Position numbers and translations under genes: made by a program
Notes under the pieces: generated by a model
The model's database searches: none
Told to the model about the DNA's origin: nothing
Seen by the model: only the letters and a program-made list of their open reading frames with translations
NCBI RefSeq assembly: GCF_002286735.1
Contig: NZ_NRTA01000035.1
Coordinates: forward strand, 1 to 45,849
Source of the DNA: Leptolyngbya sp. BC1307
GTDB taxonomy: Bacteria > Cyanobacteriota > Cyanobacteriia > Phormidesmidales > Phormidesmidaceae
Length of the DNA stretch: 45,849 nucleotides
Direction of reading: 5' to 3'
Part shown: positions 1 through 45,849 of the stretch, one piece after another
Position numbering within the stretch: position 1 is the first letter of the stretch
Layout of the letters: each line of letters opens with the position of its first letter

Positions 1-432
1 TCTAAAATAGTCGTTCTTCGTCTTGCCCGCTGCTTTGTCATACAGTCTGAAGTTGACCGGATAAGAATGACCGGAGGGGTCACTGTAGTACAGAGTAATT
101 AGGTTGAGTCCCTTCACCGGTCGCTTGTGCTTGCCAGAGTAAAAGTAATCCACCAAGGCACTTTTGCTGGGGTCGCGATACGGTTTGTCTTCCACACTAT
201 CGTCTACGCTGAGCGTCCCGGATTCTAGGTTCAGCTCGCCTTTAACCTCGTCAAAGAGGTCTTTGGGCGTGTAACGTTCGCGTAATAAAAAGCGATTCAC
301 GCTATCGTGGCTCAAATCTGCCAAAATTTCTGAGAGCCGCACGCAGCTCACATACTTCGGCTCTGAGAGCAAAAATAAGGTGTAGAGCGTGCTATCGCAC
401 TGGGCTGTAGATGGTTTTGATAGCTCACGCAT
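1..432 (-). CDS. DDE transposase, 5' part only (runs off the window)
   Basis: An open frame of 144 codons starts at an ATG (432-430) and continues through base 1 without a stop, so only the N-terminal part of the protein is visible. It reads MRELSKPSTAQCDSTLYTLF and later LSVDDSVEDKPYRDPSKSA, followed by HKRPVKGLNLITLYYSD. The LSVDDS segment fits the first catalytic Asp of an IS4/IS701-type DDE transposase, a family common in cyanobacteria. The assignment rests on motif memory, and the exact IS family is uncertain. No terminal inverted repeat could be confirmed between 433 and 512, although 471-486 and 498-515 contain short inverted repeats. Whether the element is intact cannot be judged. Confidence 0.7.
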   Translation of the reverse strand, partial: MRELSKPSTAQCDSTLYTLFLLSEPKYVSCVRLSEILADLSHDSVNRFLLRERYTPKDLFDEVKGELNLESGTLSVDDSVEDKPYRDPSKSALVDYFYSGKHKRPVKGLNLITLYYSDPSGHSYPVNFRLYDKAAGKTKNDYFR

Positions 433-512
433 GGCCTAGCGATCACTCAAAAAGAAGGGGGCTCCTGCCAGCATACAGGCTGGCTACTCTGTCAATGCGT
501 AAGTCCTAAGAC

Positions 513-1718
513 TTACCTGAGCGATTGAATCATAGCTCTGAGCGTCTCTTCCTGCGCTTCAATACTCTCAGTGAGCTTAAACTGCACCAACGCACGAATC
601 AGATTATGCGTTGGGTGCTTGACCTTAAAGTAGACATTGCCCTCTAGATAGTCGGTAAAAAATCTCAGACCCAGCTCAAAAGCCAGCAGGCGAATAGCAT
701 CGTACAGGTAGAGATAGTCCGACTCACTCAAAAAGTCTTTAGCCTGCACCAAATATCCGCGCAGCATGGCCCTAGCCAGCTCAACATCAAAAACAACATT
801 TTCCCAGTCTTCGGTCTCTTCTCCCAGCGGATTACAGCCCGAGCGCAGACAGTCGCCGATATCGTAGTGCAAGAGCCCTGGCTTGAGCGTGTCCAAATCG
901 ATCAGACTGACCGCCTGGCCGTTTTCTCCTAGCATTATATTGTTTATCTTGGGGTCGCCGTGAATGGGCCGTAGCTGTAGATGGCCTGCCGCCTTAGCCC
1001 GCTCTAGCACATGCGCCCAGTCCTGCCGCTGCTCCACAAACGCCAAGCAATAGTGAACCTGTTCGGCCTGCAAGCTGTCTAGCGCATCGGTCAGCGCTGC
1101 GTTTGAATCGGCGTCAGTAGCCGTCGTCTTGCCATCCGTACAGCGCTCTGTCAGCACTTGTGCGTAGTGATCCAGGTACGCTGGCGTGATGTGAAACCCT
1201 TCTAAGGTATCAGCGAGCCGGTCAACAGGCAGCGTGCTGATCAGTCGATGAAACATGGCCAAGCCGTAGCCGACCTCTTCAGCATGGGCCAGACTCTCCA
1301 CAGTTTCGAGCACATGGGAATCTTCGATAAAGCTAATAGCCCGCCAGTATTCACCGCTCTCTAGCCAGAAATGCTCGCCCTGCTGAGTCGGTAGAATATG
1401 GGGCGTCTCCCATCGCCTGGGCAGATCTGTAGGCTGGCAGCGCAGATGTTCGCTCAGCACGGCCATGTTTTGAATCACCAGCTCAGGCTGACGAAATACC
1501 TGGGCGTTAATGCGCTGCAGTACAAATCGCGATTCTGAGCGCGAGGGCAAAAAAACGGTCACTAAAAAAGTACTGTTAATATTGCCGTTGCCCAACGGAC
1601 GAATATCGCTGACCTGACCGCTACGGACAAACCGTTCGGCAATGGCCCACAGCAGAGACTCCGCTGACCCGGTCGGATGCTTGTCTGAAACCAATGCGGC
1701 TGCAGGTACTTTCGGCAT
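513..1718 (-). CDS. APH-fold phosphotransferase, NahK-like sugar kinase
   Basis: A 401-aa soluble protein of the aminoglycoside-phosphotransferase/choline-kinase fold. The catalytic loop HGDPKINN is at residues 253-260 and the metal-binding DLD at about 274-276. The N-terminal lobe has a glycine-rich loop, PLGNGNINSTF (41-51), and the FVLQRIN strand (65-71) typical of N-acetylhexosamine 1-kinase (NahK/LnpB) relatives, which phosphorylate the anomeric position of a hexosamine. The substrate here is inferred only from family resemblance. The gene is followed by the window-edge transposase and preceded by cysH on the same strand, with 254 bp between them. The stop codon overlaps an 18-bp inverted repeat (498-515). 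Confidence 0.8.
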   Translation of the reverse strand: MPKVPAAALVSDKHPTGSAESLLWAIAERFVRSGQVSDIRPLGNGNINSTFLVTVFLPSRSESRFVLQRINAQVFRQPELVIQNMAVLSEHLRCQPTDLPRRWETPHILPTQQGEHFWLESGEYWRAISFIEDSHVLETVESLAHAEEVGYGLAMFHRLISTLPVDRLADTLEGFHITPAYLDHYAQVLTERCTDGKTTATDADSNAALTDALDSLQAEQVHYCLAFVEQRQDWAHVLERAKAAGHLQLRPIHGDPKINNIMLGENGQAVSLIDLDTLKPGLLHYDIGDCLRSGCNPLGEETEDWENVVFDVELARAMLRGYLVQAKDFLSESDYLYLYDAIRLLAFELGLRFFTDYLEGNVYFKVKHPTHNLIRALVQFKLTESIEAQEETLRAMIQSLR

Positions 1719-1916
1719 AGCGATGCTGAGATTTTCGAGATCTGCCTGTCCTATGTAGCCCGCCGTTGCCCGGTTAGCAACGTAGCCCCGAGCGGTCTTG
1801 CTAGAAAATCAGCTCCCTAAAAAGCGAGACGAACCAGCACAAGCGTATCTCAAGCGTCTTTAGAACGACACTTAAGAAAATAGCCGATAGTTGACACCTG
1901 CCATCGTTTGTCAGGC

Positions 1917-1942
1917 GATCTGTAATACCTTTGTTACAGATC
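1917..1942 (-). terminator. 9-bp stem-loop downstream of cysH
   Basis: GATCTGTAA and TTACAGATC form a perfect 9-bp stem with an 8-nt loop, 31 bp past the cysH stop. There is no clear U tract, so this is at best a weak terminator or a mRNA 3'-end hairpin. The rest of 1719-1972 shows no gene and presumably holds the promoter of the NahK-like gene. Confidence 0.35.
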
Positions 1943-1972
1943 TAGCCACTATTGCCCTGGGCAGAGGATTTT

Positions 1973-2812
1973 CTAAAGAGAGCTAGAGTTCAAGCTTTCA
2001 GCCTCTTCGGGGGTCTGCGGAATGTGAATGCCGCACTCCTGCTTAAGCCCTTTAAAGCGGGTCGACCGCTCGTCGGTGTCATCAGCGGTCATCGGGCGGC
2101 TAGAGTGCCAGTCGCCCACGGTGACATAGCCCTGGTCAAAGAGCGGATGATAGGGCAGATCGTGGGCTATCAAGTAGTCGTAAACGTCTTTAGAGCTCCA
2201 GTGTAGAATGGGCAGCAGCTTGTATCGCATAGCGCCGGAGGCCGCGTTCAGATGGGCACTCTCTGCCTTCGCTGCCTGCACGCTAATCCGGTTCAGCGTC
2301 TGACGATGACTTGTCTGCCCTGAGCGGAGCCCTGTCAGCCAAGCAGTTGCGCCTAACTCTGCGAGCGATCGCTCCAAAGGCTCTACCTTACGAATGCTGT
2401 CGTAGCGATTGAGGGCGGCTACCGTGTTTTCTTCCCATAGGCGACCATACAGGGACTCCATCCGAGCCGGGCTAATAGCCGACTGATACACCTTGAGATT
2501 GAGCGAGAGGCGGCGGCTGAGCTGCTCGGCAAAGCGATAGGTCTCTGGCGGCAAGTAACCCGTATCTATCCAGATAACCGGAATCTGGGGGACAACGCGG
2601 GTTACCAGACTCAGCATGACGGCTGACTGAATACCAAAGCTGGTGGTCATCACCAGCCCTTCGCCAAACGTCTGATAGCCCCACTCAACCAGATCGGCAG
2701 CTTGAGCCTGATCGAATTTTCGATTGAGACTCTCAAGGTCTAGGGCATTGAGCCATAGGCGATTGGGCTGGTCGGAATCAACGCTTTGGCGACTGGGTAA
2801 CGGACTGGCCAT
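1973..2812 (-). CDS. cysH: Phosphoadenosine phosphosulfate (PAPS) reductase
   Basis: A 279-aa enzyme of assimilatory sulfate reduction. It reduces PAPS to sulfite, using thioredoxin or glutaredoxin as donor, in the cytosol. The PP-loop-like [10 protein letters not shown] lies at about 56-65, the [16 protein letters not shown] block at 81-96, and the catalytic C-terminal ECGIH with Cys260. The position where APS reductases carry the CC half of their Fe-S ligands reads [11 protein letters not shown] (about 137-147), so the 4Fe-4S cysteines are missing, as expected for the PAPS-specific class. Length is normal. It is transcribed codirectionally with the kinase gene downstream. Confidence 0.93.
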
Positions 2813-2906
2813 AGAGAAATATCCTGCTCCCGCTGATGACGGTATAGCTCAGTGCTAACCTACCAGCTACAGCTTCCCATGTTCGGCTCAGTAATACCAA
2901 ACTTAC

Positions 2907-3929
2907 CTAACGTCTGCCAACGACTTCGCGAATTCGATAGATCGGTCGCCGCTGCGATTCGTGATAGGTGCGCATGCCCAGCTCTGCCAGCAGACCAAAG
3001 CTAAACAGCTGAATACCAGAGATAATCAGCAGCACCGCTAGCATCAGCAGGGGGCGATCGCCAATGCCCTGATTGAGAAATATTTTTAGAAAGCTAAGAT
3101 AGAGTCCCAGCGCAAATCCGGTCACAATTGAGAGGATGCCAAACGGCCCAAAGACGTGCATGGGTCGCGTTAGGAACGTCTTCATAAAGTAGATCGTCAG
3201 CAGATCCATCACTACTCGCAGCGTGCGGCCTAGCCCGTACTTACTGTGGCCAAATTTACGAGCATGGTGGCGCACCGGGATCTCAGTGATTCGGGCTCCT
3301 TCAATGTAGGCTAGGGCGGGCAAAAAGCGGTGCAGCTCGCCGTACAGATGCATATCGCGGGCGACTTCTGCCCGGTAAGCCTTGAGTGAACAGCCGTAGT
3401 CGTGCAGAGAAACGCCCGTCACTTTGCCAATCAGCCCGTTGGCGATTTTAGAAGGCAGCAGCCGGGTCATGGCATCATCCTGCCGATCTTTGCGCCAGCC
3501 GCTGACGAGATCGTAGCCCTCCTGAATCTTGTGATAGACCGTTGGAATGTCGGCAGGTTCGTTTTGTAAGTCGCCATCCAGCGTGACGATGACTTTGCCT
3601 TTGGCCTGATGAAATCCGGCTGACATAGCTGCTGACTGGCCGTAATTGCGACGCAGGAACACCGCCTGAAGATCGTCACGGTTCTGGGAGATTTTTCTCA
3701 AAAGCTCGACCGAACCGTCAGTTGAGCCATCGTCTACGCAGATAAACTCGTAGGTGCAATCCATCCCCTGCAAGACTGTTGTAATCAGCTCTACTAACAG
3801 CGGAATGGTTTCTACCTCGTTGTAGATTGGCACGACAACCGAGATTTCTGGCGATCGCGCCCATTCTTCAGCGCTCAGATAGCTCGGGGTGATGGGAAAA
3901 GGCGGATGTCCAAGGGTAGTGTCAATCAT
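2907..3929 (-). CDS. GT2 family polyprenyl-phosphate glycosyltransferase (DPM1/GtrB-like)
   Basis: A 340-aa protein with an N-terminal GT-A catalytic domain and a C-terminal membrane anchor. VVVPIYNE is at 31-38, VDDGSTDGS at 65-73 (nucleotide-sugar binding) and TLDGDLQNEP at 116-125 (metal-binding DxD). Two hydrophobic segments follow at about 260-285 and 295-318. This arrangement is that of enzymes that move a sugar from a nucleotide donor to undecaprenyl or dolichyl phosphate on the cytoplasmic face of the membrane. The nearby flippase-like gene and the two GT39-type genes, which use such lipid-linked sugars, support that role. The sugar is unknown. Confidence 0.87.
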   Translation of the reverse strand: MIDTTLGHPPFPITPSYLSAEEWARSPEISVVVPIYNEVETIPLLVELITTVLQGMDCTYEFICVDDGSTDGSVELLRKISQNRDDLQAVFLRRNYGQSAAMSAGFHQAKGKVIVTLDGDLQNEPADIPTVYHKIQEGYDLVSGWRKDRQDDAMTRLLPSKIANGLIGKVTGVSLHDYGCSLKAYRAEVARDMHLYGELHRFLPALAYIEGARITEIPVRHHARKFGHSKYGLGRTLRVVMDLLTIYFMKTFLTRPMHVFGPFGILSIVTGFALGLYLSFLKIFLNQGIGDRPLLMLAVLLIISGIQLFSFGLLAELGMRTYHESQRRPIYRIREVVGRR

Positions 3930-4254
3930 GGCGAATCAAAATAACAAGAAATTAGGAGGTGACTACTATCTCAAATGCAAAAGTCTCAAACACAAGAGGG
4001 TATAAAATGTAGGCTACCGGCAACATCGATAAAAACTGCCGCTTCAGCGGGTCGTCTCAGGTCTTTATCCTCTCCTCTTGGGTTAAGTTAATCGGTGATT
4101 TTATGATGAATTACAGAAAGGCTTTTATAAATTCTTCAAGGCGGACGTTTCCTTGCAAGTAGTTTTAACACTGGGCGATGCTGACAGCGGGACGACTGCG
4201 AGATAGACGACTTCGAGATAATAGGAATTTGAAGCATAAACAAAGCGATTAGGC
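3930..4254. other. Intergenic, 325 bp, no gene seen
   Basis: No ORF, tRNA or convincing hairpin was found. The stretch separates the flippase-like gene from the GT2 gene, both on the minus strand, so it probably holds the GT2 promoter. Confidence 0.5.
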
Positions 4255-5235
4255 TTACTGTTTTGACTGCGCAGTGTCCGTCATTTTTTCCGATAGCCAG
4301 GCCAAGGCAGCGCCGATAACTTCGGCTAGCGTGCTAATCAGCCGGTAGAAAGCAACGCTACTCAAGATCACTGCAGCGGGAAACTCACCGCCCAGCAGCG
4401 AAATGGCCGTTGCTTCAAAGACACCGACGCCGCCCGGCGCACCGGGGATCACCAGCCCTAGCAGCCAGGCCAGGCTAAAGGCTGCCACCAAAGATTGAAT
4501 GGCATCAGCTGTGAGCGGCTGCAAGGCGGCTACAGTAAAGACAAATCCTGACGCTCGCAAGGCGACAAAGCCAATCTCACCGATCAGCGGGCGGAGCGGG
4601 TATGCCTTCAGCGGCGGTGACCGGTCGCCCTCAAACGTCAGGCGCTGCGCTTTAGCCTTAGCCCGGCTCAGCGTCTGCAGAACGGGGTTAAAAATGCGGG
4701 GATGAACGCTTACCAGCGCTATACAGAGCACCACCACTTGGCCGATCCACCAGCGAGAGCCGCTCAGTTGCCAACCACCCACCAGACATCCCAAGATTAG
4801 CGCGGCCACGGCCATCAGCAGCGGCTCCATCACCACACTGAGCACCGCAGTACCGGTCGGCGTTCCGGTGGTTTGTAATGCCCGCACCCGCCCGTAGAAG
4901 TGCCAAACATTGCCCGGCAAATATTTGGCAACGTTAGTTTTGAGATAGACTTGAGTGCTCCACAGTCCGCCCAGAGGCTGATTAAAGAGGGCGAGTATCC
5001 AGTGCCAGACCCAGCCAGACCAGAGATGAGCCAGTAGCGTAATTCCTAAAGACACTGTCAGCAGTGACCAGGTCTGAGCGGTGATCTGTAAATCGGTCAC
5101 CTCTCGCCAATTGTCTTTCAGAGCTTTAGCAATGAAGAAGAGCGTGCCGCCTAAAATCACCCAGCGTAAATAGGGCTTGAGCCGAGTCAGTAATGGTTTT
5201 ACAAACATAATCACTTTCAAAACCTTCTGGCTCAT
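4255..5235 (-). CDS. LPG-synthase-TM/UPF0104 family integral membrane protein (flippase-like)
   Basis: A 326-aa polytopic membrane protein with about eight hydrophobic segments. The C-terminal signature GLVIPGAPGGVGVFEATAISLLGG is characteristic of the family of lysylphosphatidylglycerol-synthase transmembrane regions, also annotated UPF0104 or flippase-like domain. No catalytic aminoacyl-transfer domain is present, so it is not an LPG synthase. Members often sit beside polyprenyl-phosphate glycosyltransferases, as here, and are suspected of lipid or lipid-linked sugar translocation. That role is inference. An internal ATG at 5205 (MFVKPLLTRL) is an alternative start. Confidence 0.75.
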   Translation of the reverse strand: MSQKVLKVIMFVKPLLTRLKPYLRWVILGGTLFFIAKALKDNWREVTDLQITAQTWSLLTVSLGITLLAHLWSGWVWHWILALFNQPLGGLWSTQVYLKTNVAKYLPGNVWHFYGRVRALQTTGTPTGTAVLSVVMEPLLMAVAALILGCLVGGWQLSGSRWWIGQVVVLCIALVSVHPRIFNPVLQTLSRAKAKAQRLTFEGDRSPPLKAYPLRPLIGEIGFVALRASGFVFTVAALQPLTADAIQSLVAAFSLAWLLGLVIPGAPGGVGVFEATAISLLGGEFPAAVILSSVAFYRLISTLAEVIGAALAWLSEKMTDTAQSKQ

Positions 5236-5641
5236 TGGGGTTTAGTAAACCCACGATCATCAGACCGCGACCAAGATAACACCGATAGCTAAGCGAACAA
5301 TCTGCCCATACGGAGAATGCTAGGGGTGTGTCAGGAGACTTGCGTTTTATGGCGGCTGATTCTATTAAGACTTCACACAAATGTTTAAGTATTCTAAGCA
5401 GCCTGACCTGGTCTCATAGATCACCTTAAAGTCTCTGTGAAGGTTTCTTAGAGAAGCGGATTGTGAGATAGACTCCACGGAACCCGATTGAGTAGAATTG
5501 CTAGCAAATCGAGGTCGGCCAACCCTGCACGTCAGTGGTTGAACGGATGGTCGAACAGATGGGTACTCTGCGCTCAGCCATGGCGACAATACTCGAACTC
5601 GTTGTTCGCACTCACTGGTGAGGTGCGGCCCTGTCATTATT
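5236..5641. other. Divergent intergenic region, about 400 bp
   Basis: It lies between the minus-strand flippase-like gene and the plus-strand glycosyltransferase, so promoters for both are expected. No RNA gene, riboswitch or strong repeat was recognised. Confidence 0.5.
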
Positions 5642-7240
5642 ATGAAAATTAAGCAGCTGTTGATTATTGGGCTGATTGTGGTGGGCATTTATGCCCGTTG
5701 CGCCAATTTGGATCAAAAAGTTTATACCGTCGATGAAGTCAGGGGAATATTGCGGGCTTCTGGCTACGCAGATGAGGAGCTGGTTGACACGGTTTATACC
5801 GGTGAGCCGGTTACCGGCAGTCGTTTTCAGCAGTACCAGGCTCCTACGGTTGAGCATCCTTTGGGCGACGCGCTCAGCGCGTTTGCCAACAATCCCGAGC
5901 ATCCGCCTTTGTACTATTTGCTGATGCGGTTTTGTCTGCAGATTTTCCATGCGCCAGTCGCTTCTCGCTGGCTGGCTGTCGGCCTGGGTTTGCTGCTGCT
6001 ACCGGCTATTTACTGGCTGTGTCAGGAACTGTTTGAATCGGCAGCTGTTGGCTGGAGTGCGATCGCTCTAATTGCGGTTTCACCCTTTCATGTGCTGCTT
6101 GCTCAAGAGGCCCGTCAGTATACTCTCTGGGCGCTGCTGGCGACTGTGTCCAGTGCGTTTTTGCTGCGATCGCTACGCCACAATAGTGGGAGGCAGTGGT
6201 TAGCCTACGGTCTGACGGCTGTTTTGGGCCTGTATTCTCACTTGTTTTTTCTCTGGGTACTGGTTACTCACGGGCTCTATGTCTTGATCGTAGAGCATCG
6301 GCTCACGCAGAGACTGCTGCGCTATGTGATGGTATCGGTCGGGGTCGGGATCGCCTTTTTACCCTGGGTTTGGGTGGTGGCCACGCGGCTGGCCCGACTG
6401 GAGGAAACAACTCATTGGGCTAGCAGCTACAAGACGGACTTGCTGAGTCGAATCGGCTACTGGCTGCACAATCTCGGCATTGGCTTTATCGATTTTGATT
6501 GGCCGGTCAGCTTTACCAATCCTTTCTCTTACCTGCTATTAGGGGCTGTGGCCTACAGTACCTATCAGCTCTATCGTCATACGCCAAAGCGAATATGGAT
6601 ATTTGTCCTGCTGCTGATGTCGGTGAGCACGCTGGCGCAAATCGTGCCCGATATTCTCAGCGGCGGTCGGCGATCGCTGCTGCCTCGCTATTCGCTGACG
6701 GCTTATCTAGGCATAGAGCTAGCAGTGGCTTTTGCTATTGCCCAAGTCTTTGGTTCTAAAAAGAGCCAGTGGGCATTGCACCTGACACAGCGGGTCGATC
6801 AGATCAGGGCACAGCAGGTCGGGGCGATCGCGCTACTACTAGGAGGCCTCATCTCCAGCTTGCTTATCACCCAGTCATTGGGGTGGGGAAAGGGCTCCAG
6901 TACCCTAACCTTACAGGCGGCTCCTCTAATTAACTCAGTAGCACAGCCAGTGGTTTTGACCGATGCTGACTATACCTACATTCTCTCTTTGAGCTATCAA
7001 GTCTCCCCTGACACCCGCTTTGTTTTGCTCAATCAAGCACAAAACCCTGACTATGCAGCAGCTCTGAAACAGCTTCCACCAGACAGTGACCTTTTTGTCT
7101 ATAGCGCTTCCGACTCGCTGCTGGCCTTTTTACAAGCGACAAAAGATATCGTGATTACCCAGCCCACAGACGCCCTTCGTGAAGCGCAGCTCTATCAGGG
7201 CGTCACACCTCCTAGCCCAGCTCCTCATAGCACTATCTGA
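5642..7240 (+). CDS. GT39-family (PMT/ArnT-like) membrane glycosyltransferase
   Basis: About 532 aa from the ATG at 5642 (MKIKQLLIIGLIVVGIYARC). A GTG at 5618 in the same frame would add 8 residues, but the ATG directly opens a typical first membrane segment. The first periplasmic loop carries the acidic pair in TVDEV, then EHPPLYYLL, and LLAQEARQYTLWALL follows. These are hallmarks of GT-C enzymes of the PMT/ArnT/GT39-GT83 group, which transfer sugars from polyprenyl phosphate on the outer face of the membrane. About ten hydrophobic segments are visible, with a short soluble C-terminal tail. The acceptor (lipid, polysaccharide or protein) is unknown. It is followed after 35 bp by a second enzyme of the same class. 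Confidence 0.8.
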   Translation: MKIKQLLIIGLIVVGIYARCANLDQKVYTVDEVRGILRASGYADEELVDTVYTGEPVTGSRFQQYQAPTVEHPLGDALSAFANNPEHPPLYYLLMRFCLQIFHAPVASRWLAVGLGLLLLPAIYWLCQELFESAAVGWSAIALIAVSPFHVLLAQEARQYTLWALLATVSSAFLLRSLRHNSGRQWLAYGLTAVLGLYSHLFFLWVLVTHGLYVLIVEHRLTQRLLRYVMVSVGVGIAFLPWVWVVATRLARLEETTHWASSYKTDLLSRIGYWLHNLGIGFIDFDWPVSFTNPFSYLLLGAVAYSTYQLYRHTPKRIWIFVLLLMSVSTLAQIVPDILSGGRRSLLPRYSLTAYLGIELAVAFAIAQVFGSKKSQWALHLTQRVDQIRAQQVGAIALLLGGLISSLLITQSLGWGKGSSTLTLQAAPLINSVAQPVVLTDADYTYILSLSYQVSPDTRFVLLNQAQNPDYAAALKQLPPDSDLFVYSASDSLLAFLQATKDIVITQPTDALREAQLYQGVTPPSPAPHSTI

Positions 7241-7275
7241 CTGTCCGCCCCTCAACCGCCCCCCTCTTTAGCGAC

Positions 7276-9492
7276 ATGGAAAAACAACCGAAAACTTCAG
7301 AAGACTTGCTGAAGCCCTCATCTGGCTTAGCGGTAAGGGATCTGCCGATATCACTGGTCATTTTTTTAGTGGCGCTAGTGCTGCGACTGCTGGAGGTAGA
7401 TGTGCCAATCAACGCCGACGAAGAGCTGTGGATGTATCGAGGCACAGCCTTTGCACTGCATCTGTTTGAGGGCGATTTAGCAGGAACCTACCTGCGTCAT
7501 CATCCCGGTGTGACAAATATGTGGCTCACGGGCAGCAGCATGTTTCTCAACTGCCTATGGCACAAGCTCCATCCGCAGTTTTGGGGAATTGATCAACCGG
7601 CGTCGGTGGGGGCTTGCCTCAATGTGATGAGTTTCCCAATTGGGCTGTGGATTTTGCCCAGGATTTTTCAGGCGATAGTCACAGCTGGCTGCATAGTGGC
7701 TATCTACGATTTGGTACGGCGGCTAATAGGCAGGCCAATTGCGCTGATGACTATTGGCCTACTGATGCTAGAGCCCTTCTTCTTAGCCTATCAGCGCTAC
7801 TTGACAACAGATGCCTTGCAATCATCTTTTGGGGCGGTTGGGCTGTTGGCGATGCTACTTTACCTGAAACAGCCTTTAGGCCAGGTAGAGGGGGCAACCG
7901 GGCGACCTCGCAAGTGGCTACTGCTCTCAGGCGTCATGACGGGCCTTTCGATTCTGTCTAAGATTCCGTCGGTATTCGTCATTCCAGCAGTGTTGACCTG
8001 GCTCATTGTGATTGAACTGCGCAATGGCGAAGCCGCTCTTTCGGAGAATCACAATTTTTCTCCCCAAGGCTCTTTCTCTAGACGAGGTTGGCCAAGACAA
8101 GGGCTAGATTTTGTGCTTTGGCTGATGACGATTGGTATGACCGCGTTTTTAATTTGGCCCGCTTTGTGGGTTGCGCCAATCGACACCTTGACACAGCTGT
8201 TAACAGGGCTGAGAGAAGAGTCAACGCGGGGAGCCTTCTTCTATTTGGGACAAACGACTGATGTGATTGGCCCATCTTTTTATCCGCTGGTACTGTTCTA
8301 TCGACTTTCTCCTATCTTCTTACTCGGGCTCGTGATTGCGGTTATCATGGCATTTCGGCATCGGGGCGACCGGCAGCACTCTGTTTTCCTGCTACTGCTG
8401 ATGGTAATTGGCAGTCTGTGGATGTTGGGGATGCTGTCGATTATTGGCAGTAAGATTGATCGCTACATCAGTTTGGTGATTCCGCTGTTAGCTGTCCTCT
8501 CAGCCACGGGTTGGGTCTGGCTATGGACTGAAGCAAGGGTGAAGCCATGGCAAAGGCTACCAATCTCTGAACCCGCTTCTGGATTTTTTTTGGGCCGTTC
8601 TTCCGGAAAAGGAACCGCACCGCCGCGTCGGAGCCTGGCTGCCGGTATGGTGGGATTGCTGCTGGTGCAATCGGTGGTAGTTGTCATCTACCAGCCTAAC
8701 TATTTGACCTATTTTAATCCGCTGGCTCAACTGATATACCCGGCAGAGCGGGTATTTATGATCGGGCAAGGTGAAGGACTTGATCAGGCAGCTCGATGGA
8801 TAAACCGGTCGCCTGAGGCCAAAGACATGACGGTAGCCGCTTGGTATGCCTCGGCTTTTCATCCCTATTTTGAAGGCAATGTCGTCCCCATCCCCAAGGT
8901 CACTGAAACGACATCCCCCCTATGGCTGAACACCCACCGGGTCGCGCTCTATATCAATCAGTATCAGCGCGATTTGCCTGAGCGCGAGATGCTGGACTAC
9001 TTTTCGGCCCAGCCGCTGCTGCATAGCGTCCGCTTTCACGGGCTGGACTATGTGAAGATCTATCCGGGGCCAGTGGCTACGCCAGGCGATTTGGCAGCTA
9101 TTGCTGAGCCGCAGTCTGTCAAGGTAAGCGATCGCATTCAGTTTTACGGTCACGAGCTTAAGGGCGATCGCCCAACCCCCGATCAGGCGCTGCAAGTCAC
9201 GACCTACTGGGAATTTGCCGATGCCTTACCCGCCGAATCGAAGCTGGTGCTAACCCTAAAAAATTCGACCGATGAAATCAGCACCACGGCAGATCGACTG
9301 ATGGGCGGCTATATCGCCATGGATAAGGTGCCCCAAAACATCCCTCTGCGAGAGAGCCAGACTATTCCACTCGAAACGCTGTCGCCCGGCAGATATAACC
9401 TCACAGCTAGCTGGCAAGTGCCGGCACCTCAACAGCCAGCGGCATCCTACAAGCTGTCTTTGGGCTCAGTGGAGATCGGCGCAGGCAGCTAG
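7276..9492 (+). CDS. GT39-family membrane glycosyltransferase with C-terminal soluble domain
   Basis: A 738-aa protein. The N-terminal two thirds is a multi-spanning GT-C domain with the acidic motif NADEELWMYRG in loop 1 and a HHPGVTNMW motif, followed by repeated hydrophobic spans. The C-terminal region of about 130 residues, from VSDRIQFYGHELKGD onward, is hydrophilic and predicted to be beta-rich and outside the membrane. The enzyme is expected to use a polyprenyl-phosphate sugar such as the product of the GT2 enzyme at 2907-3929. It sits 35 bp after a paralogous GT39 gene, so the two are probably cotranscribed. Confidence 0.8.
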   Translation: MEKQPKTSEDLLKPSSGLAVRDLPISLVIFLVALVLRLLEVDVPINADEELWMYRGTAFALHLFEGDLAGTYLRHHPGVTNMWLTGSSMFLNCLWHKLHPQFWGIDQPASVGACLNVMSFPIGLWILPRIFQAIVTAGCIVAIYDLVRRLIGRPIALMTIGLLMLEPFFLAYQRYLTTDALQSSFGAVGLLAMLLYLKQPLGQVEGATGRPRKWLLLSGVMTGLSILSKIPSVFVIPAVLTWLIVIELRNGEAALSENHNFSPQGSFSRRGWPRQGLDFVLWLMTIGMTAFLIWPALWVAPIDTLTQLLTGLREESTRGAFFYLGQTTDVIGPSFYPLVLFYRLSPIFLLGLVIAVIMAFRHRGDRQHSVFLLLLMVIGSLWMLGMLSIIGSKIDRYISLVIPLLAVLSATGWVWLWTEARVKPWQRLPISEPASGFFLGRSSGKGTAPPRRSLAAGMVGLLLVQSVVVVIYQPNYLTYFNPLAQLIYPAERVFMIGQGEGLDQAARWINRSPEAKDMTVAAWYASAFHPYFEGNVVPIPKVTETTSPLWLNTHRVALYINQYQRDLPEREMLDYFSAQPLLHSVRFHGLDYVKIYPGPVATPGDLAAIAEPQSVKVSDRIQFYGHELKGDRPTPDQALQVTTYWEFADALPAESKLVLTLKNSTDEISTTADRLMGGYIAMDKVPQNIPLRESQTIPLETLSPGRYNLTASWQVPAPQQPAASYKLSLGSVEIGAGS

Positions 9493-9527
9493 AAGCCGTG
9501 AGGCGGGCACTCGCGTCGTTGGGTCGA

Positions 9528-9944
9528 TTATTCTAAATCCACCTTTTTACGTAGGGATTTTAGCTGCGATCGCTGCGTCTTATTCTCCAGTCGGCGTCGC
9601 TGCGATCCTTTCGTAGGACGGGTCGGTCGCCGTTTTTTGGGCAATACATTTACTGCTTGAACCATCTGCTGTAGTCGGGACAAGGCTTCCTCACGATTGC
9701 GCTCTTGCGAGCGGTGCTGCTGCGACTTAATCACGATTACGCCGTCTTTAGTCAAGCGCTTATCTCGCAGCGTCAGCAGCCGTCGCTTATAAAAATCTGG
9801 CAGTGAAGACGCTCCCACGTCAAAGCGCAAATGCACCGCGCTTGCTACTTTATTAACATTTTGTCCGCCCGCACCCTGAGATCGAATAGCGCTCATTTCG
9901 ATCTCGCTTTCTGGGATAGACACACTGTTAGAGATTTTTAGCAT
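9528..9944 (-). CDS. arfB: Peptidyl-tRNA hydrolase ArfB (ribosome rescue)
   Basis: A 138-aa protein with the release-factor-like GGQ motif (residues 26-28 in SQGAGGQNVNKV) and a long basic C-terminal tail (KKRRPTRPTKGSQRRR). That tail is what ArfB/YaeJ inserts into the empty mRNA channel of stalled ribosomes. It hydrolyses peptidyl-tRNA on non-stop complexes. Length matches the family (about 140 aa) and distinguishes it from RF1/RF2. It is convergent with the glycosyltransferase gene. Confidence 0.92.
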   Translation of the reverse strand: MLKISNSVSIPESEIEMSAIRSQGAGGQNVNKVASAVHLRFDVGASSLPDFYKRRLLTLRDKRLTKDGVIVIKSQQHRSQERNREEALSRLQQMVQAVNVLPKKRRPTRPTKGSQRRRLENKTQRSQLKSLRKKVDLE

Positions 9945-10780
9945 TGCAAAGATAACCAGAATTCAGAAGGTAGACAGCCAGCTGTCTACTCCCTACTAAG
10001 ATATCTCTACAGATGCATTCGTCGCTTGCGCACCGCTTTGCCCGCCATAAGCAATGGTTCTAGTGGTCACTTATATGGTGAGTAAAGCGGCCAACGCTAT
10101 AATTTCTACCCTGTGAAAAACAGCACCCAGAAACCAGGCAACAGTTGAATTCTTCCTTTAGTAAGAGACTTATATGGAGATAACAAGAGCAGTCACTCAC
10201 AGCTAACACTGTCAGGCTGATGTTATGCATTCCCTATCGCCAGTTGAAGAACTATCTGTGCACTATCTGAGGTGCTGTTTTTGGACGCGACAGATGCGGG
10301 GACAACCATCGTCATAGCGCCTCCTTGGCGAACTGATTTAGGCTGTTTTATCTGTCTTTAAGAGAGCTTGCTGCCCTCATGCCTCTATCTTAGATCCGTA
10401 CCGACTCAACCTTAGTAAACAAACAACAAACGTTAACATCTCTAGAGACCATTCTTCCTGCTATCCCTGGCTAGCTGCTATCCCTGGCTAGCTTCAGAAC
10501 CGCTCTCTCTGACCACCGCCCTGCCAGATTGCGGTCAGTCATCGCGTGTTTATTAATGTTAATATCTTTGAAGTGTCTATGGTCGGCTTCACCTGCTTTC
10601 TCCTACCAATCTGCGTTGGCTTACAGTTAAAGCGGTGGGTACAGGCCAGAGGGGGAGAGGTCGGAGGGGGAGAGGTTTGGTTCACTCGTCTTGTCTCTCT
10701 AACGCGCGCGCAACATAGCCGCTATCGGTTAGCAGCCGGGCTTTCAGCAAAACTTCAGTCGCACTTTAAGGAATAAGTTC
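9945..10780. other. Long intergenic region (836 bp) upstream of peroxiredoxin
   Basis: No convincing gene was found. It contains a perfect tandem duplication of a 17-bp unit (10460-10476 and 10477-10493) and a GGGGGAGAGG duplication around 10651-10675. A TATAAT-like hexamer lies near 10097. A 76-codon open frame at 10546-10776 has no recognisable sequence and biased Gly/Arg content, and is not called. The region presumably carries promoters of arfB and of the peroxiredoxin gene. Confidence 0.5.
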
Positions 10781-11386
10781 ATGAGCGAGCAGACCCAAGA
10801 ATGTCTTAGAGTAGGCCAAAGTGCGCCCGACTTTACGGCTACGGCCGTAGTCGATCAAGAATTTAAGACGATCAAACTGTCTGACTATCGCGGCAAATAC
10901 GTCGTGCTCTTTTTTTATCCTCTAGATTTCACATTTGTCTGCCCGACTGAAATCACCGCTTTTAGCGACGGCTACAGCGACTTCAGCGATATCGATACAG
11001 AGATCCTCGGCGTCTCGGTAGACAGCGAGTTTTCTCACCTGGCCTGGATCCAATCCGACCGCAAGTCGGGTGGAGTAGGCGATCTTGACTATCCTTTGGT
11101 TTCGGATATCAAAAAAGAAATTAGCGCTGCCTACAACGTACTAGACCCTGAAGTAGGCGTCGCCTTGCGCGGCCTCTTCATCATTGACAAAGACGGCATC
11201 ATTCAGCACGCGACAATTAACAATCTTGCCTTTGGTCGCAGCGTAGACGAAACCTTGCGAGTGCTTCAGGCTATTCAACACGTGCAGTCGCACCCTGATG
11301 AGGTTTGCCCCGCTGGCTGGCAACCCGGTGACAAAACCATGAACCCTGACCCCGCGAAGTCCAAAGAGTTCTTTGCCGCCGTCTAG
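10781..11386 (+). CDS. Typical 2-Cys peroxiredoxin
   Basis: A 201-aa thiol peroxidase that reduces H2O2 and alkyl hydroperoxides. The peroxidatic Cys54 is in [14 protein letters not shown] and the resolving Cys176 in [13 protein letters not shown] element (about 97-100), equivalent to the GGLG of sensitive 2-Cys Prx, is present. The C-terminal helix ends KEFFAAV, with FF in place of the canonical YF. Recycling by thioredoxin or NTR is expected. A purine-rich AAGGA precedes the ATG. A second redoxin gene follows after 80 bp. Confidence 0.95.
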
Positions 11387-11466
11387 CCGTCTCAAGCAAT
11401 TAACCCGAAAATTTGACTCGCATTTTTGACTCATATCTAATGACTAACCTTGGCCATTGACACGTC

Positions 11467-12012
11467 ATGCAGCTGACTTCAAAAGGGAGCGATTTTCAGG
11501 GCCTAATCAGCCGCCGCTTTTTTAAAAACCTTTTGCCCATTCCCGCTAGCTGCCGGTTTCAGCTAGGTCAACTGCTACCCGACTTCACGCTGCCAGCAGT
11601 TGATGGCACTGCTAGCAGGCTCTCTAGCTACCGGGGCAAACCCCTTGTACTTGCCTTTACGCGCATTTTTACCGAAAAGCAATACTGTCCGTTCTGCTAC
11701 CCCCATATACTGGCGCTCAACGAGGCTTACGATCAGTTTGTTGGGCTAGGGGCTACCGTGCTGATGATTACCAGCACCGATCTAGATCAGAGCCGGGTCG
11801 TTCAGCAGGATCTGTCTCTAGCGATGCCGCTGCTCGTTGATCCGGCCTGCCAGACTTTTCGCCGGCATGGCACTGGCCAAGCACTGGGTGCGCCTTTACC
11901 GGCCCAATTTGTCATAGATGCTGAGGGCAGACTGCGCTTTCAGCATCTATTTTCGTTTGCGCACACAAACGCGACGCCTGAGCGGCTGCTCTGGGCCATT
12001 CGCAATTTATAA
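11467..12012 (+). CDS. AhpC/TSA-type redoxin with CPFC motif
   Basis: A 181-aa thioredoxin-fold protein of the peroxiredoxin-like group. The fold signature LLPDFTLPAVDG is at about 37-47, and the redox centre KQYCPFCYPH places Cys74 and Cys77 in a CxxC arrangement. FVIDAEGRLRFQHLF follows. The CxxC suggests an atypical peroxiredoxin or a thiol-disulfide reductase; activity cannot be decided from sequence. It is 80 bp downstream of the 2-Cys peroxiredoxin, which suggests joint antioxidant function. The first 30 residues are basic and poorly conserved in appearance, so the start may lie further in. Confidence 0.75.
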   Translation: MQLTSKGSDFQGLISRRFFKNLLPIPASCRFQLGQLLPDFTLPAVDGTASRLSSYRGKPLVLAFTRIFTEKQYCPFCYPHILALNEAYDQFVGLGATVLMITSTDLDQSRVVQQDLSLAMPLLVDPACQTFRRHGTGQALGAPLPAQFVIDAEGRLRFQHLFSFAHTNATPERLLWAIRNL

Positions 12013-12060
12013 GCAAGCCAGGCCGGACTAAAAAAGCCAAGTCAAAAGGCCGAAACCAAC

Positions 12061-12148
12061 GGAGAAGGAGGGATTCGAACCCTCGATGAAGTTTACACCC
12101 CATAACTCCTTAGCAGGGAGCCGCTTTCAACCACTCAGCCACTTCTCC
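12061..12148 (-). tRNA. tRNA-Ser(GCU)
   Basis: An 88-nt class II tRNA. The acceptor GGAGAAG pairs with CTTCTCC. The anticodon stem CTCC/GGAG encloses the 7-nt loop CTGCTAA with anticodon GCU, the long variable arm is typical of tRNA-Ser, and the T-loop reads GGTTCGAATCC. CCA is not encoded. It lies between the redoxin gene and alr. Confidence 0.97.
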
Positions 12149-12214
12149 ATGAGTGAGCATCCATAATACCAAGAACTCTGCGAAAGCCCTAGCAATATTA
12201 TCGGATGATTTTAA

Positions 12215-13450
12215 TTAGGGATCTGCAGCCTCCGAAAACAGGCGCTCTGCCAAAGCTCGTTGGCCAGCTGCCGGGGACGCAGTTGTGTTGATGCGCGGGA
12301 GGCGATGCTTAAAGCCACAGAGAATTTCCCAGGAGATGGTGTTGGCCATGTCTGCCCAGTGATCGGCGCTGAGGGTGTAGCCGCCCGCCTGACCCAGCAG
12401 AGTAACGACATCACCCGCTCGCACAGACTGCAAATTTGAGACATCTAGCATGAGCTGATCCATGGTGATAGCGCCAATTTGGTTGACTCGCTGACCGTTG
12501 ACGACGACCTGCAGCTGGTTGGATAAAACACGCGGGACGCCGTCGGCGTAGCCAATGCCGACAATGGCAATCTGCATCGACTGCTGAGCGACAAATTTGT
12601 GACTGTAGCTAACGCCTGTGCCTGGCGCTATCGTCTTCAGATGGGTGATCCGGGCTTTGACGGCTAATACAGGCTTTAGCTCAGCAGCAGACTTCAGGTG
12701 AGGGGCCGGGTACAGACCGTAGGTAGCCAGGCCCACGCGAACCATGTCGTAGTGCAGGGCAGGATCAGTCAGGGCGGCAGCGGCGTTAGCCAGGTGGAGT
12801 CGGGGAGGGAGCAGATCTGCTTGCTTGAGGGCAGCGATCGCCTGCTCAAATCGCTGCTGCTGCAGCCGCATCACGGTCGGGTCAGGGCTATCGGCAGTCG
12901 CCAAATGCGAGTACAGACTGACCGGTTCCAAATGGGCGAGCTGCTGCACAAAGCGGGCAAACTCGACCGCTCGCTGCCAGCTAAACCCCAGCCGAGACAT
13001 GCCCGTATCCAGCTTCAGGTGTACCGGCAGTGGAACGGTTGCCCGTTGAGAATAGGCTGCCAGCGTCTCAGAAAAAATCAGCGCCTGCTGCGGGTTTACA
13101 ATCGTCGGCTGTAGCTGCCAGTCAGCGATCGCCCTCACCTCTGCCGGGTCATTCACCGCCCCCATCACCAGAATTGGCGCGTCAATGCCTGCCTGCCGCA
13201 GCTCTATGCCCTCGGGCACCGTCGCCACCCCCAGCCAGGTGCCACCTGCCAGCAACGCCTGCTCAGCCACCGTGACCGCCCCATGGCCATAGGCATCGGC
13301 CTTGACCACCACCATCAAATCAGTACCCACCGGCAACAGCGCCTTAAGCGTACGCACATTGTGAGCCAGCGCTGCCAGATCGATTTCGACCCAAGCCCGA
13401 CAGCAGCGCATCGGCAACAGGGCAGGCGTTTTGTCCCAGCTAAGCATCAC
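12215..13450 (-). CDS. alr: Alanine racemase
   Basis: A 411-aa PLP enzyme that makes D-alanine for peptidoglycan. The PLP lysine is Lys50 in VVVKADAYGHGA and the opposite catalytic Tyr is Tyr282 in GTGVSYSHKF. HLKLDTGMSRLGF (144-156) and the C-terminal MDQLMLDVSN complete the fold type III signature. The family usually has 360-400 aa, so the first 15 residues before CRAWVEIDLAALAHN may be an over-extension. The upstream region contains 35-bp direct repeats (13518-13605). Confidence 0.94.
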   Translation of the reverse strand: MMLSWDKTPALLPMRCCRAWVEIDLAALAHNVRTLKALLPVGTDLMVVVKADAYGHGAVTVAEQALLAGGTWLGVATVPEGIELRQAGIDAPILVMGAVNDPAEVRAIADWQLQPTIVNPQQALIFSETLAAYSQRATVPLPVHLKLDTGMSRLGFSWQRAVEFARFVQQLAHLEPVSLYSHLATADSPDPTVMRLQQQRFEQAIAALKQADLLPPRLHLANAAAALTDPALHYDMVRVGLATYGLYPAPHLKSAAELKPVLAVKARITHLKTIAPGTGVSYSHKFVAQQSMQIAIVGIGYADGVPRVLSNQLQVVVNGQRVNQIGAITMDQLMLDVSNLQSVRAGDVVTLLGQAGGYTLSADHWADMANTISWEILCGFKHRLPRINTTASPAAGQRALAERLFSEAADP

Positions 13451-13517
13451 AACCTCGCATCACAACTTCACAACAACCGTCTTTACTTGAGCGTTTCGGG
13501 CGTGCCCTTAGATCGGC

Positions 13518-13605
13518 TTCTAGACAAGCTCCCAGATAAGTCTCAAACCGGTTTCTAGTCAAGCCCTCAGACGAGTCTCTAGCCGCATATCTAGTCAAAC
13601 TCAGC
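13518..13605. repeat. About 35-bp imperfect direct repeats upstream of alr
   Basis: Two 27-bp copies are at 13518-13544 and 13553-13579. They share TTCTAG.CAAGC, then C.CAGA, then AGTCTC. A third, shorter copy (TATCTAGTCAAACTCAGC) starts at 13588. The period is 35-36 bp. They lie between the divergent alr and HNH genes, which places them in the regulatory region of one or both. Confidence 0.6.
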
Positions 13606-13713
13606 GGCGCATTGCTGGGGACACGCCCTCAGGCAAACAGTGTACCAGTCGCTCAAACCCCCTCATGGCTTTGTTTGTGCTACTATCTAATGCAGGATCC
13701 TGGCGAGTGTGAA

Positions 13714-14214
13714 ATGAGTAAGGTTCTTGTTCTCAATGCTTCCTATGAGCCGCTTAACATCACAAGCTGGCGACGCGCGGTAGTGCTGGTAATTAAAGGC
13801 AAAGCGGAGCAAATAGAGCACCGCGAACAGCTGATTTATCCAGATTTTCCCCTACCGACAGTGATCCGACTGCGTCATTACGTGCGCATTCCCTACAAAG
13901 AAATTCCTCTCACCCGGCGCAACCTGCTACACCGTGATAACCATACCTGTCAGTACTGCGGTTATGCGGGCGATGGCCTGACACTTGATCATGTGTTGCC
14001 GCGATCGCGTGGCGGTGGCGACTCTTGGGAAAATATCGTCAGCGCCTGCGTTCGCTGCAATGTCAAAAAAGGCAGCCGCACGCCCAAAGAGGCCCAAATG
14101 CCACTGACCAATCCACCGCGTAAGCCTCACAGCAGCCTATATTTTGAAATCTCCAGGCATGTGCGCGGCGGCGTTCACCAGGAATGGCGACGGTACGTTA
14201 TTGGGCTTAACTAG
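13714..14214 (+). CDS. HNH endonuclease family protein
   Basis: A 166-aa protein from the ATG at 13714 (MSKVLVLNASYEPLNITSWRRA), preferred over upstream in-frame ATGs because that is where the conserved sequence begins. The HNH domain spans about 70-130. Zinc ligands are Cys79 and Cys82 (CQYC) and Cys112 and Cys115 (CVRC), with catalytic DH at 92-93 (LTLDHVLPRSRGG) and ENIV as the HNH Asn region. Widely conserved in cyanobacteria as a stand-alone HNH protein of unknown physiological role, it is probably a DNA-binding or DNA-cleaving enzyme. Confidence 0.88.
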   Translation: MSKVLVLNASYEPLNITSWRRAVVLVIKGKAEQIEHREQLIYPDFPLPTVIRLRHYVRIPYKEIPLTRRNLLHRDNHTCQYCGYAGDGLTLDHVLPRSRGGGDSWENIVSACVRCNVKKGSRTPKEAQMPLTNPPRKPHSSLYFEISRHVRGGVHQEWRRYVIGLN

Positions 14215-14492
14215 CGCCTGCGGCGATCCCGCCATTGAGATATTAGAGGTATTGATGACCTCAGTGAATTCTTAGAACTATTCAGAACTGTAAAATTCTC
14301 ACCAGCCTCATGTCTCAATGCTCATAGACAGCAGGTGAGCGTTCATAATAGTAAAAGACACACCTGTAAAATTACCGACTTTGCGCGCTCGGCACTGCTA
14401 GCTACTAGCAGATTTCTGTCGGCGGTGTGGCTTCATCTCATCTCTCGTCACTTCCCGTCAAACGCCTGATTCAGGCGTCAGTCCCTCCTCCT

Positions 14493-15722
14493 ATGTCGTT
14501 ACCCAACAGCGCTTTGCTAGACAGTCAAGAGTCCCATTCAGAAGCCTCACGATCATCAGAGAAAGAGTCTCTCGTAGAGAAAGCTGCTGCCCTGCGGCGC
14601 ACCGCTGGCTTTGAGAGTAGTCCTACCGAGGCTTTAGAAAAGCTGCTTAAAAAGCACAGCGGCACCCGCCAATTAGTGCTGCTTCAAGATTTTCCCGACC
14701 CCGATGCGCTGTCGGCAGCTTGGACCTACCGTTTAATTGCCAATGAGTACAGCATTCAGTGCGACATTTATTATTCGGGTACGCTCAGCCATCAAGAAAA
14801 TATTGCTTTAGTCAAGCTCACCAACTTACCCGCTAAACGTTGGCCCACTCAGGCAAGCGACGCCCCAGATTTATCTCAGTATCAGGGCTATGTCTTGATC
14901 GATACGCAAGGGACGACCAGCCATCTGACCGAACGAGTCAGAGATGCGCATTTGCCGCTGATTTTGGTCGTCGATCACCATGCGGCTCAGGGTAAGCTCG
15001 ACGCCGAACTCGCAGACATTCGCCCCGACATTCACGCGACAGCCACGATGATGACCCAGTATCTGCAGGCGGGTCTGATGCAGCTAGATCGGAGCAACAA
15101 TACGCATGTGAAATGCGCAACGGCCCTGATGCACGGCCTCCGCTCAGATACCAGCCATCTGATGCAGGCGTCTGAACCTGACTTTTTGGCGGCGGCTTAC
15201 CTCAGCCAGTTTTACGATGCCCAGCTGCTCAGCGCTGTCTTGCAAGCCTCGAGATCGCGGCGGGTGATGGATGTGATTGAGCGATCGCTGCGCAACCGTA
15301 AAATGCAAAACAGCGTTTCTATCGCTGGGGTGGGGTACCTACGCTACGAAGATCGAGATGCCATTCCGCAGGCCGCTGACTTTTTGATTACCGAAGAAAA
15401 CGTGCATACAGCTGTGGTGTACGGCATCGTCCATGACGAAGATGAGGAAAAAGAGCTGGTCGTCGGCTCCCTGCGCACGAACAAGATCACGCTTGACCCA
15501 GACGAATTTATCAAAGAAGCCTTTGGTCAAGACAGCCGAGGCCGCTTCTTTGGCGGCGGTCGCTCGATGGCAGGCGGCTTTGAGATCCCCATTGGCTTTC
15601 TCTCCGGCTACTACGATAACAGTGACTACACCCGCCAGAAATGGGAGGTCTTTGACAAGCAGATCAAGCAAAAATTGCAGCGGCTAGTCAACCCAGAAGA
15701 CGGCGTTTTGAACTCTGACTAA
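14493..15722 (+). CDS. DHH/DHHA1 phosphoesterase (NrnA-like)
   Basis: About 409 aa from ATG 14493. A GTG at 14427 in frame would add 22 residues without evident conservation. The DHH superfamily motifs are LLQDFPDPDALSAAW (D-x-D, about 64-78), LIDTQG and VVDHH (about 159-163). The C-terminal DHHA1 substrate-binding domain ends with GRFFGGGRSMAGGFEIP. Family members degrade nanoRNA, pAp or cyclic dinucleotide products; which of these applies here is unknown. The first 50 residues are Ser-rich and low in conservation. Confidence 0.85.
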   Translation: MSLPNSALLDSQESHSEASRSSEKESLVEKAAALRRTAGFESSPTEALEKLLKKHSGTRQLVLLQDFPDPDALSAAWTYRLIANEYSIQCDIYYSGTLSHQENIALVKLTNLPAKRWPTQASDAPDLSQYQGYVLIDTQGTTSHLTERVRDAHLPLILVVDHHAAQGKLDAELADIRPDIHATATMMTQYLQAGLMQLDRSNNTHVKCATALMHGLRSDTSHLMQASEPDFLAAAYLSQFYDAQLLSAVLQASRSRRVMDVIERSLRNRKMQNSVSIAGVGYLRYEDRDAIPQAADFLITEENVHTAVVYGIVHDEDEEKELVVGSLRTNKITLDPDEFIKEAFGQDSRGRFFGGGRSMAGGFEIPIGFLSGYYDNSDYTRQKWEVFDKQIKQKLQRLVNPEDGVLNSD

Positions 15723-15785
15723 CGCCCGGTCGTTCGATTCTGATGGTATCGCTGCTTACAGCAGGCTTAGCGAGCCTTGCAGACT

Positions 15786-15808
15786 GTCCTATGGACTGTC
15801 CTGTGGAC
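15786..15808. promoter_or_regulatory. Pair of RTCCTNWGGAC dyads upstream of sixA
   Basis: Two 11-bp dyads, GTCCTATGGAC (15786-15796) and GTCCTGTGGAC (15798-15808), lie 12 bp apart and about 80 bp before the sixA start. The same dyad family, with the same 12-bp spacing, clusters around the HTH paralogs at 33-34.4 kb. The 20-mer TGGACTGTCCTGTGGACATG is identical here and at 33002-33021. Confidence 0.5.
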
Positions 15809-15887
15809 ATGGCGGCGTAACATAAATTAGTGACCTCTGACTGCCGTCTTGTCCTCACTGCGCTGATCCCTCACCGTGTGCTAAACC

Positions 15888-16400
15888 ATGCCGACCACCG
15901 AAGTTTATTTTATTCGTCATGGGATTGCTGAAGCGCGGCATAGCGGGGTGAGTGAGGCAGCGCGATCGCTCACAGCCAAAGGCGTTACCAGAACCCAGCG
16001 AGTGGCTCAGCGACTGGCTGATCTGGGCCTACAGTTTGATGCTTTGCTCAGCAGTCCGCTGGTCAGGGCGCAGCAGACTGCCGAAATTTTGCTCGCTGCC
16101 GGGTTAGCCTCACACCTTCTAGACTGTCCGGCGCTCAGTCTAGAAGGTGAGTTGTCCGACTGGCTGAACTGGCTGGCTAATTGGCAGCACTTGGAGCAGT
16201 CGTCAGACTGCCCGGCGATCGCCATCGTCGGCCACGAACCCAACTTGAGCGGGTGGGCGCAAAAGCTAGTCACTGGCCAAGAAAGCGATCAGTGGACGCT
16301 CAAAAAAGCTGGCATTATTGGCCTGCAGCTACCCGCTGCGAGTGAGGCGATTGGCCGGAGTCAGCTTTTTTGGCTATCGCCGCCACGCTTTTTGCTCTAG
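15888..16400 (+). CDS. sixA: Phosphohistidine phosphatase SixA (histidine phosphatase family)
   Basis: A 170-aa protein of the phosphoglycerate-mutase-like superfamily. The phosphate-accepting RHG is at residues 10-12, the second Arg region in SSPLVRAQQTAEIL, and the second catalytic His in IVGHEPNLSGW. The short length and lack of cap match SixA. An unusual perfect 14-bp inverted repeat lies inside the gene at 16113-16149. Confidence 0.87.
   Translation: MPTTEVYFIRHGIAEARHSGVSEAARSLTAKGVTRTQRVAQRLADLGLQFDALLSSPLVRAQQTAEILLAAGLASHLLDCPALSLEGELSDWLNWLANWQHLEQSSDCPAIAIVGHEPNLSGWAQKLVTGQESDQWTLKKAGIIGLQLPAASEAIGRSQLFWLSPPRFLL
16113..16149 (+). repeat. Perfect 14-bp inverted repeat inside sixA
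   Basis: CACCTTCTAGACTG and CAGTCTAGAAGGTG flank a 9-nt GC-rich loop, TCCGGCGCT. It lies wholly within the coding frame (SHLLDCPALSLEGEL) and would make a strong hairpin in the mRNA. Confidence 0.8.
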
Positions 16401-16545
16401 CTTCTGCTCTAAAGGGGCGGGCTCTGTCAAGAAACACAGACTAATTTCACCGGTTTTGTATCGCTTGCATAGCTATGTCTCTACACACAGCGATATGGTA
16501 GAAAGCACTGGCTAAGCATCGATTAATTAAGGAAGGAGTCTACAG

Positions 16546-17709
16546 ATGATGACGACATGCGACTATCGGCCAGGCTTAGAGGGCGTTCCGGCCACGCAGT
16601 CGAGTATCAGTTATGTAGATGGCAAAGAAGGAATTTTAGAATATCGCGGCATTCGCATTGGCGATATTGCGCAGCACAGCAGCTTTTTAGAGACGGCCTA
16701 TCTGCTGATCTGGGGCGGTCTGCCCACTCATCACGAGCTCCAGGCTTTTGAGCATCAGGTTCAGTATCACCGCAGGCTCAAGTATCGCATTCGCGACATG
16801 ATGAAGTGCTTCCCGGAGAGCGGCCACCCCATGGACGCCCTGCAAGCCTGCGCCGCCGCTCTGGGCCTGTTTCACTCGCGCCGGGCGCTAGAAGATCCGA
16901 CCTACGTGCAAGATGCGGTCGTGCGGCTAATAGCCAAGATCCCGACGATGGTAGCCGCGTTTGCACTGATGCGTAAAGGTAACGATCCGGTGCAGCCCCG
17001 CGACGATCTCAGCTACGCCGCTAATTTTCTCTATATGCTCAATGAGCAGGAGCCCGACCCTTTAGCTGCGCGGATCTTTGATGTCTGCCTGATTCTCCAC
17101 GCCGAGCATACGATCAACGCCTCGACCTTTTCGGCGATGGTGACCGCTTCTACGCTAACTGACCCTTATGCAGTGGTCGCTTCAGCGGTAGGCACGCTGG
17201 CTGGCCCGCTACATGGGGGTGCAAATGAAGAAGTGATCGCCATGCTCAAAGAAATCGGCTCTGTAGAAAATGTACGGCCCTATATAGACGCCCGGATCGC
17301 CAACAAGGAAAAGATTATGGGCTTCGGCCACCGCGTCTATAAGGTGAAAGACCCTCGGGCTGAGACATTACAGCGACTAGCCGAGCAGCTCTTTGACAAA
17401 GAAGGGCGGGATGCCTACTACGACATTGCCCTGGAGTTAGAGCTAGTGGTCAAAGAAAAACTCGGCCACAAGGGCATCTACCCTAACGTGGACTTCTATT
17501 CGGGACTGGTTTATCGCAAGCTGGGCATTCCAACCGACTTGTTTACGCCGATTTTTGCGATCGCCCGCGTCGCTGGCTGGCTCGCCCACTGGAAGGAGCA
17601 AATTGGTAAAAATAGAATCTTCCGGCCCACTCAAATCTACGAAGGCCCCCACGACCAGCGCTACGTTCCGTTAGAAAACCGCCTGCAGCTATGGGAAAAA
17701 CAGCCCTAG
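16546..17709 (+). CDS. gltA: Citrate synthase
   Basis: A 387-aa enzyme condensing acetyl-CoA and oxaloacetate. Active-site histidines are in LHAEH (185-188), GPLHGGANEEV (His223) and MGFGHRVYK (His262). The length is of the short hexameric or dimeric bacterial type II class. A strong ribosome-binding site, AAGGAAGGAG, precedes the ATG. It is followed by a strong terminator and then the ndhA operon. Confidence 0.95.
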   Translation: MMTTCDYRPGLEGVPATQSSISYVDGKEGILEYRGIRIGDIAQHSSFLETAYLLIWGGLPTHHELQAFEHQVQYHRRLKYRIRDMMKCFPESGHPMDALQACAAALGLFHSRRALEDPTYVQDAVVRLIAKIPTMVAAFALMRKGNDPVQPRDDLSYAANFLYMLNEQEPDPLAARIFDVCLILHAEHTINASTFSAMVTASTLTDPYAVVASAVGTLAGPLHGGANEEVIAMLKEIGSVENVRPYIDARIANKEKIMGFGHRVYKVKDPRAETLQRLAEQLFDKEGRDAYYDIALELELVVKEKLGHKGIYPNVDFYSGLVYRKLGIPTDLFTPIFAIARVAGWLAHWKEQIGKNRIFRPTQIYEGPHDQRYVPLENRLQLWEKQP

Positions 17710-17862
17710 CAGATGTATCGGAACCCGCCCAACTAAGCTGATTACAGCGGTCTCAATCGGCCCTGACAGAGTAACAATACAGAGGTGATGGGCATTACCC
17801 CTCTTCTCAATATCTAAAATTCAGCTGAATATAGCTCCAGTGACGATTTTCAGGAACTCCAG

Positions 17863-17895
17863 CCCCTCCGGCTTTGTCGGAGGGGTTTTATTTTG
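17863..17895 (+). terminator. Rho-independent terminator after gltA
   Basis: CCCCTCCG and CGGAGGGG form a perfect 8-bp stem with a 7-nt loop (17863-17885), followed by TTTTATTTT. It lies about 155 bp after the gltA stop. Confidence 0.85.
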
Positions 17896-17925
17896 TGGGG
17901 AGGGAAGGAGGCAGGGGATGTTTAT

Positions 17926-17955
17926 CGCGGTTCCCGGATGCATTCGGGAACCGCG
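17926..17955. repeat. Perfect 11-bp inverted repeat in the gltA-ndhA gap
   Basis: CGCGGTTCCCG and CGGGAACCGCG flank GATGCATT. No T tract follows, so it is not an obvious terminator. It may be an operator, a small RNA hairpin or a 5'-UTR structure of the ndh operon. The remaining sequence between 17710 and 18151 shows no gene. Confidence 0.6.
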
Positions 17956-18151
17956 AGTCACTTTACCCGTTGAAACATAGGGTTTTCAGCCGGTGTGATG
18001 AACCTCGGCACAGTGACCAACGCTATAGACTCTATGGTGAGATGGCTAGCATTTCAATTGGGCCTGACTCTTCTGAAAAGGCCTATAGAAGTTGATTAAG
18101 CGCTAGAATCTGTGAGACAACTGTAACTAGACACAGCCACCCTTAAAGCGC

Positions 18152-19270
18152 ATGAATCCAGGCATTGACCTTCAAGGTACGTTCGTTCAAGCCCTTATTG
18201 AGTTAGGATTGCCCGCCGGGGTTGCCAAAACTGTCTGGGTTCCTCTGCCAATGGTGCTAATGCTGATTGTGGCTACAGTGAGCATTTTCATCACGGTCTG
18301 GCTAGAGCGTAAAATCTCAGCCGCCGCTCAACAGCGCATTGGCCCCGAATACGTCGGCCCATTGGGCTCGCTCCAGGCTGCTGCTGACGGCATCAAGCTC
18401 CTTTTCAAAGCAGATATTACACCGGCCAAATCTGACCCCTGGCTGTTTACGCTCGGCCCTGCCATTGTGGTGATTCCGGTCTTTCTATCTTTTTTGATTG
18501 TGCCCTTTGGCCAAAATATGGTGATCACCGATTTGGGCATCGGCATCTTTTTATGGATTGCGCTTTCTAGCGTTGTCCCCATCGGCCTGCTAATGGCAGG
18601 CTACGCCTCTAACAATAAATACTCACTGCTGGGCGGACTCCGAGCGGCGGCTCAATCCATTAGCTACGAGGTTCCGCTAGCGCTAGCAGTCTTGGCAGTC
18701 GTGATGATGACCAATGGCCTCAGTACCATTGACATCGTCAATCAGCAGTCGAGCTACGGCATTTTAGGATGGAACATCTGGCGGCAGCCAGTTGGCTTTG
18801 TGGTTTTTTGGATTGCTGCTTTAGCCGAGTGCGAGCGCCTACCCTTTGACCTACCTGAGGCAGAAGAAGAGCTGGTAGCGGGCTACCAGACTGAATACAC
18901 CGGAATGAAATTCGGTCTGTTTTATGTGGGCTCATACGTTAACTTGACCCTGTCAGCGCTGATCGTTTCGGTGCTTTATCTGGGCGGATGGAACTTTCCG
19001 ATTCCGGTCGAGACGCTGACGGGGCTCTTGGGAATAAGCGAGACAGCGCCCTGGGTGCAGGTGATCACCGCCTCTCTAGGTATTGTCATGACCATGATCA
19101 AGGCTTATCTGCTGATCTTTTTGACCATTTTGCTGCGGTGGACGGTGCCTCGCGTCAGAATCGATCAGCTTTTAGATTTGGGCTGGAAGTTTTTACTGCC
19201 CGTTTCCCTGGTCAATCTGCTGGCAACCGCTGCGCTCAAGCTATCTTTCCCGTTTGCCTTTGGTGGCTAA
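18152..19270 (+). CDS. ndhA: NDH-1 subunit NdhA
   Basis: A 372-aa membrane subunit, homologous to NuoH/ND1, of the photosynthetic NDH-1 complex in the thylakoid membrane. It links the membrane arm to the ferredoxin-accepting peripheral arm. Visible hallmarks are [25 protein letters not shown], the [31 protein letters not shown] quinone-site loop and about eight hydrophobic spans. It is the first gene of a conserved ndhA-ndhI-ndhG-ndhE cluster. Confidence 0.97.
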
Positions 19271-19324
19271 GGCAGCGCGCGCTCAGGCATCAATACTTGC
19301 TGAACCTAATCTATACCCCTTGCC

Positions 19325-19951
19325 ATGTTGAATTTTCTAAAACAAGTTGGAGACTACGCTAAAGAGACCGCTCAGGCGGCGAAGTTTATCGGGCAGGGGC
19401 TAGCGGTTACCTTTGACCATATGAAGCGTCGCCCGGTAACGGTGCAGTACCCCTACGAAAAGCTGGTGCCTTCAGAGCGCTATCGCGGTCGCATTCACTT
19501 TGAATTTGATAAGTGCATTTCTTGCGAGGTGTGCGTTCGGGTGTGTCCGATCAATCTGCCAGTCGTCGATTGGGAATTCAACAGAGAGACGAAGAAAAAA
19601 AATCTGAAGCACTACAGCATTGATTTTGGCGTCTGCATTTTTTGCGGCAACTGCGTAGAGTATTGCCCGACTAACTGCCTATCGATGACCGAAGAGTACG
19701 AGCTGTCATCTTATGATCGCCACGATCTCAACTATGACAGCGTCGCCCTTGGCCGCTTGCCCTATAAGGTCACTGAAGATCCGATGGTGACCCCGCTGCG
19801 CGAGCTGGCCTATCTCCCCAAAGGCGTAATGGATCCTCACGATTTGCCAGCAGGTTCTCGGCGGGCCGGTCGCCTGCCCAAAGATATTGTGGCAGACATT
19901 GAGGCTGAGCAAGCTAAAGAACCGGCTGAAGCCACGGCAGATAGTGACTAG
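19325..19951 (+). CDS. ndhI: NDH-1 subunit NdhI (two 4Fe-4S clusters)
   Basis: A 208-aa ferredoxin-type subunit (NuoI homolog). Two CxxCxxCxxxCP motifs ligate clusters: Cys64/67/70/74 ([12 protein letters not shown]) and Cys104/107/110/114 ([12 protein letters not shown]). It carries electrons toward plastoquinone. It lies 54 bp after ndhA. The tail after about residue 180 is acidic ([17 protein letters not shown]) and not part of the cluster fold. Confidence 0.97.
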
Positions 19952-20055
19952 TCTATGCTGGCCCTGAATGGCTTGAGGGCAGATAGCTTTATAGCTTTGC
20001 GTCCTTTGGCTTTACCTTTAATCCTGTTGAGACGACACACCGTGAGGAGAAAATT

Positions 20056-20661
20056 TTGAATTTAGCAGAAGGCGTACAGCTAGTTTCATTGGGCATTTTG
20101 GGCCTGATTATGATTGCTGGAGCGTTGGGCGTAGTACTGCTCTCTAATATTGTCTACTCAGCGTTTTTACTAGCCCTGGTCTTTATCAGCATTTCCGGAC
20201 TCTATATTTTGCTCAATGCTGGGTTCGTCGCTGCGGCTCAGGTGCTGATTTATGTAGGCGCGGTAAACGTACTGATCTTATTTGGGATCATGCTGGTCAA
20301 CAAAGAGGAAAACTTTGCGCCGATCAACCGTGCCTGGCTGGGTAAAGCGGCGACCGGTGCGGTCTGTGCGGGTATTTTTGGGCTGCTAGGCACGATGATT
20401 GTGTCTCATCCCTGGGCACTGTCTAGCGAGGTGGCGGCGGGTGATTTGGCCATTGAGGTAATTGGCCAGCACTTCTTTAGCGACTATTTGCTGCCCTTTG
20501 AGCTAGCTTCGATTTTGCTGCTAGTGGCGCTAGTCGGGGCGATTGTTCTGGCTCGCCGTGAGTATATTCTTGATGAAACACCGACCCAGACAGAGTCACT
20601 GACGCTGCCTGAGCGTCCGCGTGAGCTGGTAGCAGCGGGCAGTGCACGCGACCAGGATTGA
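20056..20661 (+). CDS. ndhG: NDH-1 subunit NdhG
   Basis: A 201-aa membrane subunit (NuoJ/ND6 homolog) with five hydrophobic spans and ANVLILFGIM-like GAVNVLILFGIMLVNKEEN. The start is TTG (20056-20058). A GAGGAGA ribosome-binding site sits 8 bp before it, and the resulting N-terminus MNLAEGVQLVS matches the family, so the rare start is well supported. The TTG may limit translation relative to neighbours. Confidence 0.95.
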   Translation: MNLAEGVQLVSLGILGLIMIAGALGVVLLSNIVYSAFLLALVFISISGLYILLNAGFVAAAQVLIYVGAVNVLILFGIMLVNKEENFAPINRAWLGKAATGAVCAGIFGLLGTMIVSHPWALSSEVAAGDLAIEVIGQHFFSDYLLPFELASILLLVALVGAIVLARREYILDETPTQTESLTLPERPRELVAAGSARDQD

Positions 20662-20714
20662 TAGCCTGACTGACTGGCTTTGGAGTGTAGACCACTGTGG
20701 ATTTTTGACGACTT

Positions 20715-21020
20715 ATGCAACTTGAGTATTTTTTACTGTTGGCGGCTGCCCTGTTTTGCATCGGCATCTATGGGTTGGTCAGCAGCCGCAACGTAATCCG
20801 CGTCCTGATGTCGATTGAGCTGATGCTTAACGCGGTGAATATCAACCTGATGGCGTTCTCTAACTATCTAGACTCAGCTGCTATTAGAGGGCAAGTGTTT
20901 GCCATTTTTGTGCTTACAATCGCTGCGGCTGAATCGGCGGTGGGGCTGGCAATTGTGCTTTCTATCTATCGCAACCGCGATACTGTAGATATGGAGCAGT
21001 TTAATTTGCTGAAGTGGTAA
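20715..21020 (+). CDS. ndhE: NDH-1 subunit NdhE
   Basis: A 101-aa membrane subunit (NuoK/ND4L homolog) with three spans. The [17 protein letters not shown] block and the [18 protein letters not shown] segment are diagnostic. It lies 53 bp after ndhG and is the last gene of the ndhAIGE cluster. Confidence 0.96.
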
Positions 21021-21072
21021 GTGATGAATTGAGCGGCCTGTAGACTGTGGCAGACCCTTAGGTAGGTAAACC

Positions 21073-21996
21073 GTGCAGCTCAAGCAGGTAATTATTGTCT
21101 ATAAGGCGGGTAATAAGCTCAGCAAAAGCTGGGCTGACAAGTGCGCGCGTCAGCTAGAAGCGCTGGGGGCCAAGGTGATGTTGGGGCCGAGCGGCGCTCA
21201 AGATAATCCTTACCCAGTCTTTTTAGAATCGACTGCGACGCCGATTGATCTAGCGGTGGTGCTGGGTGGAGATGGGACGGCGCTCTCGGCAGCGCGGCAT
21301 CTGGCAGCGGACGATATTCCGATTTTGGCGGTCAACGTAGGCGGCCATTTGGGCTTTTTGACCGAGTCTTTTGAGGTGATTGGCGATTTTGAGACGGTAT
21401 GGGAGCGGCTGCAGGGCGATCGCTTTGCCATTCAACAGCGAATGATGCTGCAAGCGCAGGCTCACGTGGGCGACTCTTATAACTTTGAACCGATGAGCGA
21501 TCGCTACTTTGCGCTCAACGAAATGTGCGTCAAACCGGCCTCACCCAACCGCATGATTACGTCCATCTTGGAAGTCGAAATTGACGGCGAAGTGGTTGAT
21601 CAGTACCAGGGTGATGGCCTGCTGATCAGCACGCCCACCGGTTCGACTGGCTATACCGTCGCGGCCAACGGCCCGATTGTACATCCGGGCATGCAGTGCA
21701 TTATTGTCACTCCAATTTGCCCGATGAGCCTATCGAGCCGACCGATCGTGCTGCCGCCCGGCAGTACTGTCAGCGTTTGGCCCCTAGCCGATGCCGAGGG
21801 TAATACCAAACTGTGGACAGACGGGGTCTTTGGCACGACGATCTGGCCAGGTCAGCGGGTGGATATTCGCATGGCCAGCCATCTGGCTAAATTTGTGATT
21901 TTGCGCAAAGACCACTCCTACTACCGCACCCTGCGCAGTAAGCTACAGTGGGCGGGCGCTCGGGTGAACTATCACAACGATCATCGCAAAAAGTAG
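21073..21996 (+). CDS. nadK: NAD kinase
   Basis: A 307-aa ATP-NAD kinase that makes NADP+. The GGDGT motif is at 65-69 and the second signature STPTGSTGYTVAANGPIVHP at about 186-205. The start is GTG at 21073, preceded by GGTAGGT. It lies 52 bp after ndhE, so it may be transcribed with the NDH-1 operon; this suits a shared role in pyridine-nucleotide metabolism but is inference. Confidence 0.95.
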   Translation: MQLKQVIIVYKAGNKLSKSWADKCARQLEALGAKVMLGPSGAQDNPYPVFLESTATPIDLAVVLGGDGTALSAARHLAADDIPILAVNVGGHLGFLTESFEVIGDFETVWERLQGDRFAIQQRMMLQAQAHVGDSYNFEPMSDRYFALNEMCVKPASPNRMITSILEVEIDGEVVDQYQGDGLLISTPTGSTGYTVAANGPIVHPGMQCIIVTPICPMSLSSRPIVLPPGSTVSVWPLADAEGNTKLWTDGVFGTTIWPGQRVDIRMASHLAKFVILRKDHSYYRTLRSKLQWAGARVNYHNDHRKK

Positions 21997-22009
21997 ATGC
22001 CTGGTCGGC

Positions 22010-22699
22010 TCAGTTGACTTGGAGCAGATCGGTCGGTGAGACGGTCAGCTCGGTCAGCGAAGCTGTAATTTTTACCGTTTCTGACAGCGAGACGTTCTGA
22101 CAGTCTGTCTGCGCTGGATAGGCTTTGGCAATGTATGACGCACCGACCAGGCGGTAGAATCCCTGACTGTTGGTCAGCCACTGGCTGACAACTTCACTGG
22201 GGCTATCTGTAGAGTCCTGAGGACGGTCTTGAGGCGGCAGGCTGTAGTAGATTTGGCGATCGCGTCCAAACACAGGCGAATCGAACACCTTAACAGAAAG
22301 CGTAGCCACCTTATCGGCAGACAGCCCGGTAGTCGACTGATCGGGGCCAACGTATTCAATGGCAAAGCACTGACCGGCAGCGCTGCGGTAGACCAGTCGA
22401 TAGGCATTGGGACCAGCAGCGTCGTGCTCAGCTAGCGTAAACCCATCTGGCACATAGGCCGGAGCCATCACCGGTAAGCCCTGAAGCTGGTTGAGTACCG
22501 ACGGCGGCACTTTAGCCAGGTAGGCTCCCGGTGGTGGTGGTGGCGGCATTGATAGCGGAGCGGGAGGGGCGACAGATGGCCGCTGCTCTGAGGTCGAGTT
22601 GGCCACCTCTTGGGGCTGACAGCCTGATAAATAGAAGGTAGCGAGGGCGATCGCCCCCCAGAAAATTGCGCTTGGCCTCTTGAAGTTTAGTCGCGCCAT
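22010..22699 (-). CDS. Putative lipoprotein, cyanobacterial hypothetical
   Basis: About 229 aa from ATG 22699 (MARLNFKRPSAIFWGAIALA). This start gives a proper lipoprotein signal peptide ending in the lipobox LSGC. The frame remains open to 22807, but that would put 36 residues ahead of the signal. After the Cys comes a Pro-rich linker with six consecutive prolines, then a mixed domain with paired Cys (GQCFAIEY, TDCQNVSL). No family was recognised. It is convergent with nadK, 13 bp away. Confidence 0.7.
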   Translation of the reverse strand: MARLNFKRPSAIFWGAIALATFYLSGCQPQEVANSTSEQRPSVAPPAPLSMPPPPPPGAYLAKVPPSVLNQLQGLPVMAPAYVPDGFTLAEHDAAGPNAYRLVYRSAAGQCFAIEYVGPDQSTTGLSADKVATLSVKVFDSPVFGRDRQIYYSLPPQDRPQDSTDSPSEVVSQWLTNSQGFYRLVGASYIAKAYPAQTDCQNVSLSETVKITASLTELTVSPTDLLQVN

Positions 22700-22733
22700 A
22701 GTTCTATTAATAGTTCTATTAACTGCTTTCTCA

Positions 22734-23192
22734 TCAGTAAGCCCTACCGTCTCTATGCTCAAACCGTCGCTCACCCTCGGCAGTGAGTGTAAAAACCAGA
22801 TCTTCATCAGGATACGTCGCTTGGTCGGGCTGAGTGCGATCGCCCACTTCCAAATACATCGCTGGTACAGCCGACCGATTCACTAGATGATGGCCGTTCG
22901 CCTTGCCTGCTGCAAAGCCAGCCATGTCACCCGGTTGTAACCATTGCTCGCCCTCATCGGTAATCAAGACCAGCTCGCCTTTGACGACATAGATAAACTC
23001 ATCCTGAGCAGAGTGCCAGTGCCTGAGCGCTGACTGGCTACCGGGTTCAAGCGTAGTCAGGTTCACACCAAAATTCTTCAGGCCAGCAGCCTTGCCCACG
23101 CGCTGACGAGAGCGACCAGCGACTCGGGCTCTAAAGAAGGCGGGATAGCTCGTGCCGTTTTCAATCGGAATAGACAACAGATCAATTTGCAT
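22734..23192 (-). CDS. Cupin domain protein
   Basis: A 152-aa single-domain cupin. Motif 1, RHWHSAQDEFIYVVKGELVLITD, supplies the metal ligands HxH...E, and motif 2, PGDMAGFAAGKANGHHLVN, supplies the third His. It is likely a metal-dependent small-molecule enzyme or sugar/auxin-type binding protein; the substrate is unknown. It lies upstream of the lipoprotein gene and 28 bp after the GST gene, on the same strand. Confidence 0.85.
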   Translation of the reverse strand: MQIDLLSIPIENGTSYPAFFRARVAGRSRQRVGKAAGLKNFGVNLTTLEPGSQSALRHWHSAQDEFIYVVKGELVLITDEGEQWLQPGDMAGFAAGKANGHHLVNRSAVPAMYLEVGDRTQPDQATYPDEDLVFTLTAEGERRFEHRDGRAY

Positions 23193-23220
23193 ACCTTCCT
23201 CACGCTTGGAGAATTACTAA

Positions 23221-23841
23221 TTAAAATTTTGGCTGCCAACCCGGTTCGAGGGGAGTGGCTTGAAAGGCTGGTAGGGCTTCAGCCCGTTTGGACAAAGCCG
23301 ATAGCGCTGGGTAGCGATCGCTCTTCACCACATCTGCAATCATATGCTGAGTAAACTGCCAGGCCACACAAACGGTAATGTCAGCTTGAGTAAGGCGATC
23401 GCCCACCAGCCAGCCAGCCGACACGTAGGGTTCGAGCAAGTCATAGGCGGCGATAACCTGAGACTGAACGCGGCTTCGCCAGGGCTGATACTGCTTTTCG
23501 GCAGGCCGTTTGCGCTCATACTCGATCTGTACACTCTTATCACAGGCATTGAGCCCCAGGCCAATTAACCGAAGCGATCGCTGATAGTCGGCAATCGGCT
23601 CTGGCATCAGCGTTTGGCCTGTCAATTTTTCGATATACGCCAAGATCAGCGTCGAATCCATCAGCACTTCGCCGTCATCGCAGATCAGGGTGGGGGCTTT
23701 GATCAGCGGATTGGTTTGGCTAAACTCGTCAATGTTGCGAAAGACAGAGAGCGGTTTGTGGTCAAAGGGAAGATTGAAGAGGTGGAGAGCGATCGCCACC
23801 CGCCGCACATAGGGTGAATCAAGCATTCCAATTAGCTGCAT
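23221..23841 (-). CDS. Glutathione S-transferase family protein
   Basis: A 206-aa protein. The N-terminal thioredoxin-like domain begins MQLIGMLDSPYVRRVAIAL with Ser9 at the usual catalytic position. KAPTLICDDGEVLMDSTLILAYIE supplies the cis-Pro and the glutathione-binding Asp-Ser. The C-terminal helical domain starts near residue 90. It resembles the stress-related and beta/zeta-like bacterial GSTs. It is followed 28 bp later by the cupin gene, so the two are probably cotranscribed. Confidence 0.88.
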   Translation of the reverse strand: MQLIGMLDSPYVRRVAIALHLFNLPFDHKPLSVFRNIDEFSQTNPLIKAPTLICDDGEVLMDSTLILAYIEKLTGQTLMPEPIADYQRSLRLIGLGLNACDKSVQIEYERKRPAEKQYQPWRSRVQSQVIAAYDLLEPYVSAGWLVGDRLTQADITVCVAWQFTQHMIADVVKSDRYPALSALSKRAEALPAFQATPLEPGWQPKF

Positions 23842-23941
23842 GGCACTACCTACGGTCAGTTACCTCCCCAGACAACCATAGATATCGACCAGCGCATATC
23901 TATTCTTTCGATAGCTCTATCCCCATTCACAGATACTCAAG

Positions 23942-24436
23942 CTACTCGCTAACGGGCAGCGCCCGAAAAATATCTTCTACTAGCGCCTTCGTCTTATCGT
24001 CTAGCAAACGCCAGTCCACCTCGCCCTGCTCATCTAACAAGCGATCATCCGCCTCTATCTGCCCACCTTCAGCCGGGCGATAGTCCACCGCGCACACCTG
24101 ATAGCACAGCCCCCAAATATCCACCGTCTGATCAGCGCTGCCAGCTTTAGTCAGTCTCAGCGTATAGAGCGGTGCAGGCTGAGGCAGTTGCGACATCAAA
24201 GCCGCTACCCGATCGTGCGTTTCGGGCGGCACACCGTGTAGTTGCTGTTGCAACGTTGCGTAGTCTGTCTTTTGCTCATCAGTCGTGCCTGCTGGCCAGA
24301 TTAGCTCCTCTTCGTAGCGGCCCTGCCAGGTTGTCTCATCAAGCTGCTTACGAATATTGTCAATCACCCGAATCAGCGCTGGCTGCATGAGCTGCTCTAC
24401 TTGAGCCTTAGCTAAGGGTGTAGCAAATTTTGGCAT
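23942..24436 (-). CDS. Conserved cyanobacterial hypothetical protein
   Basis: A 164-aa soluble acidic protein beginning MPKFATPLAKAQVEQLMQPALIRVIDNIRKQL. It has a helical N-terminal half and a C-terminal VDWRLLDDKTKALVEDIFRALP. No catalytic motif was recognised. Position 24 bp after ruvC on the same strand suggests cotranscription. It is likely real because of codon use and spacing; function is unknown. Confidence 0.7.
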   Translation of the reverse strand: MPKFATPLAKAQVEQLMQPALIRVIDNIRKQLDETTWQGRYEEELIWPAGTTDEQKTDYATLQQQLHGVPPETHDRVAALMSQLPQPAPLYTLRLTKAGSADQTVDIWGLCYQVCAVDYRPAEGGQIEADDRLLDEQGEVDWRLLDDKTKALVEDIFRALPVSE

Positions 24437-24460
24437 CGCGTCAAGCTCCCTTTACTCAAC

Positions 24461-24955
24461 CTAATCCATCCGAAACCAGGCCGTTAGCGCGACTGCTAGG
24501 CCATCGGCAGCATCGTCGGGCTTAGGAATACTTTTTAGCTTTAGCTCACGAGCAATAGCATCTTGCACTTCCACTTTGTCGGCATTGCCGTGCCCGGTAA
24601 TCGACTGCTTAATTTGCGCAGGCGTAAATTCGACAAAGGGCAAATTACGCTGGGCCAACACCAGCATCACCACGCCCCGCGCCTGCGCCACCAAAATGGT
24701 ATTCCCCATCCGGTAGAAAAACAGCTTTTCAATCGAGACCAAGTCTGGCTGATACTCGTCAATCACGCTGTGCAAATCGTCGTAAATAGTGCACAGCCGT
24801 TTGCCAGTATCGGTACGCGCTGGGGTTTGCACCACGCCATAGTCCACCACGCGAATATCGGGCGAGAGGTCGCGCTTTTTAGCCGGGTCGTATTCGATTA
24901 CGCCAAACCCCAAAATCGCCAGCCCCGGATCGAGCCCCAGAATGCGTTCGCTCAT
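24461..24955 (-). CDS. ruvC: Crossover junction endodeoxyribonuclease RuvC
   Basis: A 164-aa Holliday junction resolvase. The four catalytic acids are visible: Asp9 ([10 protein letters not shown]), Glu76 (VSIEKLFF), and Asp148 and Asp151 ([12 protein letters not shown]). Length is normal. It lies 31 bp after chlI on the same strand. Confidence 0.96.
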
Positions 24956-24986
24956 ATTGCGCTATCCGAAACTATGCTTGAGCGAG

Positions 24987-26069
24987 CTATCTGACCCCCG
25001 CTGGCTGACGACCGTTAGCCAACATATCCGGCTCTGCAACCCCAAAGGTTTTACTGAACGTCTTCTCTACCTTGTAGCCCGAATCGATGGATTCTAAAGG
25101 ATCTTTGCGCAGCCGGTGGCGCAGGCACAGGGCAATCACCCGCTGCACGTCTTCGAGAGTGACTTCGGCGCGGCCTTCATAAGCGGCCAGTGCTTTAGCA
25201 GCCCGGTTGGTGACAATGTCACCCCGCAAACCGTCTACGTCTAGCTCTGAGCACACTTCAGAAATTTTCAGCCGATACTCATGCTCCAAGCTCACTTCCC
25301 TGAGCCGGTTTTGAGCGTCGATGATCTTTTGCTGAAGAGCCACCTGGTCGGCCTCACACTTAGCCGAAAACGCTTCCGGGTCACGGTCAAATTCGGTTCG
25401 CTGTTCGACGATTTGCACTCGCAGCTCAGGATCGCGCACAGTGCGAATTTCGGCATGCATGCCAAACCGGTCCAGGAGCTGAGGCCGCAGCTCGCCTTCT
25501 TCTGGGTTACCCGAACCAATCAGCACAAACTGAGCCGGGTGACGAATCGAAATGCCCTCTCGCTCCACCGTATTCCAACCAGAGGCAGCAGAGTCAAGCA
25601 GCACATCGACGAGGTGGTCATCGAGCAAATTGACTTCATCTACATAGAGCAAGCCACGATTGGCTTTGGCCAGCAGCCCCGGCTCAAATGCCTTAACGCC
25701 TTCAGATAGCGCTTTCTCAATATCGATGGTACCGCACACGCGATCTTCGGTTGCGCCTAAGGGCAGATCAACCATGGGCACTTTTTTGGATGCTAGGGCA
25801 ATCTCCTGGCCTTCACGCTCTGCCTGTACATCAGGGTTGCCAGGGGCGCGGTTAAACGGGTCATCGGCGACTACTTCAATATCGGGCAGCAGATCGGCTA
25901 GGGCGCGGATGGTGGTTGATTTGCCGGTGCCGCGATCGCCCATAATCATCACCCCACCGATCTTAGGGTCAATCACGTTAAGGATCAGCGCTAGCTTCAT
26001 GTCTTCTTGGCCGATTACCGCAGTGAAGGGAAATACGGCGCGGCGGGCGGGTGGCTTGGCAATACTCAC
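24987..26069 (-). CDS. chlI: Magnesium chelatase ATPase subunit ChlI
   Basis: A 360-aa AAA+ subunit that, with ChlD and ChlH, inserts Mg2+ into protoporphyrin IX in chlorophyll synthesis. Walker [10 protein letters not shown] is at 44-52 and Walker [12 protein letters not shown] at 139-149. The ChlI insert [17 protein letters not shown] and sensor motif [21 protein letters not shown] are present. It is upstream of ruvC. Confidence 0.97.
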
Positions 26070-26365
26070 AGGCTTGAAATATATATGATCGAGGGCTTAA
26101 CCATTGTGCCACAGGAGGCCCTGTCTAAGTTTCTGATATATCCCTTCGGACATCAGCTGCCGCGCTTTCCTAGAATGGGATAAGCCATAGCACCCAAAGG
26201 GTGAGCAACGTTTCTATCTCAATTTGGTTCAACCGGCTCTAACTATTTTTGGCAATGCCCCTTAAGGTGCCTGCTTGCCCTTTAACTGCACCCTATTGTC
26301 CCTCAACGACAACGGGCGCTCCCTAATGGGAGCGCCCGAAAGCCTTATTTGCAAATGTTTTGCCA
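26070..26365. other. Intergenic region between chlI and the island
   Basis: It contains the chlI promoter side and, at 26313-26338, a strong hairpin that was originally just 3' of tRNA-Pro. Nothing else is recognised. Confidence 0.5.
26313..26338 (-). terminator. Probable original terminator of tRNA-Pro
   Basis: CGGGCGCTCCC and GGGAGCGCCCG form a perfect 11-bp stem with a TAAT loop, 28 bp beyond the 3' end of the left tRNA half. Read on the minus strand it is followed by TTGTCGTT, a weak T tract. The island now separates it from the intact tRNA. Confidence 0.55.
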
Positions 26366-26414
26366 ATCGGAGCGACAGGATTTGAACCTGCGACCCCTAC
26401 TACCCCAAAGTAGT
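26366..26414 (-). repeat. Left attachment site: 49-bp copy of the 3' part of tRNA-Pro
   Basis: These 49 bp are identical to 32623-32671. They span the discriminator base, acceptor 3' strand, T arm, variable loop and anticodon arm of tRNA-Pro(GGG). The 5' half of a tRNA is missing here, so this is the duplicated att core and not a functional gene. Confidence 0.95.
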
Positions 26415-26459
26415 AACAATTCATTGTGTAGCAGTCGTTTCAGCCTTTTGTTTATCACG

Positions 26460-26478
26460 CTGCACCCAATCTGCACCC
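26460..26478 (+). promoter_or_regulatory. Probable integrase arm-type site, left
   Basis: CTGCACCCAATCTGCACCC, two CTGCACCC words separated by AAT, lies 46 bp inside the left core. The identical 19-mer is at 32508-32526 near the right core, in the same orientation. Confidence 0.55.
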
Positions 26479-26548
26479 AAACGACCGCTTTTAAGGGCTG
26501 TTTGATTACCGTTACAGAAATCAATTGCCGCTTGGCCCGCTTGCGTCA

Positions 26549-26579
26549 TTGACTACCTCTCGCCTCAACAGGTAGTCAA
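26549..26579. repeat. 10-bp inverted repeat at the end of the 42-aa ORF
   Basis: TTGACTACCT and AGGTAGTCAA flank an 11-nt loop. It overlaps the stop of the small ORF (26576-26578). It could act as a mRNA end hairpin; no U tract is seen. Confidence 0.45.
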
Positions 26580-26704
26580 GAATTCGGTGCTGTATTCTGC
26601 TGTGCGATCGCAGATGCTTGTAACAGCAGATCGCCAGCGCTGCTGAACACTTCCCCGGCCCTATCCATCCGGCGTTCTAGGCCGTTTAGCCTATCGTCAG
26701 TCAT
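26576..26704 (-). CDS. Small ORF (42 aa) translationally coupled to the XRE repressor
   Basis: It begins MTDDRLNGLERRMDRAGEVF and ends NTAPNS. Its ATG lies inside the last codons of the repressor gene (8-bp overlap with the stop), the arrangement of coupled genes. The sequence is helical and charged at the N-terminus, like the short coiled-coil proteins that often follow XRE regulators in cyanobacterial mobile DNA, but shorter. Function is unknown; it may modulate the repressor or be a remnant. Confidence 0.5.
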   Translation of the reverse strand: MTDDRLNGLERRMDRAGEVFSSAGDLLLQASAIAQQNTAPNS

Positions 26705-26939
26705 TTTCTAAATCCTCACTGCTCATAGCTGGATCTTCTACTGAGTAAAGCTCTGACGGCTCGCAGTTAAGAGCCTCACACAGCTTTGCAAATCGCACGA
26801 ACGATTCAATAGAGTTTCTATTCCTCTCCCAGTTCCTGATGGTCGAAGGGTCAACGCCGATAAAGTCAGCGAGCTGACGTTGTGTAAGCCCTGCCTGCTC
26901 CCTCAGCTCAGTAATCTTTGACATATAAATTTCTCCCAT
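26697..26939 (-). CDS. XRE-family HTH transcriptional regulator (Cro/CI-like)
   Basis: An 80-aa protein made of a single HTH_3 domain. ITELREQAGLTQRQLADFIGVDPSTIRNWERNRNSIESF contains the Q-x-x-x-A and S-T-I-x-x-W-E signature, at about residues 9-45. It is transcribed divergently from the rightward genes. The 114-bp gap between holds four copies of a TTAGCGCTAA-like word, so it is likely the element's repressor. Confidence 0.9.
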   Translation of the reverse strand: MGEIYMSKITELREQAGLTQRQLADFIGVDPSTIRNWERNRNSIESFVRFAKLCEALNCEPSELYSVEDPAMSSEDLEND

Positions 26940-26960
26940 GCGCTACCGAATAGCATAACC

Positions 26961-27028
26961 TTAACGCTAAATTCCTAGCGCTAAATAATTGACACTGCTA
27001 AATCATTAGCGCTAAAGTCTAAGCGTTA
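26961..27028. promoter_or_regulatory. Divergent promoter with four TTAGCGCTAA-like operators
   Basis: Sites are TTAACGCTAA (26961-26970), CTAGCGCTAA (26975-26984), TTAGCGCTAA (27006-27015, a perfect palindrome) and CTAAGCGTTA (27019-27028). A TTGACA -35 hexamer (26989-26994) with a 17-bp spacer to CTAAAG faces right. A TATGCT -10-like hexamer faces left at 26951-26956. Occupancy by the XRE protein would cover the rightward promoter. Confidence 0.6.
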
Positions 27029-27053
27029 ACCTTTAGCTTTGAGGTTACTTATC

Positions 27054-27650
27054 ATGTCCCTCTCCATAGCCGCAATAGTTGCCGGCAGCTTCGCCTTCCT
27101 GGCAGGCGCAGGCGGCGCAGTCGGATACGCTACCCACCGCAAGCAGCAGCGCAGTGAGTGGGCCGCGCAGACCTGGCGCAATGTGACGCTGCGTGATGGC
27201 GTGACTGAGCGATCGCCCTTCCACACAGCCGACAGTTCATTCAACCTTCCTGGCATGGTCGAGGTATTTCCGCGATCACACACACCCAACCGCGCTGTAC
27301 ACGCATGGGAGCACGACCCGCTACCCGGCGACCGTCCCCGACACACGTCTGATAGCCACAGTGACGGCCTCACCGCAGTTCTCCCCGGTGAATCACTAGC
27401 TGAGGAACTACCCAGCACCCCGCTAGAACTCAGCGACCCACCCGACCCGGCAGAGCGCGCCAGGTGCAGACGACTCTACGGCCAAGGACTCAGCCAGACT
27501 AAAACGATTAGCGCGGTATGGGGACTGAGTAAAGGCGGAAGCCGCCGCTACTACGAAGCCCGCCGCCGATTCCGCGAGCACGTTCGCGACATTGCCCGCC
27601 CCGACCTACTGATATCCCTCGAAGCTGAGGAGGGCCAAACCGATGCTTAA
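27054..27650 (+). CDS. Membrane-anchored HTH protein of the island
   Basis: 198 aa from ATG 27054, chosen over an in-frame TTG at 27039 because GAGG lies 9 bp upstream of the ATG. Residues 1-28 form a Gly/Ala-rich membrane segment (SIAAIVAGSFAFLAGAGGAVG). A hydrophilic Pro-rich middle follows. The C-terminal region from about 140, ARCRRLYGQGLSQTKTISAV then WGLSKGGSRRYYEARRRF, resembles the small winged/HTH tail found on cyanobacterial mobile-element ATPases. No ATPase motif is present here. It is the first gene right of the operator region. Confidence 0.7.
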   Translation: MSLSIAAIVAGSFAFLAGAGGAVGYATHRKQQRSEWAAQTWRNVTLRDGVTERSPFHTADSSFNLPGMVEVFPRSHTPNRAVHAWEHDPLPGDRPRHTSDSHSDGLTAVLPGESLAEELPSTPLELSDPPDPAERARCRRLYGQGLSQTKTISAVWGLSKGGSRRYYEARRRFREHVRDIARPDLLISLEAEEGQTDA

Positions 27651-28248
27651 TATCCCAATGCTTACCCGTGCCTTTGCTGGCATCCTGCTAGCGCTAGGTC
27701 TGTACCTGGCGACAGAAAACACCGTCATCAGCGCAGACGTTTTAGAAACATCATCAGGCGCTAGCGCGGTCACGGCTTTTGCCGTCGCCGTCGCCGCCAC
27801 CGGCCTAGAGCTGACCTTTGCTAGCTGGATGCGTCAGGAGAAAGGCGCGTCTGCAATCGTAGGTGAGATGAAAAATAAGCCGCTGCATACGGCGCTAAGG
27901 CTTGCTGTGTCAGGCGTTGGTCTAGGTTTGGTGTACCATTTCGATTTACTCACCACAGCGCGTCACCCTGCATTCGCTGGTAGTGAGAACTACTTCTTTG
28001 GCGTGATAGTTCTAGCGCTAGTGTTTGGCCCTGAAGCCTGCATTGTGATCGCATCTTGGCTATGGCATAAAGCGCGTGACGTAGAAAGCCGCCATTTAGA
28101 CCAAAACACAACCAAAGACGCCGAAAATCGTAGGCTCAAAAGTAAGCGAGACAAGCTAGTAGCGATAGCAGATGAGGTGGGCACTGCTGAAGCCATTGAA
28201 ACCGCCCGCAAGCGTTGGGGGTCGCCTGATGACTTTAGGATTCTGTAG
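27643..28248 (+). CDS. Island membrane protein, about four TM segments
   Basis: A 201-aa protein overlapping the previous gene by 8 bp, with GAGGAGGG upstream, so the two are translationally coupled. Hydrophobic spans are at about 5-24, 42-62, 86-105 and 119-142. A charged C-terminal helix (RHLDQNTTKDAENRRLKSKR) and a final KRWGSPDDFRIL follow. No family was recognised. Coupling to a membrane-anchored HTH protein suggests a joint function at the membrane, for example exclusion or sensing, but this is inference. Confidence 0.65.
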   Translation: MLNIPMLTRAFAGILLALGLYLATENTVISADVLETSSGASAVTAFAVAVAATGLELTFASWMRQEKGASAIVGEMKNKPLHTALRLAVSGVGLGLVYHFDLLTTARHPAFAGSENYFFGVIVLALVFGPEACIVIASWLWHKARDVESRHLDQNTTKDAENRRLKSKRDKLVAIADEVGTAEAIETARKRWGSPDDFRIL

Positions 28249-29067
28249 CTGCGTGATAGCTGCGCTTAGCAGTGACCGGAATGGTATACCTTTCCCAGCG
28301 CAATTATTCATTTATTGGCAGCGCTTAGGATTCACCGCAAGGGTGTTACCCTTCCGGCTGCGTTTATCAACTTCCTGCATCGCTTTTTATTGCGGTCGAT
28401 TGGTCGGCTCTAGGGGCAAACACTTTAAACTCACAGGCGCTGCGATCGCACATCTAATTTCAGTTTTAGCGCGATGTGACCGCCAAAACTAGCATGTAAC
28501 CATAGGTTCCTGCTACGCGCATACATCCTGCCCGGTGGATCGAATGTGACTGAAAAGCACCGCCAGTGGTAGTCAGTGCTAATACATTCGTAATATAGGT
28601 GCGCTTAGTACGATGGATTATCAGAACCTGCTAGTGGTCATACAACCCTATTAGGGGTGTTCTTAGCACGTTGGATTTTCGACCTTGCTCAAAGGCGTCC
28701 GATTCTTACCGGTCATTCATTGCAATCGCGCCTTTGACCTTAAAGGGAAAGGGCTTTAGGCAATCGGCGCGATTTATTGAATGTGACCGGTAAGGTTTAA
28801 CCCTTCCGAGCGCAATTTATGACTCATCACAATCACATGGCCGCTACGTCACTGCATTAAACCTGGCAGCTATGCGATCAGCTCTTGACTGCGTGTACTA
28901 CACAAGTCGCATTTACACCCTAGAAAGCAGCGCAGATATAGGGATTTAGTTGTATAGGCAACTAAGCTAAAAGCTACTAGAAACAATGGTTTCAGGGGTT
29001 TACAAAGCCTTTTATTTAGCCTAAGCTTCAGCCAGTCATACGGAGTAGTACAAAGGCTTTTATCTAA
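28249..29067. repeat. 0.8-kb non-coding block with palindromic ~59-bp repeats
   Basis: Two tandem units start with GCGCTTAG at 28262 and 28321, and two more at 28601 and 28659 (GTTCTTAG), each pair 58-59 bp apart. Units contain palindromes: 28278-28295 (GGAATGGTATACCTTTCC), 28335-28357 (AAGGGT-GTT-ACCCTT core) and 28788-28808 (AAGGTTTAACC core). A nested hairpin occupies 28541-28590 and a long inverted repeat pairs 28705-28732 with 28766-28794. No plausible ORF spans it. It may be a structured RNA, an origin or a regulatory array. Confidence 0.65.
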
Positions 29068-29343
29068 ATGAAATATTCATTCAGCAGCGCGGCTGACCTG
29101 GCAGCGCAGCTAAGCGTTTCTAGATCGTTTCTGCGTGACCGGCGAAACTCCGGTGAGTGGCAGAACGGCATCCACTGGACATATCTAAACCCAGGCAACC
29201 CTAGAGCAGGCATCCGCTACAACACTGAGCTGTGTATGCACTGGATTACCTGCAAGGGCACAGACGCTCATGAGCAGGCTGTTCAGTCGTATCTCAAGAC
29301 CTTGCATCACGAACCTATTCAAGCACTCACAGGGAGCAAATAA
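29068..29343 (+). CDS. Excisionase-like small DNA-binding protein
   Basis: A 91-aa protein with an N-terminal MerR/excisionase-type helix-turn-helix (SFSSAADLAAQLSVSRSFLR, about 4-23). A wing-like segment, WQNGIHWTYLNPG, and IRYNTELCMHWI follow. Size and position, 3 bp before the primase and in the same element as a tyrosine integrase, fit a recombination directionality factor; a regulator of the replication gene is also possible. Confidence 0.6.
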   Translation: MKYSFSSAADLAAQLSVSRSFLRDRRNSGEWQNGIHWTYLNPGNPRAGIRYNTELCMHWITCKGTDAHEQAVQSYLKTLHHEPIQALTGSK

Positions 29344-29346
29344 GCC

Positions 29347-31035
29347 ATGACATCGGTAGACAAAAAAAATGGCCGCTACATGCCCCGTAGCGGCTCAATC
29401 ACTTACAGTCAAAACGACCGAATGCATCATTCCTCAAAGGATAACCCATGCCCGGTATGTGATCGCACAAAGGACGGTGACTGCTCCATCTCCCAGGATA
29501 GAGAGCTAGTCCTCTGCCATACCAACGCCAAACAGCTAGCCGTACCGACCGCCAACGGCTATCACTTCACCGGCAAGCTCTGTGACGATGGTCTACACGG
29601 CCCCGATAGCGCCGCCATCTACACCAAGTCACCCAAACAGATCTACACCCGCGCTCAGCCCTTTAAAAAGGTCAAATCACCAAAGGAAATTAAGAAAGCC
29701 GTTCAACTGTCCTCTATGGAAGTGGAGGTGGAAACCGACTATCTAGGCATGATGGTTTCAGAAGGCTCTGAGACGCTAGAGCAGGCGCAAGTCACCCTAG
29801 CCGCCTGGTGCAAAGAAAACGGCCACAGCGCTTACTCTGCCAGTCGGTTGCTAGATACCAAGGTGAAAGCCGCCCGCGAGCGACAGGGCATCCAGGGCAC
29901 CTCAGACGAAGCGCCGCGACTGGTGAGGGAATACCGGCTGATAGAGCAGCAGTTTGGCGATCGCCTGCGCCTGAATGAGCTGCTGAAGCAGGTAGAGCTA
30001 GACGGTGAGTACTTCGACCCAGCTAAGGCCAAGCTAGAAATAAACATCACTCACAGCCTTTCTATCAAGGGAGCCCGTGAGGATCTATCAGACAGCATCC
30101 TGAAGCTAGCAAAGCAAAACAGCTATAGCCCCGTTGGTGAGTACCTGAGAGCAGTTCACCAAGAGCACGGCGATAGCACAGACGTTTTGAACGGCTTTGC
30201 TCAGCGTCATCTTGGTACCTCAGAGCCGATTCACGATGCCCTACTCAAGCGCTTTCTCATCGCCGCCGTCGCCCGTGCGATCGCACCCGGCTGTAAACAC
30301 GACTGCGCCCTTATTCTGCAAGGCCCGCAGGGTTACGGTAAATCAACCTTCTTTAAGATACTGGCGTCAGAGCCCTGGTTTGATGACTCGCTAGGCTCAG
30401 CCTCTGACAAAGACGAAAAGCTGAAGCTACACCAGTTTTGGATGGTCGAGTGGGCAGAGCTGGAAAACGTATTCCGCCGCCGCGACGTGAGCCAGGTAAA
30501 GGCGTTTATGTCGTCTGCGATAGACAACCTGCGCCCGCCCTATGGTCAGTCAATGGAACGGCTGAAACGTGCCTCTGTCATCGTTGGCACCACGAACCAA
30601 GAGCAGTTCTTAGCCGATACCACCGGCAACCGTCGCTTCTGGGTAGTGCCTGTCACCCGGCCTCTCGACCTGGCAGCGCTACGAGCAGAACGCGACCGCG
30701 TTTGGGCTGCTGCTGTCACCCTCTACCAGGCTGGCGAGCAGTGGTGGTTAACCGCAGAGGAGAGCCGGGAAGTAGATGCTATGCGAGAGCAATACGAATC
30801 TGAAGACGCATGGTTTGAGCCGATCAGCGACTACGTTGATGGCCTAGAAATGGTAACGATTCAAGCAATACTAACGAGTGCAATTGATATGGAAGTAGGT
30901 AGGCGCAATTCTGGTCACTTTCGGCGCGTCGGCGATGTTTTACGAAAGCTTGGGTGGGAGAAGTTACCCAACGCAGTGGCACACAATGGGAAAAAGCAGA
31001 AAGTTTGGAAACGAAGTTTTCCCCCAAGTTGCTGA
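29347..31035 (+). CDS. VapE-type primase-helicase with N-terminal zinc finger
   Basis: A 562-aa protein. The N-terminal zinc ribbon has Cys35, Cys38, Cys46 and Cys57/His58 (CPVCDRTKDGDC...LCH), similar to phage primase zinc domains. The C-terminal virulence-associated-E (PF05272) superfamily 3 helicase domain has Walker A GPQGYGKST (326-334), Walker B FWMVEWAEL (364-372), sensor VGTTNQ (413-418) and the arginine-finger block GNRRFW (427-432). AGGGAG precedes the ATG. The middle region (about 125-255) has no recognised polymerase motif. It is likely the replication initiator of the island; an iteron block follows immediately. Confidence 0.87.
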   Translation: MTSVDKKNGRYMPRSGSITYSQNDRMHHSSKDNPCPVCDRTKDGDCSISQDRELVLCHTNAKQLAVPTANGYHFTGKLCDDGLHGPDSAAIYTKSPKQIYTRAQPFKKVKSPKEIKKAVQLSSMEVEVETDYLGMMVSEGSETLEQAQVTLAAWCKENGHSAYSASRLLDTKVKAARERQGIQGTSDEAPRLVREYRLIEQQFGDRLRLNELLKQVELDGEYFDPAKAKLEINITHSLSIKGAREDLSDSILKLAKQNSYSPVGEYLRAVHQEHGDSTDVLNGFAQRHLGTSEPIHDALLKRFLIAAVARAIAPGCKHDCALILQGPQGYGKSTFFKILASEPWFDDSLGSASDKDEKLKLHQFWMVEWAELENVFRRRDVSQVKAFMSSAIDNLRPPYGQSMERLKRASVIVGTTNQEQFLADTTGNRRFWVVPVTRPLDLAALRAERDRVWAAAVTLYQAGEQWWLTAEESREVDAMREQYESEDAWFEPISDYVDGLEMVTIQAILTSAIDMEVGRRNSGHFRRVGDVLRKLGWEKLPNAVAHNGKKQKVWKRSFPPSC

Positions 31036-31038
31036 TCT

Positions 31039-31249
31039 ATCGGTGCCATCGGTGCCAAGAATCTACACGTCAGTTATATCAATGTTTAGACCCTGGCACC
31101 GATGCGGCACCGATTGGCACCGATGGCACCGATAAAAACTTCCGTTGGCACCGATGGCACCGACGCGACCCCGATAATTTAGGCCATCGGTGCCAGCTAC
31201 AACAGTTGATGCCAAAGGGTTTCAGAGATTTTGGCACCGATACACCGAT
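31039..31249. repeat. Iteron array GGCACCGAT, putative replication origin
   Basis: The 9-mer occurs forward at 31095, 31106, 31116, 31125, 31147 and 31233, with near copies at 31156 and 31243. It occurs reversed (ATCGGTGCC) at 31039, 31048 and 31186. Spacing within the main cluster is 9-11 bp. The two reversed copies at the left and the forward cluster flank an AT-rich 38-bp segment (31057-31094). The array starts 4 bp after the primase-helicase stop, as origins do in SaPI-type satellites. Confidence 0.7.
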
Positions 31250-31344
31250 AAAAACACCCTCGTATAGAGGAAAAACGCGACCTACTGTCACACCCAACTG
31301 TCCACTGTCACACTCCAGTTACTAACAGAAACCGCCCCTAAAAG

Positions 31345-32505
31345 ATGACCAGACGAAAGCAAGCGAGAAGCAAAAAAAACACCGTCAGTATCAACGTTCG
31401 CAGCGGCATGTTATTCCTGCGTTGGCGACACATGGGCAAACGCCCTCAGCTATCGCTCGGCCTAGCTGATACCCCGCTCAACCATTACCAGGCGAGAGGC
31501 ATCGCCGCGCAGATAGAAGCCGACCTGGTAACCGGCAACTATGACCTCACCCTGGCAAAGTACCGACTAACCGACCCACCAACGCCACCCAGCGCCGCAC
31601 CGTCTTCTACTGCTGTACTATTTGAGCAGTTCACCGCCCACAAGCGCCGTGAGGGGGTCAGCGGTCAGGCGATCGCCACCAAATACAACTCGCTGCGCTC
31701 TAACATCGTTCGCCACGGCGAAGACATCACCAGCACAGAGCAGGCTTACCAGCTCGTGAAGATGCTGCGCGATCGCCAGTCACCTAAGACAGCAAATCAA
31801 AATCTTGTTCTTCTAAAAAGCTTTGGTGAGTGGCTAGTGAAGAAACAACATTTAGAAGAGAACGTCTTTGAGTCTGTTCGACCGCTGAAAAACACTAATA
31901 TCAACGTTCAAGACAGGACACCATTTACGAAAGAAGAGTTGTTATTGTTCTTAGAGACGATGCGCACTCACCCTACCGGCTACCAGTATTATGACTTCAC
32001 CGTAGTGCTTTTTTCTCTAGGTCTGAGACCATCAGAAGCTATCGGCCTACGTTGGTGTCACGTCAATTTTGACCGTAAAGAAATCGTTATCAGGGAGTCG
32101 CTGAGCCGTTCGGACGATGGCCGCTCATCTGGTGGAGCCAGACAGCGCAAAGGCACCAAGACCGGCAACGTCAGACAGCTACCGCTGAATGATCGCCTGC
32201 TGGCGCTGTTTGCAGGCAGGAAAACCGCTACGGCTAAGCCTGATGACCTCATCTTCACCACGGCCACCGGCAGGCCCATAGATGACCGCATGTATTGTCG
32301 GCGCTACTGGCGGCGCATCTGCGAAGAAGCAGGCATACCCTACCGGCCACCCTATACCGCCCGTCATACATTCATCAGCTACGGTATCGAGTACGAACGG
32401 TGGAGCCCTCACCAAGCCGCGTCAATGGCAGGGCACAGCAGCACGCGCATGATATCCGAGGTCTACGGTCACATGATGGACAGACCAAAGCTACCCGACT
32501 TTTAG
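31345..32505 (+). CDS. Tyrosine site-specific integrase
   Basis: A 386-aa phage-type integrase. An arm-binding N-terminal domain (about 10-75) and a SAM-like core-binding domain (about 88-185) precede the catalytic domain. Catalytic residues are Arg228 (GLRPSEAIGL), Lys272 (GTKTGN), Arg340 (YTARHTF; the first HxxR position is Tyr337 instead of His), His364 (MAGHSS) and nucleophile Tyr374 (SEVYGHM). It lies 118 bp from the right att core inside tRNA-Pro, the usual place for an island integrase. Confidence 0.95.
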   Translation: MTRRKQARSKKNTVSINVRSGMLFLRWRHMGKRPQLSLGLADTPLNHYQARGIAAQIEADLVTGNYDLTLAKYRLTDPPTPPSAAPSSTAVLFEQFTAHKRREGVSGQAIATKYNSLRSNIVRHGEDITSTEQAYQLVKMLRDRQSPKTANQNLVLLKSFGEWLVKKQHLEENVFESVRPLKNTNINVQDRTPFTKEELLLFLETMRTHPTGYQYYDFTVVLFSLGLRPSEAIGLRWCHVNFDRKEIVIRESLSRSDDGRSSGGARQRKGTKTGNVRQLPLNDRLLALFAGRKTATAKPDDLIFTTATGRPIDDRMYCRRYWRRICEEAGIPYRPPYTARHTFISYGIEYERWSPHQAASMAGHSSTRMISEVYGHMMDRPKLPDF

Positions 32506-32507
32506 CA

Positions 32508-32526
32508 CTGCACCCAATCTGCACCC
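32508..32526 (+). promoter_or_regulatory. Probable integrase arm-type site, right
   Basis: The 19-mer CTGCACCCAATCTGCACCC begins 3 bp after the integrase stop and is an exact copy of 26460-26478. In the excised circle the two copies would flank the core. Confidence 0.55.
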
Positions 32527-32566
32527 GTTTTGCTGTTTTAAGAAGTCTAAGTAAGCCTCACAAAGC

Positions 32567-32594
32567 ACAAGCGCTCTCGTTAGAAAGCGCTTGT
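32567..32594. terminator. Hairpin between integrase and tRNA-Pro
   Basis: ACAAGCGCT and AGCGCTTGT form a 9-bp stem with a 10-nt loop. It lies between the convergent integrase gene and tRNA-Pro and could end transcription from either side; T tracts are weak (AACCTTTATT on the plus strand). Confidence 0.5.
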
Positions 32595-32622
32595 AACCTT
32601 TATTCTGACCGGCAAATCGCCC

Positions 32623-32671
32623 ATCGGAGCGACAGGATTTGAACCTGCGACCCCTACTACCCCAAAGTAGT
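32623..32671 (-). repeat. Right attachment site (49-bp core)
   Basis: Exact direct repeat of 26366-26414. It covers the 3' part of the intact tRNA-Pro up to the base before the anticodon stem. Confidence 0.95.
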
Positions 32672-32697
32672 GCGCTACCAAGCTGCGCTACGCCCCG
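32624..32697 (-). tRNA. tRNA-Pro(GGG)
   Basis: A 74-nt tRNA. The acceptor CGGGGCG pairs with CGCTCCG (one G-T), discriminator A. The D arm is GCGCAGCTTGGTAGCGC, the anticodon stem CTACT/AGTAG with loop TTGGGGT (anticodon GGG), and the T loop GGTTCAAATCC. CCA is not encoded. The gene remains intact because the island core restores its 3' part. Confidence 0.97.
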
Positions 32698-32809
32698 AAG
32701 CGTTTATTTGCCTATCAAGAATAGCATAAACTCTGAGGCGGTTTAGGGGCTAACTTTTGGGGTTGGGGCTGAGGCGATCGCCGCCCACTTCACAACAGAC
32801 CCCCTGACT

Positions 32810-33018
32810 GTCCTACACATTGTCCTGAGAATATTTCATCCTATGACTGACTGAACTATTTGAGCCTGACTGATTTAGCTTGTTCAATTTAAGCAGTAGA
32901 ACCCACTGAAAGACCCAGCCTATCGGCTTTTCCCAAGGCATACTTATAAACGGCTACTCATCCAAAGGACAGTCCTTAGGACTTTTATGAGGATTACTTG
33001 GTGGACTGTCCTGTGGAC
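32810..33018. promoter_or_regulatory. Cluster of RTCCTNWGGAC dyads upstream of tRNA-Pro
   Basis: Sites: GTCCT half-sites at 32810 and 32822 (12 bp apart); ATCCAAAGGAC (32960-32970) next to the perfect GTCCTTAGGAC (32972-32982), again 12 bp apart; and GTCCTGTGGAC (33008-33018), preceded 12 bp upstream by a TGGAC half-site. The remaining sequence between 32698 and 33021 shows no gene. Confidence 0.45.
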
Positions 33019-33021
33019 ATG

Positions 33022-33219
33022 CTATAGTTTATTCAGAGAAAGGCTTGAGGGTTTAGGGGGAACGGCTTCCACTGGTAGGTAAAGCTCCCGCTGGCGTACC
33101 GCTGCCAGAATGACTAAAAGCCCGCCACTGTCGCCCTGAGCGCGGCTGCCTTTAAAATGGCAAAGTGGTGCCAGTGCTAACATCAGCATCACTGCCAACA
33201 TCACCACCGACACCACCAT
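33022..33219 (-). CDS. Possible small membrane protein
   Basis: An open frame from ATG 33219 (MVVSVVMLAVMLMLALAPLC) to the stop at 33022, about 65 aa, with one strong hydrophobic N-terminal segment. The frame stays open to a TTG at 33282. It follows the 193-aa HTH gene on the same strand and could be cotranscribed. No homolog is recalled, and the repetitive CACCACCGACACC composition warns that it may be chance. Confidence 0.25.
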   Translation of the reverse strand: MVVSVVMLAVMLMLALAPLCHFKGSRAQGDSGGLLVILAAVRQRELYLPVEAVPPKPSSLSLNKL

Positions 33220-33246
33220 GACCAAAACCACCGACACCCACTGATA

Positions 33247-33262
33247 GATATCAGCTGATATC
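33247..33262. repeat. Perfect 16-bp palindrome
   Basis: GATATCAGCTGATATC, between the 193-aa HTH gene and the possible small membrane ORF. It may be a protein-binding site. Confidence 0.45.
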
Positions 33263-33326
33263 AAACGGTTACACAAACACAAAACACACTTTCAGAGCTG
33301 GCAGAAATGTCAGCTCTTTTTTTATA

Positions 33327-33908
33327 TTAGCGCTTCGAGACCAACCAGGCTACTTCTCCGCCTGAGCGATAGCCCGCCCGGTTGAAGACAAATCCGGCTT
33401 CGTAAAAGGTTTGCCCGTAGCGATTAATATCGTCTGGGTCGAGATCTAAGAGGTCGGCTAGTTCCGAGGTGCGAAGCTTCCAGCCTCTGCTAGCGGCTTT
33501 TTCGAGCGATTCGTAATAGGCTAGGGGGTCGGCGACAGGCCGGATTTTAGAGGCCATTTCACTGGCGAACGCGCTGATTAGCTTCAGCATATCTGCCTGC
33601 GATAAGGACACTCCTGTGGTTAGTTCTGAGGACGATTCAGCGGACTGGCCGTTGAGGTCGGCGGCTTGATTGCCGGCCGATCCGAGTCCTTTGCGGGCAA
33701 TAAATTCGGCCACGTTGCCGCCGACTTGAATAAAGTCGTGCAGTTCATCGAGCAGGGCAATTTGCTGCGCGTTGACATAGGCCCGGTTGCCAATCTTCTC
33801 CCGCTCAATACCGAGGTCAGACATGCGCTTATAGACCGCGCTTCTAGCTAGTTTGTAGCGAGCGATCAGCTGATTGACCGGGATGCGATCAATGTTTCCT
33901 TTAGCCAT
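33327..33908 (-). CDS. HTH DNA-binding protein, long paralog
   Basis: A 193-aa protein. The N-terminal helix-turn-helix reads IPVNQLIARYKLARSAVYKR then MSDLGIEREKIGNRAYV (about 8-45). QQIALLDELHDFIQVGGN follows, with a Ser-rich linker (about 78-100) and a C-terminal domain (RTSELADLLDLDPDDINRYG) that looks like a second helical module. It is paralogous over its first 75 residues to the 122-aa protein at 34018-34386. A single dyad and a 12-bp-spaced pair of RTCCTNWGGAC-like dyads lie just upstream (33924-33967). Autoregulation is inferred; the family is not one I can name. Confidence 0.7.
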   Translation of the reverse strand: MAKGNIDRIPVNQLIARYKLARSAVYKRMSDLGIEREKIGNRAYVNAQQIALLDELHDFIQVGGNVAEFIARKGLGSAGNQAADLNGQSAESSSELTTGVSLSQADMLKLISAFASEMASKIRPVADPLAYYESLEKAASRGWKLRTSELADLLDLDPDDINRYGQTFYEAGFVFNRAGYRSGGEVAWLVSKR

Positions 33909-33923
33909 ACCCCTTCTCTACCC

Positions 33924-33967
33924 GTCCTCAGGAATCTCTATATTATCCTTCAGACTATCCTCAGGAC
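33924..33967. promoter_or_regulatory. RTCCTNWGGAC dyads upstream of the 193-aa HTH gene
   Basis: GTCCTCAGGAA (33924-33934), ATCCTTCAGAC (33945-33955) and ATCCTCAGGAC (33957-33967). The last two are 12 bp apart. They sit 16-59 bp upstream of the start codon at 33908, in promoter position. Confidence 0.55.
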
Positions 33968-34017
33968 CGGTGAGTCTTTAACGCATCAAGATAAAGTTAC
34001 ACTGCGTGCCCCGTGCT

Positions 34018-34386
34018 TTAGCTGCCTTTTCTAAATATGGCAACGATCTCAGCGATGATGGCTCTGGCTAATTTCCATAAATCTGTCTGGCTCAAGACGA
34101 GCCCTGAGGATAGCTCTACAGACTGGTCAGCAGCTCCGGTTGTGGCCGGGTTGGCAAGATTAAGTTTCCTATTTACTAAGAATTCAGCAGTATTGCCGCC
34201 TTGCTTTATATGTTCATGCAGCTCATCTAAGAGGGCTACCTGGTCGGCAGCAATATAGGCACGATTGCCCAGCTTTTGCCGCTTTATGCCGAGATCGGCC
34301 ATGCGTTTGTAAACTGCCGACTTGCTCAACCCGTAGCGAGTAAAAAGTTGAGTAACGGGAATTTGACTACCCTCTTCATCGCTCAT
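34018..34386 (-). CDS. HTH DNA-binding protein, short paralog
   Basis: A 122-aa protein. The HTH region IPVTQLFTRYGLSKSAVYKR then MADLGIKRQKLGNRAYIAAD and LLDELHEHIKQGGNTAEFL closely matches the 193-aa neighbour. The C-terminal domain of the longer protein is absent, and a Leu-rich segment (LSQTDLWKLARAIIAEIVAI) ends it. Dyads at 34392-34414 lie directly upstream, 6 bp from the start codon, overlapping the ribosome-binding or promoter region. The pair arose by duplication; the family is not known to me. Confidence 0.7.
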   Translation of the reverse strand: MSDEEGSQIPVTQLFTRYGLSKSAVYKRMADLGIKRQKLGNRAYIAADQVALLDELHEHIKQGGNTAEFLVNRKLNLANPATTGAADQSVELSSGLVLSQTDLWKLARAIIAEIVAIFRKGS

Positions 34387-34391
34387 GTACT

Positions 34392-34452
34392 ATCCTCCAG
34401 ACCATCCTTAGGACTAATACATTTATACTATATTAAAGACAGTCCTCAGGAC
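34392..34452. promoter_or_regulatory. RTCCTNWGGAC dyads upstream of the 122-aa HTH gene
   Basis: ATCCTCCAGAC (34392-34402) and ATCCTTAGGAC (34404-34414) are 12 bp apart. The perfect GTCCTCAGGAC (34442-34452) lies further up, next to the htrA stop. Confidence 0.55.
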
Positions 34453-34470
34453 AAGCTGACAGGAAGATGA

Positions 34471-35772
34471 CTAGCGGCGGGCACTTGCCTCAGTGGGGTA
34501 GTTCCCTGGGCGCACAGATAGCTCTACCGTTTGGCCACCCCGGTTGATGGTCACGGCGATCGCCTCGCCCACAGCCGTCCCTTCTACCGTTCGCTGCACC
34601 TGATCGGCTTCTGTGATGGTCTGACCATTCATTGACAAAATCACATCGCCTAGCCGTAGTCCCGACTGAGCCCCCGGCGCGTTCCGGGCAATGCCTAAAA
34701 TGACTACGCCTTGATCAGCTTGTAGGCGGAGACCTGAGCGCGTATCGGCATTGATCTCTGCTTTTAATGCCGGGGTGAGCGTGCGCATTTGAATGCCAAG
34801 GTAGGCATGCTCTACGCGCCCATTGGCGATCAGCTGATCGGCGATCGCCCGCGCCTGATTGATCGGAATCGCAAAGCCGAGTCCCTGCGCGTTGCCGATA
34901 ATGGCGGTGTTAATACCAATCACTTCACCCCGCTCATTCAGCAACGGGCCACCGGAGTTACCCGGATTGATTGCCGCATCGGTCTGAATGAACTGTACGC
35001 GCTTATCCGGTACGCGAATTTGGGCGCTGGTGCGGCCTGTGGCGCTGATGATGCCAGCAGTAACGGTGTTGTCGAGTCCTAAGGGATTGCCGATGGCGAT
35101 CGCCCACTCACCCGGCCGCAGCGCATCCGAATCGCCAATTGAGACTACCGGCAGATTATCCGCCTCTACTTTGATTACTGCCACGTCGGTCAGCGGATCT
35201 TCGCCTAAGACTTCGCCGCGTAGCTCCCGGCCGTCTTTGAAGGTGACCGTTACCTGGTCTGCGCCCTCAACCACATGCGCGTTCGTCAAAATGATGCCAT
35301 TGGCATTGAGAATAAAGCCGGAACCGGTGCCTCGCTCTATCCGCTCAGTTGGCTGATCGGGAACGCCCATATCCCCAAAAAATTCGCGGAAGAAAGGATC
35401 GTTAAAAATCACTGGGCGACGGCTGGCAGTAACGGTGCGCGCAGAGTTGATTCGCACTACGGCTGGGCCCACCCGCTCTACCGCCGTGGCGATAAAGTTT
35501 GCGCCCCCCATTAAGCGCTCGGTTCCGTTAGCCTGAGCGAGCAGGGTAGATTCGTCGGCAGGGGAAGTTAGAACAGCTGCAGGCGCTTCTGTTAGAGCGG
35601 GTTCGGATTGAATCGTCTCGTATTGGGCGGTCTCGTAAGGAAATCGGGTAGCCGTTTGCGAAGGGGAGCGGCCAGTGACTAGCAGCACAGTGCCAGCGCT
35701 CGCGGCAGTCATCAGCGCGTAGGTTAGCGACTGGCGCAGCCACCTGTAATTTCTTTGGTCAGCCTGCTTCAT
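34471..35772 (-). CDS. HtrA/Deg-family serine protease
   Basis: A 433-aa envelope protease and chaperone (HtrA/HhoA/HhoB group). An N-terminal membrane anchor or signal ([20 protein letters not shown], about 15-34) leads to a trypsin-like domain. The catalytic triad is His166 (TNAHVVEG), Asp196 (PLTDVAVIK) and Ser273 (GNSGGPLL). A single C-terminal PDZ domain spans about 325-425, as usual for cyanobacterial Deg proteases. Three AAAGCCAGAGAA-like repeats lie upstream of the gene. Which of the three paralogs it is cannot be decided. Confidence 0.93.
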
Positions 35773-36306
35773 ACTTCACCTTTTGTCAGTTACGATTTTC
35801 CGAGCTGAATTCACCAGCGATCGCGCTTCTCTGGTTTTTTCTCTGGCTTTATTCTCTGGCTTTTTTGTTCTAGCAGATTGAATAAAAGACTGTGATGTTC
35901 AGCAGTGACAGTTCTGTGAAAGGTCTCCCGGTAAATTGCCACTACAGAAAACAGGGCTCATACAAAAATTGCCTTTAAAGCGGGAGCGAGACTTTGCTGA
36001 AACGGATGGTGCGATCGCACCTATCCGCTCGTCCTACCGCTATGTTTTATGCCTATCTCTCACCAGTTCATGTCAATCGCCACATATACAGATTTCTCCT
36101 GCCTTTGTAGACGCTATATCTAGTACTCTAGAGAGTCCCTAGACCTTCTACTCTTAGCTGTCTGTTTGTACAGGGCGCTACGCTTATTGACTCACATATT
36201 GACTTAAAACATCTGTCAAGCCGGGTGAGCGCTGGCAGATGACGCATCCGAACGCACTGGTCAGCACTCACCCAAACAGACTCCTGAAAACTATCGAGGC
36301 GGATCG
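35773..36306. other. Divergent htrA-dnaA intergenic region
   Basis: 534 bp with no gene seen. It should hold promoters of both htrA (minus) and dnaA (plus). Direct repeats lie at 35827-35859. No TTTTCCACA box was noticed here, in contrast to the dnaA-dnaN gap. Confidence 0.5.
35827..35859 (-). repeat. Three CCAGAGAA direct repeats upstream of htrA
   Basis: Plus-strand TTCTCTGG occurs at 35827-35834, 35839-35846 and 35852-35859. On the coding strand of htrA these read AAAGCCAGAGAA-like units with 12-13 bp period, 55-87 bp before the start codon. Confidence 0.5.
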
Positions 36307-37668
36307 GTGGCTCAAGCAAATGAAGATCTTTGGAATCAGGTACTGGCCAAGCTAGAAAGCCAGCTGAGCAGTCCTACCTTTGAAACCTGGATCAAGCCTA
36401 CCCGCATCCACACGCTGACTGAGCAGCAGTTGGTGGTCCTTACTGACAATCCGTTTGCCCGCAACTGGCTGCAAAAGCACTACCTGAGCCAAATTTCTGA
36501 GGTCGCCGCTGAGGTACTAGGCCACACCGTGGATGTCTCAATTACGGTGACAGACGAGGTCCCTAAGGTATCTGCGCCCGCCGATAGCACTTACTTTTCA
36601 ACGCCTACCGTCGCCGCTAGCGCTGAAAAGAACGGCAGCGGCTCTTCTGATCTCAATCCCAAAGCGATTTTTTCACGCTTCGTGGTGGGCGCTAACAACC
36701 GCATGGCCCACGCAGCGGCTCTAGCAGTATCAGAATCGCCGGGCCGAGAGTTTAATCCGCTGTTTTTGTGCGGCGGAGTGGGCTTGGGTAAAACGCATCT
36801 GATGCAGGCAATTGGTCACTATCGCCTGGAAAGCAATCAAAATGCGCGGGTCGCCTATGTCTCTACTGAGCAGTTCACCAATGATCTGATTGCCTCAATT
36901 CGTCGCGATACGATGCAGCGGTTTCGCGAGCAGTATCGGGAGGTCGATGTCATCTTAGTAGACGACATTCAGTTTATTGAGGGCAAAGAATACACGCAAG
37001 AAGAGTTTTTTCACACCTTTAATACGCTGCACGAGGCCGGTAAGCAGATTGTGCTGGCTTCTGACCGACCGCCGAATAAAATTCCGCGCCTGCAAGACCG
37101 ACTGTGCTCAAGATTTTCGATGGGGCTGATTGCCGATATTCAGTCGCCCGATTTTGAGACGCGCATGGCCATTTTGCAGAAGAAAGCAGAGTACGAGCAG
37201 GTCTCGCTCTCAAGAGATGTGACGGAGTATATTGCCTCTTCCTACGTGACAAATATTCGCGAGCTAGAGGGAGCGCTGACGCGGGCGATCGCCTACACCT
37301 CGATCTCGGGCCTACCAATGACCGTCGAAAACCTGATACCTGTGCTTAATCCGCCAGCAGAGCGCATCGAGTCTTCGCCTAAAGCGGTGATCAAGTCCGT
37401 ATCCGATACGTTTAAAATCTCAATTGAAGATCTTAAGAGCAACTCGCGTCGCCGCGAAATCAGCCTGGCCCGGCAGGTGGGCATGTACCTAATGCGGCAG
37501 CACACCGACTTGAGCCTACCTAAGATTGGCGAACAGTTTGGCGGCAAAGACCACACCACCGTCATGTACAGCTGCGACAAAATTGCTCAGCTCGTCAAGC
37601 GCGATCTCAACCTGGCGCAGACAGTGCGCGAAGTGAGCGATCGCATCACCCTTTCCTCCAATAGCTGA
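36307..37668 (+). CDS. dnaA: Chromosomal replication initiator DnaA
   Basis: A 453-aa AAA+ initiator. Domain I begins [20 protein letters not shown], and [12 protein letters not shown] is at about 48-59. Walker [10 protein letters not shown] is at 156-164 and Walker [12 protein letters not shown] follows. The domain IV DnaA-box-binding signature [21 protein letters not shown] is near the end. The start is GTG at 36307. It lies next to a dense DnaA-box cluster and dnaN. Confidence 0.97.
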
Positions 37669-37700
37669 GAAGCTAACACGTCAGACTCATGAGCCGCGAT

Positions 37701-37734
37701 CGCCCGCCTGGTCTTCTCAGGGTGGGCGTTTTTT
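37701..37734 (+). terminator. Rho-independent terminator after dnaA
   Basis: CGCCC..CCT and AGG..GGGCG form an interrupted stem followed by TTTTTT, starting 32 bp after the dnaA stop. Confidence 0.75.
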
Positions 37735-37769
37735 ATGGAAAAATCCGGCCTACAGGTTAAGAAAAATTA

Positions 37770-38030
37770 AACGTACGCAGGATTTTCCTGTGGAAAACCC
37801 CTGTTTTCCTGTGGAAAACCTGTGGAGAGCCGGTGGGAAACCCATTGCCATCTGTGGAAAAGAATCCAGCTATTGCAAGGGTTGTGGAAAACTCCCAAAG
37901 TTTTCCACAGGTTTTCCACAGCATGAAAAAGGCTGAAAGCAACTTTTACTCGGACATTAGCTGAGTTTTCCACAGTTTCCACAGCCTCTACTACTACTAG
38001 TTTAAATATCTATTATTAGAAAGAAAGCAG
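37770..38030 (+). other. Chromosomal origin of replication (oriC)
   Basis: Seven perfect TTTTCCACA boxes: minus orientation at 37789, 37810, 37853 and 37883; plus orientation at 37901, 37912 and 37966. Variants are TGTGGAGAG (37821) and GTTTCCACA (37975). The last plus-orientation boxes are followed by GCCTC, then TACTACTACTAG (37989-38000) and the AT-rich TTTAAATATCTATTATTAG, which matches the order DnaA box, DnaA-trio, unwinding element described for bacterial oriC. It lies between dnaA and dnaN. Confidence 0.93.
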
Positions 38031-38141
38031 TCTTAAAACGAGCGCAATGGCCAGTTGACAAGAGGCTGTAGAACAGGGCTAATGGGTGATAGTATTGGGC
38101 ATCTCAAAGGTCTTACCTGTTCAAACATTCCCCACTGAGCG

Positions 38142-39272
38142 ATGAAATTTAGCTGCCCGCAAACCGATTTCAACACTCATTTTTCACTGGTCAGCCGGGC
38201 AGTGCCGTCGCGGCCAAGTAAGCCGGTTTTAGGTAACGTTTTGGTTACTGCCAGCACCGATACGCAGCAGGTGACCCTGGTCGGGTTTGATGAAACTCTG
38301 GGCATCCAAACGACCTTTGCGGCTCAAGTTGATGAGAGCGGCGCGCTGACGCTACCGGCTAAGCTGCTCGGCGATATCGTCTCCCGACTGCCCAATGAAG
38401 ACCTCGATATCAGCGAAGATGAAGATGAACCTGTGATCACGTTGGCCTGCTCAGCCGGACGCTACCAGGTCAGGGGGCTGAGTGCCGAAGACTATCCCAA
38501 CTTGCCCGAAGTAGCCTCAGCAGAGCCGGTGAAAATTTCAGCCGATGCGCTGATTGAAGGCTTGAGAGGGTCACTATTTGCGACCAGCACTGACGAAACC
38601 AAGCAGGTCTTGACCGGCGTTCATCTTACGGCTGACGATGAGAGCTTAGAATTTGCGGCAACCGATGGGCATCGTCTAGCGATTGTGCAAACGGTGGACG
38701 AAACCGGTGCGGCTGGCCTACAGACAACTGTCACGATTCCCAGTAAGGCGCTGCGAGAGCTAGAGCGAATTTTACAGGCTTACCCCAGCAGCGAACCGGT
38801 GGCCTTACAACTCGATCAAACCCAGGCTGTATTTGACCTGGGCCAGCAGCGAATTACCAGCCGCCTGCTAGAAGGCCAGTATCCCAACTACCGTCAGCTG
38901 CTGCCTAAGCAATTTGAGCGCCAGCTAACGATAGACCGTAAGCAGTTTATCTCCTCTCTAGAACGGATTGCGGTAATGGCAGATCAGCGCAATAACATCG
39001 TCAAGCTGTCGATTGATAGCGAAAATCAGTCGCTGGCCCTGTCCGTCGAAGCGCAGGAAGTCGGCAGCGGGTTAGAGACCCTCCCCGCTCAAGTGACGGG
39101 TGAAAGCTTAGAGATTGCCTTTAACGTGCGCTATTTGCTAGACGGCCTTAAAGCCCTGCCCTCTGCAGAAATTCAGATTCAGTGCAATACCGCAACGAGC
39201 CCTTCGGTGCTGACACCACTAGGCGGCACCAAAATTACCTACCTGGTCATGCCCGTGCAGATTCGCAGCTAG
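38142..39272 (+). CDS. dnaN: DNA polymerase III beta sliding clamp
   Basis: A 376-aa clamp made of three similar domains. MKFSCPQTDFNTHFSLVSRAVPSRPSKPVLGNVLV opens domain 1, FAATDGHRLAI marks domain 2, and the C-terminal LTPLGGTKITYLVMPVQIRS includes the canonical P-V/M-R end. Length is normal. It is placed just after oriC. Confidence 0.96.
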   Translation: MKFSCPQTDFNTHFSLVSRAVPSRPSKPVLGNVLVTASTDTQQVTLVGFDETLGIQTTFAAQVDESGALTLPAKLLGDIVSRLPNEDLDISEDEDEPVITLACSAGRYQVRGLSAEDYPNLPEVASAEPVKISADALIEGLRGSLFATSTDETKQVLTGVHLTADDESLEFAATDGHRLAIVQTVDETGAAGLQTTVTIPSKALRELERILQAYPSSEPVALQLDQTQAVFDLGQQRITSRLLEGQYPNYRQLLPKQFERQLTIDRKQFISSLERIAVMADQRNNIVKLSIDSENQSLALSVEAQEVGSGLETLPAQVTGESLEIAFNVRYLLDGLKALPSAEIQIQCNTATSPSVLTPLGGTKITYLVMPVQIRS

Positions 39273-39377
39273 GCTATAAGGCTACTGGCTGTCAAGGTTG
39301 CTGGCCCTCCATTAGCGATGTCTGACAGTGTGCAGCTGCGGGCACTGGGGAAGAGATCCGCTGAGGAGTTTAAAGCT

Positions 39378-39434
39378 ATGAGCAAGAATCAAGAAATGTT
39401 GATTATTATGGCTCCCGTCATTGGTTGCTGCTAG
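39378..39434 (+). CDS. Possible 18-aa peptide ORF
   Basis: MSKNQEMLIIMAPVIGCC, preceded by GAGGAG 9 bp upstream of the ATG. It is hydrophobic with a terminal Cys pair. It is too short to judge from sequence alone; the good ribosome-binding site is the main support. Confidence 0.3.
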   Translation: MSKNQEMLIIMAPVIGCC

Positions 39435-39520
39435 GGCAATCGGGGTAAATTAATGGTGGCGCTATGTACTACGCCGCTGTACTACGCTCAGACGCTTCGC
39501 TGACGAATTAAGAGAAACCT

Positions 39521-39595
39521 ATGGACTTAGCTTTAGCTGCGATTATATTTGGTGTGATCCTGGTGGTGTTTAGTAAAGAAGTGCTTAACGATTAG
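39521..39595 (+). CDS. Possible 24-aa single-TM membrane peptide
   Basis: MDLALAAIIFGVILVVFSKE then VLND. It is a clean transmembrane helix with charged C-terminus, the size of small thylakoid-complex subunits such as PetN or PetL, but it matches none that I recall. The stop overlaps the convergent Fur-family stop by 2 bp. The ribosome-binding site is weak (AAGAG). The rest of 39273-39591 shows nothing else. Confidence 0.4.
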   Translation: MDLALAAIIFGVILVVFSKEVLND

Positions 39596-40044
39596 GACGG
39601 TCGGGTAACTTCGCCGGTTTTGGTGCCGAAGAAATCTATTCGGTAATCTGAGATCTTGATGCCCGTTTGAGCTTCTACTTGCTGCAGTAATTCGGCAGGT
39701 AGTTCGATGTTGATATCAATAATCTGGTGGGTATCGATACAGTTGACGTGACTGTGAGACGAATTGACGTGTCCGTATAGACGACCATCTGCTCGCTCGA
39801 CACACTCGATGATGCCTTGCTCTGAGAGGGCTTCCAAGTTTTGATAAACTGAGGTGTGACCAATCTCCCGGCCTAGCTGATTGAGCCGGTCATAGATCTC
39901 GCGGGCCGACAGATGCTCCTGACTTTGCCACAGCAGCTCTAAGACATAACGCCGCTGACGGCTGAGCCGCATACCTAATGCCTGACACCGCGCGATCGCA
40001 TCTTCTAATGATTCAATGGGAGAAATATCGGCGGATGGTTGCAT
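39592..40044 (-). CDS. Fur-family transcriptional regulator, atypical zinc site
   Basis: A 150-aa metalloregulator. The winged helix is RLSRQRRYVLELLWQSQEHLSAREIYDRLNQLG (about 23-55) and the recognition helix HTSVYQNLEALSEQGII (about 60-76). The dimerisation domain has HVNSSHSHVNCIDTHQIIDI, where classical Fur/PerR/Zur carry CxxC; here only one Cys (in VNCIDT) is present and the C-terminal CxxC is also absent. The structural Zn site therefore seems lost, while the His cluster for the regulatory metal persists. It may be PerR/Fur-like; the target is unknown. Confidence 0.85.
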   Translation of the reverse strand: MQPSADISPIESLEDAIARCQALGMRLSRQRRYVLELLWQSQEHLSAREIYDRLNQLGREIGHTSVYQNLEALSEQGIIECVERADGRLYGHVNSSHSHVNCIDTHQIIDINIELPAELLQQVEAQTGIKISDYRIDFFGTKTGEVTRPS

Positions 40045-40221
40045 AGCATGAGGAAAGACGAGTGGCCAAAAGGTAGAGACTACCAGTTAGGTCGCAGTCA
40101 GGTTACCGCTGGCAGAATTGCCACTGGCCTAAATCATAGTCACTACCACTTTAGCTCGAACGCTAGGAAATTGTCTATTTCGCCCCTCGACATCAGCGCT
40201 GCTGCACCTGACGGTTGACTG

Positions 40222-42060
40222 CTATTTTTGCCGAATAATCTTGTCCTCATTTCTCCATAAAAGTTCACGGCGAGCCGGTTGGTTGCTTTTTTCTTCTGTT
40301 TTGATTGGGGCTGCGGGAAGGGCGAGATTGGTAGGGGCGATCGCCTCAGTATCTGTCACCTCGATATCAGTCGGGCTGACATCACCTGAACTCTCTACGG
40401 CGCTGGGTTCATCACTCTCTGCTAACCTTTCTGCGACCAGCGGCTGAGAGGGATGACCCGTCAAGCCTTCACTGAGACTAGCCCGCCTATCTGTCTCCTC
40501 TCTTTGCTCTTCTATGGGGGCACTACTACTGGCCTCACCGGGTATATCAAAGATGGCTTCGATACTCGCATCAGACTCTGCTGCAGTCTGATCTACACTG
40601 TCATCGTACTCATCTTCTTCCATGCCAAATAGCGTCGGCGCGACGGTAACGTCTTGAGCTGACTCTAATACTTCACCTCCCTCTAACGCTTCACCCGAAT
40701 CCGCGTCCGCTGGTTGAAAGGCAAGGTCAATCTGGCTGCTGTTTGGTAGTGCTTCTACAGGTGCAGCGGGTGGCGCAATCGAGGCCAGGACTTCTGCGTC
40801 AGAAGGGGGTAGCCCGAACGAGAGGGCCACGTAGGCATCAGTCTGGGCAGATAGGCGCGGCTCACGCAGGTCGTTAGCGGTTGTTTCTGCCGTTACCACC
40901 AGTGGCTCGTCAGTGCTGACGACTGTAGAGGCTAAGCTATCTGCACTAACTGCACCGTTGGGATCGTAAGCCTGCAAAGCCCGCGAAATAGCCAGGGCGC
41001 GCCGCTCTTGGTCCCGGCTAATACTATGAACGTTGTTGCCCAAACCGGGCGCATTCCAGGTCTGCGTATCTGGATCAATGTAAGCGTAGGTACGCGCCCA
41101 CAAAATCGCCTTTTGGCCGCGCATTCCCAACCGGTTAGCTTCTGCTAAACGCTCTATATAGCCCCCCCGGTCTAGCGCTGCTAAAGGCGCTTGATTGGCC
41201 AGGTCAATGCCGTTGAGCTTAGCTTCCAAAGAGAGCTTCACGCCCAGGCCTGCCGCTTTCTCTTCCAGCTGCAGTCCCTGGTTTCGCAATCGGCTGAGCT
41301 GCTTTTCATCGGCTTCTTCTGGCGTGCTTGCTCCGTGCTGATAGGAGAAGGTGCCCATGTTCCAGACGCCGTTGCCGGGGTCGGTATGGCCGTAATATGC
41401 CGGGGTGCGCCCTCCATCTGACATGCGGGTGCCTTCGGCGCTGCCTACAGTGCGCGCGACCAGTGAGCTAGATCCGCCGTCAAAGATCCAGTCGTCCAGC
41501 CCGAGGGTGTTGTAGGCAGGGTCTGCTGGCTGCTGAGCGATTAGTTCGCTGGGCGGCTCGGAGGGCTTGTTAGAAATGTTCCCAGTCGGAAACTCTACCG
41601 GAATTTCTGTAGCGGCATTGGCTTCAGCCGTATCGTCGCGGTCTGTTCCTTTTTGGATAGCCCGACTATCGGTTTCTGCTGGCATCTGTACGCTGTTGTT
41701 AGCAAAGCTGAGCCCAATGCTGTCTTTCTGGTGAGAGATTTTGGCAGGAACAGGCTCGCTTTCGGGTAAAGTTCCTGTTATTGGTGGAAGGCTCTCCTGG
41801 TAGCGAATCAACTCTTCATCGGCGGCTTGCTGCGTGGGCTGCTCAAGGGGCTGTACAGCCTTTTGTTCTACGGATTGTTCGATCTGTGGGATCGGACTAC
41901 TTGACGCTTGAGCGCTGCTTTTATCTGTTGCTGGCTGCTGCCGCGCTGATGGTAGCGCAAAGCTGAGCCCTAGATTGTCTTCGTAGGCTTTGGCTGTACC
42001 CGTCCAACTCAACAAAGTGACTAATATTCCAATAGCAAACAGATAAGGCGATTTCAACAT
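40222..42060 (-). CDS. Large exported cyanobacterial protein with LSFALP-like repeats
   Basis: A 612-aa secreted or periplasmic protein. The signal peptide is MLKSPYLFAIGILVTLLSWT with cleavage near AKA/YEDN (25/26). A central conserved-looking domain (about 200-365) contains TVGSAEGTR, GHTDPGNGVWNMGTFSYQHG and LDRGGYIERLAEANRLGM; SAEGTR recalls the catalytic Glu of lambda-type lysozymes, but that is only a suggestion. Flanks are acidic, Ser/Pro/Glu-rich and disordered. GLSFALP (31-37), GLSFANN (116-122) and ALSFGLP (412-418) repeat a short motif. Confidence 0.65.
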   Translation of the reverse strand: MLKSPYLFAIGILVTLLSWTGTAKAYEDNLGLSFALPSARQQPATDKSSAQASSSPIPQIEQSVEQKAVQPLEQPTQQAADEELIRYQESLPPITGTLPESEPVPAKISHQKDSIGLSFANNSVQMPAETDSRAIQKGTDRDDTAEANAATEIPVEFPTGNISNKPSEPPSELIAQQPADPAYNTLGLDDWIFDGGSSSLVARTVGSAEGTRMSDGGRTPAYYGHTDPGNGVWNMGTFSYQHGASTPEEADEKQLSRLRNQGLQLEEKAAGLGVKLSLEAKLNGIDLANQAPLAALDRGGYIERLAEANRLGMRGQKAILWARTYAYIDPDTQTWNAPGLGNNVHSISRDQERRALAISRALQAYDPNGAVSADSLASTVVSTDEPLVVTAETTANDLREPRLSAQTDAYVALSFGLPPSDAEVLASIAPPAAPVEALPNSSQIDLAFQPADADSGEALEGGEVLESAQDVTVAPTLFGMEEDEYDDSVDQTAAESDASIEAIFDIPGEASSSAPIEEQREETDRRASLSEGLTGHPSQPLVAERLAESDEPSAVESSGDVSPTDIEVTDTEAIAPTNLALPAAPIKTEEKSNQPARRELLWRNEDKIIRQK

Positions 42061-42208
42061 CGTGCTAAGAAGGCGAGAAACCTAATGAATGAAAAACAGT
42101 TGCTCGAAAGAAGAAATGTCTGTTGGCGGCATCAGCAAAGCAATCACTCGTATCTGAGCGTGAGCTTTACAGAACAAACTCTACAGAATCAACTCTGCAG
42201 GCGGTGAG

Positions 42209-42718
42209 TTAACCTGGCGCTAGCGCTCTTTCTAAAACGCCTTTGGCCGGTTCAACAATGATCCAGGTGCCATCGGGCTGTCGCCTGAGCGTGGCGAAGC
42301 TGAGGTATTTCCCTTTGCCGATGGTTTTCCCCGCTTTGATCTTGCCGTAGGCTATATCGCGCAGTCCGCACAGCCGAAACAAGTAAGCCGGGATTTCGGG
42401 TGCAGAATACAGGGCGCAGTCCTCTAACTCGCTTAGCTCTAGCTTGCCGTCAAACGGCGCAGTTACTTGAGCGTTTTTTAGGTAGAGAGAAATATCTCCC
42501 AAACTGCCTGCTACTGTGTTGCCCGCTATCTCATCTCCCGGATTGAGCGCCCACTGCTGCTGTAAAGTGATGCTTCTAGGCACTGGCGCAGAGCGAGTTG
42601 CACAGCTACTCAGACCAACGGCGATCGCCATCAGCGGTAAGTACTGTGCAAGCTTTCGCCAGGACAACCAATCCCAAGAAAAAGCACTAAAGCTTAAAGC
42701 GATAGCCGGCATATTCAT
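42209..42718 (-). CDS. Putative lipoprotein
   Basis: About 169 aa from ATG 42718 (MNMPAIALSFSAFSWDWLSW), with an ATG three codons earlier (42727). Either gives a signal peptide ending in the lipobox GLSSC. The frame is open to 42928 but would then run through the upstream gene. The mature part contains GDEIAGNTVAGSLGDISLYL, paired Cys (EDCALY, RLCGLRD) and GKTIGKGKYLSFATLRRQPDGTW. No family was recognised. The start overlaps the end of the 143-aa gene by about 32-41 bp, implying cotranscription. Confidence 0.65.
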   Translation of the reverse strand: MNMPAIALSFSAFSWDWLSWRKLAQYLPLMAIAVGLSSCATRSAPVPRSITLQQQWALNPGDEIAGNTVAGSLGDISLYLKNAQVTAPFDGKLELSELEDCALYSAPEIPAYLFRLCGLRDIAYGKIKAGKTIGKGKYLSFATLRRQPDGTWIIVEPAKGVLERALAPG

Positions 42719-43118
42719 CGTTCTCATAGAGGATAACGAGGGTGGTCTCAGGGTCAAAAGCGAGGGGATAAGCTTCTCGTTCGGCTTTGACACCGGCTCG
42801 GATGTCGAGTGAAGAGAGCTGACAGTAGGGCGACTGTACGACCTGGCGCACGCGCTCCTTACTATCTCGTTCTGGAATCGCCAATAGTTTGAGCAGTTGC
42901 TCTCGCGAGAGCTGGGCGCTGTCAACAATCTCAGTCTCGCATTCTTGAGCCAGCCGGCTGATCGATGGATTTTGGCTAGCGGTATTCGACAATCTGAAGG
43001 GGCCGCTCAGCAGGGTTTTGACCCCATTGATATCGAGCAATATGCCGATCAGGGCAAACATTAAGCCGCCTGCTAGAAGCGGCTTGATAGGATAGTGGAT
43101 GGAGCTAGATGTTGTCAT
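42687..43118 (-). CDS. Conserved cyanobacterial membrane-anchored protein
   Basis: A 143-aa protein with one N-terminal TM (PLLAGGLMFALIGILLDING, about 13-32). The soluble domain carries ECETEIVDSAQLSREQLLKLLAIPERDSKERV and SPYCQLSSLDIRAGVKAEREAYPLAFDP. A near-perfect ribosome-binding site, AGGAGGT, precedes the ATG. I recognise this as a widespread cyanobacterial hypothetical; function is unknown. It is followed by the overlapping lipoprotein gene. Confidence 0.8.
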   Translation of the reverse strand: MTTSSSIHYPIKPLLAGGLMFALIGILLDINGVKTLLSGPFRLSNTASQNPSISRLAQECETEIVDSAQLSREQLLKLLAIPERDSKERVRQVVQSPYCQLSSLDIRAGVKAEREAYPLAFDPETTLVILYENDEYAGYRFKL

Positions 43119-43147
43119 TAAATAACCTCCTAACGAATTGAACCGGT

Positions 43148-43190
43148 GGACTTGCCAGCGGATTTGCCAGTGGATTTGCCAGTGGATTTG
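43148..43190. repeat. 12-bp tandem repeat (GGATTTGCCAGT), about 3.6 copies
   Basis: Units are at 43148, 43160 and 43172, with a partial at 43184; the first has two mismatches. They lie between two minus-strand genes. Confidence 0.8.
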
Positions 43191-43214
43191 AAGAAGAAAT
43201 ATGGATCTGCGACT

Positions 43215-44255
43215 TTAAAATGAGCCGCCCAAGAACAGACCCAATAGGGCTGCTGAGAGCCGATAGGCCAGGCCAAAGTCAGATGATTTGGCAAAGACTA
43301 CCCGGTAGATCGCGACGGCAATGGCTCCAACCAGGACTACTAAGAGCGGCGTTCTCAGGAAGGGGTGGCTGACCAGCACGGCTTCGATGACGATACGAGC
43401 GATCGCCGCACTGCTAAACCAAATGGCTCCGTCCAACCAGGAAAAGTGGCCGGATGGGGCATGACTACTCGGACGGTTGCCCGGGTGCATAGCGCTTCTG
43501 TGGCCCCGGCGTCGCCCCCGCCAAAACCACCGCTTGCAGTCGGCGATTATGTCTTCTGCCAGCGCCTGCAGCCAGTCTGCGCCGTTGCTCCTTGGCGAAT
43601 GGCTCAGAGTACTGCCAGCATCGGCAGGGGGCCAGTGCTCACCTACGGGCGACTCGGCGGCGATGGGTTGATTGAAGGGGATGGCCGAAAGCGCCTGACG
43701 GTTGCGCAGAGCCTCGGCAGTGTCTATCGCCTCTTGCTCAGCGCGCTGAAAATCAATTGGACTGTGGGTGAGAACAAAATGTCCCTGCGCAGTTTTCTCA
43801 ACATGAGGGACAGCAGCCTGCTCATTTTCAAAGAGCTGGGCGATCGCAGCTAGCTGAGGATGCTTGTGAATTCCCCGGCGGGCGAGGGTGACAGCAGCCT
43901 GCTGGGCGGCGCGCTTCATCGCCATAATGTCGGCTGTCTGCTGCTGCGATCGCAGGTTGATCTGATGAGCCCGCACCTCTAGCTCGTGAATTTCCTGCGC
44001 GACCAGGCTATCTATTTGGGCGACTGACGGGCTGGCCTCACGCGCTGCTGATCTGTTCCCAGAGCGCTGCTGTAGGGTTTCGATAGCTGCTCTGGGCTGA
44101 GGGCCTGAGCTAGCGGGTTGCCGGTGAGACGCCTCTGCCGCAGTAGACCGAGGGGCTGACCAGGGCGATGAGATCGCCTCAGCCGCTGGCAACTCGGCTT
44201 TGAGCATCTGTAATTTTTCTCGGATAGGCTGCAGGTCTACGTTAGTTTTTGTCAT
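43215..44255 (-). CDS. Cyanobacterial membrane protein with coiled-coil N-terminus
   Basis: About 346 aa from ATG 44255 (MTKTNVDLQPIREKLQMLKA). The frame is open to 44336 but the extra 27 residues look non-coding. The N-terminal half is helical with a predicted coiled coil (IDSLVAQEIHELEVRAHQIN then LRSQQQTADI). A basic RRGRRRGHR segment precedes two or three C-terminal TM spans (WLDGAIWFSSAAIARIVIEA; PLLVVLVGAIAVAIYRVVF; LSAALLGLFLGG). No family was recognised; it may be a cell-envelope or division-related scaffold. Confidence 0.65.
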   Translation of the reverse strand: MTKTNVDLQPIREKLQMLKAELPAAEAISSPWSAPRSTAAEASHRQPASSGPQPRAAIETLQQRSGNRSAAREASPSVAQIDSLVAQEIHELEVRAHQINLRSQQQTADIMAMKRAAQQAAVTLARRGIHKHPQLAAIAQLFENEQAAVPHVEKTAQGHFVLTHSPIDFQRAEQEAIDTAEALRNRQALSAIPFNQPIAAESPVGEHWPPADAGSTLSHSPRSNGADWLQALAEDIIADCKRWFWRGRRRGHRSAMHPGNRPSSHAPSGHFSWLDGAIWFSSAAIARIVIEAVLVSHPFLRTPLLVVLVGAIAVAIYRVVFAKSSDFGLAYRLSAALLGLFLGGSF

Positions 44256-44336
44256 ATTCCCAAGGCTCAAGCAGGGCGCAGAGAGGTTTGCGGGTGCGCC
44301 TCTATTGGCTTGGTACAAGTGTACTATAAACCTCAA

Positions 44337-44873
44337 GAAAAGTAACTAAGTTGATAAAGAAAATTTGTTAGATGTGGCCTTCTAGCTCGCCCCAAGCTGG
44401 CCAACCAGCTCACTCCCAGGCCTCTCACCTTCCCGAGAAACTCCCGAGCCGGGGGTACTCTTTCCTTACTCGTTACTGGCTCACGAACGACGGACCTGAG
44501 GCTTAGCCCTGCTGAGCAGCTGCGAACCGATGTACTGACGCTGTACTACTAATTTCTCACGAAACTGTTCGATGACGCGAACATTTCTGAGCTTGCGCTC
44601 TAAATCGATAGGTCTCAATTGACAGATTAAGTTTGAAAAGAGGTAGGGCGATCGCGCATGATGTGTAACAGATTATTGCGCTTGCCGTCCGCCCAAAGCC
44701 GGTTAGCAAACTAGCCAGAAATGGTTTCTTAGATTTTAGAGAGGGCTCAGGGCAAGCTATAGAGCAAGTACCATTGATACACCAAATATAGACGGCTCAG
44801 GCGGACGAAACACGGGCGAAGGGCCGCTTAAGCAAACGGAAAACCAGCAGAGTAGAGAGGAGAGTCCCTTCCG
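44337..44873. other. Divergent intergenic region, 537 bp
   Basis: It lies between the coiled-coil membrane gene (minus) and the MlaE-type permease (plus). No gene, tRNA or strong repeat is seen apart from short CTCCCGAG repeats near 44433-44450. A GAGAGGAGAG ribosome-binding region precedes the permease ATG. Confidence 0.5.
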
Positions 44874-45734
44874 ATGGTCAAAGCTGATCAGCACATATCT
44901 CAGCGCCTAACCAAACTGTGGGATCACCCCCCTCACCCTACTCTTCATTTGCCAAAGCCCCGCCGTCGCCGCGACCTTGAGGCCGATAACCCGGTTTATC
45001 ACTCCGCTATGGCCATTTTGCTAGCCGGTCAGGTGATGCACCGTCTGATTCGCGGTCGCTATGGGCAGCGCCAGATTATGGATCACTTGATGTGCGCGGG
45101 GCCGTGCTGTCTGGCTCCGGTGGTGCTGACGAATGTTTGCGCAGGCATCATTTTTGCCATTCAGTCGGCCCGCGAGATGGCGCGGTTTGGCGCTATCAGC
45201 ACGCTGGGCGGCGTATTTGCCGCTGCCTACTGCCGCGAGCTAGCCCCGTTGCTGACCGCTGGTGTATTGGCCTGTCAGGTGGGCTCAGCTTTTGCCGCTG
45301 AGATTGCCGCGATGAAGCTCACTCAGCAAATTGATGCGCTCAAAATGCTGCGCACCGACCCGGTTGACTATCTGGTGATTCCCCGGGTGCTGGCCTGTAC
45401 GATTATGCTGCCGGTACTGACTGTGCTGGCACTGTTTTGCGGAGTCGCTGGGGGCGGGCTGATCACTACTTCCGTTTACGATATCTCGATGAGCAGCTTC
45501 TTAGATGGGGTGCGCGTCTACTTGAGTGTGACAGATGTGCTGCTGATTATGAGCAAGGCGGCGCTGTTTGGCGGGGTGATTGCGATCGCCAGCTGTAGCC
45601 GGGGACTGACGGCTGCCTGTCATGGTCGAGGGGTGGGCGAGTCGGCGACCGCTGCTGTTGTTACCGCTTGGGTAGCCCTCTTTGCAATAGACCTACTCAT
45701 CTCCTGCTTTGCCCTCTTGCACATGATGCGCTAG
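44874..45734 (+). CDS. MlaE/YrbE-family ABC transporter permease
   Basis: A 286-aa membrane permease of the lipid-trafficking MlaE family. VVLTNVCAGIIFAIQSAREMARFGA, then RELAPLLTAGVLACQVGSAFAAEIAAMKLTQQIDALKMLRTDPVDYLVIPRVLA shows the canonical R-E-L-A-P-L and E-I-A-A/T-M motifs, followed by about four more spans. It acts with an ATPase (MlaF-like) and an MCE substrate-binding protein to move lipids between envelope membranes; those partners are not within the 115 bp left in the window. Confidence 0.92.
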   Translation: MVKADQHISQRLTKLWDHPPHPTLHLPKPRRRRDLEADNPVYHSAMAILLAGQVMHRLIRGRYGQRQIMDHLMCAGPCCLAPVVLTNVCAGIIFAIQSAREMARFGAISTLGGVFAAAYCRELAPLLTAGVLACQVGSAFAAEIAAMKLTQQIDALKMLRTDPVDYLVIPRVLACTIMLPVLTVLALFCGVAGGGLITTSVYDISMSSFLDGVRVYLSVTDVLLIMSKAALFGGVIAIASCSRGLTAACHGRGVGESATAAVVTAWVALFAIDLLISCFALLHMMR

Positions 45735-45849
45735 CGCTGACCAATTCCTATTGCTACCAAAAAGTCGGCTAGTGCTCCGCCTATAGCGCAGCTTAGGGGG
45801 TGGTGAAAGCCAGGTGCGTGACAGCGAACAATCTTTACAATGACTTCGT

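Follow-up and report, generated by a model that had tools for sequence, protein, structure and literature searches.

RacA and pSK1 Par are chromosome- or plasmid-anchoring proteins, and their structures (PDB 5i44 and 8csh) are among the best matches to the N-terminal domain of a helix-turn-helix (HTH) protein encoded at the cyanobacterial locus described here. Unlike these two, the present protein carries a second winged-helix-like domain and has an RNA partner. The MerR-family activators SoxR, MtaN and BmrR share its winged-helix fold (Z 7.4-8.5), and a possible further likeness to them is a dyad that, read by eye in some copies of the locus, may lie within a 19-bp spacer between the -35 and -10 elements. 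Classical MerR activators possess a long dimerisation helix and a ligand domain, neither of which is seen in the model of the present protein. BldC, a small MerR-like protein, acts on adjacent sites and binds direct repeats; its structure (PDB 6ama) is a weak match (Z 3.8) to the C-terminal domain of the present protein.

Within the cyanobacteria, CvkR is the MerR-type repressor of a type V-K CAST in Anabaena 7120 (PMC9938897). CvkR resembles our protein in being cyanobacterial, in its N-terminal winged helix and its palindromic operator, and it affects, indirectly, a structured RNA of its own locus, the tracr-CRISPR RNA (PMC9938897). It differs in its motif (AnnACATnATGTnnT), in its length of 150 aa, in belonging to a transposon, and in having a dimerisation domain and a C-terminal helix in place of the second winged helix found here (PMC9938897). 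A regulator that controls a neighbouring RNA is a known kind of system; a description of the present RNA or protein family was not found in the sources searched, and the titles and abstract openings of the literature on CvkR, RacA/pSK1, cyanobacterial structured RNAs and the motif GTCCTNAGGAC held no description of the module.

Here, we analysed a window of 45,849 nucleotides from Leptolyngbya sp. BC1307, by which we mean the whole stretch of DNA, contig C35 of a 4.9-Mb genome. Our main reading, to which we give a probability of about 0.78, is that it contains an autoregulated single-locus module, made up of a regulator with a winged-helix and a second, winged-helix-like domain and a structured RNA as its main output.

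Dyad sites and their 12-bp register

An earlier reading of the window based on its letters (the sequence-only reading) had listed RTCCTNWGGAC dyads and four pairs of them at 12-bp spacing. When the window sequence was re-read, all of these coordinates and all four pairs proved correct. Both members of the pair 15786/15798 are exact; in the remaining pairs the second member is exact (32972, 33957 and 34404) and the first carries one mismatch (32960) or two, counted by hand (33945, ATCCTTCAGAC; 34392, ATCCTCCAGAC). The single copies at 33008 and 34442 are likewise exact, and the one at 33924 has one mismatch. With up to one mismatch allowed, we observed 27 strand-matches in the window vs 7.24 +/- 3.24 in shuffled sequences, whose maximum was 16; the observed number was reached by 0 of 100 shuffles. 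Copies absent from the sequence-only reading were found at 22214 (exact), 33623 and 34101 (both within genes).

The dyads, given here without strand, are concentrated around the two HTH genes and an RNA gene. Upstream of the RNA gene, ATCCAAAGGAC (32960..32970) and GTCCTTAGGAC (32972..32982) form a 12-bp pair, and GTCCTGTGGAC (33008..33018), the promoter-proximal site of this gene, lies 36 bp, or three registers, from 32972. The promoter of HTH gene 1 contains GTCCTCAGGAA (33924..33934) and the upstream pair 33945..33967, while the pair 34392..34414 directly precedes HTH gene 2, which has GTCCTCAGGAC (34442..34452) as a further upstream site; two pairs thus stand upstream of paralogous HTH genes, as had been proposed. 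Dyad-like copies also occur inside HTH gene 1 (33623..33633; relatives have in-gene copies too) and, with one mismatch, inside HTH gene 2 (34101..34111). There are two outlying places: the pair 15786..15808, between a DHH gene and sixA and outside the conserved core, and a dyad with a degenerate partner at 22214..22236, inside ORF 22010-22807, which is a relic or chance. The register extends to relatives, where 131 successive distances of 12 bp occur among 353 sites (up to two mismatches) at 38 loci, with none across 20 block shuffles.

The HTH proteins

HTH gene 1 (33327..33908, minus strand), delineated by ORF call, structure models and fold comparison, encodes 193 aa. HTH gene 2 (34018..34386, minus strand; ORF call) encodes a 122-aa paralogue that lacks the C-terminal domain and is 54% identical to the gene 1 product over 111 residues. 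In the model of HTH protein 1, an N-terminal MerR-like winged helix (residues ~6-75, pLDDT about 80) is followed by a disordered linker and a C-terminal winged-helix-like domain (~128-192). The N-terminal domain aligns with RacA at Z 9.5 (67 aligned, rmsd 2.3), with SoxR and MtaN at Z 8.5 each, and with the pSK1 Par DNA-binding domain at Z 8.2 (53 aligned, rmsd 1.1), so that these four are nearly tied; as modelled, the domain is a MerR-like winged-helix fold, although Foldseek itself returned no match at E<=0.001. When the C-terminal domain was compared separately with the PDB, no structure matched it clearly (best Z 4.4).

Profile and sequence searches gave the family no name. There was no match in Pfam, to MerR models or among PDB sequences at E<=1, none that was meaningful in NCBIfam, none at E<=0.1 for five proteins against the PADLOC-DB profiles, and only matches of E>=0.016 in PHROGs. 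Two of five relatives showed weak, sub-threshold helix-turn-helix matches.

A structured RNA gene convergent to HTH gene 1

The RNA gene is unannotated, was overlooked in the sequence-only reading and runs towards HTH gene 1. An alignment of 11 relatives' loci shows a strongly conserved stretch between the HTH stop codon and the downstream dyads, with the RNA gene on the other strand. In the window it spans 33035..33325 on the plus strand, with approximate ends, as defined by a covariance-model match, covariation and a terminator. The model, built from 18 copies, matches 33030-33193 with 137.6 bits, the window copy being part of the training set. Run on 40 sources, it scores above 100 bits 32 times, in 31 of them; many of these matches are training sequences or near copies, and some are two records of one locus. 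The RNA match at locus L111 belongs to Nodosilinea nodulosa PCC 7104.

Covariation was assessed over 32 distinct copies and the 25 base pairs of helices P1-P5. Standard pairs occupy 98.7% of the cells, and two-sided compensatory changes are present in 13 of the 25 pairs, a level that 0 of 500 shuffles attained. Slid versions of the structure were 29-57% paired, a comparison that favours the unslid structure because the helices were predicted on the same sequences. One of the P5 pairs does not form in 7 of the 32 copies. RNAalifold, run on a first set of 23, agrees on P1-P4, finds compensatory changes in 7 of its 32 predicted pairs, and predicts a 3' hairpin in place of P5. This alternative hairpin, weakly supported, stands outside our claim, as does a pseudoknot CACUGG/CCAGUG, which hardly varies and is therefore uninformative. 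Single-sequence stability gave z values of -2.57, -2.74, -1.78 and -0.62; the window copy, at 0.02, is no more stable than its shuffles.

An intrinsic terminator was found in 32 of 32 copies (one stem mismatch allowed), at 33295..33324 on the plus strand in the window. The estimated RNA length is 192-368 nt (median 218), and about 290 nt in the window. Rfam 15, scanned with two copies (the window region and one relative), returned no family at gathering score; the best overlapping match was sroB with 29.7 bits vs a gathering score of 44 (E 0.63). We also considered an RNA antisense to the start of the HTH mRNA and rejected it, the signal across 14 loci being inconsistent (z -2.04 to +1.03).

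Paired sites in both promoters

The dyads at 32960-33018 are positioned in the RNA promoter. The extended -10, TGCTATAGT (33020..33028, plus strand), lies 1 nt after the dyad 33008-33018, and a possible -35, TTGGTG (32998..33003, plus strand; inferred by eye), lies 19 bp before the -10, with the dyad inside the spacer. By eye, a dyad may be placed in such a spacer in G054 and G056 as well; many copies have tandem dyads and no visible -35. For comparison across relatives, RNA copies were chosen by the RNA-core pattern, with the promoter left out of the selection. In 30 of the 32 copies the dyad ends exactly 1 nt before the extended -10 TGnTAnnnT, and in L098 the gap is 13 nt (1+12), one register more. 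A dyad is found within 105 bp upstream in 31 of the 32, with a 12-bp partner in 26 (up to two mismatches each); in L130 this 105-bp stretch is free of dyads and they lie farther upstream. At this last locus (G073), many dyads are spread over about 1.8 kb (360-2200) around the HTH-RNA locus, and roughly 110 nt separate a dyad-linked promoter-like stretch from the RNA core.

The HTH promoters carry the same signature. A 12-bp pair (one member with up to two, the other with up to three mismatches) occurs in 26 of 26 promoters, which represent 25 loci, all with RNA, the window being counted for both paralogues. The pairs lie mostly just before the start codon, and 13 of the 26 promoters have two of them. 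At least one site (up to one mismatch) was also present at 28 of 29 homologue loci fetched by protein alone. These pairs fit self-control by the protein and, at the level of sequence, support the self-regulation through paired sites that had been suggested.

Because the same paired sites are found in both promoters, the protein probably controls both itself and the RNA. In the mechanism we propose, dimers of the HTH protein would occupy adjacent 11-bp dyads spaced 12 bp, presumably in a cooperative manner, and would bind both the promoter of the HTH gene itself and that of the RNA. In the latter, the proximal dyad lies right against the extended -10, so the bound protein would either block RNA polymerase or, MerR-like, help it to start, and regulation of either sign is conceivable. 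The main conserved output would be an RNA of roughly 190-370 nt, normally encoded convergent to the HTH gene, that may act in trans.

Spread of the sites across the genome and the family

Genome-wide, RTCCTNWGGAC has 23 strand-matches, vs 12 for a reversed-pattern control. Of 20 distinct places in the genome, 8 fall in the 46-kb window vs 0.19 expected (binomial P about 6.5e-12, which serves as a guide only since paired sites are not independent). Five of the 12 places beyond the window are on contig C16, and four of these five belong to one 16-bp tandem repeat. This repeat (C16:36890-36948; L024 6880-6965) consists of four copies with TCCTAAGGA and is unrelated to the 12-bp pairs. The full pair pattern at up to three mismatches gave 13 strand-hits, 11 of them on the window contig (reversed control, 8); the two off-contig matches have three mismatches each. 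A looser core pair pattern at up to two mismatches found three off-contig places, all at two mismatches, two of them overlapping at C16:8180-8212 and one at C26:45940 (control, 7 strand-hits).

Across the family, the core pair pattern (up to one mismatch) occurs in 31 of 63 genomes and its control in 1. Of these 31, 26 are the RNA-bearing genomes, three others (G042, G052 and G055) have a close HTH homologue, and two (G009 and G049) have no HTH match. Among the matches listed, the pairs lie mostly near an HTH homologue, at one locus per genome, the exceptions being G012:C267, G027:C147, G055:C1:571352 and the HTH-less genomes G009 and G049. Within the genus of the window, extra pairs are found on the module contig within about 25 kb in G055 and G056 and, at two mismatches, in G052 and G054; G057 has its extra pair on a contig other than that of the module. 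The same 194-aa ORF, which by reading we take to be thioredoxin-like, holds a dyad pair in G055 and G057 (L215 3545, L216 3669).

At E<=1e-20, sixA was found in two of seven genus members. The other sixA-bearing genome, G053, has no HTH match, and no 12-bp pair was seen in its stretch upstream of citrate synthase, which includes sixA; the same result was obtained for the citrate synthase upstream stretch in G052, G054, G055 and G057. In G056, a degenerate pair lies at the same place as in the window, downstream of the DHH gene, and the genome has no sixA match, so the target, if functional, need not be sixA.

Distribution and history of the module

The RNA was found in 26 of 63 family genomes, and in 26 of these 26 an HTH match lies on the same contig, pointing to co-inheritance of protein and RNA; the HTH match of G059 is weak (E 2.1e-4), and the strict filters may miss weak RNA matches. 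In the phylum, 5 of 386 genomes gave RNA matches: the window's own, G061 of the same family, G073 and G122 of other families, and G095. In G073 and G122 the RNA stands beside an HTH gene and dyads. The G095 match (E 0.007, 70 nt), in a stretch without clear dyads and a genome without an HTH match, was judged to be chance. The HTH protein is more widespread than the RNA (30 of 386 phylum genomes at E<=1e-10), and its named relatives at 35 loci, all in cyanobacterial records, include Phormidesmis, Leptolyngbya, Nodosilinea, Elainella, Vasconcelosia and Thermosynechococcaceae.

In a tree of 45 homologues (row L128 left out), the RNA-linked HTH proteins fall into one clade (100/97), which also holds the RNA-less L074 (G055) and L094. 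The RNA label must change three times on this tree, and a single gain with two losses may account for this. Thirteen of the 39 HTH-bearing family genomes have no RNA match; 10 of the 13 have distant homologues only, and the gene of G042 sits at the end of its contig. In G055 and G052 the HTH gene persists without the RNA, which suggests that the protein serves, or once served, a function separate from that RNA; by reading, a degenerate promoter and the apparent start of the RNA remain in G055. The linkage outlasts rearrangement, as the HTH gene and the RNA are divergent in G062. At L055 (G011) and L081 (G012), two HTH genes and two RNA matches (one partial in G012) occur together at one locus, which shows that duplication of the module is possible.

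Nine RNA-less genomes of one genus-level group all carry the neighbouring PLD gene (9 of 9), with no HTH gene within the 1.5-kb flanks; in five of the nine, distant HTH homologues occur at other places. At L204 the flanking genes are kept and the module is absent. L205 and L207 likewise lack the module and have retained dyads that resemble those preceding the HTH gene, suggesting that it was lost by deletion. On the RNA side, the neighbouring genes vary from strain to strain. From these comparisons, we read the history of the module as inheritance with repeated loss.

The plasmid records with a homologue of the protein number 41, of which some duplicate a single plasmid, and they include pSYSM of Synechocystis 6803. 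The RNA had no blastn match in the plasmid collection, and in two related Nostocales plasmids the HTH gene is conserved and its flanks are not. No phage or viral copies of the protein or the RNA were found. On plasmid pSYN6312.01 of Synechococcus PCC 6312 (L145), TCATTGAT-like repeats lie before the HTH gene and in the following intergenic regions, which suggests, from the sequence, an operator used more than once on that plasmid. In the Thermosynechococcaceae, the stretch before the start of some homologues holds tandem GTTC-N3-GAAC dyads with a spacing of 11 bp. The signal is clear in L125 and L126, which score 16 at this spacing against a maximum of 12 in shuffles; it is weaker in L122-L124, which reach only 12 there, with other spacings equally high in two of them. 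Specificity and register therefore appear to diverge. By this crude scoring of 11 distant homologues, six on plasmids had no 12-bp pair above the shuffled maximum, and a 12-bp register general to distant homologues was rejected.

A VapE-like gene and a tyrosine integrase gene (29347-32505) lie directly 3' of tRNA-Pro (32623-32698, minus strand), looking like a separate integrative element. In G057 (L073) this gene pair occurs at the same tRNA; in G054 and G056 the genes called at that tRNA do not include it.

Alternative explanations

Several other accounts of the locus were weighed. It could be a plasmid-derived maintenance or partition module that is now chromosomal, with centromere- or iteron-like dyads, a protein that binds the centromere or regulates replication, and an RNA for copy number or stability. 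We regard this as unlikely. The many plasmid homologues, one of which, among ten opened, adjoins parA-parB, the resemblance of the N-terminal domain to RacA and pSK1 Par, and the clustering of the pairs at one locus per genome among the matches listed are what it has in its favour; yet the scores of MerR regulators differ from that of RacA by no more than about 1 Z, no motor ATPase was seen among the few annotated chromosomal neighbours, the plasmid search did not recover the RNA, the Nostocales plasmids keep the HTH gene alone, and the module is missing from some close relatives. A mobile element, with the dyads as transposase or recombinase sites at the ends of a small insertion, has in its favour that module-less sites exist and that the window has an integrase gene no farther away than 0.5-0.8 kb. 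Such an origin is nevertheless highly improbable, as the module-less sites L205 and L207 retain the HTH-promoter-like dyad stretch, neither target duplication nor terminal repeats were seen by eye, and the gene calls at the tRNA-Pro locus of G054 and G056 do not include the integrase cluster.

The sequence-only reading had favoured a controller of many chromosomal targets, sixA among them. The scans do not bear this out: full-pair matches with up to two mismatches are confined to the window contig, family-wide most pairs among the matches listed lie at the module locus, and the citrate synthase upstream stretch lacks a pair in the five genomes compared. A regulon would be favoured by the outlying pair at 15786, by its degenerate counterpart in G056 and by the additional pairs elsewhere in the genus, of which G055 and G057 have one within the same ORF. 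Overall it is improbable, and we rejected a regulon or sixA as the main role on the pair-pattern scans, the sixA search and the citrate synthase comparison. Neither are the sites an evenly dispersed repeat devoid of promoter enrichment. We initially suspected that the RNA is instead a messenger with a structured leader, encoding a short peptide (NTG-CCA-GTG...), since (A/G)TGCC stands at the corresponding place in 32 of 32 aligned copies and the 28 copies that fit the search pattern translate as MP- followed by varied residues. The stop, however, is not conserved and some frames continue beyond the terminator, and the reading-frame test went against a peptide: over the first nine codons of 17 distinct sequences, synonymous changes are fewest in the candidate frame (66 of 485 changed codons), and its substitution score is also lower than those of the other two. 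A coding role is accordingly very doubtful.

Significance

The proposed autoregulated module adds to known systems a structured RNA without an Rfam family match and with support from covariation, a regulator family that is unnamed in Pfam, NCBIfam and PADLOC, and a promoter grammar that joins the two. As a tentative extension, which we think probably goes too far, the structured RNA may be the effector or ligand of its dedicated two-winged-helix regulator, and would then represent a new class of RNA-protein module in which RNA accumulation feeds back on assembly of the protein along the 12-bp dyad arrays; this switch would descend from regulators of cyanobacterial plasmids and would have been retained on chromosomes. 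As the module is one locus and is missing in some close relatives, the function of the RNA is testable by deletion and comparison. It also offers a first handle on a protein family of cyanobacterial plasmids, that of pSYSM in Synechocystis 6803 included.
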